Source of the DNA: Bacteroidota bacterium | GTDB taxonomy: Bacteria > Bacteroidota > Bacteroidia > 2-12-FULL-35-15 | Assembly (NCBI GenBank): GCA_023251835.1 | Contig: JAHEXZ010000032.1 | Span: forward strand, 1-48,979 | Reading direction: 5' to 3' | DNA: 48,979 bases | In this document: positions 1-48,979 of the stretch, in pieces | Layout of the letters: the number at the start of each line of letters is the position of its first letter | How positions within the stretch are numbered: the stretch's first letter is position 1 | The notes under the pieces: model-generated | Seen by the model: only the letters and a program-made list of their open reading frames with translations | What the model was told of the DNA's origin: nothing | Database searches by the model: none | Position numbers and translations under genes: made by a program

Positions 1-6
1 AAATTA

Positions 7-1566
7 ATGACCAGAAAAATAATAATAGGTTCCCGCGGCAGTGATTTAGCCTTATGGCAAGCTAACCATATATTACGTAAAGTGCAAAAGCTTGGGCTTA
101 TTGCAGAGATAAAGGTAATTGTTACACAGGGTGACCAAATCCAGAATCTTAGTTTTAATAAAATTGAAGGCAAAGGCTTTTTTACAAAAGAAATTGAAGA
201 AGCACTGTTAAATAAAGAGATTGACCTGGCTGTTCACTCTCAAAAAGATCTGCCTACCAGCTCTCCTGCAGGACTTATGATTGCGGCTGTTTCGGAACGT
301 GAAGATCCTGCTGATATAATTATTGTTCGTAAAGAATGTGTTGATAAATCATTAAAGTTTGCAGTTAAAAAAAATGGAATCGTAGGGACTTCATCACCCC
401 GAAGAAAATCGCAGTTATTGGCTTTCCGAAATGATATACAGGCTGAGGATTTAAGAGGCAATATACCTACACGTATTCAAAAACTAAGGGATAAAAAATA
501 CGATGCGATATTGATAGCGGCAGCCGGGGTTGAACGTTTAAAAATTGATTTAAGTGAATTTAAAGTGACACGTATTGACCCAAAAGAATTTATTCCTGCT
601 CCTGCACAAGGTGTATTGGGATTGCAAATTCGTGAAGATGATAACGAATTGTTTCAATACATCAACAAACTAAATTCAGAAAAGGTACAGGATATTATTG
701 GCATTGAGCGCAAGGTATTAAATCTGATGGATGGAGGCTGCCAACTGCCATTGGGTGTGTACTGTATAAAAGAAGATAATAAGTTTAAAGTGTGGGCATC
801 CAAAGCGGATACATGGGATAAAATGCCTAAACGCATTTATGCAGAATCATATACTGATGAAGGGTTTGCAGAAAAAATTGTTGAAAAAATAAGTGCTATA
901 AAACCAACATCTGTACTCATTACCCGTGATTTAACAAATGATTCATTTTTTAAAAATGTATTGGAGCAAAACGGATATAAAGTACATGGTATTTCCTTTA
1001 TAGAAACCAAAAAGGTTGTAATTACAGATATTCCAACAAGTGACTGGATATTTTTTTCGAGCTCAAATGCAGTTAAGTTCTTCTTTGAACAGGTTCCGCA
1101 ACTAAAGCCAAAAACAAAGTTTGGTGTAGTTGGAAAGGCCACAGAACATACATTAAAGCAATATAACAAAAATGCTGCTTTTGTAGGCTCTATCAATGAC
1201 ACCAAAATTGTTGGTAAAAAATTCGCAAAAACAGTAGGCACGGAAACGGTTTTATTTCCACAGGCAAAAGGCGGCCTACGTACCATTCAGCAGCAATTTG
1301 AAAATACCAATCAACTAACAGACCTTGTAGTATATGAAACAATAAAAAAAGAGAGCCACACTCTCCCTGCTGCTGAAATAGTGGTATTTACAAGCCCCTC
1401 AAATGTTACATCATTTTTTGAAAAATGGAATCTTTCTCCGAAACAAAAGGTGATTGCTATAGGTAAATCTACTGAAAAAAAATTAACTGAATATGGAATA
1501 ACTAACTGCATCTTACCTGTTACATTTGATGAAACGGGACTGGCAGAGGCTGTATTTGGGATATAA
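7..1566 (+). CDS. hemC/hemD: Hydroxymethylbilane synthase / uroporphyrinogen-III synthase fusion
   Basis: This cytoplasmic protein should carry out two consecutive steps of tetrapyrrole (haem) synthesis: polymerising four porphobilinogens to hydroxymethylbilane, then closing the ring to uroporphyrinogen III. Residues 1-300 are HemC: GSRGSDLALWQA at the N-terminus, DLAVHSQKDLPT, GTSSPRRKSQL, DLRGNIPTRIQKL, PAPAQGVLGLQ, and the dipyrromethane-cofactor cysteine, Cys245, in MDGGCQLPLG. Residues from about 300 to 519 match the low-conservation HemD fold: VLITRD near its start, FFSSSNAVKFF, VVGKATEHTL, VVYETIKKES, VVFTSPSNV and VIAIGKSTEKKL. The length (519 residues) equals the two enzymes added together, and no stop or start separates them. 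The ATG at 7 places the GSRGS motif at the usual distance from the N-terminus. The upstream gene lies outside the window. Confidence 0.95.
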   Translation: MTRKIIIGSRGSDLALWQANHILRKVQKLGLIAEIKVIVTQGDQIQNLSFNKIEGKGFFTKEIEEALLNKEIDLAVHSQKDLPTSSPAGLMIAAVSEREDPADIIIVRKECVDKSLKFAVKKNGIVGTSSPRRKSQLLAFRNDIQAEDLRGNIPTRIQKLRDKKYDAILIAAAGVERLKIDLSEFKVTRIDPKEFIPAPAQGVLGLQIREDDNELFQYINKLNSEKVQDIIGIERKVLNLMDGGCQLPLGVYCIKEDNKFKVWASKADTWDKMPKRIYAESYTDEGFAEKIVEKISAIKPTSVLITRDLTNDSFFKNVLEQNGYKVHGISFIETKKVVITDIPTSDWIFFSSSNAVKFFFEQVPQLKPKTKFGVVGKATEHTLKQYNKNAAFVGSINDTKIVGKKFAKTVGTETVLFPQAKGGLRTIQQQFENTNQLTDLVVYETIKKESHTLPAAEIVVFTSPSNVTSFFEKWNLSPKQKVIAIGKSTEKKLTEYGITNCILPVTFDETGLAEAVFGI

Positions 1567-1702
1567 TCCACAAAAACATTAAAACATGAAATGCCATCCC
1601 GAATTAAATTCGGAACAAACCGAGGATGAATATAGCTTATGGCGTATTCTCCAGCAACTGGCGGGGCAGGCATGTGGCTACTAAAAAACAAATTATATAC
1701 AC

Positions 1703-2929
1703 ATGAATTCAATACATGTAATAGTTGTTGGTGGAGGGGCAGCCGGTTTTTTTGCTGCAATTAATTGTGCACAATTGAATCCTGATTGTACTGTTACATT
1801 GTTAGAAAAAAGCACGAAACTACTGTCGAAAGTACGTATTTCAGGTGGTGGCAGATGCAATGTTACTCATGCTTGTTTTGATAACACCTTGTTGGTACAA
1901 AACTATCCCAGAGGCGAAAAAGAGCTACGCAATGCTTTTAGCAGGTTCTCTGTGGCAGACACTATTAAATGGTTTGAACAGCGCGGAATAAAACTTAAAA
2001 CAGAGGAGGATGGTCGCATCTTTCCTGTTACCAACACTTCTGAAACTATTGTCAATTGTCTATTACACGAAGCAGAGAAATCAGGTATTCAACTAAAACT
2101 GAATGTAGAAATAGCAGAAATTATTCAGAATACAGATTCAACATTTACAATAAAAGCAAATGGTGGAGGAAGTTTTAGCTGCGACAGATTAATCCTGGCA
2201 ACTGGTGGAAATACAAAAGATACAGCTTATGACTGGATAAGAAAATTGGGGCATACAATTATCACACCCATTCCTTCGCTGTTTACATTTAATATACCCA
2301 ACAATTCTATTACCCAATTGATGGGCATTTCAGTTCCTGATGCTAAAGTACGCATTGCAGGAACAAAGTTAGAAAGAGAAGGTCCCTTATTAATAACCCA
2401 TTGGGGATTCAGCGGACCTGCTATATTAAAAGCATCTGCCTGGGGGGCACGACAATTAAATGATTTAAAATACAACTTTACTGTATTAATCAGCTGGATG
2501 CCTAAGTACAATGAAGAAAAAATACGCATTGAATTTGCCAGTCAACGTGAGGAGAATCCTTCAAAATTAATTATAAATAGCTGTCCGTTTGAGCTGCCTA
2601 AGCGGCTATGGGAGCATTTTATAAGTAAAGCAGCCATTACCGAAGCAACCCGATGGGCTGATCTTACAAAGAAAAGTGCTAATATATTATCCAATACGCT
2701 TGTAAATGACGACTATAAAGTTGCAGGCAAGACCACATTTAAAGAAGAATTTGTTACCTGCGGAGGTGTTAGTTTAAAAGAGATTGACTTTACCACCATG
2801 CAGAGTAAGTTGGTTCCTAATCTCTATTTTGCAGGTGAAGTTATGGATGTGGATGGTATTACAGGCGGATTCAACTTTCAGCATGCCTGGAGCAGCGGAT
2901 GGATTGCTGCAAAAAATGCTATCTTATAA
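1703..2929 (+). CDS. HI0933/YhiN-family FAD-dependent flavoprotein
   Basis: This is a predicted cytoplasmic FAD-dependent oxidoreductase of the HI0933 (YhiN/BaiN-like) family. The N-terminal dinucleotide-binding motif VVGGGAAGFFAA is followed by LLEKSTKLLSKVRISGGGRCNVT, which is diagnostic of the family. A second FAD contact LILATGGNT lies near residue 165, and the C-terminus carries the family signature GEVMDVDGITGGFNFQ followed by HAWSSGWIAA. The length of 408 residues is normal. The physiological substrate of most members is unknown, so I assign the family only. The gene starts 136 bp after hemC/hemD. Its last 11 bp overlap the end of the convergent gene on the other strand. Confidence 0.9.
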   Translation: MNSIHVIVVGGGAAGFFAAINCAQLNPDCTVTLLEKSTKLLSKVRISGGGRCNVTHACFDNTLLVQNYPRGEKELRNAFSRFSVADTIKWFEQRGIKLKTEEDGRIFPVTNTSETIVNCLLHEAEKSGIQLKLNVEIAEIIQNTDSTFTIKANGGGSFSCDRLILATGGNTKDTAYDWIRKLGHTIITPIPSLFTFNIPNNSITQLMGISVPDAKVRIAGTKLEREGPLLITHWGFSGPAILKASAWGARQLNDLKYNFTVLISWMPKYNEEKIRIEFASQREENPSKLIINSCPFELPKRLWEHFISKAAITEATRWADLTKKSANILSNTLVNDDYKVAGKTTFKEEFVTCGGVSLKEIDFTTMQSKLVPNLYFAGEVMDVDGITGGFNFQHAWSSGWIAAKNAIL

Positions 2930-4505
2930 CTGTTACATGCCCCGTAATGGTATGTCTTTTCGCCTTTATATCTTTGTATACAATACGATATACGTACATA
3001 TCTATTTGTGATGAGCTTTCATCAATGCCAGCTCCCCCATCCCAGCTTTCGTGTATATCTTTGGTTCTAAAAACCTGGTTTCCCCATCTGTCAAAAATCC
3101 ACATATCAAAATTATCCTCTGAAATGCCATATCCACTCACGTTGAATACATCGTTAACATCATTGCCATCAGGCGAAAAAGCGGATGGGATATACAATGT
3201 AATAATATCCTGAACCCTTACATCATTTGTCACAGTGTCATTACAGCCGGATGTATTGTAAGCATACAATGTTACCGGATAATGGCCTGTATCTGCATAG
3301 ATATGATTCGGATTTTTAAGGACAGAAGTTGCACTATCTCCAAAATCCCAAAACCATGAAGTAGATGAATCCGATAAATTGTTGAAATAAGCAACTGGCT
3401 CCAAGCTATATATTTCTTCAGGAGTAACCATAAATTTGGCTACAGCAGTTGGCAAAATAGTTACAGATGTTGTATCTTTGCTCACACATGCCGGGGCTGT
3501 ATGTATTACAGTAACTATATAATCTCCGGCCATTGATGGAAGAGTATTATCAATAACAGGATTCTGAACAAAGGAAACAAATCCTGCAGGCCCTGACCAA
3601 CTGTAAGATGATCCGGGAACATCAGTAGCGGTTAAAGCAAGCTGCTCTCCGGCACAAAACGGACTATTATTACCAGCAGTTACACTACAATCAATAAATG
3701 CCTCATTAGGAGCCGTATAGTTCTTGTTAGTTGTACAAAACTCATCACCGGAAAATACCGCTGTTACAATACAAGTTGAACCATTACAAGGCAAACCCGT
3801 GAGGGTATAATTGGTAGAAGAGGGATTAAAAGGTGCATTGAATATTTGTGTAGCGCCAGAGCAGTTATTTGATATTGTTAATGTTCCTCCTAAAGGAGGA
3901 TTTGTATAATATATTGTACCAGTGAGATCATACGTAGTTCCATTGCAGGAACCAGGGTTTGCTGTGATACTATCCATTGAGCATAATATATTGCAATTTG
4001 TAGAGCCAGCCCCGGCAGTGCCTATATTGGATTGTGACAACGTTATATCTGCAGGAGTACTTTCATAATTGGTCAGCAAAAGAATATAAAATTCTCCTGT
4101 AACAGCATTATTAATAATACATGTTTCTATTGATGCCGTAGAATAACTGCAACTAACGGCAGCACCAGTTAACCCTGAAGCACAACCTGCGGCTGGCGAA
4201 GTAAAAGGTCCCCAGCAAATAAAATCAACATCAGTACCGGTTCCGGTAGCATCTACCTGGCTTATGCCAAGTTCAAGGTTTCCGGAAGTAGCTATTTGCA
4301 GGTAATACCAGGCAGGGTTAGGCTGGGTACCTAAACAATCATAGTTTGGTCCTGTAGGAGCAGTAGTATTTGTTGATGCCGGAAAGGTATAGGTGGTTCC
4401 AGAGCAAAAAGGAGAAGCTGTGGCACAATCTTCGCCCTGCCCCTTAATAATAAGGGGTAGAATATTAATTACAATACAAAAAAATAATTGTATCCTGCTC
4501 ATCAA
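2919..4505 (-). CDS. Secreted PKD-domain protein with gliding-motility-associated C-terminal domain (T9SS type B)
   Basis: A 528-residue exported protein. An N-terminal hydrophobic signal peptide (about residues 1-22) is followed by a Cys/Thr/Gly-rich region. Residues about 275-345 look Ig-like (a SYSWSGPAGF segment). A PKD domain follows, with the classical WFWDFGDSATS motif and the strand YPVTLYAYNTSGC. The last about 90 residues are the gliding-motility-associated (CHU_C) domain: IPSAFSPDGNDVNDVF, MWIFDRWGNQVF, SWDGG and the terminal GHVTVIR. In Bacteroidota this domain directs type IX secretion and surface attachment, so a cell-surface or adhesive role is inferred; no catalytic motif is visible. 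It converges on the flavoprotein gene with an 11-bp overlap. Codon 2 is also Met, so the start could be one codon later. Confidence 0.88.
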   Translation of the reverse strand: MMSRIQLFFCIVINILPLIIKGQGEDCATASPFCSGTTYTFPASTNTTAPTGPNYDCLGTQPNPAWYYLQIATSGNLELGISQVDATGTGTDVDFICWGPFTSPAAGCASGLTGAAVSCSYSTASIETCIINNAVTGEFYILLLTNYESTPADITLSQSNIGTAGAGSTNCNILCSMDSITANPGSCNGTTYDLTGTIYYTNPPLGGTLTISNNCSGATQIFNAPFNPSSTNYTLTGLPCNGSTCIVTAVFSGDEFCTTNKNYTAPNEAFIDCSVTAGNNSPFCAGEQLALTATDVPGSSYSWSGPAGFVSFVQNPVIDNTLPSMAGDYIVTVIHTAPACVSKDTTSVTILPTAVAKFMVTPEEIYSLEPVAYFNNLSDSSTSWFWDFGDSATSVLKNPNHIYADTGHYPVTLYAYNTSGCNDTVTNDVRVQDIITLYIPSAFSPDGNDVNDVFNVSGYGISEDNFDMWIFDRWGNQVFRTKDIHESWDGGAGIDESSSQIDMYVYRIVYKDIKAKRHTITGHVTVIR

Positions 4506-4616
4506 TTAAAGCAATTTCGGTATCAAATATACGATGAATAAAGTATAAAATAGTTGCATTCAACTTATAAAAATTTGATTAATAAACTTATATATATAAT
4601 TATGGTAAGTTGTACT

Positions 4617-4624
4617 TATCTTTG
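4617..4624 (+). promoter_or_regulatory. Possible Bacteroidota -7 box (TATCTTTG) for ispH
   Basis: TATCTTTG fits the Bacteroidota -7 consensus TAnnTTTG exactly and ends 23 bp before the ispH ATG. I do not see a clear TTG -33 element at the usual spacing, so this is a half-supported promoter. Confidence 0.35.
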
Positions 4625-4647
4625 AACTAACTTTTTTAAGATAAAAA

Positions 4648-5892
4648 ATGAAAACTTTTAATATTCCTGTTTTTTATAAAAGTTCCATTATTTCTAGAGT
4701 AAAAGAAATACGGAAAATCAATGACCCGCGCAAAAAAGACTTTAACCCTACCTTGCTTGATTTTGGTCCGGTTCGCTTTTATATTGCCCGCCATTTTGGT
4801 TTTTGTTATGGAGTTGAAAATGCAATTGAAATATCTTATAAAGCCATAGAGGAAAATCCTGAAAGACGTATATTTCTACTTAGCCAAATGATTCATAACC
4901 AGGAAGTAAATCAGGATTTACAGCAACGTGGTGCTCAATTTCTGATGGATACAACAGGCAGCCGGATTATTCCGTTCAGTGAGTTGAAAAAAAATGATAT
5001 TGTAATTATACCTGCTTTTGGCACAACTCTGGAGATTGAGCAGGAGCTTAATAAAATTGGTATTGAAATACATAAATACAATACTACCTGCCCTTTTGTG
5101 GAACGAGTATGGAAAAAGGCGGAAAAGCTGGGAGAAGATAATTACACCATTATTATTCACGGGAAATATAAACATGAAGAAACACGAGCCACATTTTCCC
5201 ATAGTGAAACAAATGCTCCTTCCATTATTATTAAGGATATTCATGAAGCCCGTATACTGGGTAATTTTATCTTAGGTACAGTTTCTTACAATGAGTTTGA
5301 AGCTGTATTTAAAGGAAAATATTCTGATAATTTTAATCCTAAAGAACATTTGAACCGTATAGGAGTTATTAATCAAACAACTATGCTTGCTACTGAAACA
5401 CAGGAAATAGTTGAATATTTGAAAGGAGTTATGGCTAAAAAATATGCTGTTGAGGATATAAAAGTTCATTTTGCTGATACCCGTGATACACTGTGTTATG
5501 CTACCAATGAAAATCAGGATGCTACTTATGGCTTACTTGAAAAAAATGCTGACCTGGCTATTGTTGTAGGAGGATATAATAGTTCTAATACTTCGCATCT
5601 TGTAGAACTGTGTGAACAGAAACTGCCAACTTATTTTATTTCATCAGCCAAAGAAATTGTTTCAAAAGAGCGCATCAATCATTTTTATTATTCCAATCAG
5701 GAACATCTGAGTACGGATAATTATCTTCCGAAAAAATATCCTGTAGATATTATACTTACAAGTGGTGCATCCTGCCCGGATTCATTGATAGATGCTGTGC
5801 TACAAAAAATACTTTCATTTTATCCGGATTCAAAAGAAATAGATGAGGTAATAAAGGAAGTTAGTAATCGGGAGTCGGGAGTTTGTAGTTAA
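4648..5892 (+). CDS. ispH: 4-hydroxy-3-methylbut-2-enyl diphosphate reductase (long form)
   Basis: This is the last enzyme of the non-mevalonate (MEP) isoprenoid pathway. It reduces HMBPP to IPP and DMAPP with an iron-sulfur cluster. The three cluster cysteines are visible: Cys53 in GFCYGVENAI, Cys148 in TTCPFVERVW and Cys376 in SGASCPDSLI. Other family blocks are IHNQEVN, IIHGKYKHEETRATFS, NQTTMLATET and GGYNSSNTSHLVELC. At 414 residues it is clearly longer than the roughly 300-residue enterobacterial enzyme, with an N-terminal extension of about 45 residues and an internal expansion, resembling the cyanobacterial/plastid-type long form. The ATG at 4648 follows a possible -7 box. The DUF3108 gene starts 7 bp after its stop, suggesting co-transcription. 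Confidence 0.94.
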   Translation: MKTFNIPVFYKSSIISRVKEIRKINDPRKKDFNPTLLDFGPVRFYIARHFGFCYGVENAIEISYKAIEENPERRIFLLSQMIHNQEVNQDLQQRGAQFLMDTTGSRIIPFSELKKNDIVIIPAFGTTLEIEQELNKIGIEIHKYNTTCPFVERVWKKAEKLGEDNYTIIIHGKYKHEETRATFSHSETNAPSIIIKDIHEARILGNFILGTVSYNEFEAVFKGKYSDNFNPKEHLNRIGVINQTTMLATETQEIVEYLKGVMAKKYAVEDIKVHFADTRDTLCYATNENQDATYGLLEKNADLAIVVGGYNSSNTSHLVELCEQKLPTYFISSAKEIVSKERINHFYYSNQEHLSTDNYLPKKYPVDIILTSGASCPDSLIDAVLQKILSFYPDSKEIDEVIKEVSNRESGVCS

Positions 5893-5899
5893 GTTAGAT

Positions 5900-6760
5900 A
5901 TGAAAAAGGAAAAGCATCTGTTATCTGTTAGTTGCCACAAAAAAAAATGGTGGATTTACGTTGTATGGATACTACTTCCTCTTATATCATCTGCACAAAA
6001 AAACTGCTCAGTAACAAATCAAACATTTCAGTCGGGCGAACAATTGAATTTTGTTGTTAATTATAACTGGGGAGCTATATGGATGACTATGGCAGAGGTT
6101 ACTTTTTCTGCAAATATTACCGAATTAAATGGCAGAAAAGTGTATCGTTTTACAGGTAATGGAGGTACTTATCCCAAATACGACTGGTTTTTTAAAGTAC
6201 GCGATATGTATGAATCTTATACAGATACAGTTACTTTAGCACCCATCCGTTTCAGAAGGGAAGTAAATGAAGGTAGCCATCATGCAAAAGATGATTATGT
6301 TTTCAATCATAAGAAAAACAAGGTGTATATATCTGAACAGAGGAAAGATAAATCAAGATTTGATTCTCTATCTATTACATCCTGCACCAATGATGTTATG
6401 ACTTCTATTTTTTATGCACGTTGCCTGGATTTTTCGGCATATCAACCAAATGATACAATACCCATTTCATTTGTACTGGATGGAGAAATTTTCAACTCCT
6501 ATATACGTTATGTAGGCACAGAAGTGATATATAGTGAGTTACTTGGAAATGTGAGATGCATAAAATTTAAGCCAAAATTGCTTGAAGGTACTATTTTCAA
6601 AGGAGGGGAAGGCATGACTGTTTGGGTTACGGACGACAAGAATAAAATGCCTGTTTATGTAGAAACTCCGATTATTGTTGGCACTATAAAAGTAAACCTA
6701 AATAAATACAGCGGACTGCGGCATCCAATTAATTGCTTTGTTTCTAAAGCGAAGGAATAA
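5900..6760 (+). CDS. DUF3108 domain-containing exported protein
   Basis: A 286-residue exported protein of the DUF3108 family, whose function is not established. A basic N-terminus is followed by a hydrophobic segment (WWIYVVWILLPLISSAQ, about residues 16-33) that looks like a cleavable signal. The mature part has the DUF3108 pattern: FQSGEQLNFVVNYNWGAIWM, KVRDMYESY, a central RFRREVNEGS strand and a C-terminal GEGMTVWVTDDKNKMPVYVE followed by GTIKVNL. A periplasmic or outer-membrane-associated location is inferred from the signal. It starts 7 bp after ispH and probably shares its transcript. A palindromic repeat starts at the first base after its stop and could end transcription. Confidence 0.85.
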   Translation: MKKEKHLLSVSCHKKKWWIYVVWILLPLISSAQKNCSVTNQTFQSGEQLNFVVNYNWGAIWMTMAEVTFSANITELNGRKVYRFTGNGGTYPKYDWFFKVRDMYESYTDTVTLAPIRFRREVNEGSHHAKDDYVFNHKKNKVYISEQRKDKSRFDSLSITSCTNDVMTSIFYARCLDFSAYQPNDTIPISFVLDGEIFNSYIRYVGTEVIYSELLGNVRCIKFKPKLLEGTIFKGGEGMTVWVTDDKNKMPVYVETPIIVGTIKVNLNKYSGLRHPINCFVSKAKE

Positions 6761-6830
6761 TATACTGAGGCGAATGAGTTTGCGGGTTTTTGCAAACCCG
6801 ATAGCTATCGGGTTATTCAGTCGAAGTATA
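6761..6830. repeat. TATACT-type palindromic repeat, copy a (with CCCGATAGCTATCGGG core)
   Basis: The 70-bp segment directly after the DUF3108 stop is an imperfect inverted repeat. Its outer ends TATACTGAGGCGAAT and the complement of ATTCAGTCGAAGTATA pair, and the inner 20-bp stretch at 6795-6814, AACCCGATAGCTATCGGGTT, is a perfect palindrome. A second nested hairpin (TGCGGGTTTTTGCA) sits beside it. Related copies are at 21099-21152, 31571-31645 and 32024-32090. It lies between two convergent genes, where it could act as a bidirectional terminator. Confidence 0.75.
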
Positions 6831-6867
6831 TTATCAGGAAAAAAAATTCAAACAAACGCTCAATTCA

Positions 6868-7893
6868 CTAATCAGGTGTAGTAAATTTAAATTCAATATC
6901 CTTCCGATGCGGTAACAACATTAATTCCTCAAACACAGAGGAAACTGATTTTTGTTCATATACAATTTTGTAGGTAGCATTAACAATAGGCATGTGAATG
7001 CCAAGCCTGTCAGCTTTTTCTTTCACAATTTTAAGCGTATAAATACCTTCGGCCACCTGTCCAATACTTTTTACTGCTTCTTCAAGAGTCAGGCCTTCGC
7101 TGAGTTTACGGCCAATTCTGAAATTCCTGCTAAGCTCAGAGTTGCAGGTAGCAATTAAATCACCAACACCAGCAAGTCCCAAAAATGTAGAAGGATTAGC
7201 TTTAAAATAAAAAGCGAAGCGACTCATTTCGCTCAATGCTCTTGCAATCATAAGACTTTTGGCATTTTCACCATAACCACCTGCCTGAATAATACCCGAA
7301 CAAATTGCATAGATATTTTTTAATGCTCCGGCAAGCTCAACACCATAAATATCTTCATTACCATATATTCTAATTGTTTTTCCACCTAATGCGTCCTGTA
7401 CTTTTTCAATTACTTCATTAAACCGGCTTGCAACCACACTTCCTACGGGTTTTCCTCTTAATATTTCAGCAGCAAAGTTAGGGCCACTCAACGCTCCTAT
7501 TTTAAGGCAGGGAGTTTCTTCTGCAAGCACCTCCGACATTGATTTAAATGTTTCCTGTTCAAAACCTTTGGTGGTTGTAACAAGAATCTGATCCCCTGTT
7601 ACATGTTTTCCAATTTCTTTCGCAACTCCTCTAAACGCCCTGCTGGGAATGCTTATAAATAGTAATGAAGAACCCGCAACAGCCTCTTCCAGGTCAGAGG
7701 TTGCCACTATAGCAGTTGGCAATGTAATTCCAGGAGCATATTTAGTATTCTCATTACGTGTATTTATTGAGTTAATAACCGCTTCATCTCTCAACCATAA
7801 TTTTACTTTTTCATGATTAGCGGCAAGCAGATAAGCAACTGTAGTTCCAAAAGAGCCACCACCAATAACCGTTACAACTTTGTTTGCAGCCAT
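6868..7893 (-). CDS. gpsA: NAD(P)-dependent glycerol-3-phosphate dehydrogenase
   Basis: This cytoplasmic enzyme reduces dihydroxyacetone phosphate to sn-glycerol-3-phosphate, the backbone of phospholipids. The N-terminal Rossmann motif is VIGGGSFGTTVA. Substrate and catalytic blocks follow: ALSGPNFAAEI, the lysine-containing GVELAGALKNIYAICSGI, and the family signature GLAGVGDLIATCNSELSRNFRIG. The length of 341 residues is normal. The ATG at 7893 lies inside the end of the upstream acyltransferase gene, a 22-bp overlap in a different frame that implies translational coupling. The pair would make and then use glycerol-3-phosphate. Confidence 0.96.
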   Translation of the reverse strand: MAANKVVTVIGGGSFGTTVAYLLAANHEKVKLWLRDEAVINSINTRNENTKYAPGITLPTAIVATSDLEEAVAGSSLLFISIPSRAFRGVAKEIGKHVTGDQILVTTTKGFEQETFKSMSEVLAEETPCLKIGALSGPNFAAEILRGKPVGSVVASRFNEVIEKVQDALGGKTIRIYGNEDIYGVELAGALKNIYAICSGIIQAGGYGENAKSLMIARALSEMSRFAFYFKANPSTFLGLAGVGDLIATCNSELSRNFRIGRKLSEGLTLEEAVKSIGQVAEGIYTLKIVKEKADRLGIHMPIVNATYKIVYEQKSVSSVFEELMLLPHRKDIEFKFTTPD

Positions 7894-9479
7894 AGATTTA
7901 TATCTTTTTCAAGTCCGTATGAAGTGAGTTTATTCTGGTAATAGTATAAAGTTATTAAATCATTACTTATAAATGAATCATTCTGTTCATGTAATATACT
8001 TTCACCATGATAGGAGGTTAGCTGATGTTTGGCATACGAAACAATTATGTCAACAGGCTGTGTAGAAATTACCCTACCTAATTTCAATTCTCCATTATCT
8101 CTTTTCTTAAACAATATTTCCTTTAAAAAGCTTACTGTTTCCAGCAACAATTCTTTTTTACATTCTGCTCCAAAGGTGGATACCAATTTAAATATATTAC
8201 TGAACGGATATTTCTTCTGAAATATTTTGAATAACGCATATGATACCAAATGGGTATCCATAATCACGTTATTTTTTAGAAACGATTTTAATATTTTATT
8301 TCCTAAGATAGAAGTATAAATGCGGTCTCTCTGAAAAGAAAAATCGGGAACACCATCAACCAGAATATATTTATAGATATCAACAGGTCTGGAGTATTTA
8401 TCAATGCTTTGTCCTTCATCATTTACTTCGTTGCCAAATATATCTAAAGGCTCTCCAAAACAAACGGTAATTCTTGAATCTACGTTTACTGTTTTTTTAG
8501 CGAAATCCAGAATGTTTCTTATTTTATTAGAAGAGTCGTTAGGTAAAATAACCTGTCGGCTACCCTCCTCAATTAAATATTCTTCGATTAAGCCGCGAGC
8601 CTCCAAACATAACTCATAATTAATGGTACAGGGTATCACATAAAAGTTTTTCTTTTTACCTTGCTTTGCTTCTTTTATATATGTGGAAAGCCCGCTTCCC
8701 AATAATCCTAATTTCAATTGTTCTTCTATTTTACCACTTCTGCTTCGTGTGCCGCCAGGATAAAAAAGATTGTGATAACCGTATTCCAGACTCACTGAAG
8801 CATAATTTTTAAGCACATCTTTATATAATTCATTCTTTTTTTCCCTGTCTACTTTGTAAGCTCCCAGATTAGTCATCATGTAACTTAAAAAGGGATTGGT
8901 AAACAAATTTAGTCCCGCTCCATATATGAGCGGAGGAAGTCCTGTGAGATATGTAGCATATCCAATAACAATACTATCGAAATTACTCTGATGAGTAGGA
9001 GTTACAATTAAAGTTCCGGTTTTACTAAGTTTTAGTATTTTATCAACCGGCCCTATAATGCTAATGTTTTCATTAACTTTTTCTTTTCCTTTTTTTGAAA
9101 AGAGTTTCCAGAAAGGTTCATTTACAAGTATTGCTTTCAGTAAATAAGGCACTATTCCGGTAGTAAAATTATATACCCTTGTACTATATCCTCCTGCAAT
9201 TTCTGTTGCATAATTCTGAATAATCTCTTTTAGTATCTCCTCCTTTTCTAATGGCCCGGCAGAATAAAAACGTTTTTCTGTTTTTGTCCAGAAAGCAATG
9301 TCTATTCTTACATTTTTTGTGCGTTTTTTATTTTTTAGTCGTTTTTTTTCAAGATAGATAGTATCATGAATGATATTATCAATTGTAAGGTCACTGGTTC
9401 TCCTACAATAGGCTTTCTGGTCTTCTAACGTTTGTTCAGTTACTAATTCTATTGCTTTATTTCTGTCTTCTCTTTTCAT
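7872..9479 (-). CDS. PlsB-like glycerol-3-phosphate / lysophosphatidate acyltransferase family protein
   Basis: A 535-residue PlsC-domain acyltransferase. The catalytic HX4D motif is present as TPTHQSNFDSIVIG (about residue 165), and the second block FYPGGTRSRSGKIEEQLKLGLLG (about residue 240) is the glycerol-phosphate-binding region. The long regions either side of the acyltransferase core and the overall size favour a PlsB-like membrane-associated acyltransferase rather than a 240-residue PlsC. It overlaps the start of gpsA by 22 bp. The adjacency supports glycerol-3-phosphate as acyl acceptor, but the acceptor is inferred and a 1-acyl-glycerol-3-phosphate substrate remains possible. Upstream lies a decayed miniature element. 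Confidence 0.82.
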   Translation of the reverse strand: MKREDRNKAIELVTEQTLEDQKAYCRRTSDLTIDNIIHDTIYLEKKRLKNKKRTKNVRIDIAFWTKTEKRFYSAGPLEKEEILKEIIQNYATEIAGGYSTRVYNFTTGIVPYLLKAILVNEPFWKLFSKKGKEKVNENISIIGPVDKILKLSKTGTLIVTPTHQSNFDSIVIGYATYLTGLPPLIYGAGLNLFTNPFLSYMMTNLGAYKVDREKKNELYKDVLKNYASVSLEYGYHNLFYPGGTRSRSGKIEEQLKLGLLGSGLSTYIKEAKQGKKKNFYVIPCTINYELCLEARGLIEEYLIEEGSRQVILPNDSSNKIRNILDFAKKTVNVDSRITVCFGEPLDIFGNEVNDEGQSIDKYSRPVDIYKYILVDGVPDFSFQRDRIYTSILGNKILKSFLKNNVIMDTHLVSYALFKIFQKKYPFSNIFKLVSTFGAECKKELLLETVSFLKEILFKKRDNGELKLGRVISTQPVDIIVSYAKHQLTSYHGESILHEQNDSFISNDLITLYYYQNKLTSYGLEKDINLWLQTKL

Positions 9480-9515
9480 TGATTATAGGGGCAATTCAAA
9501 TTAAGAGTTTGATTA

Positions 9516-9760
9516 ACTGCTGTTACACAAAAGCTTATATCTAATTTGTGTAGTCTCAATATTTTTCTATCTGTCATTCGATACCCGCTTTTTTAGCGGG
9601 GAGAGAAATCTTGTTTCTTAATAGCAAGATGCTTAGCTTCGCTCTGCATGACATTTATAACGATAGGTCTTTGAGACAGTGCTTTTTATATTAATTCCTC
9701 TTGTTCGTTTATAAGAATTAATTCTGCCATTTTAAATCTTTTTCTTTGCTTAACATCAGC
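9516..9760 (-). mobile_element. Miniature inverted-repeat element, copy 3 (decayed, inverted)
   Basis: This 245-bp element occupies most of the 327-bp spacer between the acyltransferase and DUF5686 genes; I see no gene there. Read on the minus strand it aligns with the elements at 14751 and 33612. Its ends are ACTGCTGTTACACAAA (9516) and TTTGCTTAACATCAGC (ending 9760), degraded forms of ACTSATGTTACGCAAA. It keeps blocks such as TTATATCTAATT, CTGTCAT...CGAT...CCCGC and GAGAAATCTTG. TA flanks both ends (9514-9515 and 9761-9762). Confidence 0.75.
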
Positions 9761-9806
9761 TAATAAAAGTAAACAATTATAATTTCATACTATGAATTTT
9801 TAATAA

Positions 9807-12467
9807 CTAATACCTCCATTCATTTCTGACCCTGTCATAAACGTCAATGGAGATTCTGAATCCGGAACTAAACGGATAACTATTTGTTTTACCTTCAACA
9901 AAATAAAATCCTAAACGGAACATTTCCTTGAATATCCGGATATTTTTCTCCAAGCCTGCGTATGCTTCAAAATATATTAAATTATTTTCATCTGACACCA
10001 AAAATCCACCACCTGCCGATTCAGTTATTTTTAAATATTTCATATAAGGAATTTTATTTATCAATGCTCCATTAAAACGATGAAAATAATGACCCGCGTA
10101 AAAACGGTCAAGTGTAACATAACTTTTTTCCAATGATTGAAAAGAAGATAAAGGATTGGCAAAGAAAGGGAAACCCACACGTGGCTGGTATTTGTAATCT
10201 ATTTGTTTTACAACAGATGTATTATAAAATTTACCGGTGTAAAATCTTATTTTAGAAATACCAAAAAATTGAAAATCTATATCTTTAGAAATAGAATATT
10301 CCAAATAATCAAAATTAACAGCACTTTTGAAAACACCAGGAATACCTTTACGATAGCTTACTGTAAAAGTTGGGTACTTTGATCCCAGAACAATTTTTTG
10401 ATACGGTTCACGAATGTATTTTTGAGCAGGCGTATAACTGATATAATTGGTAATATAAAATGCATCATAATAATCAAAAACAATGGGATGTGTTTTAGCA
10501 TTATCGAAAAGTAAATTTGTTAAACTGTCATTTTTGATGTGGCTTATTGATTTACGTGTGGAGTATTCTACTTTAGCTCCCCAGTATAATCCATTAAATA
10601 ATTCTGTGCTATGATTAACCGCCAGATGTTCATTTAAGTAATAGTTTGACGTTCTGAAAAAAGCTGTCCAGGTATCACTTGCATTTACCACATCATAACT
10701 TTTTCCGGCATCAATTCCTATAAACGAGCGTTTGAACGGATTATACAAACCTGAAGCCGAAACGATGCCATTTAAATCACGATTTAATATTCCATAACTG
10801 GGATTGACAGATACAAGTAATGTTTTTTTGTTGCTAAATTTTTTATCAGCACCAAAACCATAGTTTATTCTGGCTCCACCCACTCCTATGGGTTGATAAC
10901 ATGTCCAAAGCGGATTAAAGAAAAAACGCAACTCCTTTTCACGGTTATAATGTGTTTGCCCTAATAATGCTATTTTAAAAAGTGTTACTTTATTTTCTTC
11001 TTTATCAATAGAATCTAAATATGTTTTTGATTCATGAGCAATTTTTATACTGTCTTCAATACGGATAAATTTTAACTCTTTTTCTGTTAATGGCTCCTTT
11101 CTCACCTGTTGCCAAAAGGTAGTATCCTTTGTGTAGGCTTCTTCCAGTGTACTGCTCACTTCATTTTTAAAAAACTTTTTGTCAAAACCTTTTTCATACT
11201 TAAAATTTTCATAATACACACTTGTTCGTCCCTGCGAACCTTTTTTCTTTCCACCAATTTTATAATCAAAAGCTATTTTATTAATTCGATACATGGTGTC
11301 ATCCTGTGGAACAAACTCTGCTTCCATTGTAAAAGAGGTATATTCTGACAGCTGGTATTTGGGGAAGCTGAATTTAAAGCTCTTCAGGCAAAATAAAGAA
11401 TCAATAATCTCCATCTCTCCCGAAACCAATGAATTGGCAAATACGTTGGGTTCTATTTTTATACGATAAATTCGCTTACTATCTTCCATAAACACTTTTA
11501 ATGTTTTGTATTTATACATAAGTAATCCCGAAGTGCTGAGAGGCGACTGAACAGGCATTTGGGAAACGGAAGGACAATAAACAGCATTCTGATAAAAATT
11601 AAATTCTCCTTCTGTAGCACTTAAATAAAAGAGTCCTGAAATATCGCCACGGATTTCATAGCCAATACGTTCTTCTTTTAATTTATTTGGATGTTCGAAA
11701 CTTTTTTTAATAACAATTTCAGCCATGTTTAATTTATCATAAGCCAGGAGAGCTTCCGTTGCTGTTTTAATACTGTCCTGAACCACTTTTTTGTTTTTTT
11801 CTGCAATCCTTATCGAATCTTTATGAGTTAATGTTCTTCTACTCCACCAAAGACTATCCCTGGCAAATATTTTATGCTTCTTAGAAACTTTTAAAGAATC
11901 TGAGTATCTGGTATTTTTATCCGACTGGAGACTGTCACTTGATAGAGGTATTTTATTTTCCACCTTTTTTAAGGAATCGTTATATTTCTCTACCCTTTTC
12001 AGGCTGTCTTTTTTTGATACATAATTATTATCGCTTTCTACAGCTTTTATATACAAATCACATTGATAGCTTGTTTGTATATATTTACTTTTATTTTTAA
12101 TAACCTGCTGCACGATATGTCTGGATGGATCAGTATATTTAGCACTAACTTCCACTTCATTTAACAGGAACTGATTCTCCACTAAAATAACATTCAACGC
12201 AACATTTTCATTTTTTACAATTACATCCTGTTTATAGGTTTCATATCCAAGGCAGGTAAAGATAAGTGTGTGTTTTCCATTTGCAAGCATAAGTTTAAAC
12301 TCACCGGCTTCATTGGTAATATCATTATTTAACTGGTCCTGTACATTTACAGCAACAAAGGGAACTGCTTCAATAGAAAGCCCTGTTACCTTTCCTTTTA
12401 CCACATACAACTGAGCCTTTGTTTGAAAGGAAATGAGAATAATAAATAGTGTAAATAGTTTATTCAT
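9807..12467 (-). CDS. CarboxypepD_reg-like / DUF5686 outer-membrane protein
   Basis: A large envelope protein. I prefer the ATG at 12467, which puts a typical signal peptide (MNKLFTLFIILISFQTKAQ) at the N-terminus; an in-frame ATG at 12512 would add 15 residues before it. After the signal comes a carboxypeptidase-regulatory-like beta-sandwich (about 20-105: YVVKGKVTG, ITNEAGEFKLML, TLIFTCLGYETY), as found at the N-terminus of many outer-membrane proteins of this phylum. The rest matches DUF5686, including the KYIQTSYQCDLYIKA block and a C-terminal half rich in amphipathic strands ending in an aromatic residue (RVRNEWRY), consistent with a beta-barrel. About residues 135-230 hold a hydrophilic insertion with repeated DSLK-type motifs. 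Substrate or partner is unknown. Confidence 0.82.
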   Translation of the reverse strand: MNKLFTLFIILISFQTKAQLYVVKGKVTGLSIEAVPFVAVNVQDQLNNDITNEAGEFKLMLANGKHTLIFTCLGYETYKQDVIVKNENVALNVILVENQFLLNEVEVSAKYTDPSRHIVQQVIKNKSKYIQTSYQCDLYIKAVESDNNYVSKKDSLKRVEKYNDSLKKVENKIPLSSDSLQSDKNTRYSDSLKVSKKHKIFARDSLWWSRRTLTHKDSIRIAEKNKKVVQDSIKTATEALLAYDKLNMAEIVIKKSFEHPNKLKEERIGYEIRGDISGLFYLSATEGEFNFYQNAVYCPSVSQMPVQSPLSTSGLLMYKYKTLKVFMEDSKRIYRIKIEPNVFANSLVSGEMEIIDSLFCLKSFKFSFPKYQLSEYTSFTMEAEFVPQDDTMYRINKIAFDYKIGGKKKGSQGRTSVYYENFKYEKGFDKKFFKNEVSSTLEEAYTKDTTFWQQVRKEPLTEKELKFIRIEDSIKIAHESKTYLDSIDKEENKVTLFKIALLGQTHYNREKELRFFFNPLWTCYQPIGVGGARINYGFGADKKFSNKKTLLVSVNPSYGILNRDLNGIVSASGLYNPFKRSFIGIDAGKSYDVVNASDTWTAFFRTSNYYLNEHLAVNHSTELFNGLYWGAKVEYSTRKSISHIKNDSLTNLLFDNAKTHPIVFDYYDAFYITNYISYTPAQKYIREPYQKIVLGSKYPTFTVSYRKGIPGVFKSAVNFDYLEYSISKDIDFQFFGISKIRFYTGKFYNTSVVKQIDYKYQPRVGFPFFANPLSSFQSLEKSYVTLDRFYAGHYFHRFNGALINKIPYMKYLKITESAGGGFLVSDENNLIYFEAYAGLEKNIRIFKEMFRLGFYFVEGKTNSYPFSSGFRISIDVYDRVRNEWRY

Positions 12468-12567
12468 CAACAAATTAACAGGTATTCCATAATTATTTAC
12501 TGTATTAAACAAAAAAGGTTAAATGAATATAATTTCAAATAACCTTTTCCTAAACCAATTATGCGTC

Positions 12568-13344
12568 TTAAACAATTCTCTTTAACAATCTTAGCCGATG
12601 AGAATAATTTTTTTTATCAGTATTAAAAATGCCCTGGTGGTCAAAACCATCAATACGTACTTTACCTGACGCATGAATGATTTTGTTGTCATCCATTATA
12701 ATGCCTACATGAATAATCTTTCCTTCTTCATTGTCAAAGAATGCTAAGTCACCCGGTTCAGCTTCTTCAACAAAACTTAATATTTCTCCCTGCTCTGCCT
12801 GCTGGTAAGCATCACGCTTTAGTTTTATTCCGTTTAACTTATATACTATCTGCGTAAACCCGGAACAATCAATACCAAAAGGTGTTTTTCCTCCCCATAA
12901 ATAAGGAGCATTCAGGTACATCATTGCTGTTTCAAGTATGCCCGTTTTAGCAAATGGCAGGTATCCCTTTATATATTCCCCTTCGTATGTATAACTTTGG
13001 TTTTCTATAACACACTCTTTACTGTCAAAATTAGGAAGTATGCTACCCATGACTATTGGAAAATGCATGGACGTTTTGTCATCTTTTATTATCTGTACAA
13101 GATCAGTGCTGTAATACTCCTCTGTAGAACCGAGTATATCAAAAGTATGTTGCTCAATTGGCAGAAATTGTTTTTTATCAATCCAACCCTCATAATCATC
13201 ATACTCAATTTTAATATGTAACCAGTTATCCTGCCTGCCAAGGATACGGAAATGCTCACCAAATAATAGCTGAGTGACCATTTCGCTCCTGTCAGAAGGT
13301 TCTTTTCGGCAAGGGACAATACTTATGTTACAGATTCCGTACAT
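12568..13344 (-). CDS. NlpC/P60 (C40) peptidase with SH3-like domain
   Basis: A probable cell-wall hydrolase of the NlpC/P60 family, which cleaves peptide bonds in peptidoglycan stem peptides. Residues about 1-65 form a bacterial SH3-like domain (LLFGEHFRILGRQDNWLHIKI, GWIDKKQF). A linker of about 70 residues precedes the catalytic domain (about 135-250). The catalytic triad is visible: Cys160 in GIDCSGFTQ, His212 in IHVGIIMDD and His224 in IHASG. PYLWGGKTPFG before the cysteine is also typical. No signal peptide is evident with this start, so how it reaches the cell wall is unclear. It follows the thiolase gene on the same strand, separated by a strong hairpin. Confidence 0.9.
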   Translation of the reverse strand: MYGICNISIVPCRKEPSDRSEMVTQLLFGEHFRILGRQDNWLHIKIEYDDYEGWIDKKQFLPIEQHTFDILGSTEEYYSTDLVQIIKDDKTSMHFPIVMGSILPNFDSKECVIENQSYTYEGEYIKGYLPFAKTGILETAMMYLNAPYLWGGKTPFGIDCSGFTQIVYKLNGIKLKRDAYQQAEQGEILSFVEEAEPGDLAFFDNEEGKIIHVGIIMDDNKIIHASGKVRIDGFDHQGIFNTDKKNYSHRLRLLKRIV

Positions 13345-13355
13345 GTTTTAGTATT

Positions 13356-13403
13356 AAGTATTAAGTACAATGCATCGACACTTTAACATTGTACTTAATA
13401 CTT
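13356..13403 (-). terminator. Perfect 17-bp inverted repeat after the thiolase gene
   Basis: AAGTATTAAGTACAATG at 13356-13372 is exactly complementary to CATTGTACTTAATACTT at 13387-13403, with a 14-base loop. It lies between the thiolase stop (13420) and the NlpC/P60 start (13344). It is A+T rich without a classic U tract, so a terminator role is plausible but not certain; it may be a dispersed palindrome. Confidence 0.5.
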
Positions 13404-13419
13404 CGTACATTGTATTTTC

Positions 13420-14598
13420 TTAAACAAGCTCCACCACAACAGCCGATGCTCCGCCACCACCATTACAAATACCTGCGGCACCTATCTTTGCTTTGTTTTG
13501 TTTCAATACGTTTATTAAGGTTACAATTATTCTGGCACCTGAGCAGCCTAACGGGTGCCCCAGTGAAACAGCGCCTCCGTTGACATTTACTCTTTCCGGG
13601 TTCAGGTTTAACAACTGTATATTAACCAAACCGACAACAGAAAATGCTTCATTTAACTCAAAATAATCTATATCTTCTGTTTTTAAACCTGCTTTTTCAA
13701 TTGCCTTTTTTAAAGCAGCAGCAGTGGCGGTTGTAAACCATTCCGGAGCATGTTCAGCATCCGCATAGGAACGAAGAATAGCAATAGGTTTAAGCCCCAA
13801 CTGTTGAGCCTTTTCTTTGCTCATTAGTACCAAAGCAGCAGCTCCATCATTCATTGTTGATGCATTTGCTGCCGTAACAGTACCATCTTTTATAAATGCA
13901 GGTTTTAATTCCGGTATTTTATCAAACTTTACATTTTTATATTCTTCATCTTCTTTGCAAAGAACAGGCTCACCTTTACGTTGAGGAATTTCAACGGGCA
14001 CAATTTCATCATTAAACCTGCCCGCAGCCCAGGCAGCCTGAGAACGTTTGTAAGATTGAATTGCAAAAGCATCCTGAGCCTCGCGTGAAAATTTATATTC
14101 TTTTGCACACAGTTCAGCAGCATTGCCCATTGGATAATTGTGATAACAGTCTGTCAATCCATCCTTTGCCAACCCATCAATCATTGACACGTTGCCATAT
14201 TTATTTCCCCAACGCATATTTTCAGAATAAAAAGGCACCTGACTCATGTTTTCCATTCCACCGGCTACTACTACATCAGCATCGCCACATAAAATACTTT
14301 GTGCGCCAATCATCACAGATTTCATTCCTGATGCGCATACTTTATTAATTGTTGTACACAACACACTATCTGGCAAACCAGCATATTTAGAGGCTTGGCG
14401 TGCAGGTGCCTGCCCAAGATTAGCCTGCAATACACTACCCATATATACTTCCTGAACTTCTTTGCCATCAAGCCCTGCTTTTGTCAATGCTCCTTTGATT
14501 GCGGCTGCTGCTAACTTTGGTGCCGGTATGCCTGAAAGTGCTCCACCAAAACTTCCTATTGGTGTACGAACTGCCGATACGATATATACTTCTTTCAT
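13420..14598 (-). CDS. Acetyl-CoA C-acyltransferase (thiolase)
   Basis: A cytoplasmic thiolase that condenses two acetyl-CoA molecules or cleaves 3-ketoacyl-CoA. From the preferred ATG at 14598 (MKEVYIVSAVRTPIGSFGG) it has 392 residues, the usual length. A start at 14640 would add 14 residues not found in the family. The nucleophile is Cys88 in INKVCASGMKS. The other active-site blocks are NEAFSVV, GHPLGCSGARI (His and second Cys) and the glycine-rich end ICNGGGGASA. The short substrate loop favours an acetoacetyl-CoA thiolase (AtoB/PhaA type), but the neighbours give no pathway, so chain-length specificity is uncertain. A miniature element lies about 150 bp upstream. Confidence 0.93.
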   Translation of the reverse strand: MKEVYIVSAVRTPIGSFGGALSGIPAPKLAAAAIKGALTKAGLDGKEVQEVYMGSVLQANLGQAPARQASKYAGLPDSVLCTTINKVCASGMKSVMIGAQSILCGDADVVVAGGMENMSQVPFYSENMRWGNKYGNVSMIDGLAKDGLTDCYHNYPMGNAAELCAKEYKFSREAQDAFAIQSYKRSQAAWAAGRFNDEIVPVEIPQRKGEPVLCKEDEEYKNVKFDKIPELKPAFIKDGTVTAANASTMNDGAAALVLMSKEKAQQLGLKPIAILRSYADAEHAPEWFTTATAAALKKAIEKAGLKTEDIDYFELNEAFSVVGLVNIQLLNLNPERVNVNGGAVSLGHPLGCSGARIIVTLINVLKQNKAKIGAAGICNGGGGASAVVVELV

Positions 14599-14750
14599 TA
14601 TTTTATTGTTTATCTTGTTTATATAAAAAATAGTGCTCAAATTTAGTCTTATTCATAGATTTTGCATTGATTTTTTTATTTAATTTTTGTTATAAATTGT
14701 TTGAAATATCATAAAATTTGCCGATAAAAGCTATATAGTTTATCTTAATA

Positions 14751-15035
14751 ACTCATGTTACGCAAAGGAAAAGATTTAAAAATGATAGACTTTTATACTT
14801 GTAATGGACAAGAGAATTGAAAGAGAGAAGGGTAATTTTCTCAAAAAGACAATAAAAATGACTGCTTTAAAAAATTCATAATCACTACCATTGTCATTTC
14901 GAATCCTGCTGAAAGCAGGAAGAGAAATCTTTGCAATTGATTGACAAGATTTCTCTCCCGCATTTGCGGGATCGAAATGACAGGTGGAAATATCGAGATA
15001 TTCTGAATTAGATATAAATTTTGCGTAACATCAGT
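14751..15035 (+). mobile_element. Miniature inverted-repeat element, copy 1
   Basis: This 285-bp element fills most of the spacer between the thiolase and pgpH genes. Its ends are ACTCATGTTACGCAAA (14751-14766) and TTTGCGTAACATCAGT (15020-15035), inverted repeats with one mismatch. It is flanked by TA on both sides (14749-14750, 15036-15037); the longer direct repeat TAATA also fits. Inside is a second inverted repeat, TGTCATTTCGA...TCGAAATGACA, with small hairpins CCTGCTGAAAGCAGG and CCCGCATTTGCGGG. It has no credible coding capacity and is nearly identical to the copy at 33612-33887. The rest of 14599-15141 is A+T-rich with nothing I can name. Confidence 0.88.
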
Positions 15036-15141
15036 TAATAACTGAAATAAATCCAATTGTTGATACCTCCATATGCAAATCCATAGTTAAAGAGGCAGAC
15101 AGAACTAAATAATTTTTAATTTCGTACTTAAAATAATCTCT

Positions 15142-17208
15142 GTGAAAAAAATTATCTCATTTATTCGCCATGGGCACCCTGAAATTTATAAAGGGCTACT
15201 TCTTATTGCTGCAATAGCCATTATTGTATATATATTTCCTAAACAGGGAAAATTCAAGTATGAATTTCAAAGTCTCAAAGGAAAACCCTGGTATCACGAA
15301 GATCTTATTGCCCCGTTTGATTTTGCTATCAAAAAATCACCGGAAGAATTAGCCGCTGAGAAAGCTGATATTATTAAAAATTCCAAACCCTACTTCAAAT
15401 ACAATTATAGTATTGTAAATGAACGCAAATCACAACTGCTTAAAGATTTTAGTGATAAGTGGGACGATAAGAAAAATAAAAAAGCAAGAGAAAAAACAAT
15501 GACTTTTGCAAAAAAAGTCATTGATTCTATATACAACAAGGGAATCATTGAACAAACCGATATTATTGAAAACAAACCTGGCGATTATTCTATATATGTA
15601 TTGTACAATAATGTTGCAGAAGATCATGAATTAAGGGGTTTTCACACAATTACATCTGCTTATGAATATATGCAGGAGCAACTAAAACGTAATGAAAATT
15701 TAGTAGATATAAACTTTATTTCGCCACTGCTTGAGAATGCAATAGCTCATTCACTCTCCTATGATAAAGCCACAACCGACAAGGTTTTGAAACAGGCTCT
15801 TGATGATATATCTCCTTCCCGTGATATTATTTTAAAAGATCAAAGCATTATTTCAAAGGGGGAAATTATTGATGCTGAAAAATACCAACTGTTACAATCA
15901 TTAAAATGGGAGTATGAGGAACAGGCTGGCGGTACAGGAAGCTATCTTTTTATTCTGATAGGACAAACTTTAATTGTAACGTTATGCCTGGCAGTATTAA
16001 TAACATTTCTTGCCGTTTTCCGAAACGATATTTTTTTAGATAATGCCAAAATTAATTTCATATTGATATTAATTATACTGCAGGTATTGATGACCAGGTT
16101 AGCAGTAGATAGCCAGTCATTCAGCATTTATCTTTTGCCGTTTTGCGTGCTTCCTATCATTGTAAGAGTGTTTTATGATACGCGAATAGCATTATTCGTA
16201 CACTTAATAACTATTCTTATAGTGTCATTTATGGCACCGAATCGTTTTGAATTTGCCTTTATGCAGCTACTTAGCGGCATGATTGCTATTTTCAGCTTTG
16301 TAAATATGTATAACCGTTCACAGATATTTATCTCTGCTGCGTTTATCTTTTTAACATATAGTATTGCCTACATAGGAATTACCATTATTCAGGAAGGTGG
16401 TACAGATGTACTTACCTGGTATGATTTTGCCTGGTTTGGTGTCAGTGCTTTACTTACCCTCTTTTCGTATCCTTTAATCTTTCTTTTCGAAAAAATATTT
16501 GGATTTATATCCGATGTTTCATTGCTTGAATTATCAGACACTAACGGAAAATTGCTGCGCGAGCTGGCATCAGGGGCTCCTGGAACATTCCAACATTCAT
16601 TACAGGTAGCTAACCTTGCTGAGGAAGCCATTTATTCAATTGGCGGAAATGCACTTCTGGCAAGGACAGGAGCGTTATACCACGATATTGGAAAAATGGA
16701 AATGCCAATGTATTTTATAGAAAACCAGGCCAATGGTGTAAACCCACATGAGGATATGAACTTTGATGAAAGTGCGGCAATTATTATAGGACATGTTATT
16801 AAAGGAGTTGAAATTGCCAAGAAAAATAATCTTCCAGAACAGATCATTGACTTTATACGTACCCATCATGGTACAACAATTACTACTTATTTTTACCGCT
16901 CCTTTCAAAATGCTTTCCCTGAAGAACAGGTAGATATTGAAAAATTCAGATACCCCGGGCCCATTCCTTTTTCTAAAGAAACTGCTGTATTAATGATGGC
17001 TGACTCCGTAGAAGCTGCATCAAGGAGTTTGAAAAAGTATGATGCCGAAAGCATTGACAATCTTGTTGAAATGGTTATAAACAAACAAATTGAACAAAGC
17101 CAATTTATAAATGCCGATATTACATTTAAAGATATAAATAAACTAAAGAAAATATTCAAGAAAAAACTTATGAATATTTACCATCTGAGGGTAGAGTATC
17201 CTCGTTAA
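15142..17208 (+). CDS. pgpH: 7TM-HD family phosphodiesterase (PgpH-type)
   Basis: A membrane protein with an extracytoplasmic sensor and a cytoplasmic HD phosphohydrolase; characterised family members hydrolyse cyclic di-AMP. One N-terminal membrane segment (about 20-36) is followed by an about 230-residue extracytoplasmic domain, then about seven membrane segments (about 270-455). The HD domain (about 480-660) has the metal ligands His485 (FQHSLQVANL), His514-Asp515 (LYHDIGKM), His in IIGHVIKG and the THHGTT pair, and ADSVEAASRSL. The start is GTG: no in-frame ATG lies between it and the upstream TAA at 15106-15108. The c-di-AMP substrate is inferred from the family. It converges with the dehydrogenase gene, leaving 2 bp between stops. 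Confidence 0.9.
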   Translation: MKKIISFIRHGHPEIYKGLLLIAAIAIIVYIFPKQGKFKYEFQSLKGKPWYHEDLIAPFDFAIKKSPEELAAEKADIIKNSKPYFKYNYSIVNERKSQLLKDFSDKWDDKKNKKAREKTMTFAKKVIDSIYNKGIIEQTDIIENKPGDYSIYVLYNNVAEDHELRGFHTITSAYEYMQEQLKRNENLVDINFISPLLENAIAHSLSYDKATTDKVLKQALDDISPSRDIILKDQSIISKGEIIDAEKYQLLQSLKWEYEEQAGGTGSYLFILIGQTLIVTLCLAVLITFLAVFRNDIFLDNAKINFILILIILQVLMTRLAVDSQSFSIYLLPFCVLPIIVRVFYDTRIALFVHLITILIVSFMAPNRFEFAFMQLLSGMIAIFSFVNMYNRSQIFISAAFIFLTYSIAYIGITIIQEGGTDVLTWYDFAWFGVSALLTLFSYPLIFLFEKIFGFISDVSLLELSDTNGKLLRELASGAPGTFQHSLQVANLAEEAIYSIGGNALLARTGALYHDIGKMEMPMYFIENQANGVNPHEDMNFDESAAIIIGHVIKGVEIAKKNNLPEQIIDFIRTHHGTTITTYFYRSFQNAFPEEQVDIEKFRYPGPIPFSKETAVLMMADSVEAASRSLKKYDAESIDNLVEMVINKQIEQSQFINADITFKDINKLKKIFKKKLMNIYHLRVEYPR

Positions 17209-17210
17209 AC

Positions 17211-17921
17211 CTATGGTGTACTCAATGATACAGGAATAATTTTTCCATTCATATAGTGATGTGCCTGCATTGAAAAATCAGCAATAAAAGCAGCCATTTC
17301 ACCGGCAGTAAGTGGTGCCTTATATCCAGGGAAAGCTTCACATAACATTTCAGTCTGTGTAGCTCCTATAGCCAAACAGTTAAAAGCAATATTTTTTTCT
17401 TTGTATTCTTCCGCAAGACATTCTGTTAAACAGGCCAACGCTGCTTTGCTTGAGCTATAAGCCGATAAACCTGCAAATTTCATACTTCCCTGAAACCCGC
17501 CCATACTGCTGATATTAATTATATGTGATTTTTGTTTTGTATTCATCAAGGGCAGCAATCCCTGAATTAACCATATTATTGAAAATACATTTACTGTATA
17601 TACATATTCCAGGTCGCCCGGCTCAAGGTTTGTAAATGGCTTTTTTACTATAGCTCCTGCATTATTTATCAAAACATCAACAGGATTGGCGTGTTTTGTA
17701 ATTTCAGCGATGAGCTTCTGTACGGCTTGTTTATCAATAAGATCGCAAGGTATGGCTGTTACGTTTTCCAATTTATTCAGAGTAAAACATTCTTGTTTTA
17801 ACTGTTTCAATTTTTGGACATTTCGGGATACAGCCACCACAGTATGTTCCGGATTTTTACTTAATAATTTCACCAGCTCATATCCTATTCCACGGCTTGC
17901 TCCAGTTACAATAATATTCAT
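17211..17921 (-). CDS. Short-chain dehydrogenase/reductase (SDR)
   Basis: A 236-residue classical SDR. The cofactor motif TGASRGIGYEL is at residues 6-16, NNAGAIV gives the structural NNAG block, and the catalytic Ser and YxxxK are in INISSMGG and SAYSSSKAALACL. The Arg after TGAS and the segment VVAVSRN suggest NADPH preference. The substrate cannot be read from sequence; nearest relatives are oxidoreductases of unknown specificity. It starts 72 bp from a divergently transcribed exported protein, so the two may share a regulatory region. Confidence 0.9.
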   Translation of the reverse strand: MNIIVTGASRGIGYELVKLLSKNPEHTVVAVSRNVQKLKQLKQECFTLNKLENVTAIPCDLIDKQAVQKLIAEITKHANPVDVLINNAGAIVKKPFTNLEPGDLEYVYTVNVFSIIWLIQGLLPLMNTKQKSHIINISSMGGFQGSMKFAGLSAYSSSKAALACLTECLAEEYKEKNIAFNCLAIGATQTEMLCEAFPGYKAPLTAGEMAAFIADFSMQAHHYMNGKIIPVSLSTP

Positions 17922-17993
17922 GACTTATAGGCTTTTCTTCTTTCAAAGGAACACATTTTTTGTTAACTTTACCAAACCAATACACCAATTCCA

Positions 17994-18545
17994 TTGAAAT
18001 TAAGATTAAAAATAAGTTTTGTTTCTGTATGTCTCCTGTATAGTGTATTAAGCTATGCACAGGATAGCGCTATGATTCGTAAAAAAGCATCCCGTGAACC
18101 CCTGTTGGATAAGATATATTTCGGTGGGAACTTTGGATTTCAGTTTGGCACATCCACCTTTTTAGATATTTCACCTTTGGCAGGCTACCGCATCACTGAA
18201 AAATTTTCGGCAGGTATTGGCGTAACTTACCAATATTACCATTATAAGGACAGGTACTATGACCTCGAAACCAATGTATATGGAGGCAGAGTATTTGGCA
18301 GATACCTGTTTACCAATTACTTATTTGGTCATGCTGAATATGAATACCTGAACCTGGAGGCTTTTGATTTTTTCCCACGCAGACGTGTAGATGTAGTGAG
18401 TATTCTGGGTGGAGGCGGCTATATACAGCGTTTTGGCCGTAACTCAGCTATTGTGGCAATGATACTTTACAATTTTACAGAATCAGTTTATACTCCTTAT
18501 GCCAATCCTGTAATTCGAATAGGTGTGAATTTGGGGCTTAGATAG
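17994..18545 (+). CDS. Small exported beta-barrel-like protein, uncharacterised
   Basis: I do not recognise a named family. The 183-residue product begins with a signal peptide (MKLRLKISFVSVCLLYSVLSYAQ). The mature part alternates Gly/aromatic strands: IYFGGNFGFQFG, ISPLAGYRITEKFSAGIGVTYQYY, VYGGRVFGRYLF, LFGHAEYEYLNL, VSILGGGGYIQRF and a final VIRIGVNLGLR. This pattern and the aromatic-rich strand ends suggest an eight-stranded outer-membrane barrel. Divergent from the dehydrogenase and convergent with the gene at 18553 (7-bp gap). Confidence 0.7.
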   Translation: MKLRLKISFVSVCLLYSVLSYAQDSAMIRKKASREPLLDKIYFGGNFGFQFGTSTFLDISPLAGYRITEKFSAGIGVTYQYYHYKDRYYDLETNVYGGRVFGRYLFTNYLFGHAEYEYLNLEAFDFFPRRRVDVVSILGGGGYIQRFGRNSAIVAMILYNFTESVYTPYANPVIRIGVNLGLR

Positions 18546-18552
18546 CAAAAAC

Positions 18553-20265
18553 CTAAAAGTTAAAGAAATCTTTCATTTCATCAGCATTTTTAAATTTCTG
18601 CTCCACTTTATTCATCCTTAAATTGCTCACACCTTCCGAATTCTCAATCTCTCCAAATTGTTCAGGTTTCAACCAATAAAGAATACCATTTTCTACTGTC
18701 CACAATAAGTTTTTTGACTCAGGGTTAAATGAGAACTTTACAACCGGATTTTTAGTGTAACTAAACAGCGCGTTCTTTTCCTTATCTACAAGAAAAACAT
18801 CATAACACATCAACTTTATGTCTTTCTCGTTATTTAACCCGGCTGTACACGAAACACCAGTAGGATATGCTAAAGGATTATCACAGTTATACACACCAAA
18901 ACCATTTATAGCAAACATACGATGTACTTTTTCCTGCGCACTCATTTGCCTGAACTGGTTTTCCTGTTGCTCTTTCCATTTAAGTTCCAATTCCTGCTCC
19001 TGTTTCTTTAGCTGTGCTAATTGTGCCTGATAGACTTCCTCAATCTTTTTTTCTTCTGTTTTACGTTTATCAAGGGCAGCAGTATATTTGCTATACTTCT
19101 CCTGGTATTCCTTCATTGCAGTTTCATAGTTTTTTCCTTCAAAAACAGGATAAACAACTAAATCATATTTTTTTGAAGTCTTTTTTAATGTTAACAAATA
19201 GTTTCTTCCTTTTTCGGGCCCTTCTTTAATAATAGCTTCGTCCCAGGTTACGTCATACATAGAACTGTTGAAACTTTTGTTTTCATTACCCACTTCAAAT
19301 AATACTCCTTTATAAATGGCCAGCTCCGGGTATTCTTTGGCATCTATATCTAAATTAAAAGTATACTTATCTTTTTTAGCTTGTTCCGGTTTTTCAGGCT
19401 CAGCAATCAACTTTGGCAGTACCGCAATTTTCTTATTCTTTTCCTTTTGTACTTCTTCTTTTTTTGTTTCAACAGTTTTATATTCAATAGTTTGCTCCAG
19501 TTGTTTTGCAGTGGTTGTGGCTGTTACCTTAGAATCTGGTTTATCTTCAACAGTTTTATCTTTTCCCAGACAAGACCAATTATTTGCTAAGGTGTCCAGT
19601 TTATACAAATTGTATTCAGAACCAGTATAATTTGAGGCAAGCTCTATATCAATTAACTTACCAGGAGATATATTCACAGGTTTTCCGTCCTGATAAGCCA
19701 GCATCTCCATCATTCCGGCAGATTCAAAATGATATCTCATACCTGCACTATCGTATGTCATTGGTATTCCAGAAAGAAAAAAATCAACAGGGTCATGAAA
19801 TTCGCGATAATGCAATTCTACCTCACCTTTCAAAAGTTTACCTCCTTTATCAGCAAAACTATTTTTTGGAATTATAATTTTAGAACCCGTTTTAAAATTA
19901 AGTATTGCTCCCTTCTCTGCGATTACTTTATAAATTGTAACTGGTATGTTTATGTCTGTTAATGGCGGATTGATACAAGGTTTAGCCTCTTCATTTTTGT
20001 AAAAATTGGCGATAGCTACACTATCAATAGCTGTAGTTTCCTGTTTTACACTTTGTGTAGTTGGTGTATTTGTGTTATTTAATTTTAGCACAATAGTAGT
20101 AATAGCTGCAACTGCAACAATTCCGGCACCAGATAAAAACCAGGGATTTTTATAGAAAGGTTTATGAATTGATGTGTACTGCTTTAAAAGCGAATCAAAA
20201 TTTTTACGTTTCAAAATTTCCTCTGAGCTGATGTCCGGCCGATTTATATTTACCTTTTTTTCCAT
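18553..20265 (-). CDS. Single-pass membrane protein encoded after an ECF sigma factor (candidate anti-sigma/regulator)
   Basis: Unrecognised 570-residue protein. An about 38-residue N-terminal tail precedes one membrane segment (WFLSGAGIVAVAAITTIVLKL, about 43-63), so the bulk is likely periplasmic. Residues about 110-215 form a beta-rich region with GAILNFKTGSKIIIPKNSF and LKGEVELHYREFHDPVDFFLSG, a pattern seen in many Bacteroidota surface proteins. A low-complexity Lys/Glu/Thr stretch lies near 235-290, and a charged coiled coil around 380-445 (KRKTEEKKIEEVYQ, LKKQEQELELKWKEQQEN). The gene starts 38 bp after the sigma-factor gene on the same strand, almost certainly one operon. The topology and position fit a membrane anti-sigma regulator, but I see no anti-sigma motif and the role is inferred. 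Confidence 0.6.
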   Translation of the reverse strand: MEKKVNINRPDISSEEILKRKNFDSLLKQYTSIHKPFYKNPWFLSGAGIVAVAAITTIVLKLNNTNTPTTQSVKQETTAIDSVAIANFYKNEEAKPCINPPLTDINIPVTIYKVIAEKGAILNFKTGSKIIIPKNSFADKGGKLLKGEVELHYREFHDPVDFFLSGIPMTYDSAGMRYHFESAGMMEMLAYQDGKPVNISPGKLIDIELASNYTGSEYNLYKLDTLANNWSCLGKDKTVEDKPDSKVTATTTAKQLEQTIEYKTVETKKEEVQKEKNKKIAVLPKLIAEPEKPEQAKKDKYTFNLDIDAKEYPELAIYKGVLFEVGNENKSFNSSMYDVTWDEAIIKEGPEKGRNYLLTLKKTSKKYDLVVYPVFEGKNYETAMKEYQEKYSKYTAALDKRKTEEKKIEEVYQAQLAQLKKQEQELELKWKEQQENQFRQMSAQEKVHRMFAINGFGVYNCDNPLAYPTGVSCTAGLNNEKDIKLMCYDVFLVDKEKNALFSYTKNPVVKFSFNPESKNLLWTVENGILYWLKPEQFGEIENSEGVSNLRMNKVEQKFKNADEMKDFFNF

Positions 20266-20303
20266 TTTTAGAATACCTCTAAGATTGTTTTTATCTTGGA
20301 TAA

Positions 20304-20870
20304 TTATTTTATAATTTTTTTCAATCTATCTAAAATCCTGTAAGTTCTCACTTTCGCATTATTTTCAGTAATATCGAGTATTTCAGCAATTTCTTTGAAT
20401 GAACGTTTTTCAAAAAAACGCATTTCTATCAGTTGTAAATCATCCTCATCCAATTGTTCTGCAATAATTTCAATAATTTTATCATGGTATTGTTCAATTT
20501 TACTTTCCTGTATTTCCTCAATAATAGAATAAACACTCACCGAATCAATATTTACGGTATGCTCCACTTTTTTCTTACGAAACAAGTTGTTTAGCTCGCT
20601 GTAAGCAATCCTGTAAAGCCATGAAGCAAATGGCACCCCACGAAACTCATATTTATATAAATTGTCCAATGCTTTTAAAAATACCTGTTGTGTAATATCA
20701 AAGGCAACTTCTTTATCATCCACACGTTGATATATATATCTGAATATGGGCTCGTAATATTTATCATATAGCACAGCAAAATCCTTAGGATTTTTTTTTG
20801 CTGCATCCACCAGCAACTGCTCACCGGCAAGTCCGGCCTGTGTTATGTGATATTTTGACGTTTCAATCAT
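20304..20870 (-). CDS. ECF-type RNA polymerase sigma factor
   Basis: A 188-residue sigma-70 family factor of the extracytoplasmic-function type. Region 2 is visible as FAVLYDKYYEPIFRYIYQRV, FDITQQVFLKALDNL and the -10-recognition stretch FASWLYRIAYSELNNLFRKKK. Region 4 is LQLIEMRFFEKRSFKEIAEILDITENNAKVRTYRILDRLKKII, with the helix-turn-helix for -35 recognition. Region 3 is absent, as expected. The gene is followed by a single-pass membrane protein. An AAGGAG sequence 11 nt before the ATG is unusual for this phylum and suggests efficient initiation. Confidence 0.93.
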   Translation of the reverse strand: MIETSKYHITQAGLAGEQLLVDAAKKNPKDFAVLYDKYYEPIFRYIYQRVDDKEVAFDITQQVFLKALDNLYKYEFRGVPFASWLYRIAYSELNNLFRKKKVEHTVNIDSVSVYSIIEEIQESKIEQYHDKIIEIIAEQLDEDDLQLIEMRFFEKRSFKEIAEILDITENNAKVRTYRILDRLKKIIK

Positions 20871-20881
20871 ATAACTTCTTA

Positions 20882-20887
20882 CTCCTT
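20882..20887 (-). promoter_or_regulatory. Shine-Dalgarno-like AAGGAG before the sigma-factor gene
   Basis: The minus strand reads AAGGAG with 11 bases to the ATG at 20870. Most genes in this window lack such a site, in line with the phylum, so it stands out and supports this start codon. Confidence 0.45.
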
Positions 20888-21098
20888 ATTAGTTCTTAAA
20901 ACATGATTTTTTGTAATTATTTAACCATTCTTTCTGTTTTTCCTTTAAGTTGAATAAGAACTTTTTTAATCTATAACGGAATTAGTAAAAAAAGATACAG
21001 ATAGTTTTTATTTTTTAGCCAGAAATTCCGTTTCGAAGACTAAAAATAACAAAAGAAAACATGTGGAGATATATTCCCAAACTACTCCGTTTAGTTAT

Positions 21099-21152
21099 TA
21101 TACTTCGGCTGAATGAGTCCCGCAATTCTGCGGGATACATTCGCTCAGTATA
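21099..21152. repeat. TATACT-type palindromic repeat, copy b
   Basis: An imperfect inverted repeat: TATACTTCGGCTGAATG pairs with CATTCGCTCAGTATA, enclosing the small hairpin CCCGCAATTCTGCGGG. The reverse complement of the copy at 6761-6830 has the same ends. It lies in the 450-bp spacer 20871-21320, which otherwise holds only the terminator at 21213 and A+T-rich sequence upstream of the sigma-factor gene. Confidence 0.7.
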
Positions 21153-21212
21153 TTTATCAGGAGATATAATAGAAACGAGTATTCAACTCCCTTTTATTTA
21201 TTATTATAGTTG

Positions 21213-21245
21213 ATGTGGCTGGATTTAAATAAAATCCAGCCACAT
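21213..21245 (-). terminator. Hairpin terminator downstream of the giant SprB-repeat gene
   Basis: ATGTGGCTGGATTT (21213-21226) is exactly complementary to AAATCCAGCCACAT (21232-21245), with a 5-base loop. It lies about 75 bp beyond the stop of the 3332-codon gene on the minus strand and is followed by an A/T-rich stretch, fitting an intrinsic terminator without a long U run. Confidence 0.6.
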
Positions 21246-21320
21246 TCTCAAGGATGTTGTTTTGTCTATACCAAATGAAAAAAAACCTATATGACAAAAA
21301 ATGAGAAGTGTCTTTCTCTT

Positions 21321-24300
21321 CTACCTCAATAGTGTTACATCGCCACTTTTATGAACTACTTTTCCATTATTTAGTTTAACATACGCTTTCCATACATAAA
21401 CATCTTCCTGACAAAGTTGCCCTCTGTAATAACCATCCCAGCCTTTTTTCACATCCATTGATTCAAAAATTTGCTCACCCCAGCGATTAAAAATTTGTAA
21501 TTTATACTCCACCACTCCTGAAGTGTATGGAAAGAACACATCATTGTTCATATTACCGTCATCGTAAGTGCCACCATTAGCCCCATCTGAGTTGGGCGTA
21601 AATACATTTGGAAAAACAACATCTGCATTTGTTGTTATCTCTGCATAGCTGGTATCCCTGCATCCATACTGAGAAGTAGCTATTAACTGTACCTGGAATA
21701 TATCAACTGTCGTGTAAATATTTTGCGGATTAACCATAGCAGAAGTATTTCCGTCACCAAAATTCCAGTTATAAGCAGTGGCCCCAACCGAGTGACTGGT
21801 GCATACCAATACATCATACGGCAGGTTAAGAGTAGTTGAATTGACTGTAAATACAGCAGTCGGAATCGGGTGAGCCACAACCATGAGTGGAACAGAAGCA
21901 TTGTTGTTTGTGCAACCTCCCGATGTAGTAACAGTTAAAACAACTGAATAAGTTCCGGCTTGCACATAACTGTGAGCAGGGTTTTGCAATGTAGATGAAG
22001 TTCCATCACCAAAATTCCAGTTCCATGTAGTAATTGGGTCTGTATTATTCCCTGTTACAGAATTATCAGAAAACCGAATTATTGCAGGAACACACATTTG
22101 ATTAGTATCGGATGCCAATATTACTGTTGGTGGTGGATTAAAGAGTATGGATACTGAATCCGTAACGGAACTGCCACAAACATTGGTAACGGTTACTGTA
22201 TAAATAGTTGGCTGTGCAGGCGTAATGGTATAAGGCCCTGGTCCACTGCCTAAGTTGTTGCTCCAGGAATATGTTAATGTTCCCGTAACTCCGGAAGTCT
22301 GTACAGACAGCACAGAGCTTTGTCCCCGACAAATTGGAGAAGTACCGGTAACCTGCACATTCGCAGGATTTAGATAATAAACAATAGCAGAAATGGAATC
22401 AGCCGCTCCAATACATCCATATTGGTCTTGTGCAATTACAGTATAAGTAGTAGTACTTGTCGGAGCTACAGTTAATGTTCCTGAATTAGTAACGTTGGAA
22501 GGTTGCCACAAATAAGAATAAATACCACCACCACCGGAAGCAGTGGTAGTCAGCGTTCCTGACTGTCCCAGGCAAATACTATCATTAATGCCTGCCATAG
22601 TTATAACTTGTGAGGGTTGACCAATAGTTGCAGGAATAGCACTATTACAGCCATTAGCATCCGTAACAGTTACGGTATACGTACCTGCATTTAATGTTGT
22701 TGCATTGCTTCCCGTTTGAACCGGAGACGTTGACCAGGCGTATAAATAAGGCGAAACCCCACCGGATAAGGTTATAGAAGCACTTCCATCAGAACCATTA
22801 AAACAGGTTGTACTTATTATTGTATCAATTGTCAGAACAATTTGTGAGGGCTGATTAACAGTTAAAGTATCTGTTGTTGAACATCCGTTAGCATCTGTTA
22901 GAGTTGCGATGTATGTTCCGGCAATAAGCCCTGTTATAGATGCAGTACTTTGCCCATTACTCCATTGATAGGCAAATGGTGAAGCGCCCCCTGATGGATT
23001 TATTGTTGCAGAACCATTATTTTCTCCATTACATGAAACATCTGTATAGGAACCGGTAGATGATATTGCCGGAAACTGTGTAATTGCCACAGTTGCAATA
23101 GTAGTACATCCCATAGCATCGGTGGTTGTTACAGAATAATTACCAACCGGAAGTCCTGATGCCAATGCGGCAGTTTGTCCATCACTCCATAAGTAAGTAT
23201 AAGGTGAAGTTCCCCCGGTAGCAGTAATATTGGCAAGGCCGTTACTTGCTCCTGTACATATATTTGTTTGTACAGCCGTTGATGAAAGTAATGGCGGTTC
23301 AGTAACAAATATAGCAGGCGTTATCACACATCCGTTCATATCGGTTACGGTAACAGAGTAATTTCCCATAGTTAATCCCGTAACTGATGTAGTGGTTTGC
23401 CCGTTGCTCCATAAATAAGTATAAGATGGTGAACCACCTGAAACTATGACCGAAGCTACACCATTGTTTCCTCCAGAACAAGAAACATTTGTTTGAGATG
23501 TAGTAAAAGAAAGAGCTGTTATTGGCTCTGTTATTGATATATAGCCTGTTGTTGTACAAGCATTCGCATCTGTTACAATTACATTATAACTTCCGGCTGT
23601 TAAACCAGAAACGGATGAAGTAGTTGATGAAGTATTCCATTGATAACTATAAGAAGGCGTACCACCCGAAACAGTTATTGATGCAGAACCATTATTGCCT
23701 CCATAACAGGAAACATCAGTTTTTGAAATTGCTATAGTAAGCGCACCTGCGGGTTGTGTAAGCATCACATTTGAGACTGCTATACACCCGTTGGAGTCAG
23801 TCACTGTTACAGTATAATTCCCCGCAAATAGCCCGGTAATATATGAAGTGGTAAGCCCAATGTTCCACTGGTAGGTAAATGGTGCTGTGCCACCCGATGA
23901 AATTACAGAAATAGAACCATCACTGCCCCCATAACATGATACATTGGATTGTGAAGTAGTGGATGTAATAGCAGGGAAAAGTGTAATAGCCACTGTAGAT
24001 ACAGCGGTACAACCTTTTGCATCATTGATTGTTACTGAGTAATTTCCAACTGAAAGCCCGGTTGCTGATGAAGTAGTTTGCCCATCATTCCAAAGATAAG
24101 TGTATGGAGAAGTGCCGCCCATAACCGTAACAGCGGCAATACCATTGCTTGTACCGCTGCATATATTTGTTTGTGTAGCTGATGATGTAAGAGTTGATGG
24201 TTCAGCAATAGAAATAACATCAGATAGTGTACATCCATTACCATCAGTTGTTATTACTGAATAATTCCCGGCTATTAAACCTGTAACAGATGAAGTCACT

Positions 24301-27300
24301 TGTCCATTGCTCCATTGATAGGTGTAAGGCAATGTTCCTCCTGTCACAATTAAAGAGGCTGCGCCATTATTGCCTCCATAACAGGATATATCATTCTTTG
24401 AAACAGAAGACGAAAGCGGTGTTAATGGCTCCGTAATAACAATGGATACTGTTGATATACAATGGTTGGAATCACTGACAATTATACTGTAATTTCCGGC
24501 CGATAAACCTGTAATAAATGATGTAGTTTGTCCATCATTCCACAGATAGGTATATGGAGATGTACCACCCATAGGGAAAACAGATGTTGAACCATCGTTT
24601 CCTCCATAACAGGAAACATTATTTTGTGAGGTAATGGAAGAAAGAACATCAGCGGGTTCTGTAATGGTTACGGAAGCTGGTGTAACGCATCCCTTTGCAT
24701 CAATGGTTGTAACAACATAATTTCCGGCTGTTAATCCGCCAACAGACATACTTGTCTGACCATTATTCCATAAATAAGCATAGGGCTGTGTTCCGCCAGA
24801 TGCACTAACTATAGCAGTACCATTGCTGCCACCATAGCAAGATACATTGCTTTGCGAAATAACAGAAGTTAATGCCTGTGAAGGTTCTGTTATTACAACA
24901 GTAGCTGAACTGTTACATCCTTTATTGTCTGTTACATTTACCGTGTATGTACCTGCGGATAAATTTGTTCCGGTTGGCCCATTTCCTCCCATTGGCAGCC
25001 AGTTATATGTATAAAAAGGTGTACCACCGGTAACGCCTGCTGCTGCTGTTCCATCATTGCCACCCTTACAGCTCACATTGCCTGAAGATAAAATAAAAAT
25101 ATTCAGTTGATTAGGTTGATTGATTGTAAAGCTTTTTGCAAGCACACAACTATTTATATCCATTACCTGAACTGTGTATGTACCTGCTGAAAGGTTGGTT
25201 ACTGAACTGCCGGTGCTTCCACCCTGCAGCCAGGTGTAAGTATATCCGGGTGTGCCACCTGATGCACTCACCGTAGCTGTTCCGTTACTCCCTCCAAAAC
25301 AGCTTACATCTGTTGTTGCAACAGTTAGTGCCAGTGCCGGAGGCTCTGTTATTGGTGGACTTGTAGTAGCTAAAGATTGACATCCGTTAGCATCCGTAAC
25401 GGTAAGCGTATAGATACCTGCTGTTAAACCTGTAGCATTGGGGCTATTGCCTCCATAAGGTAACCAATGAAAAGAGAAAGGTGCTGTTCCACCGGATATT
25501 CCTGCACTGGCAGAACCAGTGGCACCACCATTACAACTTACATTAGTACTGGATATGATAGTTACTGCAGGTGAATTATTATCAATTACATTCATTGATT
25601 TTGAAGTGCTGCAAGCATTAGCATCTTTTACCGATACTGTATATGAGCCTGAATACAAATTTTTAGCAGTATCACTATTGCCTCCGTTTGATGACCATTG
25701 ATACATGTAAGGACTAACTCCTCCTGATACTGAAACATAGGCAATTCCATTGGGTAGACTGCATGTTGAGTTGATTGTCCCAGTCAGCAATGAAATTGCT
25801 GTAGGTTGATTAACATTAACGGAATCAGAAAAAGTACACCCCTTAGAATCCGTTACAATAATTGTATAAGCTCCCGATAATAAACTTGAAACATTCTGTG
25901 TGCTATAGTTTCCCGGGAGCCAGTTATAACTATATGGGCTGGTTCCACCTGATGCTACAGAGGCAACTGTACCATCTTTACTACCATAACAGGATGTTGG
26001 AGTAGAAGATACTGAAACTGAAAGTGCTGAAGCCGGTTGTGTAATTGTAACATTATTTTGTTTCTGGCATCCCTTGTTGTCGGTAACAGTAACCGTATAA
26101 GTTCCGGCTTGCAAACCATTTGTTGAAGCCATTGAAGAACTTCCGGGCATCCATATATAACTATAATTCGGTGTGCCACCAGAGGCATTTGCTGTCACGG
26201 CACCATCGTTTCCGCCAAAACAGCTTACATTACTTTGATTGATAAAGCTAACAGCTAATGCTGAAGGCTGATTTATGGTTACAAAGCCTATTGAGGTACA
26301 CCCTTTGCTATCTGTAACTGTTGCTGTATATGTACCGGCTGCTAAACCCGAAATGCTGCTGGTTGTTTGATTACCAGGCTGCCATAGATAAGAATAACCG
26401 GGAGTACCTCCTGCTGCATTTATAGAAGCAGTGGCATCAGCGCCTCCATAGCAGGATACATTGGTTTGTGCAGTAGTAAAAGATAAAGATGATGCTGGCT
26501 GAGTAATGGTTGCTGATGCAGATATGGTACATCCTTTAGTATCTGTCACTGTTACAGAATACGTTCCTGAAGTTTGCCCTGTTATGGATGAACTACTTTG
26601 ACCATTACTCCATAAATACGTGTAAAATGGTATACCCCCGGTAGCTGAAACAGACATAAAACCATTACTTCCACCATAACAGGAAACATTCGTCTGTGAA
26701 AGAGTAGCATTTAGTATAGTTGGTTGGGTAATGGTAACAGACGCAATAGCGGTACAGCCTTTTGAATCTAAAGTTGTAACAGAATAGCTGCCTGCAGCAA
26801 GACCTGCAGCTGTAACGGTTGTTTGTCCGTTGTTCCAGAGATAAGTATAAGGTGTTGTACCACCGGTAGCAATAACCGAAGCTATACCATTGCTGCCACC
26901 AAAGCAGGATACATTGCTTTGTGTAGTTGATGATGAAAGTGGTGCAGTTGGTTGTGTAATGGATACTGTTGATATTGTTGTGCAGCCTTTAGAATCAGTA
27001 ACTGTAGCAGTATAGCTACCAACTGTCAATCCTGTGGCAGATGAATTAGTTTGTCCATTATTCCATAGATAAGTATATGATGGAGTGCCACCGGTGGCAA
27101 TAACCGTAGCAGAACCATTATTACCTCCATAACAGAAAACGTTACTGAATGAAATAGTAGAAGTTAAGGCCATAGCAGGTTGTATAATAGATACGGAAGC
27201 TGATGTAACGCATCCCTTTGCATCAATGGTTGTAACAACATAATTTCCGGATGTTAATCCGCCAACAGACATACTTGTCTGACCATTATTCCATAAATAA

Positions 27301-30300
27301 GCATAGGGCTGTGTTCCGCCAGATGCACTAACTATAGCAGTACCATTGCTGCCACCATAGCAAGATACATTGCTTTGCGAAATAACAGAAGTTAATGCCT
27401 GTGAAGGTTCTGTTATTACAACAGTAGCTGAACTGTTACATCCTTTATTGTCTGTTACATTTACCGTGTATGTACCTGCGGATAAATTTGTTCCGGTTGG
27501 CCCATTTCCTCCCATTGGCAGCCAGTTATATGTATAAAAAGGTGTACCACCGGTAACGCCTGCTGCTGCTGTTCCATCATTGCCACCCTTACAGCTCACA
27601 TTGCCTGAAGATAAAATAAAAATATTCAGTTGATTAGGTTGATTGATTGTAAAGCTTTTTGCAAGCACACAACTATTTATATCCATTACCTGAACTGTGT
27701 ATGTACCTGCTGAAAGGTTGGTTACTGAACTGCCGGTGCTTCCACCCTGCAGCCAGGTGTAAGTATATCCGGGTGTGCCACCTGATGCACTCACCGTAGC
27801 TGTTCCGTTACTCCCTCCAAAACAGCTTACATCTGTTGTTGCAACAGTTAGTGCCAGTGCCGGAGGCTCTGTTATTGGTGGACTTGTAGTAGCTAAAGAT
27901 TGACATCCGTTAGCATCCGTAACGGTAAGCGTATAGATACCTGCTGTTAAACCTGTAGCATTGGGGCTATTGCCTCCATAAGGTAACCAATGAAAAGAGA
28001 AAGGTGCTGTTCCACCGGATATTCCTGCACTGGCAGAACCAGTGGCACCACCATTACAACTTACATTAGTACTGGATATGATAGTTACTGCAGGTGAATT
28101 ATTATCAATTACATTCATTGATTTTGAAGTGCTGCAAGCATTAGCATCTTTTACCGATACTGTATATGAGCCTGAATACAAATTTTTAGCAGTATCACTA
28201 TTGCCTCCGTTTGATGACCATTGATACATGTAAGGACTAACTCCTCCTGATACTGAAACATAGGCAATTCCATTGGGTAGACTGCATGTTGAGTTGATTG
28301 TCCCAGTCAGCAATGAAATTGCTGTAGGTTGATTAACATTAACGGAATCAGAAAAAGTACACCCCTTAGAATCCGTTACAATAATTGTATAAGCTCCCGA
28401 TAATAAACTTGAAACATTCTGTGTGCTATAGTTTCCCGGGAGCCAGTTATAACTATATGGGCTGGTTCCACCTGATGCTACAGAGGCAACTGTACCATCT
28501 TTACTACCATAACAGGATGTTGGAGTAGAAGATACTGAAACTGAAAGTGCTGAAGCCGGTTGTGTAATTGTAACATTATTTTGTTTCTGGCATCCCTTGT
28601 TGTCGGTAACAGTAACCGTATAAGTTCCGGCTTGCAAACCATTTGTTGAAGCCATTGAAGAACTTCCGGGCATCCATATATAACTATAATTCGGTGTGCC
28701 ACCAGAGGCATTTGCTGTCACGGCACCATCGTTTCCGCCAAAACAGCTTACATTACTTTGATTGATAAAGCTAACAGCTAATGCTGAAGGCTGATTTATG
28801 GTTACAAAGCCTATTGAGGTACACCCTTTGCTATCTGTAACTGTTGCTGTATATGTACCGGCTGCTAAACCCGAAATGCTGCTGGTTGTTTGATTACCAG
28901 GCTGCCATAGATAAGAATAACCGGGAGTACCTCCTGCTGCATTTATAGAAGCAGTGGCATCAGCGCCTCCATAGCAGGATACATTGGTTTGTGCAGTAGT
29001 AAAAGATAAAGATGATGCTGGCTGAGTAATGGTTGCTGATGCAGATATGGTACATCCTTTAGTATCTGTCACTGTTACAGAATACGTTCCTGAAGTTTGC
29101 CCTGTTATGGATGAACTACTTTGACCATTACTCCATAAATACGTGTAAAATGGTATACCCCCGGTAGCTGAAACAGACATAAAACCATTACTTCCACCAT
29201 AACAGGAAACATTCGTCTGTGAAAGAGTAGCATTTAGTATAGTTGGTTGGGTAATGGTAACAGACGCAATAGCGGTACAGCCTTTTGAATCTAAAGTTGT
29301 AACAGAATAGCTGCCTGCAGCAAGACCTGCAGCTGTAACGGTTGTTTGTCCGTTGTTCCAGAGATAAGTATAAGGTGTTGTACCACCGGTAGCAATAACC
29401 GAAGCTATACCATTGCTGCCACCAAAGCAGGATACATTGCTTTGTGTAGTTGATGATGAAAGTGGTGCAGTTGGTTGTGTAATGGATACTGTTGATATTG
29501 TTGTGCAGCCTTTAGAATCAGTAACTGTAGCAGTATAGCTACCAACTGTCAATCCTGTGGCAGATGAATTAGTTTGTCCATTATTCCATAGATAAGTATA
29601 TGATGGAGTGCCACCGGTGGCAATAACCGTAGCAGAACCATTATTACCTCCATAACAGGAAACATTATTCTGTGTAGTAGTTGAGGCAGGAGCAAGATTA
29701 ATAATTACAGATACAGTTCCGGCAGGGCGAGGACAACCACCTACTGTTGCAGTAACGGAGTATGTTCCGGCACTTGCAGCAGTTACATTAGTAATAACAG
29801 GGTTTTGCAAAGTAGAAGAAAAACCATTTGGACCCAACCAGCTATAGCTTGCTCCAGAGATAGTATTTGCCGAAAGTGTCAATGAATTTCCAACACAAAC
29901 CGGGCTATTACTGCCTGCTATAGGGGCAACAGGAATTGAATTAACTGTAACTGTAACAAATGCAGGGCCGCCAGGACAGCTTCCATTCATAGCTGTTACG
30001 CCATACGTTGTAGTTACCGTAGGTGTGGCAATCGGAGTTGGAGATGTTGGGTTATTTAAACCTGCAGTGGGTGACCATTGATAAGTAGCACCAGCCGGTC
30101 CTGTTACACTTAACTGTACTTGTTGTCCCTGACAGATAATGGCATTAGGACTTGTTGAAATTGCAAAGGCAGTTGGCCTCTTAGCAGGAATCAATGCGGC
30201 ATTAAGGTAAATCCTTCCGGAATTAACCAATTCTATATTGTTAAAATCAGCAGCACCTCCCAGATATTGATGCCCTCCCATATAAAACACATTACCACCA

Positions 30301-31319
30301 ATGGCATCAGAAGTTAATTTAGAGCATGAAACAACAACTGTATCATGCGAATTTTGAGTACTTACCGCGTAGTAATGTCCATTTCTCCACGAGGAGCCTG
30401 GTGCTAATCTCCAGTTTTTTCCAGAACCGTTCTGATTTGCCTTCATCAATCCATGAAATTGCATAATAGCCATATCAGGATTATAATAACTGTTGGAGGT
30501 AGTATTTATTCCAATTTCAGTAAAACCATTGGTTGTTTGGATTTTCATATTCGCTTCATATCCATCTGTACCGGCTTGAACAGCGTGACATTGCGAAAAA
30601 AAATTTCCTCCACTGTAAATAAAATTAATGGGCTGTTTCATAATTGCTGTATCATTAATATCAGAAGCCCAGTGAGCTTCTGAACAGAAGGTATAGCATT
30701 CGGAAAGGCCGGTGAACACTCCTGCTGAAATTACTGTATAGTTACTTATTCCTGCATAGTTTAGGATTATCGTATGAATATTTTGGTTCCCACCATTATT
30801 GAATACTGCTATCTTAGGTCGCTGGTTAAGAGTGTATCTTACATCCACTGTAACATTTTGAGTTAAACGGTAAACGGCTACATTTCCCCCAAAGGCAGCT
30901 ATAATTTGAGAAGCCGTTTGTCCCCAATTCGAGTAGGGTGTTTTATTAATCCAGGTACTGTCGATAATAAATGCACTGGCACGAAAATCCTGCATAGAAG
31001 CAACAAGAGCTGAGGGGTAAACTCTTTCTACGGTTGCAGAAAAATCTATCCCATCTTTTAATTTACCTGACCTTATCACCCATTTTACTGGTATATCATT
31101 TTGAAGAAGCGCATTAACAAGACCATAAGCTTTAAGATTAAAAGGCTGTGGAGGGGTTAGGTTTTGGTGTGCATTATCCATCGGGATAACCAATGAACCA
31201 AGAGGAATGGTTTCGAGATGTGCAGGCGGGTTAGGTAAATCATTTGCTTGTGCTGCCGATTTCACAACAGCCATAGAAAAGAACAATAGAAAAATAATAT
31301 ATTCGTATATTTTCCGCAT
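21321..31319 (-). CDS. Giant SprB-repeat cell-surface protein, T9SS type B sorted
   Basis: A 3332-residue secreted protein, probably a surface adhesin. Layout: signal peptide (about 1-24); an unassigned N-terminal domain (about 25-385); two Ig-like modules (about 390-545); about 31 SprB-type repeats of about 76 residues (about 550-2900), each built on NVSCYGGSNG...GGTPxYxYLW...GTYTVTVTDxxGC; Ig-like modules (about 2910-3070); two PKD domains (WNWNFGDGTSS, YNWNFGDGNTS); and the gliding-motility C-terminal domain (FPNVFTPNSDG, IFNRWGEQIF, GDVTLLR). SprB repeats occur in the motile adhesin of gliding flavobacteria; no gliding genes are in this window, so a motility role is not shown. An 11-repeat block is present twice. 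One uninterrupted frame of 10 kb argues that the gene is intact. Confidence 0.93.
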   Translation of the reverse strand: MRKIYEYIIFLLFFSMAVVKSAAQANDLPNPPAHLETIPLGSLVIPMDNAHQNLTPPQPFNLKAYGLVNALLQNDIPVKWVIRSGKLKDGIDFSATVERVYPSALVASMQDFRASAFIIDSTWINKTPYSNWGQTASQIIAAFGGNVAVYRLTQNVTVDVRYTLNQRPKIAVFNNGGNQNIHTIILNYAGISNYTVISAGVFTGLSECYTFCSEAHWASDINDTAIMKQPINFIYSGGNFFSQCHAVQAGTDGYEANMKIQTTNGFTEIGINTTSNSYYNPDMAIMQFHGLMKANQNGSGKNWRLAPGSSWRNGHYYAVSTQNSHDTVVVSCSKLTSDAIGGNVFYMGGHQYLGGAADFNNIELVNSGRIYLNAALIPAKRPTAFAISTSPNAIICQGQQVQLSVTGPAGATYQWSPTAGLNNPTSPTPIATPTVTTTYGVTAMNGSCPGGPAFVTVTVNSIPVAPIAGSNSPVCVGNSLTLSANTISGASYSWLGPNGFSSTLQNPVITNVTAASAGTYSVTATVGGCPRPAGTVSVIINLAPASTTTQNNVSCYGGNNGSATVIATGGTPSYTYLWNNGQTNSSATGLTVGSYTATVTDSKGCTTISTVSITQPTAPLSSSTTQSNVSCFGGSNGIASVIATGGTTPYTYLWNNGQTTVTAAGLAAGSYSVTTLDSKGCTAIASVTITQPTILNATLSQTNVSCYGGSNGFMSVSATGGIPFYTYLWSNGQSSSSITGQTSGTYSVTVTDTKGCTISASATITQPASSLSFTTAQTNVSCYGGADATASINAAGGTPGYSYLWQPGNQTTSSISGLAAGTYTATVTDSKGCTSIGFVTINQPSALAVSFINQSNVSCFGGNDGAVTANASGGTPNYSYIWMPGSSSMASTNGLQAGTYTVTVTDNKGCQKQNNVTITQPASALSVSVSSTPTSCYGSKDGTVASVASGGTSPYSYNWLPGNYSTQNVSSLLSGAYTIIVTDSKGCTFSDSVNVNQPTAISLLTGTINSTCSLPNGIAYVSVSGGVSPYMYQWSSNGGNSDTAKNLYSGSYTVSVKDANACSTSKSMNVIDNNSPAVTIISSTNVSCNGGATGSASAGISGGTAPFSFHWLPYGGNSPNATGLTAGIYTLTVTDANGCQSLATTSPPITEPPALALTVATTDVSCFGGSNGTATVSASGGTPGYTYTWLQGGSTGSSVTNLSAGTYTVQVMDINSCVLAKSFTINQPNQLNIFILSSGNVSCKGGNDGTAAAGVTGGTPFYTYNWLPMGGNGPTGTNLSAGTYTVNVTDNKGCNSSATVVITEPSQALTSVISQSNVSCYGGSNGTAIVSASGGTQPYAYLWNNGQTSMSVGGLTSGNYVVTTIDAKGCVTSASVSIIQPAMALTSTISFSNVFCYGGNNGSATVIATGGTPSYTYLWNNGQTNSSATGLTVGSYTATVTDSKGCTTISTVSITQPTAPLSSSTTQSNVSCFGGSNGIASVIATGGTTPYTYLWNNGQTTVTAAGLAAGSYSVTTLDSKGCTAIASVTITQPTILNATLSQTNVSCYGGSNGFMSVSATGGIPFYTYLWSNGQSSSSITGQTSGTYSVTVTDTKGCTISASATITQPASSLSFTTAQTNVSCYGGADATASINAAGGTPGYSYLWQPGNQTTSSISGLAAGTYTATVTDSKGCTSIGFVTINQPSALAVSFINQSNVSCFGGNDGAVTANASGGTPNYSYIWMPGSSSMASTNGLQAGTYTVTVTDNKGCQKQNNVTITQPASALSVSVSSTPTSCYGSKDGTVASVASGGTSPYSYNWLPGNYSTQNVSSLLSGAYTIIVTDSKGCTFSDSVNVNQPTAISLLTGTINSTCSLPNGIAYVSVSGGVSPYMYQWSSNGGNSDTAKNLYSGSYTVSVKDANACSTSKSMNVIDNNSPAVTIISSTNVSCNGGATGSASAGISGGTAPFSFHWLPYGGNSPNATGLTAGIYTLTVTDANGCQSLATTSPPITEPPALALTVATTDVSCFGGSNGTATVSASGGTPGYTYTWLQGGSTGSSVTNLSAGTYTVQVMDINSCVLAKSFTINQPNQLNIFILSSGNVSCKGGNDGTAAAGVTGGTPFYTYNWLPMGGNGPTGTNLSAGTYTVNVTDNKGCNSSATVVITEPSQALTSVISQSNVSCYGGSNGTAIVSASGGTQPYAYLWNNGQTSMSVGGLTAGNYVVTTIDAKGCVTPASVTITEPADVLSSITSQNNVSCYGGNDGSTSVFPMGGTSPYTYLWNDGQTTSFITGLSAGNYSIIVSDSNHCISTVSIVITEPLTPLSSSVSKNDISCYGGNNGAASLIVTGGTLPYTYQWSNGQVTSSVTGLIAGNYSVITTDGNGCTLSDVISIAEPSTLTSSATQTNICSGTSNGIAAVTVMGGTSPYTYLWNDGQTTSSATGLSVGNYSVTINDAKGCTAVSTVAITLFPAITSTTSQSNVSCYGGSDGSISVISSGGTAPFTYQWNIGLTTSYITGLFAGNYTVTVTDSNGCIAVSNVMLTQPAGALTIAISKTDVSCYGGNNGSASITVSGGTPSYSYQWNTSSTTSSVSGLTAGSYNVIVTDANACTTTGYISITEPITALSFTTSQTNVSCSGGNNGVASVIVSGGSPSYTYLWSNGQTTTSVTGLTMGNYSVTVTDMNGCVITPAIFVTEPPLLSSTAVQTNICTGASNGLANITATGGTSPYTYLWSDGQTAALASGLPVGNYSVTTTDAMGCTTIATVAITQFPAISSTGSYTDVSCNGENNGSATINPSGGASPFAYQWSNGQSTASITGLIAGTYIATLTDANGCSTTDTLTVNQPSQIVLTIDTIISTTCFNGSDGSASITLSGGVSPYLYAWSTSPVQTGSNATTLNAGTYTVTVTDANGCNSAIPATIGQPSQVITMAGINDSICLGQSGTLTTTASGGGGIYSYLWQPSNVTNSGTLTVAPTSTTTYTVIAQDQYGCIGAADSISAIVYYLNPANVQVTGTSPICRGQSSVLSVQTSGVTGTLTYSWSNNLGSGPGPYTITPAQPTIYTVTVTNVCGSSVTDSVSILFNPPPTVILASDTNQMCVPAIIRFSDNSVTGNNTDPITTWNWNFGDGTSSTLQNPAHSYVQAGTYSVVLTVTTSGGCTNNNASVPLMVVAHPIPTAVFTVNSTTLNLPYDVLVCTSHSVGATAYNWNFGDGNTSAMVNPQNIYTTVDIFQVQLIATSQYGCRDTSYAEITTNADVVFPNVFTPNSDGANGGTYDDGNMNNDVFFPYTSGVVEYKLQIFNRWGEQIFESMDVKKGWDGYYRGQLCQEDVYVWKAYVKLNNGKVVHKSGDVTLLR
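24729..27135 (-). repeat. Long tandem duplication inside the giant gene, 3' copy
   Basis: This 2.4-kb segment matches 27252-29658 at a constant offset of 2523 bp (841 codons, 11 SprB repeats). In every stretch I compared the two are identical at DNA level, including third codon positions. Similarity fades quickly outside, with the first mismatches at 24728 and 27136. Confidence 0.9.
27252..29658 (-). repeat. Long tandem duplication inside the giant gene, 5' copy
   Basis: The partner of 24729-27135. It encodes SprB repeats 1-11, and the other copy encodes repeats 12-22. Outside the block the repeats are diverged from each other, so this is a recent unequal exchange or conversion rather than selection for identical repeats. 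Confidence 0.9.
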
Positions 31320-31570
31320 GGAAATGAAAATTTAACTTCCCGCTTAAGATTTTTACTCTGATACACTTTATAAGAATTAGAACTGAAATGTTTGTTTTGA
31401 ATATGTCTTATTTACAATCACCCATGATTAAATACATCGGTAGTACGTTATAAAAACTCTGCAAGTTGCGTGATTGTTTATTTCTTTAGCAAAAAGTTAA
31501 TAACTTGGGAAGGATATGAAGAAAATTCCCGGAAAATCATCTCCTAATGCGATTTTTTGCATAGGACATT

Positions 31571-31645
31571 TATACTGAATCTTACTGACCCGATAGCTAT
31601 CGGGTTTGCGATAGCAAAACAGGTTAGAGTTGATATTTCAGTAAA
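31571..31645. repeat. TATACT-type palindromic repeat, copy c
   Basis: It starts TATACTGAATCTTACTGA, contains the perfect palindrome ACCCGATAGCTATCGGGT at 31588-31605 (the same core as at 6796-6813), and continues through GCGATAGCAAAACAGGTTAGA towards TTTCAGTAAA. The TATACTGAATCT...CAGGTTAG pairing is shared with the copy at 32024. The right-hand boundary is approximate. Confidence 0.6.
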
Positions 31646-31651
31646 TTAAAG

Positions 31652-31815
31652 AGGGTTTATGGCAATGCAAGTATTGTAAATAACCAGCGGGTAGTATTCA
31701 ATATCAAAGGAAACGATTACAGGCTGGAAAAGTTGTTGAAGGAACCCATGAGAGGATGGTTAGCCAAGAAGCGTTTTTTAAAATTCACCAGCTTAGAGTT
31801 AATTTAACCAAATAA
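31652..31815 (+). pseudogene. Remnant of a HigB-type (RelE superfamily) toxin gene
   Basis: In one frame (from 31652) the DNA reads GNASIVNNQRVVFNIKGN followed by DYRL, which matches the conserved core of HigB mRNA-interferase toxins (N-R-V-V-F-N-I-K-G-N-x-Y-R-L). The N-terminal half is missing. The strand that should follow is deleted, and in another frame from 31741 GTHE appears, corresponding to the conserved GTH-E near the family's C-terminus. The frame change and missing parts show a dead gene. No antitoxin partner is visible. The match is from memory of the family. Confidence 0.55.
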
Positions 31816-31880
31816 TATGGAGTAATACATTCCAAGGGAAACGAAGCAATCCCATTAAAGGTTTTTATAAGATGTTCTGG

Positions 31881-31968
31881 TGGCGGAGAAAGAGGGATTC
31901 GAACCCCCGGTGGTGTTACCCACAACAGTTTTCAAGACTGCCGCATTAGACCGCTCTGCCATTTCTCC
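31881..31968 (-). tRNA. tRNA-Ser (anticodon UGA)
   Basis: The minus strand folds as a class II tRNA of 88 nt including an encoded CCA. The acceptor arms are GGAGAAA and TTTCTCC with discriminator G. The anticodon stem is GCAGT/ACTGT with loop CTTGAAA, giving anticodon UGA (32-34 of 319xx, reading UCA and related serine codons). A long variable arm (GTGGGTAACACCAC) and the T arm with GGTTCGAATCC are present. The large variable arm and anticodon agree on serine. Confidence 0.96.
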
Positions 31969-32023
31969 AAGGTCAAAAGTACTATTTTTTTGACTTCTCC
32001 CATAGAAACAGCAAAAAAAATAT

Positions 32024-32090
32024 TTATTCGCTCAGTATCACTGGAGCTAACCTGCTTTGCTAATGGCAAACCAGGTTAGATTCAGTATAG
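32024..32090. repeat. TATACT-type palindromic repeat, copy d
   Basis: An inverted repeat: TTATTCGCTCAGTATCA at the left and TTCAGTATAG at the right enclose the strong hairpin CTAACCTGCTTTGC / GCAAACCAGGTTAG (32047-32080). The left end TTCGCTCAGTAT equals the right end of copy b, and the right part equals the start of copy c in reverse complement. Confidence 0.6.
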
Positions 32091-32242
32091 ATAGTCTGCA
32101 ATTGAAATTAAAAATCTATAATATTAAACCTTAAGCTCAAAAATGAGTATAACAAGCGTTAAATGGATATTGAAAAAATTCTTAATACAAGGGAAAGAAA
32201 ATAGAATAAAAGATTGTATCTTTATAACTCTTAATTTAACCA

Positions 32243-33565
32243 ATGAAGAATAGCTATCTGTACATACGGTTACCTCTCATTTTAGTTGTATTTTGCTGGT
32301 TTTTAGCATCCTCAAAATCTTTTTCCCAAATTTTTTATAACGGGGGTGCTGATATTGGTATTGATCCGGGCACCATTCTTTATGTGGGTGGCGGAATTAA
32401 AAATGATGTTGGTGGTTTTATCAAAAACGATGGTGATATATATTTGACAGAAAACTGGACGAATGAGGAACCTGGGGGGCTTGCACCCACATCAGGTAAA
32501 GTTATTTTATACGGTTCAACACTCCAGAACATACAAGGCTCACAACCTACCACATTCAATAATTTAGATTGTGAGTTTGGAAGTACCAAGAAACTTCAGG
32601 TGAATACTATTGTTGGCGGTACTTCTGGTATATTTGCATTAGATTCATGCCCGTTTGATTTAAACAGTTATACCTGTACTATTACAAATTCTTCGTCTTC
32701 TGCTATTACACGTTCTACAGGATATATCATTTCTGAAACAGAACCAACACCCGGCTATGGAAGAGTGCAATGGGATATTGGTAATTTGAATAGTACTTAT
32801 ACGATTCCTTTTGGTAGTGGTTCTGTAGCAGATGCAGATATCCCTTTTATTTATGATGTTACTGCTGCTGGTACAATTACGGCTGGCGATACCGGCAATA
32901 TTTCTGTTGCGACTTATCCTACAAATGATGCAGCAAGTCCTAATAACCGTCCCTTACCTACTGGTGTTAGCAATTTAAATGATGCCGATGGAAATGAAAG
33001 TGCACCAGATTGTGTCGACCGTTTTTGGATAGTGGATATTAATAATTACTCAACAAACCCTACTGCCGACATTACCTTTACTTATAGAGATTCAGAATGG
33101 AATGGTGGAACTAATATTATAACAGAGGATAGTCTTGAAGCCTGGAAATGGAATGGTTCTCAATGGCAGAATCCTACTGTTGGGATTGCTGATGTTAATG
33201 GAAACACCGTTACAGCTCCTTCCATTAATTATGCTGGTCCATGGACATTAACTATGAAGAAAGGTCCCGTATTGCCGGTTGAATGTGGCGACTATAAGGT
33301 ACCCAATGCATTTTCTCCAAATAATGATGGGCATAACGATTTATTTGTGCTTCATGGTTGGGACAAATGCGTTTCAAATTTTTCTCTGGTAATTTTTGAC
33401 CGCTGGGGTGAAAAAGTATATGAAACAAGCAACCCTGCTAATTCATGGGATGGTAAATACAAAGGTAAAACTCTTGATCCTGCCGTATTTGTATATTATA
33501 TTGATGCAAAATCGAACTCCGGTGAAAAAGTAAATAAGAAAGGTAATATTTCACTGATACGATAA
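32243..33565 (+). CDS. Secreted protein with gliding-motility-associated C-terminal domain (T9SS type B)
   Basis: A 440-residue exported protein. The signal peptide (LPLILVVFCWFLASSKSFSQ) covers about residues 9-29. Residues 30-110 carry glycine- and Asn-rich strands (GTILYVGGGIKND, GFIKNDGDIYLTENW, GKVILYGSTLQNIQG) resembling the N-terminal repeats of other T9SS cargo of this phylum. Residues 165-345 are beta-rich and of unknown type (TIPFGSG, DRFWIVDINNYS, DSLEAWKWNGSQW). Residues about 350-440 are the sorting domain: VPNAFSPNNDGHNDLF, LVIFDRWGEKVY, SWDGKYKG and terminal GNISLIR. A surface structural or adhesive role is inferred. It is followed by a miniature element 46 bp beyond its stop. 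Confidence 0.85.
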   Translation: MKNSYLYIRLPLILVVFCWFLASSKSFSQIFYNGGADIGIDPGTILYVGGGIKNDVGGFIKNDGDIYLTENWTNEEPGGLAPTSGKVILYGSTLQNIQGSQPTTFNNLDCEFGSTKKLQVNTIVGGTSGIFALDSCPFDLNSYTCTITNSSSSAITRSTGYIISETEPTPGYGRVQWDIGNLNSTYTIPFGSGSVADADIPFIYDVTAAGTITAGDTGNISVATYPTNDAASPNNRPLPTGVSNLNDADGNESAPDCVDRFWIVDINNYSTNPTADITFTYRDSEWNGGTNIITEDSLEAWKWNGSQWQNPTVGIADVNGNTVTAPSINYAGPWTLTMKKGPVLPVECGDYKVPNAFSPNNDGHNDLFVLHGWDKCVSNFSLVIFDRWGEKVYETSNPANSWDGKYKGKTLDPAVFVYYIDAKSNSGEKVNKKGNISLIR

Positions 33566-33611
33566 TTGCCGGCCATCTTTCCATCTTCGTTTCTTTTATA
33601 TTTCACTTATA

Positions 33612-33887
33612 ACTCATGTTACGCAAAGAAAAAGATTTAAAAATGATAGACTTTTATACTTGTAATGGACAAGAGAATTGAAAGAGAGAAGGGTGATTTT
33701 CTCAAAAAGACAATAAAAATGACTGCTTTAAATAATTCATAATCACTACCATTGTCATTTCGAATCCTGCTGAAAGCAGGAAGAGAAATCTTTGCAACTG
33801 ATTGACAAGATTTCTCACTGCGTTCGAAATGACAGGTGGAAATATAGAGATATTCTGAATTAGATATAAATTTTGCGTAACATCAGT
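33612..33887 (+). mobile_element. Miniature inverted-repeat element, copy 2
   Basis: A 276-bp element with the same ends as copy 1, ACTCATGTTACGCAAA and TTTGCGTAACATCAGT, flanked by TA at 33610-33611 and 33888-33889. It differs from copy 1 by few substitutions and a roughly 9-bp deletion in the right inner arm, where CCCGCATTTGCGGGAT is replaced by a shorter ACTGCGT stretch. It fills the spacer between the T9SS-protein gene and the persulfide-dioxygenase gene and ends 20 bp before the latter's ATG, so the promoter of that gene must lie in or very near the element. Confidence 0.88.
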
Positions 33888-33907
33888 TATAAATAATCTA
33901 TACACTA

Positions 33908-35311
33908 ATGAAAATAGAACAAATATATACAGGATGTTTGGCGCAGGGCGCTTATTTTATTTTCTCGGAAGGAGAAGCCGCTGTGGTGGATCCTCTAAGG
34001 GAAATAACACCTTACATTCAAAAAGCGCAGAAAGAAAATGTTAAAATAAAATATGTACTGGAAACCCATTTTCATGCCGATTTTGTAAGTGGTCATATTG
34101 ATTTGGCAGATGCAACAGGAGCTACTATTGTTTTTGGACCAAATGCAAATCCTTCTTTTAAAGCTCATATTGCAAAAGATGGCGAAGAGTTAAAGGTAGG
34201 TAAAGCAACTATTAAAGTATTACATACTCCGGGCCATACGATGGAATCGGCTACTTATCTTTTGTTTGATGAAAAAGGCAAAGAATATGCAATTTTTAGC
34301 GGTGATACACTTTTTATTGGTGATGTAGGACGCCCCGACCTTGCAGTCAAATCTGATCTGACGGTTAATGATCTTGCAGGTATTTTATTCGATTCACTTC
34401 GCAATAAAATTATGCCTTTGCCGGATCATATAATTGTATATCCGGCTCATGGAGCCGGTTCAGCTTGTGGAAAACACATGAGTAAAGAAACTATTGATAC
34501 GCTTGGAAATCAAAAAAAGACGAATTACGCCCTAAGAGCCAATATGACAAAGGCGGAGTTTATTAAGGAAGTTACTTCCGGCCTGCTGCCTCCCCCCTTT
34601 TATTTTCCACTAAATGCCAGGTTAAACAAAGAAGGTTATAGTAGCATTACCGATGTTATACAAAAGGGGACAAAGGCTTTAAACCCGGAAGAGTTTGAAC
34701 AAGTGGCAAATAAAACAGGAGCTTTATTATTAGATGTAAGAGACCAGGCTTCATTTGCAAAAGGGTTTATACCTAATTCTATTAATATTGGCATAGATGG
34801 AAACTTTGCTCCATGGGTAGGAGCATTGATAACTGATATTAATCAGCCAATTTTATTAATAACCGATGAAGGCAGAGAAGAAGAAACTGTTGTACGTTTG
34901 GCACGCGTAGGGTACGATAACACATTGGGGCATCTCAAAGGCGGTTTTAATGCTTGGAAAAATGCAGGCAAAGAAACAGACCATGTCAATTCGATTTCCG
35001 TGCAAACATTTGTTGACACATATAAAGCAAACCCCAACATTTCTATTATTGATGTAAGAAAAGCAAACGAATACCAGTCGGGCCATATTATGGATGCCAT
35101 AAACCTGCCTTTAGACAATATAAATGATGGCATGCCATTAATTGATAAAAATAAAACCTACTATGTTCATTGTGCAGGGGGATATCGTTCGATGATATAC
35201 ACTTCCATATTAAAATCGAGAGGATATGATAACCTTATAAATATAGAAAATGGCTTTAAAAGTATTGTTGCTGAGTATCCTGATACTAAAGTGAGTTCCT
35301 GTGTGTGTTAA
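33908..35311 (+). CDS. CstB-like persulfide dioxygenase with two rhodanese domains
   Basis: A cytoplasmic protein with the three-domain plan of CstB, which oxidises persulfides and transfers sulfane sulfur during sulfide detoxification. Residues about 1-250 are a metallo-beta-lactamase fold with THFHADFVSGH, HTPGHTMES and FSGDTLFIGDVGRPDL, the metal-ligand set of the ETHE1/persulfide dioxygenase group. Residues about 265-365 are a rhodanese fold whose active-site cysteine position is Asp320 (LLITDEGREE), so this domain is probably inactive, as in CstB. Residues about 370-465 are a second rhodanese with intact Cys422 in VHCAGGYRS. The C-terminus ends SSCVC, giving extra thiols. Function is inferred from architecture; no regulator gene is adjacent. 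Confidence 0.85.
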   Translation: MKIEQIYTGCLAQGAYFIFSEGEAAVVDPLREITPYIQKAQKENVKIKYVLETHFHADFVSGHIDLADATGATIVFGPNANPSFKAHIAKDGEELKVGKATIKVLHTPGHTMESATYLLFDEKGKEYAIFSGDTLFIGDVGRPDLAVKSDLTVNDLAGILFDSLRNKIMPLPDHIIVYPAHGAGSACGKHMSKETIDTLGNQKKTNYALRANMTKAEFIKEVTSGLLPPPFYFPLNARLNKEGYSSITDVIQKGTKALNPEEFEQVANKTGALLLDVRDQASFAKGFIPNSINIGIDGNFAPWVGALITDINQPILLITDEGREEETVVRLARVGYDNTLGHLKGGFNAWKNAGKETDHVNSISVQTFVDTYKANPNISIIDVRKANEYQSGHIMDAINLPLDNINDGMPLIDKNKTYYVHCAGGYRSMIYTSILKSRGYDNLINIENGFKSIVAEYPDTKVSSCVC

Positions 35312-35313
35312 AA

Positions 35314-36279
35314 TCATATCATTTTAATAAAATGAAGGAGGATGTAGGCAAATACAAACAAATAACAAACACCAGCCAGCATAATCCATTTGATGATATT
35401 ATCAGCCTTCCGAAAAGCTGTTTTGGTGGTTGCTTTCATAATTTGAAAGATTAAATACAATAAAGGAAGCTGAAGACAAATAATAAAATAGCTGAATGTC
35501 AGTAAATCTTTTTTTTGCAGCTGCAATACCTGGTAATAGCATATAAAAGCCAGAATAACACCTGCAATGATAACTATAATGAGTTTGCTGTATTTGATGC
35601 CTATTACAATAGGCATTGTATTGTAACCATGTTCTTTATCGCCCTCATATTTCTCCATATCCTTTATAATTTCACGCATAAGAGTAATCAAAAATGTAAA
35701 AAATGTAATGCCTGAAATATATATCCAAATGCTTCTAAAACTTAATGACTCATCTATAGGTAAATAGGCTTTGTAGCATGGGATTAATTCATAAACCACT
35801 ACAGCAAAAGGAATCATAGCTGTAAAAACAGCTATAACAACGTTTCCTATTAAAAATTGCTTTTTGAAGGTAGTAGAATAAAACCACAACCCGGAAATAC
35901 AGATAAAATGGGCAAAAGCAAGTTTAGATGCGTTAATAGAATATGAAATATAAAGCCCAATAATAAAAGCAATAATATTAATAACCATGTGTGCGCCCAT
36001 GGCAACACGTCTCTTCACACCTTTATCAATAATAAGACGCTCTGGTTTATTGACTTTATCGGTACGTACATCAAAATAATCATTAATTATATAGCCGGCT
36101 GCTGCAATCATGATTGTGGAAAGAACCAATAAAAAAAACTGCAGCTCACTCAACTGCAATGTGTAATAACTGCTTTGCGCTTTTAAAATAGGATATATTA
36201 AGCACCAGCGAACTACGTATTGCGTGAAGGCAATAATTAAAAGGTTCTGAATACGAATTAATTTGAGAAAAGAAAACAT
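35314..36279 (-). CDS. UbiA-family prenyltransferase (geranylgeranylglycerol-phosphate geranylgeranyltransferase-like)
   Basis: An integral membrane aromatic/polar prenyltransferase of 321 residues with about eight or nine hydrophobic segments. The first Asp-rich motif is NDYFDVRTDKVNKP (about residue 66) and the second is DMEKYEGDKEHGYNTMP (about residue 207); both bind the Mg-prenyl diphosphate. The family includes menaquinone, haem O and archaeal-type lipid prenyltransferases. Bacteroidota members in this context are usually labelled as geranylgeranylglycerol-phosphate prenyltransferase, but the acceptor is not proved. It sits 28 bp after kdsC-like and ends 2 bp from the convergent CstB-like gene. 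Confidence 0.85.
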   Translation of the reverse strand: MFSFLKLIRIQNLLIIAFTQYVVRWCLIYPILKAQSSYYTLQLSELQFFLLVLSTIMIAAAGYIINDYFDVRTDKVNKPERLIIDKGVKRRVAMGAHMVINIIAFIIGLYISYSINASKLAFAHFICISGLWFYSTTFKKQFLIGNVVIAVFTAMIPFAVVVYELIPCYKAYLPIDESLSFRSIWIYISGITFFTFLITLMREIIKDMEKYEGDKEHGYNTMPIVIGIKYSKLIIVIIAGVILAFICYYQVLQLQKKDLLTFSYFIICLQLPLLYLIFQIMKATTKTAFRKADNIIKWIMLAGVCYLFVFAYILLHFIKMI

Positions 36280-36307
36280 ACAGATTAAAGCTCTTTATCA
36301 CTACATT

Positions 36308-36820
36308 CTAAATTCCAGCAAGAGTCCACTTCCCCTGTACTCTCATCACCTGCTCAATAATGTCACGCACACAACCTTTGCCTCCCTTTTTATCCGAAAC
36401 ATAGATAGAAATACCTTTTATTTCATGTACTGCATCATTGGGGCATGTAGGCACCCCAACACGTTTCATTACTTCATAATCAGGAACATCATCACCCATA
36501 TAAAGAACTTCATCCGGCTGAATATTGTAGGTAAGGATGAACTCATTAAATGCATCTACTTTATCATCCACCCCTAAATATATATCATAAACCCCCAACC
36601 CATTAAGTCGTTTGCGTGTCATCTCATACTTACCACCGGAAATAACTGCAATTTTATACCCTCTCTTCACAGCCAGTTGTATCGCAAAACCATCTTTGAT
36701 ATTCATCGCACGCAACTGTTCTCCGTCAGGCAATAAAATAACGGAGCCATCCGTAAGCACTCCATCAATATCAAATATGAAAGCTTTGGTGCGTGTGAGT
36801 TTTGTTTTAAAATTTTCCAT
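36308..36820 (-). CDS. kdsC: KdsC-like 3-deoxy-D-manno-octulosonate 8-phosphate phosphatase (HAD family)
   Basis: A 170-residue cytoplasmic HAD phosphatase of the cap-less C0 class. The nucleophile and acid/base aspartates are in IFDIDGVLTDGS. MNIKDGFAIQLAVKRGYKIAV followed by ISGGK gives motif II. YMGDDVPDYEVMKRVG gives motif IV, and the terminal KKGGKGCVRDIIEQV is characteristic of KdsC, which dephosphorylates Kdo-8-P for lipopolysaccharide. The short length fits. It lies 10 bp after the DUF2520 gene and 28 bp before the UbiA gene on the same strand, probably one operon. Confidence 0.9.
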   Translation of the reverse strand: MENFKTKLTRTKAFIFDIDGVLTDGSVILLPDGEQLRAMNIKDGFAIQLAVKRGYKIAVISGGKYEMTRKRLNGLGVYDIYLGVDDKVDAFNEFILTYNIQPDEVLYMGDDVPDYEVMKRVGVPTCPNDAVHEIKGISIYVSDKKGGKGCVRDIIEQVMRVQGKWTLAGI

Positions 36821-36830
36821 CGAAGCGAAT

Positions 36831-37643
36831 TTACTGTTTTTTCTGCTTATTCAAATCTATAATGCTTTTACTTAACAGTTTGTATAACTGTTGGTAGCTA
36901 TTATTATATTTCAGCATTTTCAGATGATTATCCATTGTTCTCTTATCATTTCGTATTGCAGGGCCTGTTTGCACTTTAGAAGGTGAGGCATATTTTATTT
37001 TTTTTGCGGTTTCCTCAATCAAAGGCTTTAATATATCTAAAGACAAGTCATTGTATATTAAAATATTTTCAGCAATTGCATACAGATGGTTACTGAAATT
37101 GCATGCAAAAACAGCAGCCAAATGAATGATTCTGCGTTGCTCTGAATTTATTTTTTGCACATTGTTACTAATACTTCCTGCAAGAGAAACAAGAGTATTT
37201 AGTGTGGCGATATTGCCGGCTTCCAGACAAACCGGAACTCCTTTAAAGTTAATTTTATTTGTTTTAGAAAAAGTTTGTAATGGATAAAATACTCCATAAT
37301 TCTTAGTTACAGGTTTTAATACATTTAATTCAACACTTCCTGAAGTATGTACAACAATTTTATCCTTCAGGTTCAATTGTTTAGCCACTTCGGCAATAGC
37401 ATCGTCCTTTACAGCAATAATATATATATCAGCTGTTTTATCAATCGCTTTCAAAGAATCAGTATAAGCGCATTTCAATGATTTTGATAGCGCAATAGCA
37501 GAAGACGGATGTTTACTATACACCTGAACAATAGTATGTCCCGCTTTTTGTAATGTGAAAGACAACTGCGTAGCCACATTACCGGCACCAATCAGGACTA
37601 TTTTGTAATTTACATTTTTATATTTAATGATTATCCCAGACAT
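36831..37643 (-). CDS. Rossmann-like / DUF2520 domain protein
   Basis: A predicted cytoplasmic NAD(P)-binding protein. The dinucleotide motif VLIGAGNVATQLSFTL lies near the N-terminus, and strands such as ADIYIIAVKDDAIAEVA and KIVVHTSGSVEL follow the F420-reductase/ProC-like Rossmann plan. The C-terminal DUF2520 helical domain has HLAAVFACNFSNHLYAIAE and TGPAIRNDKRTMDNHLKML. The usual annotation is Rossmann-like and DUF2520 domain protein without a defined reaction. I prefer the ATG at 37643 because it places the Rossmann motif closer to the N-terminus; an ATG at 37661 adds six residues. It is first of a three-gene minus-strand operon with kdsC and the UbiA gene. Confidence 0.88.
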   Translation of the reverse strand: MSGIIIKYKNVNYKIVLIGAGNVATQLSFTLQKAGHTIVQVYSKHPSSAIALSKSLKCAYTDSLKAIDKTADIYIIAVKDDAIAEVAKQLNLKDKIVVHTSGSVELNVLKPVTKNYGVFYPLQTFSKTNKINFKGVPVCLEAGNIATLNTLVSLAGSISNNVQKINSEQRRIIHLAAVFACNFSNHLYAIAENILIYNDLSLDILKPLIEETAKKIKYASPSKVQTGPAIRNDKRTMDNHLKMLKYNNSYQQLYKLLSKSIIDLNKQKKQ

Positions 37644-37830
37644 GATTAATAGTGTGTACAAATATACTAATTAACAATATTAAGACATCAACCAGTCTTT
37701 TCAACTATCAAAAATAATACATCACCGAAAAGTTAAAAAATTTTCATTTTACCGGATTTAGCTTTGCTGGGCAAAAAGTGAAATAGTTGAAAAATACAAC
37801 AGTTTATAAATAAATAAACAAAACAAAAAT

Positions 37831-38079
37831 ATGGATACAAAAAGTAAAGTAATATTTGGCGTACTGGCTGGTGCAGCTGCTGGTGCATTATTAGGTGTAT
37901 TATTCGCACCAGATAAAGGTTCTGAAACACGCAGGAAAATTGCAGAATCAGGCGGTGATTTATCGGAAACATGTAAAGAAAAACTAAATGAATTTCTTGC
38001 CGACCTGAATGAAAAAATAAAACCAATAAAAGAAAATTGGAAAGAAAAAGCGGATGAAAAACAAAGCCAGACTGCCTAA
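37831..38079 (+). CDS. YtxH-domain small membrane protein
   Basis: An 82-residue protein with one N-terminal Ala/Gly-rich membrane segment (VIFGVLAGAAAGALLGVLFAP) directly followed by DKGSETRRKIAESG, the YtxH signature, then a charged helical tail (EKLNEFLADLNEKIKPIKENWKEK). YtxH proteins are general-stress or envelope proteins of unknown biochemical role. It starts a run of small envelope-protein genes on the plus strand. Confidence 0.88.
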   Translation: MDTKSKVIFGVLAGAAAGALLGVLFAPDKGSETRRKIAESGGDLSETCKEKLNEFLADLNEKIKPIKENWKEKADEKQSQTA

Positions 38080-38200
38080 AAGTTCTCTGTACTTATTCGG
38101 TTCAAATAACACAGATTTTAGTACTCATAATTTTAATTAGTATGGGAAAGGCCAGTTGAGATAAAAGCGCAGTGGCCACTGAAAAATGAATCATAAACAG

Positions 38201-38458
38201 ATGAAAGCAAACCTGGGACTATTTGATAAAGCAATAAGGATTGCTGCTTCTATTTTAATTGTCATATTACTGATGACAATTGTTATTCCTGTGCCGGGAG
38301 CCATTTTCGGTTGGATAGTTGTTGCTATTTTAATTATCACAAGTGCTATCAGTCGTTGCCCCATATATGGAATGTTTGGAGTAAATACAAAAAAGAATTT
38401 AAATGATAAAGCACATAGTTATTACAGGAATCAAAAGCAATTTAACTTGTATAGCTAA
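38201..38458 (+). CDS. DUF2892 (YgaP-like) two-helix membrane protein
   Basis: A small inner-membrane protein. From the ATG at 38201 (MKANLGLFDKAIRI) it has 85 residues; an in-frame ATG at 38186 adds five. The N-LGLFDKAIRI motif is followed by two hydrophobic helices (about 12-30 and 35-53) and the CPIYGMFGVNT block that characterises DUF2892. The C-terminal about 25 residues are polar. Function unknown; some relatives are fused to rhodanese domains. Confidence 0.82.
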   Translation: MKANLGLFDKAIRIAASILIVILLMTIVIPVPGAIFGWIVVAILIITSAISRCPIYGMFGVNTKKNLNDKAHSYYRNQKQFNLYS

Positions 38459-38500
38459 AATCCTTATTTTATAACAGAAATGAATTTTAAAACAGAATCA

Positions 38501-38920
38501 ATGAAATCAAACATCTTATATCTGTGCGTACTTTGCCTGGTATTAGCTTTTAATTCATGTAAGAAAGAAGCCGGAAAGGGTGGCACCTCTGGCATAAGAG
38601 GAAAAGTATATTCGAAGTACTATAATAAAAATTTTTCTGTTTTAGCCGATTCCGGTTATGCTCCGGATACAGACGTTTATATTATATATGGTGATGGATT
38701 TTCTTTTGGAGACCGCCAAAAAACATCCTACAACGGATCTTACGAGTTTAAATACCTTGAAAAAGGAAATTACAAGATATATGCTTATTCTGAAGATTCA
38801 ACCGGTGCTTATTCTAATCATGTTAATCAGTATGCACCGGACATTGCTATTATAAAGGAAGTTAGCATTACAAAAAACAGACAAAAAGTAGAAGTAGAAG
38901 ATATTCATATTGTTCAGTAA
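38501..38920 (+). CDS. Predicted lipoprotein, uncharacterised
   Basis: Unrecognised. From the ATG at 38501 the product has 139 residues. A hydrophobic signal (NILYLCVLCLVLAFNSC) ends in a probable lipidation Cys20 followed by KKE; the lipobox FNSC is loose, as is common in this phylum. The mature part has a short beta-sandwich pattern (GIRGKVYSKYYN, DVYIIYGDGFSFGDRQ, GSYEFKYLEKGNYKIYAYS) resembling carboxypeptidase-regulatory-like modules. An upstream in-frame ATG at 38480 would precede the signal and is less likely. Confidence 0.65.
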   Translation: MKSNILYLCVLCLVLAFNSCKKEAGKGGTSGIRGKVYSKYYNKNFSVLADSGYAPDTDVYIIYGDGFSFGDRQKTSYNGSYEFKYLEKGNYKIYAYSEDSTGAYSNHVNQYAPDIAIIKEVSITKNRQKVEVEDIHIVQ

Positions 38921-38943
38921 TATAAAATAAGGTCTGTCACTGA

Positions 38944-39150
38944 ATTTGTTTTGGACAGCTCATAAAAAAACACATTTTCTCATATAACAGCAAAGGTGAG
39001 AGAAATATAGAAGATACCTATAATTCTGAGAAAAAACTTATAAAAAAAGTGATTTTCATTTATGATAATAAAGGATTAAAAACAGAAAAAAAAACCTACA
39101 ATGAGAGTGATGTGTTAGAAATGATAAGAAAATATGTTTGTGAATTTTAA
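38944..39150 (+). pseudogene. 5'-truncated ORF remnant with YD-like repeats
   Basis: An open frame without a usable start (the first Met is nine codons from the end) encodes HIFSYNSKGERNIEDTYN, VIFIYDNKGLKTEKKTYNES and MIRKYVCEF. The spacing of Y-x-x-K-G elements resembles the C-terminal repeats of Bacteroidota secreted proteins with YD-like motifs. It looks like the tail of a lost gene. A stop at 38941-38943 closes the frame upstream. Confidence 0.4.
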
Positions 39151-39159
39151 AATGAAATT

Positions 39160-39966
39160 ATGAAATCATTGATAAGTCTATTTTTAATAGGCATTTTGTT
39201 AATGCCTGCAATAGAATGTTTTTCACAGGAAGATAAACAGTCTTCCTATTCTTCCGATGAATCTGTTATTGCAGACAACTCTAAGAAAATAAAAAAAGAT
39301 ACGGAAGATAGCTTCTATAATATTCAGATTGATAAACTATCCGGAAAGTTCTTTGCCCGCATGGCTATTAATTTAATAGCTGTATTGGTTCTTATTCGTT
39401 TTATCTATTTTCCAAACTATAAAAAAAGAGAATTATTTTTTACTTTTTTTGCTTTTAACCTTATCATCTTCCTTATATCTTATTTGCTAAGTAAAGTAGA
39501 TATAGGAATGGGAGCAGCCTTTGGACTTTTTGCTGTATTCTCTATGTTAAGATACCGTACAGAAAATATTTCAGCCAAAGATATGACTTATTTATTCCTG
39601 GCTATTGCTATCGGCCTTATCACAGCAATCAGCAAAGCTTCTGTTTTTGAACTGGGGATTCTAAATATGATGATACTTCTCACTACTTATCTTCTAGAGG
39701 GCAGCTTATTTCTCAAAAGAGAATTTTCTCAATCTATTGAATATGAAAACATTGAAATGATAAAACCTGAAATGCATCCAGCCTTAATCACAGATTTAAA
39801 ACAAAGAACAGGCTTAAATATACATAGGGTAGCAATAGGGAAAGTTAATTTTCTAAAAGATACAGCAATGGTTAAGCTTTATTATTATGAGGATAACGCT
39901 AAAGAATATTCAACATACACTTCTCCAACCATTATTAATAATGCCGTCATCAGCAGCAATAAATAA
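39160..39966 (+). CDS. DUF4956 membrane protein
   Basis: A 268-residue membrane protein of the DUF4956 family. An N-terminal hydrophobic stretch (LISLFLIGILLMPAIECFS) may be a signal, followed by a polar 45-residue linker. Membrane segments lie at about 70-86, 93-111 and about 118-180. The diagnostic block is GMGAAFGLFAVFSMLRYRTENI followed by SAKDMTYLFLAIAIGLITA. The C-terminal about 80 residues form a cytoplasmic alpha/beta tail (LKQRTGLNIHRVAIGKVNFLKDTAMVKLYY). DUF4956 genes often neighbour VTC-type polyphosphate polymerase genes, but none is visible here. Function unknown. Confidence 0.85.
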   Translation: MKSLISLFLIGILLMPAIECFSQEDKQSSYSSDESVIADNSKKIKKDTEDSFYNIQIDKLSGKFFARMAINLIAVLVLIRFIYFPNYKKRELFFTFFAFNLIIFLISYLLSKVDIGMGAAFGLFAVFSMLRYRTENISAKDMTYLFLAIAIGLITAISKASVFELGILNMMILLTTYLLEGSLFLKREFSQSIEYENIEMIKPEMHPALITDLKQRTGLNIHRVAIGKVNFLKDTAMVKLYYYEDNAKEYSTYTSPTIINNAVISSNK

Positions 39967-39977
39967 GATAATAATTT

Positions 39978-40166
39978 TTAAAGGTTGAAACAAAATTTTT
40001 TTTGTGCAAGCTGTAAAGCTTGTTTACTCAGAATGATGGCAGTATCCGGGTTGTTATTACTTAGTTCAAAAGCAAGTACATTAAGGGCATTTATGCGTAC
40101 GGTGTCATGAAAGTTTGAATTGGAGGAGCGAAGTAAGAGTTGCAGGGAAGTCTGGATAGAGGCCTT
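39978..40166 (-). pseudogene. Truncated duplicate of the TPR-protein N-terminal region
   Basis: The minus strand encodes SIQTSLQLLLRSSNSNFHDTVRI followed by NALNVLAFELSNNNPDTAIILSKQALQLAQK, which aligns with PTIDSLRSLLYTNCLHDTSRI and NTLNALAKKLKNNNPDTAIILITQALNIAE in the adjacent 731-residue TPR/SpoIIE protein. It lacks a start and is cut after about 60 residues by TAA. It lies immediately downstream of that gene's stop (40171) on the same strand, so it is the relic of a second, tandem paralogue. Confidence 0.75.
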
Positions 40167-40170
40167 TTAA

Positions 40171-42366
40171 TTATACTCTGACTCCAATCACACAAATATC
40201 ATCCACCTGTTCTAAACCGGCTTTCCAATTTTCAATAAAATCGTTTAAATACTGCTGTTGCTCCTGCAGTGTTTTTTGTTGAATGGAGAGAAGTATTTCT
40301 TTAAATTTTTTTGTCATCAGTTTTTTTCTGTTTTCACCGCCAAATTGGTCGGCATAACCATCTGTAAAAATATAAAAGGTATCGCCTTGTTGCAATTGTA
40401 TTTCATGGGTTTCAAAATGGGCATCATCAGGTGTAAGCCCGCCTATAGCTTTTTTAGTTGCTTTTATTTCTATTAGTTCTGTTTGACCTTTTCTGACAAA
40501 CCAAAGAGGGCGGTTTGCTCCGGCATATTGCAACTTCATCGTTACTTTGTCAAAAATACAATAAGCAATATCCATCCCATCACGACTTTGGGAATCTGTG
40601 AGCTGCTGTTTTAATGATAGTTTTACTAATCTGTTCAAATGACTTAATATGCCAGATGGGTTATTCCACTGATGCTTATGAAAAATTTCATTCAATAAAA
40701 CCGTTCCGATAAGACTCATAAAGGCTCCAGGAATACCATGGCCAGTGCAATCTACAGCCACAAAAAACAATTTATTATCCAGTTTTTCCAACCAGTAAAA
40801 ATCCCCGCTCACCACGTCACGCGGTTTGTATAAACTAAATGAATCCGTCCACAAATCTTGTATTTTAAAGAGAGGCAAAACCGAATCTTGTATGTGTTTT
40901 GCATATGCAATGCTTTGACCTATTTCGTGATTTTTTTCATCTACTAATTCTTTTTGTTTTTCTACCTCTGCTTTTTGTTGGGTAATGATAACATTTGCAG
41001 TTTGTTTTTGCCTGTAGCTTCTGAAAATAAAAAGAGCAAGCAACAAAACAAGCCCAAAACCAATGATAAAATAATTGCGCTGCAAGCGTTGATGTTTTAG
41101 TTCTTCTACAGCAATAGCATCCTTTTTATCTTGTTCAGCTTTTTCCTTTGCTTGTTTTGTTTCAAACTCAAAATTCATTTCGGAGCGAACTATTTTTTTT
41201 GTGTTTTCTTCATTAAAAAGGCTGTCTTTTGCTGCTATATATTTTTTGTAATGTTCTAGTGCTTTGTCGGGTTGGTGAGTTTGGGTGTAGAGTTCGGCCA
41301 TGGAATTTTCTAATCGCATTGTAAAGTCCAATAACCCAATGCTGTCGCAGCGTGTCAGTGCTCTTTGCAAATATTCTTTGGCTTGTTTGTATCTTTTTGT
41401 TTCAGTGTAAAGCAAACCTATGTTGCCAAGGTGACGGGTAATTTCATTTTTATCTCCCAACTCTTCCGCCATTTTCAACGCCTTGAAATAATGGTCTAAT
41501 GCTTTTTTGTACAAGGAATCAGCACCGGCAATATCTTGCGGAAACTTCGCTGCGTTCGCTTGGTCATTATAGCAAGCTCCGATGCTTCCGATGGTGACAG
41601 CAATTGCATATTTATTTCCTAACTCTTCCGCCATTTTCAATGCCTTGAAATAATAGTCCAATGCTTTGGTATAGTCGCCTTGGTTAGAATAGATATCCCC
41701 GATGTTGCTAAGGTTCAATGCAATTGTATTTTTATTTCTCAACCCTTCGGCTATTTTCAATGCTTTAAAATAATAGTCCAATGCTTTTGGATAATCGCCC
41801 TGAGCCTTATAGATAAGTCCGATGTTGCCAAGTATTGCGGAAATTCCTTTTTTATCTTCCAATTCTTCTGCCATTTTTAATGCTTTGAAATAATAGTCCA
41901 ATGCTTTAGTATGGTCGTCTTTGTGATCGTAAGCAACTCCAATGTTACCGAGTATTACCGAAATTCCTTTTTTGTCATTTAATGATTCCATTATTTTAAG
42001 AGCTTTGAAACAATAGTCAAGAGCAAGAGAGTTGTTGCCTTTGAAAAGATGAAGCGTTCCAAGATTAGAATAGGATTTTGAAATGAAACGCATCCTCACA
42101 TCTTTCCCAATGGAAGGTGGAAGGTACTCTGCTATATTCAGTGCTTGAGTAATTAGTATAATTGCGGTATCAGGGTTATTATTTTTAAGTTTTTTAGCGA
42201 GCGCATTGAGTGTATTTATTCGGCTGGTGTCGTGGAGGCAGTTTGTATAAAGCAGGGAACGCAGGGAATCAATGGTTGGGCCTCGCTCGCCACCTGTTTT
42301 ATCTTGTTGAGCAAGAGAGGTGAACCAGCAAAGGAAAATCGCAAATAGTAGAAAAAAATATTTCAT
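40171..42366 (-). CDS. TPR-repeat sensor with SpoIIE/PP2C-type phosphatase domain
   Basis: A 731-residue membrane-anchored signalling protein. A signal peptide (MKYFFLLFAIFLCWFTSLAQ) leads to an extracytoplasmic series of about eight TPR motifs (about 50-390), several nearly identical (KALDYYFKALKMAEELGNK). A single membrane helix (YFIIGFGLVLLLALFIF, about 432-450) and a coiled coil (QQKAEVEKQKELVDEKNHEIGQ) connect to the cytoplasmic phosphatase (about 500-731). PP2C/SpoIIE metal motifs are DVVSGDFYW, VDCTGHGIPGAFMS, DGMDIAYCIF, IFTDGYADQFGG and the terminal VDDICVIGV. It should dephosphorylate a Ser/Thr-phosphorylated anti-sigma antagonist or similar partner; no partner is adjacent. One repeat carries an insertion (NDQANAAKFPQDIAGAD). 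Confidence 0.92.
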   Translation of the reverse strand: MKYFFLLFAIFLCWFTSLAQQDKTGGERGPTIDSLRSLLYTNCLHDTSRINTLNALAKKLKNNNPDTAIILITQALNIAEYLPPSIGKDVRMRFISKSYSNLGTLHLFKGNNSLALDYCFKALKIMESLNDKKGISVILGNIGVAYDHKDDHTKALDYYFKALKMAEELEDKKGISAILGNIGLIYKAQGDYPKALDYYFKALKIAEGLRNKNTIALNLSNIGDIYSNQGDYTKALDYYFKALKMAEELGNKYAIAVTIGSIGACYNDQANAAKFPQDIAGADSLYKKALDHYFKALKMAEELGDKNEITRHLGNIGLLYTETKRYKQAKEYLQRALTRCDSIGLLDFTMRLENSMAELYTQTHQPDKALEHYKKYIAAKDSLFNEENTKKIVRSEMNFEFETKQAKEKAEQDKKDAIAVEELKHQRLQRNYFIIGFGLVLLLALFIFRSYRQKQTANVIITQQKAEVEKQKELVDEKNHEIGQSIAYAKHIQDSVLPLFKIQDLWTDSFSLYKPRDVVSGDFYWLEKLDNKLFFVAVDCTGHGIPGAFMSLIGTVLLNEIFHKHQWNNPSGILSHLNRLVKLSLKQQLTDSQSRDGMDIAYCIFDKVTMKLQYAGANRPLWFVRKGQTELIEIKATKKAIGGLTPDDAHFETHEIQLQQGDTFYIFTDGYADQFGGENRKKLMTKKFKEILLSIQQKTLQEQQQYLNDFIENWKAGLEQVDDICVIGVRV

Positions 42367-42415
42367 TGTTGCAACATTTGTATTTTTCGGAGGTCTAATT
42401 GAAATGTAAAATTTA

Positions 42416-43438
42416 TCATACTAGTAATTCCAAACTTACCCGAACAATTTCTCCCATATTTTTACTCTTTAAAAATGGCTGGTAAGAATAATGAGCAGCT
42501 AATTCTTTTTTCAAAGTGTCTATTTTTTCAGGAAGTGAAAGTGTATCCATACACATAGCGTCCAACAAACGATCAGTTCTACGATGTGCGCGTTTAATAC
42601 GTTTGGCAATCAATGTACGTTCTTCCTGCTGATATTGCTGAACTGTTTCCGGATTTAAATGTTTAATGCTGATGTCTACGTAGTAATTGTTCTCTTTAAA
42701 ATACTGCGGCATATAGATTCGTTTTCTGCTTTCATAACATTGCTGGTCAAAGTCAATTGCACGGAATCTGTATTGTACATCATCAAAATCCGCAGTTACA
42801 TCAATCACAAAGTTATAAGCACGCATATCGCCTAATAATCTTACAAAACAACGTTCATTGAATTTAACAAACTCTTTGGCCATACGTACTTCATTCAATT
42901 CAAGCCATTGATAATCCTGCTTGGTAAACATATCTCCCGGAATGCCTGCAATATGTTCTTCCACCAACGTATCCTTATCTACCAGGAAGTTAATACGGTT
43001 AGGAGATAGCAAATCCTCCAGCTCTAATCCATATACACGGGATGCATCTGCAATTTTTACATAGTAATAATCATGGTTGTCATTATATTGATTTACAATA
43101 CGTATGCGGAAAGGTTTAGAATTGCCAAAAGGGCAGTAATCAACTCTGTCTACCTGTAAGTGTTCCATCAGTGATTCATTGCCATCAAATTTCATCATAG
43201 CATACATTTTCACTAAGCGGTAATGTATATCTTCCATTTCGGAGGGTTGAAAAAGCACTGTTTTCCATAGTGTATCCTTTCCATGTTTATCCTTTTGAGG
43301 AATAATGGAAAAATATCGGAGCAGTTCACTGTATGTAAAAGGTATTTTTACAAGACGGTTATAGTTAAACAAATAGTCTTTCAGCGGTTCGCTGACCGGA
43401 AAAAATAATTTCTTTTTAGAAATGATATTTGTATCCAT
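42416..43438 (-). CDS. Conserved hypothetical protein with protein-kinase-like motifs, linked to parC
   Basis: No named family recognised. The 340-residue soluble protein shows spaced elements of a kinase/phosphotransferase fold: a strand with lysine, YYYVKIAD (Lys128); a following helix region with Glu (DTLVEEHIAG); a catalytic-loop-like RLLGDMRAYNFVID in which Asp204 and Asn209 have the D-x4-N spacing of HipA, APH and protein kinases; and FRAIDFDQQ (Asp229/Asp231) twenty residues later, like the metal-binding DFG/DFD segment. No glycine-rich loop is obvious. The C-terminus is basic and helical (IAKRIKRAHRRTDRLLDAM). It starts 53 bp after parC on the same strand, separated by a hairpin. The kinase assignment is my inference. 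Confidence 0.7.
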   Translation of the reverse strand: MDTNIISKKKLFFPVSEPLKDYLFNYNRLVKIPFTYSELLRYFSIIPQKDKHGKDTLWKTVLFQPSEMEDIHYRLVKMYAMMKFDGNESLMEHLQVDRVDYCPFGNSKPFRIRIVNQYNDNHDYYYVKIADASRVYGLELEDLLSPNRINFLVDKDTLVEEHIAGIPGDMFTKQDYQWLELNEVRMAKEFVKFNERCFVRLLGDMRAYNFVIDVTADFDDVQYRFRAIDFDQQCYESRKRIYMPQYFKENNYYVDISIKHLNPETVQQYQQEERTLIAKRIKRAHRRTDRLLDAMCMDTLSLPEKIDTLKKELAAHYSYQPFLKSKNMGEIVRVSLELLV

Positions 43439-43459
43439 GACTATTTAAATTAAAATAAA

Positions 43460-43479
43460 CCCTCCCCAATAGGGGAGGG
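43460..43479 (-). terminator. G+C-rich hairpin after parC
   Basis: On the minus strand CCCTCCCC, loop TATT, GGGGAGGG is followed by TTTATTTTAATTTAAAT, a good intrinsic terminator starting 13 bp after the parC stop. The preceding ACCCCACCCTGCCCTCCCC belongs to a dispersed repeat type also seen at 48838-48895. Confidence 0.75.
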
Positions 43480-43491
43480 CAGGGTGGGGTT

Positions 43492-46212
43492 TTAAAACTC
43501 CAGCGTTCCCTGCATTTCTTCCGGGTTATCGTGCTTTTTTTTCTTCTTTTTTTCTTCCGAAGGCAGTTTTATTTCCGCATTGATCATCTGGTCAATGGAA
43601 ACAACAGGTTTTTCAGTAGATTTTTCGGGAGCATTGGCTTTTTTCAAGGCTTCCAATGGCGACATACCGCTTTCCTCAAACTCTTCCAGCACTTCTTCTT
43701 CTATTGGCACTTCAACAGGCGGCAACATGTTAATCTCTTTTATTTTTGAGTAGGAAAGTTTATTACCTTTTGCTTTATACCCTTTTACAGCTATAAAATC
43801 AACTAAATTGATTTGTTCATTTGGTAGTTCCTTGTCTTTTACTTTACTGAATTTTAGTTCAACTACCGGGTTAGCCTCTGTAGTTGCCAGCTCTAAGCGC
43901 GAACCTTCTGTTTCACTAATGAATAATACTTTTTTATCTGCACTTTCAACTAAGAAACGTTTTACAAAATAAGTTTTACTTTCACCATCTAAATAAATTG
44001 CTGTTAGCGGTTTGTTCGGCCTCCATTTTTCTATCAACACCATATCTTCATCAAAGTGGGTTGCCAGGTCAAAGCCGGTGAGTTTATAATAGCCGCTTTG
44101 AGTAATGGTTAATATTTTATCATCCGATGCAAAGCTGCCAAGGAAAGTACCGCGTTTATCTGTATTCAGGCGTTGTACAGTATCGTCAAACCATATATCC
44201 AAAGCACCAAGGGTTGATAAACCTTTTTGTTTCAGTACAATTTTTTTAACAGCATATTTTGTTACCACATTTCCCATAGAATTGCGGCCTTTGATGGCTA
44301 AATCTGCAAAATTAAGGTCCCACTGTACTTTACGCAGTCCTGGCATAGGTTTTAACTGTACTTCCACAATTTCTGATTCACCGTTTGGATTAGCAGTAAA
44401 ATAAAGCACTTCCGAACCCTTTGTCCCCTTCGTTAAATCATATTGTTTATCGCGGGTGATACCGGTAACCGGGAAGCGTTTCATAAAAACACTTCCTTTA
44501 GTGCCATCCCGGTAAATCATATTGTATATTGTACGCTCATCATTCTTTTTATATACGGCAATATGGATAAGGTCTTTTCCTACAAAAGCTTTATCCTGAA
44601 CCTTAGTAACCATCATTGTTCCATCCTTTCGGAAAACAACAATATCATCAATATCTGAACAGTCAGAAATAAATTCATCTTTCTTTAATCCAAAGCCTGC
44701 AAATCCTTCCTCACGGTTCACATACAGTTTTTCATTTGCAATCACAACACGTGTCGCAACAATATTTTCAAACGATTTTATTTCTGTTTTACGCTCTCGA
44801 CCTATACCATATTTCTTTTTAAGGTTTTTGAAATATTCGATGGCATACTCAATTAAGTTGGCAAGATGATGATCTATCTCTTTGATACGTGCATCCAAGG
44901 CTTTCATCTTTTCATCCGCTTTGGCAGAGTCAAAACGGGTGATACGTATCATTGGTATCTGTGTCAGTTTCTCATAATCATCATTGGTGGTTTCGCGAAT
45001 AAATTGTTTTTTATATTTCGTAAAACGCCCGTCCAAATAACTGAACAAAGAAGGTTTATCCGAGTAATGTTTAAAATCAATATACATCTCATCCCTGATA
45101 AATATCTTCTCTAATGAAGCAAACATATACGATTCCTGCAATTCTGTTTTTTCAATTTCCAGTTCACGTTTTAATAATTCCAGTGTTTTCTGCGTGGAAA
45201 TTTTAAGCATTTCATTTACGCCTACAAAATGCGGTTTATCATTTTCAATGATACAGGCATTTGGAGAAATGGATACTTCACAATCTGTAAAAGCATATAA
45301 TGCGTCAATGGTTTTATCCGGTGAAATACCTGGTACTAAGTGAATTACTATTTCAACATTTTCTGCAGTATTGTCTTCTACTTTACGTATTTTAATCTTG
45401 CCCTTGTCATTTGCAGCAATTATGCTGTCAATCAATGAACCTGTAGTAGTACCAAATGGAATCTCATTAATCACCAGCGTTTTTTTATCCAACTGCGAAA
45501 TTTTTGCACGTACACGTATTTTTCCACCGCGTAAACCATTATTATAACCTGAGAAGTCGGCAGTCCCTGCCGTTGGAAAATCGGGGAGTATGTCGGTACG
45601 TTTGCCGCGTAATACGGCAATAGAAGCATCTATCAGTTCATTAAAATTGTGTGGCAGAATTTTGCAGGCTAAGCCAACAGCAATACCTTCAACGCCTTGT
45701 GCAAGGAGTAATGGAAATTTTACAGGCAGGGTTTCCGGCTCTTTATTACGTCCGTCATAACTTGCCAGCCATTTTGTTGTTTTTGGGTTAAATACTACAT
45801 CGTGCGCAAATTTTGAAAGACGTGCTTCGATATAACGCGGTGCGGCTGCCCTGTCGCCCGTTAAAATATTGCCCCAGTTTCCTTGTGTATCAATCAGCAA
45901 ATCTTTTTGTCCCAATGCTACCAAGGCATCACCGATGGACATATCGCCATGAGGGTGATACTTCATTGTATGCCCGATGATGTTTGCTACTTTATTGTAA
46001 CGCCCGTCATCCAGCTCATTCATGGCATGTAATATCCTGCGTTGCACAGGCTTTAGGCCATCTTCAATATAAGGCACGGCACGTTCAAGGATTACATAAG
46101 ATGCATAATCCAAAAACCAGTTTTCATACATGCCGGAAACATGAATTACATTGTGTAATTCTTCACCGCCTTCGCCATTTAATTCATCGTTTGTGTTTTC
46201 TTCGTTAATCAT
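43492..46212 (-). CDS. parC: DNA topoisomerase IV subunit A
   Basis: The DNA cleavage/rejoining subunit of type IIA topoisomerase; with ParE it decatenates daughter chromosomes. ERAVPYIEDGLKPVQRRILHAM opens the winged-helix domain. KYHPHGDMSIGDALV and NWGNILTGDRAAAPRYIEARLS contain the active-site tyrosine (APRYIE). LAQGVEGIAVGLACKILPHN and the GFGLKKDEF region follow. The C-terminal half (about 500-800) has beta-pinwheel-like blades, and the tail is acidic/lysine-rich (LPSEEKKKKKKHD, EMQGTLEF). The length of 906 residues is normal for Bacteroidota. I choose ParC over GyrA from its pairing with the ParE-type gene upstream and its divergent pinwheel. A toxin gene ends 35 bp before its start. 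Confidence 0.92.
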   Translation of the reverse strand: MINEENTNDELNGEGGEELHNVIHVSGMYENWFLDYASYVILERAVPYIEDGLKPVQRRILHAMNELDDGRYNKVANIIGHTMKYHPHGDMSIGDALVALGQKDLLIDTQGNWGNILTGDRAAAPRYIEARLSKFAHDVVFNPKTTKWLASYDGRNKEPETLPVKFPLLLAQGVEGIAVGLACKILPHNFNELIDASIAVLRGKRTDILPDFPTAGTADFSGYNNGLRGGKIRVRAKISQLDKKTLVINEIPFGTTTGSLIDSIIAANDKGKIKIRKVEDNTAENVEIVIHLVPGISPDKTIDALYAFTDCEVSISPNACIIENDKPHFVGVNEMLKISTQKTLELLKRELEIEKTELQESYMFASLEKIFIRDEMYIDFKHYSDKPSLFSYLDGRFTKYKKQFIRETTNDDYEKLTQIPMIRITRFDSAKADEKMKALDARIKEIDHHLANLIEYAIEYFKNLKKKYGIGRERKTEIKSFENIVATRVVIANEKLYVNREEGFAGFGLKKDEFISDCSDIDDIVVFRKDGTMMVTKVQDKAFVGKDLIHIAVYKKNDERTIYNMIYRDGTKGSVFMKRFPVTGITRDKQYDLTKGTKGSEVLYFTANPNGESEIVEVQLKPMPGLRKVQWDLNFADLAIKGRNSMGNVVTKYAVKKIVLKQKGLSTLGALDIWFDDTVQRLNTDKRGTFLGSFASDDKILTITQSGYYKLTGFDLATHFDEDMVLIEKWRPNKPLTAIYLDGESKTYFVKRFLVESADKKVLFISETEGSRLELATTEANPVVELKFSKVKDKELPNEQINLVDFIAVKGYKAKGNKLSYSKIKEINMLPPVEVPIEEEVLEEFEESGMSPLEALKKANAPEKSTEKPVVSIDQMINAEIKLPSEEKKKKKKHDNPEEMQGTLEF

Positions 46213-46247
46213 AATTTTTTACCATTCAACCTATATATTAAACAAAC

Positions 46248-46556
46248 TCATTTTGTCAAAAATTCCAACAGTTTTTTAGGATCCTGTCTATTATCCCAAA
46301 ATCCTGTAATTATAATAAAATCGGGTGTGATTTTATAAAAAATGCTGAAGTGGCCAATTGAAGACATCCTGGTGTCGGGATAGTCGGTTAATTTGTAGGA
46401 TTCAGGATGGCTTAAAATCGTTTTGGTTTGTTTTGCAATAAGTTTAATTAATTTTTCTGCATATACAGTAGAGCCATTGTGTTTTGTCCAGAACTTTAAT
46501 ATTTCTCTCCTTTGTCTGGCTGCGGTTTCAGTCCAAACTACAGTTCTTTTAACCAT
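46248..46556 (-). CDS. RelE/ParE-family toxin
   Basis: A 102-residue type II toxin. Family features are WTETAARQRREILKFW at the N-terminus, IAKQTKTILSHPESYKLTDYPDTRM in the middle, and the strand SIFYKITPDFIIITGFWDNRQDPKKL, which is the C-terminal core of RelE/ParE toxins. Members act either as ribosome-dependent mRNA endonucleases or as gyrase poisons; sequence alone does not decide. Its start overlaps the end of the antitoxin gene by 19 bp, and parC begins 35 bp after its stop. Confidence 0.88.
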   Translation of the reverse strand: MVKRTVVWTETAARQRREILKFWTKHNGSTVYAEKLIKLIAKQTKTILSHPESYKLTDYPDTRMSSIGHFSIFYKITPDFIIITGFWDNRQDPKKLLEFLTK

Positions 46557-46780
46557 TTCAGATCGTCTTTGTCCAATTGTTTTTGAGAAATCAGTTTATC
46601 GGTCTTTATGTCTTTATCGCTTAATTTAAGCATCAGCACTTGTTCTTCACTTAGTTTTATTTTGTCTTGATCCGTATTACTACTTTCTACAAGTCGATAC
46701 AAAGCTGATAAAAAATCTTTATTTGAAATGGTTAAGAGTTTATCAATTATTCCGTTTCTTATATGATCAATTGTTGCCAT
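46538..46780 (-). CDS. Antitoxin of the RelE/ParE-type pair
   Basis: A short protein of about 80 residues from the preferred ATG at 46780 (MATIDHIRNGIIDKLLTISNKDF). The plan, with an N-terminal helix region followed by LSEEQVLMLKLSDKDI and LISQKQLDKDDLKWLKEL, is the one commonly found directly before RelE/ParE toxins in Bacteroidota. The acidic/amphipathic C-terminus would wrap the toxin. An in-frame ATG at 46846 would add 22 hydrophobic residues atypical for the family. It overlaps the toxin by 19 bp and the RhuM remnant upstream by 14 bp. Confidence 0.82.
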   Translation of the reverse strand: MATIDHIRNGIIDKLLTISNKDFLSALYRLVESSNTDQDKIKLSEEQVLMLKLSDKDIKTDKLISQKQLDKDDLKWLKEL

Positions 46781-46955
46781 GGTTGCTTTTATATTTAAAG
46801 TTAGCCAATATTTTTGAATTAAAGCGATTACTTGGTAGTTCTTCAAAATTATCCTTTAATCGCTGTTGGTTTAGAGCAAATCCTTTTATAAGATAATCTT
46901 TTAATCGTTGTGTTGCCCATTGACGGAATTGGATGCCTTGTTTCACCTCTATCAT
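46767..46955 (-). pseudogene. Fragment of a RhuM-family gene
   Basis: A 62-codon frame whose first half, KQGIQFRQWATQRLKDYLIKG followed by FALNQQRLKDN, matches the conserved core of RhuM-like proteins (usually over 300 residues: G-x-x-F-R-x-W-A-T-x-x-L-K-x-Y-L-x-K-G). The N-terminal part before this core and everything after QRLKDN are missing, and the last about 25 residues look unrelated. It begins with ATGA overlapping the parE stop by 4 bp. It is most likely a relic left by an insertion between parE and parC, possibly still translated. Confidence 0.7.
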
Positions 46956-48808
46956 TCACTCTCCACCAAATCCTTCTCTACCTTCAGATTCTCAATAATA
47001 AAATCCTGGCGTTCCGGTGTATTTTTACCCATATAATAGCCCAATAGCTCAACAATGCTTCTATCCTTACCAATAATTACAGGGTCTTTACGAATATCTT
47101 TTCCGATAAAATGTTTAAATTCATCTGGTGAAATCTCACCAAGTCCTTTAAATCGGGTAATTTCTGGCTTTGCACCTAATTTACTGATTGCGCTTCTTCT
47201 TTCTTCTTCGCTGTAACAATAAATGGTCTCTTTTTTATTTCGTACACGGAACAGAGGTGTTTGCAGGATATACACATGCCCGTTTTTTACAAGATCCGGG
47301 AAAAACTGAAGGAAAAATGTAAGTAACAGTAAACGAATGTGCATACCATCCACATCAGCATCTGTGGCAATTACAATATTGTTGTAACGAAGGTTTTCTA
47401 TGCCATCTTCAATGTTTAAAGCGGCCTGTAACAGGTTAAACTCTTCATTTTCATAAACAATTTTTTTTGTCAGACCAAAAGCGTTCAGTGGTTTTCCTTT
47501 CAGGCTGAATACAGCTTGTGTATTTACATCACGTGTTTTTGTAATAGAACCGCTTGCAGAATCTCCCTCACAAATAAATAAAGTAGAATCTAACTTACGT
47601 TCATCATTATTAGATGTTTTGTGAATACGACAATCGCGAAGCTTTTTGTTATGAAGGTTTGATTTCTTTGCCCGTTCACGTGCCAGCTTCTGTATGCCTT
47701 GTAAATCCTTACGTTCACGTTCGCTTTGCTGTATCTTTTGCAGAATAGCTTGTGCCATTTCCGGGTTCTTATGCAAAAAATTATCTAACTCAGTTTTTAA
47801 AAAATCACCAATAAAAGCCTTTACCGAAGGGCCTTTGGGGCCTATTTCCTGTGAACCTAATTTGGTTTTGGTTTGTGATTCAAAAACGGGTTCCTGTACT
47901 TTTATACTTACTGCAGCAATGATGGATGTACGTATATCTACCGCCTCAAAGTCCTTTTTGAAAAATTCACGAATGGTTTTCACTACTGCTTCACGAAAAG
48001 CTCCCTGATGGGTTCCACCTTGTGTGGTATGCTGCCCGTTTACAAACGAATAATACTCTTCACCATATTGCTGATTGCTATGTGTTATGGCCACTTCAAT
48101 ATCATAACCTTTTAAATGGATAGTAGGATATAATATAGGGCCGCTGATATTCTGTGTAAGCAAATCGAGCAAACCGTTTTCAGAATAAAATTTTTGCCCG
48201 TTATAGTTAATCGTTAAGCCGGTATTCAGATAGGCGTAGTTCCATAACATTTTCTCTACATACTCATTGATAAAATGGTAATTGCCGAAAATGCCTTCAT
48301 CAGGAGTAAAAGTAACAAGCGTTCCTTTGCGTGTGTCTGAAGCAACAATCTTTTCTTCTTTTAGGAGATTACCTTTTGAAAAAGCAGCTTCTTTTGTCTG
48401 GTCATCACGGAACGACTGAACTTTAAAATAGCTCGATAAGGCATTTACAGCTTTGGTTCCCACTCCATTTAAACCAACTGATTTTTTAAAAGCCTCTGAA
48501 TCATATTTAGCTCCCGTATTTATTTTAGAAACCACATCCACTACTTTTCCTAAAGGAATACCACGTCCATAGTCACGTACACGTGCGGTTTTCTCTTTGA
48601 TGGTAATATCAATGCTTTTTCCATTGCCCATCACAAATTCATCAATACAGTTATCAATAGTTTCTTTTAAGAGGATATAAATACCATCATCGGGTGAGGA
48701 GCCATCTCCCAGTTTTCCTATGTACATTCCGGGACGTAAACGTATATGCTCATTCCATTCCAGTGTACGTATGCTATCTTCCGTATATTTTACTTCTTTT
48801 TCTGCCAT
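46952..48808 (-). CDS. parE: DNA topoisomerase IV subunit B
   Basis: The ATPase subunit of type IIA topoisomerase. The GHKL ATPase has [23 protein letters not shown] (catalytic Glu and Asn), [11 protein letters not shown] and [15 protein letters not shown]. The transducer contains [17 protein letters not shown] (lysine/threonine region) and GPKG. The Toprim domain has [22 protein letters not shown] and [16 protein letters not shown]. The C-terminal signature [18 protein letters not shown] is present. 618 residues fits ParE rather than a longer GyrB. It is followed directly by the RhuM remnant and the toxin-antitoxin pair and then parC, all on one strand. Confidence 0.94.
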
Positions 48809-48812
48809 ATTA

Positions 48813-48977
48813 TTAAAATATTATTAAAATAACACTATCCCCCTCTTCTTCGTCCGAAAGAACTCCTTCGGAGGAGAGGGGCAGGGGTGAGGTGTATGCA
48901 AAAGTACCATCTTCCATTTCGATTTTAATATAATTATTCTCTATGAGCGTATACTTTTTCAATCTTAACATACTCAT
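48813..48977 (-). CDS. Doubtful short ORF reading through a hairpin repeat at the window edge
   Basis: From ATG at 48977 or 48971 the minus strand encodes about 54 residues: [20 protein letters not shown], then [18 protein letters not shown] and a tail ending VILIIF. The second half is the translated hairpin repeat, so either a gene was cut short by the repeat or the frame is accidental. The upstream frame is open to the edge, so it could also be the end of a longer gene. Not recognised. Confidence 0.3.
48838..48895. repeat. CCCCTGCCCCTCTCC-type hairpin repeat
   Basis: On the minus strand CCTCACCCCTGCCCCTCTCCTCC leads into an imperfect stem (CCCCTCTCCTCCGAA / TTCGGACGAAGAAGAGGGGG on the other arm). 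The same ACCCC(T)GCCC...CTCC lead plus hairpin occurs after parC (43460-43490). Position upstream of parE suggests a terminator for the preceding gene. Confidence 0.5.
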
Positions 48978-48979
48978 TT

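Follow-up and report, generated by a model that had tools for sequence, protein, structure and literature searches.

The window, a stretch of 48,979 nucleotides from a Bacteroidota bacterium (contig JAHEXZ010000032.1), contains a giant gene made up mostly of SprB-type repeats. The gene and its domains are arranged as follows.

21321–31319, minus strand: giant SprB-repeat gene, 3,332 aa (open reading frame list, Pfam and translation)
30100–31250, minus strand: N-terminal domain, about 370 residues (alignment of 10 sequences)
22608–29657, minus strand: array of 31 SprB units of 66–78 residues (unit parse)
21891–22139, minus strand: PKD domain (PF18911, by Pfam)
21360–21614, minus strand: CHU_C type IX secretion C-terminal domain (PF13585; 32.8 bits, cut-off 27)

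The SprB family (Pfam PF13573) matches the gene product in 29 stretches with an E value of 1.4e-299 (965.8 bits against a cut-off of 28). A profile made from the units themselves finds 33 domains in the same frame compared with the 31 parsed, and the count is therefore slightly method-dependent. AlphaFold modelling of units 1–4 predicts beta-sandwiches (the best of five models has a pLDDT of 89, the other four are near 32). The solved structures nearest to the SprB units are parts of GhpA, the Aureispira grappling hook protein (PDB 9flp, 9flw and others), with a fold E value of 6.8e-12 and a profile E value of 2.5e-13. It should be pointed out that this likeness is confined to the repeat domains, and it implies neither hook assembly nor a predation role for the protein encoded in the window.

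The N-terminus is hydrophobic and signal-peptide-like, as judged by eye from the translation. PKD domains score above the Pfam cut-offs, and at the C-terminus, in addition to CHU_C, the NCBI type B sorting model TIGR04131 scores 33.7 bits, slightly below its cut-off of 35. The gene product is probably a type IX-secreted adhesin held at the cell surface. PorP/SprF carrier genes are absent from the contig of the giant gene (C103), and 17 score above cut-off genome-wide; the carrier could be encoded elsewhere in the genome. SprB of Flavobacterium johnsoniae is a giant adhesin of 6,497 aa that leaves the cell through the type IX system (PMC9870892; PMC12635249). The window protein resembles it as a giant Bacteroidota adhesin whose repeats belong to the Pfam family named after SprB. 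It differs in that its contig lacks a PorP/SprF carrier, and the likeness is one of repeat family and protein type.

The architecture is that of an N-terminal domain carried by a stalk made up of Ig-like SprB units. Nine relatives of the N-terminal domain align with it at 35–85% identity, and a Pfam search of the domain gave no family above cut-off. The structural model has a pLDDT of 55, and its fold matches, of a flavodoxin/amidotransferase-like alpha/beta type, are weak. The domain is common to varied giant surface proteins of Bacteroidota. Its position at the distal tip of the stalk suggests that it binds something.

Two neighbouring features may be mentioned. A tRNA-Ser (TGA) gene lies directly upstream of the start of the giant gene (31881–31968, minus strand), and a tandem array of 120-bp repeats, with copies about 75% alike, is found within another open frame at 41600–42018.

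The doubled block and its edges

A large part of the SprB array is present twice. The segments concerned, in the order in which the gene is read, are these.

27252–29658, minus strand: copy 1 of the block, 2,407 bp, units 1–10 and most of unit 11 (exact match to copy 2)
27204–27250, minus strand: 47-bp extension of copy 1, past a mismatch at 27251
27136–27203, minus strand: J1, the 68-bp junction patch between the copies
24729–27135, minus strand: copy 2 of the block, 2,407 bp, units 12–21 and most of unit 22 (exact match to copy 1)
24681–24727, minus strand: 47-bp extension of copy 2, past a mismatch at 24728
24613–24680, minus strand: J2, the 68-bp patch after copy 2
22608–24611, minus strand: units 23–31, present once; an older, weak 4-unit period is seen here and also in the relative described below

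The two copies are identical at all 2,407 bases with an offset of 2,523 bp, and the window has no other long self-match. The initial annotation had placed the block at 24729–29658, and these coordinates are exact. It had also described 841 residues and 11 repeats present twice with the same DNA; the period is indeed 2,523 bp, or 841 codons, and comprises 11 SprB units, but the strictly identical portion is only 802 residues. Beyond the single mismatch at 24728/27251 the copies agree again at 47 of 47 bases (24681–24727 and 27204–27250). Identity then ends sharply, with dense mismatches from 27136 upward and from 24680 downward, in keeping with the abrupt edges reported earlier. Thus 2,407 + 47 of the 2,523 bp of one full period are identical and a 68-bp patch is diverged. 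The DNA identity between units 11 and 22 is 89%.

Other units of the array are very different from one another. Without the eleven doubled pairs, the remaining 454 unit pairs have a mean DNA identity of 54% and a maximum of 68%, which bears out the observation that individual repeats differ strongly. Fourfold sites mismatch in 64% of cases on average in these pairs, while between copies 1 and 2 none of the 462 fourfold codons in the ten full unit pairs differs; silent-site divergence between the blocks is therefore quite unlike that between other repeats, a likeness that the initial annotation had named as evidence against a recent event. Taken at face value, the absence of any difference in 2,407 bases limits divergence to about 0.12% at most (95% bound). 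Chance as the source of the doubling is excluded by the exact 2,407-bp match, compared with at most 68% identity among other pairs.

The junction patches are more difficult to account for. J1 and J2 are identical at 44 of 68 positions, and J1 is unlike both the lead-in to copy 1 and the exit from copy 2. In a single unequal crossover, each base at the junction derives from one of two known sides. One clean unequal crossover is thus rejected, given the 24 mismatches between J1 and J2 in 68 bases. Because J1 matches neither side, a second event, two different parents, or two strains' versions of one place must be considered. A donor for either patch was not found above 49/68 among the sequences compared, and the organism's own genome has no close copy. 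The best match to J1 outside the window (47/68) is the linker of unit 11 in G002, a genome of the same genus; J2 matches this linker at 46/68, and its best match elsewhere is 49/68.

The same-genus ortholog and the direction of change

The N-terminal domain was searched for at E <= 1e-30 in 36 genomes of the genus, the window's own included, and is present in two of these: the window's own genome and G002 (JAURXZ). The G002 ortholog has 20 SprB units in a single block and 2,491 residues after two contig ends are joined. The gene is split across the ends of contigs C21 and C44, which share an exact 96-bp overlap that occurs whole only at these two ends in the G002 genome. When units 12–22 are removed from the window array, the remainder is collinear with the 20 units of G002, with a mean diagonal identity of 0.688 compared with a maximum of 0.551 in 2,000 permuted orders, and 17 of the 20 units have their best match on the diagonal. 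The window array is thus the 20 units of G002 plus 11, collinear without copy 2, which points to a doubling that arose in the window lineage.

The G002 contig break coincides with the boundary of units 11 and 12, the same place as the duplication junction in the window; with the join and the break at this point, the G002 array could conceal a second copy. The flanks of the giant gene in G002 are not syntenic with those in the window but represent a different neighbourhood, and shared neighbours therefore could not confirm that C21 adjoins C44. Three more distant orthologs (L085, L086 and L062) are insufficiently collinear to inform the direction of change.

Assembly and explanations of the doubling

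The genome is assembled in 171 contigs. Runs of N, five of 100 and one of 10, are found in the stretches examined; 13 of 71 contig ends examined sit in exact repeats of 50–121 bp; the 16S gene detected starts mid-gene at a contig start and is truncated; and two contigs (C100 and C39) begin within a dispersed element of about 280 bp. Exact overlaps among the 71 contig ends were not found. On the basis of the N runs, the contig ends in repeats, the truncated 16S and the breaks at repeats of about 50–280 bp, the assembly looks like short-read scaffolds. Contigs break at such short repeats, yet the 2,407-bp repeat is crossed twice, and this counts against the duplication.

The element of about 280 bp is of interest in itself. 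It is intergenic, contains an inner hairpin between inverted ends of 22 nt that are 91% complementary, and looks like a MITE. Copies in the window lie at 14745–15041 and 33621–33889, and with these included at least 41 places in the genome match at E below 1e-50 with 87–100% identity, a lower bound from the scoring of 40 of 115 candidates.

Short-read assemblers merge near-identical copies. The perfect identity over 2.4 kb may therefore be partly imposed, the number of turns around such a loop is uncertain, and the block may be present in two or more copies. Merging is less to be expected for differences close to the edges, and one such difference is present, at 24728/27251.

These properties raise the question of whether the doubling is an assembly loop from a mixture of strains. 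The true gene would then have 20 units, J1 and J2 would be two strains' linkers after unit 11, and a stretch common to unit 1 and to one strain's unit 12 would have sent the assembler round the block twice. The short-read signs (the N runs of 10 and 100, the 13 of 71 contig ends in repeats and the truncated 16S) are in line with this. So is the form of J1 and J2, which resemble alternative continuations of unit 11, with one mismatch, 47 identical bases and then divergence; moreover, the G002 unit-11 linker is the closest match there to J1 (47/68) and nearly equally close to J2 (46/68). Such a loop, however, requires that units 12 and 1 share an identical stretch no shorter than the assembler's word length, and units 1 and 12 of the G002 ortholog are clearly unlike each other. 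In addition, a search of the bin revealed no alternative branch of the array. An assembly artefact of this kind is considered unlikely. Still less probable is an older duplication that was homogenized by recent gene conversion and whose 68-bp patches are remnants of older divergence. Dense divergence does adjoin perfect identity, and the patches J1 and J2, adjacent to the block, are only 44/68 identical, as might be expected of such remnants. However, conversion must span all 2,407 bp, the patches differ as distinct repeat linkers do and not as aged copies do, and the same-genus relative has one block.

A genuine duplication through recent recombination is therefore favoured, and the doubling is best read as the product of unequal homologous recombination. 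In full, the probable course of events is a recent tandem duplication of units 1–11 by homologous recombination in a type IX-secreted adhesin. An ancestral array of 20 units, as in the same-genus ortholog, would have been extended to 31 by tandem duplication of units 1–11. Most probably, misaligned sister arrays recombined homologously where a unit begins with the conserved Cys-Tyr-Gly-Gly, and the 68-bp patch at one junction may have been replaced in a second exchange or through recombination between slightly different strains. The earlier proposal of recent unequal crossing-over or conversion thus stands with respect to a recent event, given the single-block ortholog of 20 units and the absence of differences in 2,407 bases, but one crossover leaves the 68-bp patch unexplained.

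Adhesin length and possible growth by blocks

The direct repeat of 2.4 kb is predicted to be prone to recombination, with alleles of 20, 31 or 42 units that would shorten or lengthen the stalk. Variation of adhesin length in the population, with altered surface reach, was proposed in the initial annotation and is a prediction; the length difference seen so far is between species (20 and 31 units, one genome per species).

Variable length is already known for repetitive adhesins (PMC8201768), as is the problem of assembling repeats (PMC6868369). In the Periscope proteins Sgo_0707, SasG and Rib, the length of the surface-protein stalk follows the number of folded repeats, and recombination between identical DNA is the cause proposed (PMC8201768). 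Their stalks are described there as tandem, highly similar domains. In the window gene, by contrast, adjacent repeats are not near-identical in DNA: no pair of neighbours, and indeed no undoubled pair of units, exceeds 68% identity, and only the 11-unit block is repeated. The adhesin Ilm of Yersinia ruckeri has many Ig-like repeats whose number varies by strain, a variation visible only in long-read genomes (PMC6868369). What recurs there is a single unit of about 300 bp with the same DNA sequence each time, in contrast to the 11-unit block of the window. What is distinctive in the window gene is that the duplicated unit is a block of 11 mutually diverged neighbours. The phrase ‘SprB repeat-containing protein’ was not found in the limited collection of literature searched, nor was a paper there that brings together most of the themes of SprB, repeats, copy number variation, metagenomes, type IX secretion and tandem duplication.

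Other SprB arrays were surveyed in 51 stretches besides the window (L062–L072 and L085–L124), 40 of which were picked mostly for long frames or SprB clusters and are a non-random sample. Among 36 open reading frames that contain six or more SprB-type units, the longest exact repeat is the 2,407 bp of the window and the next is 122 bp. Most repeats of this kind would disappear from short-read assemblies, and their absence elsewhere is thus weak evidence of rarity. Unit order is non-random in 13 of 29 arrays with at least 10 units (nominal p <= 0.01, 300 shuffles); the peak lag is 1 in seven of these, 4 in five and 11 in the window. A 4-unit period is therefore present in 5 of the 28 SprB arrays other than that of the window. 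Within the giant gene, a lag-4 peak is found in units 23–31 (p 0.01) and in the corresponding units 12–20 of G002 (p 0.002, order permutation), although whole arrays are non-significant (p 0.19 for the window without copy 2 and 0.165 for G002). A cluster of giant SprB-repeat genes is also found in G002 (contig C34, about 236–296 kb, L113–L115), and one of these genes has 42 units with a clear 4-unit higher-order period.

Judging from the 4-unit periods in one section of the giant gene and in 5 of the other 28 arrays, SprB arrays seem to have grown by multi-unit blocks repeatedly, and the window appears to be a fresh example. Perhaps, as a tentative and rather doubtful extension, the array functions as a two-tier length switch, in which diverged neighbours are combined with a perfect 2.4-kb block through which homologous recombination would gain or lose eleven units per step, and stalks of 20, 31 and 42 units would occur within one population. 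Divergence of neighbours should then help folding, and the older 4-unit periods of this and other SprB arrays would be what remains of previous steps in blocks.

The findings carry a warning that draft metagenome assemblies may give wrong unit counts for arrays of this type. If the duplication is real, giant Bacteroidota adhesins grow through the copying of blocks of diverged repeats, a process that spares the protein identical neighbouring domains while offering recombination a long and perfect target.

Follow-up and report, generated by a model that had tools for sequence, protein, structure and literature searches.

A Bacteroidota protein family with invariant kinase-like residues and a predicted kinase fold, encoded beside parC in one lineage

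The window analysed here, a stretch of 48,979 nucleotides of DNA from a Bacteroidota genome, encodes a 340-residue protein of no evident family directly behind a gene for subunit A of topoisomerase IV. Two questions follow from this arrangement: whether the protein is a kinase, as the order of a few residues in an earlier note on the sequence had suggested, and whether its position beside parC ties it to topoisomerase IV or chromosome segregation, as that note had also proposed.

The locus and its neighbours

The features of the locus that bear on these questions are the following.

40171-42366, minus strand: gene immediately downstream of the kinase-like one, for a protein with TPR repeats and a SpoIIE-type phosphatase domain at its C-terminus
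42416-43438, minus strand: kinase-like protein of 340 residues, defined by the window's list of open reading frames, an AlphaFold2 model, Foldseek matches and an alignment of homologues
43459-43480, minus strand: terminator-like hairpin between parC and the kinase-like gene, with a 9 bp stem and a T-rich tail
43492-46212, minus strand: putative parC (topoisomerase IV subunit A), named from its sequence and its position near a parE-type gene; a neighbour only
46248-46556 and 46538-46846, minus strand: toxin-antitoxin pair of reading frames, a ParE-type toxin and a small overlapping upstream frame
46952-48808, minus strand: gene for topoisomerase IV subunit B, near parC

The kinase-like gene lies downstream of parC, with 53 bp between the parC stop (43492) and its own start, so the statement that it directly follows parC is correct for the window; as a general rule it fails. 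An adjoining parC is found in five of the eight carriers in the window's genus (the window's own genome, G002, G019, G021 and G027), while the other three (G015, G024 and G029) have no ParC relative next to the gene, and the adjacency was seen in no Bacteroidota locus examined outside that genus. In two loci of Puniceicoccaceae metagenome-assembled genomes (MAGs), a ParC/GyrA-like gene of 29-36% identity lies four open reading frames upstream. The hairpin, one arm of which is AACCCCACCCTGCCCTCCCC at 43472-43491, occurs as a single copy in the window's genome, which rules out an abundant genome-wide repeat, and it is absent from the two relatives tested. Across 57 homologue groups, the gene keeps no general operon partner, and the neighbours are lineage-specific, including an MFS transporter, DUF3817, a glycosyltransferase, an ABC transporter, a metallo-beta-lactamase/rhodanese protein, fructose-1,6-bisphosphate aldolase and urocanase. 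The kinase-like gene stands alone, and its position beside parC is incidental, an accident of one lineage; parC is not judged to be a functional part of the kinase-like system.

Several other arrangements were observed around these genes. The TPR-SpoIIE gene has no relative at that site in the other loci of the genus, apart from a TPR match of 23% in one of them (L023). Between parC and the gene for topoisomerase IV subunit B lies the ParE-type toxin (PF05016, E 3e-9) of the type II toxin-antitoxin pair, and the small overlapping frame upstream of it is probably the antitoxin; the two topoisomerase genes adjoin each other in one relative (L020), and in another (L018) a different frame of 297 residues separates them. 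At two loci (L085 and L146), two clpP genes and clpX enclose the kinase-like gene, all on the same strand. The genome of L146 (G146:C3) carries an ordinary copy (L147) too, and L146 is the second and more diverged of the two, with identities of 39% to the window protein and 53% to L085. Both L146 and L085 keep all catalytic residues, and the gene may be linked to ClpXP in this lineage.

Conserved residues and distribution of the family

The kinase-like signature, consisting of K128, GD(203-204)xxxxN209 and IDFD, is present in the window protein as the earlier note had described it, except that the last motif, placed there at 229-231, runs from I228 through D229 and F230 to D231. The candidate functional elements, with their counts in an alignment of 171 distinct homologues reaching down to 39% identity, are as follows.

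43118-43129, minus strand: FGNS (104-107), beta1-beta2 loop and candidate nucleotide-binding loop, a putative P-loop
43055-43057, minus strand: K128, candidate ATP-binding lysine on beta3 (strand 121-129), equivalent to PKA K72; 171/171
43016-43024, minus strand: E139-L-E141, candidate alphaC glutamate (counterpart of E91), in the helix 132-144 after beta3
42944-42961, minus strand: E160-EHIAG, candidate hinge after beta5 (strand 157-161); E160 and H162 each 171/171
42812-42832, minus strand: G203-D204-xxxx-N209, catalytic loop; G203, D204 and N209 each 171/171
42746-42757, minus strand: I228-D229-F230-D231, equivalent to DFG, with D229 as candidate Mg-binding aspartate; D229, F230 and D231 each 171/171
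42689-42745, minus strand: residues 232-250 (QQCYE.....Y.PQ.F..N), conserved segment after DFD and candidate activation or substrate loop

Six residues (K128, D204, N209, D229, F230 and D231) are thus invariant in the 171 homologues, as they are in all 89 sequences of a smaller alignment, and the conservation of Lys128, Asp204, Asn209 and Asp229 on which the original reading depended is complete. Around the FGNS loop, C102, N106, P109 and R111 do not vary, and Q232, Y242 and N250 are likewise fixed in the segment after IDFD. Glutamate occupies position 139 in 168 and position 141 in 170 of the 171 sequences, the remainder being aspartate. In nearly all members, the catalytic loop reads either GDMRxxN or GDMHxxN, the latter in 58/171. 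When the family is set against the ten key residues of the PKL superfamily, which are those of Kannan et al. 2007 (PMC1821047), in a comparison that leaves out P104, H158 and D220, the counterparts of K72, D166, N171 and D184 are strictly conserved and that of E91 nearly so; D204 and N209 correspond to D166 and N171 of the PKL catalytic loop, with the same spacing of +5. The histidine of the HxD motif (H164) is not kept, and an invariant Leu202 stands in its place. The pattern GDx4N..[ILV]DF occurs in one of 1254 unrelated neighbouring proteins used as a control, and by this measure of sequence the catalytic-like pattern exceeds chance. Values of dN between close relatives are 0.08-0.19, with dS close to saturation or past it, and therefore the protein is under strong purifying selection.

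The scan of GTDB genomes yielded at least 589 confirmed relatives. The gene is carried, nearly always as one copy, by 99 of 395 sampled Bacteroidota genomes and by 52 of 171 genera, among them Hymenobacter, Cytophaga, Spirosoma and Reichenbachiella; it is patchy in the window's genus, where 8 of 36 genomes have it. The protein tree is broadly, not strictly, taxonomic. The gene is chromosomal, and an origin from phages, plasmids or viruses was rejected, as no homologue was found on the plasmids, phages or viral contigs searched. Members in MAGs labelled as Verrucomicrobiota and Gammaproteobacteria (L093, L094, L097 and L047) branch among Bacteroidota in the tree, a placement that may reflect mis-binning or transfer. 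One further locus (L202, G304:C1:3158145-3158407) consists only of two family fragments with stop codons and is apparently a decayed copy, which suggests that the gene can be lost.

Predicted fold and proposed activity

The AlphaFold2 model of the window protein, built from 89 family sequences, has a pLDDT of 88.5 and a pTM of 0.88; that of the 39%-identical paralogue L146 has a pLDDT of 94.9, a pTM of 0.91 and an identical order of elements, although the alignments behind the two models have most rows in common and the models are not fully independent. In the window model, with element names assigned by us, strands 94-101 and 110-116 form beta1-2, K128 lies on strand 121-129 (beta3), and the helix 132-144 that bears E139 and E141 (alphaC) follows. 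Strands 151-154 and 157-161 (beta4-5) lead into the hinge EEHIAG and then into helix 183-199 (alphaE), after which the loop LLGDMRAYN places D204-N209 between this helix and strand 210-216. A hairpin spans 210-227, and D229 comes straight after strand 221-227 in IDFD. The C-terminal part consists of a flexible yet conserved segment after IDFD, in which residues 236-242 have low confidence in the window model and are folded in the paralogue model, and of C-terminal helices. The predicted secondary-structure elements are in kinase order.

Foldseek searches against the PDB at E<=1e-3 gave 53 matches for the window model and 18 for the paralogue model, and the best 50 listed per model are all kinases or pseudokinases. 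The PI3-kinase Vps34 is the first match for both models (E 2.6e-5 and 6.9e-5, probability 1.00), PI3K-alpha, mTOR or SMG1 lie near the top of both lists, and ordinary protein kinases are also among the top matches; in a viral library, the top named matches are mainly kinases. With low TM-scores of about 0.2-0.42 and a large rmsd, the likeness to kinases extends to the core topology and falls short of a close fold. The predicted structure has the two-lobed kinase fold of the PKL superfamily, and here the two models and the Foldseek matches bear out what had been expected from the sequence.

The computations thus establish that the family exists, that its catalytic residues are invariant and that a predicted two-lobed fold places these residues in the expected elements. 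The explanation that we favour with some confidence is that of an ATP-dependent phosphotransferase belonging to a divergent, unnamed PKL family and encoded by a gene that stands alone. It is probably an active enzyme, as predicted from the intact catalytic residues. K128, assisted by E139 or E141 in the next helix, would hold the alpha and beta phosphates of ATP, D229 (and N209) would bind Mg2+, and D204 in the GDM[R/H]xxN loop would serve as the catalytic base. Segment 232-250 and the C-terminal helices (251-340) may choose the substrate, and the very strong conservation of the segment suggests that there is a single dedicated substrate. Our first guess for its class would be a cytosolic protein, and the next a small molecule or lipid. 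Evidence that counts against the kinase reading consists of the silence of sequence profiles, the low TM-scores and the replacement of the HxD histidine by Leu202. A more far-reaching proposal, which we hold only tentatively, is that these are unrecognised, active protein kinases found across the phylum, nearest in fold to PI3K/PIKK and regulating a single conserved core process by way of a dedicated substrate, independently of two-component systems and HipA-type toxins.

Among the other readings, an enzyme of PKL fold that uses ATP otherwise than for protein phosphorylation, as a kinase of small molecules or lipid headgroups, in AMPylation as SelO does or in glutamylation as SidJ does, seems unlikely, although some evidence speaks for it. 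Lipid kinases of the PI3K type are the best fold matches of both models, the GDMHxxN form of the loop resembles the loops of small-molecule and lipid kinases, and kinases of small molecules (PMC1821047) belong to the PKL superfamily, as do families that carry out AMPylation and glutamylation (PMC9758233). This reading is weakened by the lack of a conserved metabolic partner among the neighbouring genes, and by the presence of PI3K-related protein kinases (mTOR and SMG1) and ordinary protein kinases among the same top matches. That the fold might instead serve, without catalytic activity, as a scaffold or a sensor of ATP, the pseudokinase half of the original suggestion, is improbable, even though Pan3 and the JH2 domains of JAK2 and TYK2 are among the structural matches and the HxD histidine is absent. 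Pseudokinase families usually lose at least one core catalytic residue, and none has been lost in the 171 sequences; because conservation is complete, an active enzyme is the likelier of the two.

It is very improbable that the protein is not a kinase and that its residues and model mimic a kinase core by chance or convergence; the empty sequence searches and low TM-scores would fit such a view, but two high-confidence models match kinases only, among the best 50 PDB matches, and the invariant residues lie in the right order and in the right structural elements. That the protein is a regulator linked with topoisomerase IV or with chromosome segregation is extremely improbable. The adjacent parC in the window and in four relatives of the genus would speak for it, as would, weakly, the ParC/GyrA-like gene near the two Puniceicoccaceae loci. 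Linkage to parC was nevertheless rejected as a functional clue, since among the Bacteroidota loci examined it is confined to one genus, and even there to part of the carriers, since the neighbours elsewhere are unrelated, and since a terminator-like hairpin separates the two genes.

Under the favoured explanation, a phosphotransferase of a divergent PKL family, about a quarter of the sampled Bacteroidota genomes encode a strongly conserved protein with a complete kinase-like active site that is unannotated in the libraries searched. Should it prove active, the bacterial kinome would gain a family, and a large environmental phylum a signalling or metabolic enzyme that can be tested; the case also shows that entire kinase-like families still escape profile libraries.

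Comparison with known kinase families

The description of the protein as uncharacterised holds: no family model in Pfam, NCBIfam or PADLOC recognises it, searches of the PDB by sequence and by profile returned nothing relevant, and no paper on the family was found among the open-access literature searched. None of the family members is convincingly recognised by Pfam or NCBIfam, the scattered matches of single members being unrelated noise, and no sequence-profile method ties the protein to any of the kinase families compared. For profile-profile comparison, Bacteroidota alignments of HipA, APH and CotH served as partners, with a null calibrated on 34 unrelated families (best E 0.047); the Kdo kinase family was dropped as a comparator, as its Bacteroidota matches were mostly short stretches in long frames and too weak for an alignment.

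HipA (PF07804) shares the D-x4-N loop, which aligns in register (DDHxKN against GDMRxYN), but the hhalign match is not significant (E 0.25, probability 0.2%), there is no Pfam match, and no small antitoxin-like partner (HipB/HipS-like) is conserved across the 57 groups. In the window, the gene is flanked by parC and the TPR-SpoIIE gene, without a HipB/HipS-like antitoxin, and two separate true HipA_C proteins are encoded elsewhere in the genome. The GD-x4-N loop of APH (PF01636) is likewise in register, yet its E of 0.027 is not significant against the null, and no member has a Pfam match. By sequence, the protein belongs to neither HipA nor APH. CotH (PF08757), common in Bacteroidota, is also a divergent bacterial PKL kinase, but shows no similarity to the family in profile-profile comparison (E 0.84) and no Pfam match.

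The PI3K/PIKK catalytic domain (PF00454; Vps34, PI3K-alpha, mTOR and SMG1) is the best structural match of both models, and PI3K has the catalytic motifs GDxxxxN and IDF in the order found in the family; it differs in that no profile match to PF00454 was obtained and the TM-score is about 0.4. The window's genome and all 198 Bacteroidota genomes searched lack PF00454 itself. PI3K, AlphaK and IDHK were placed in the PKL superfamily on key residues and/or structure, without further sequence similarity (PMC1821047), and the present family resembles them in being placed there without wider sequence similarity, while it differs from each of them and appears to be missing from that census. With the key residues and a predicted fold in place and no sequence family to receive it, the protein is therefore filed as a new, unnamed and divergent family of the PKL superfamily, distinct from HipA, APH, CotH and PI3K: a new family within a known superfamily, common, constrained and unannotated.
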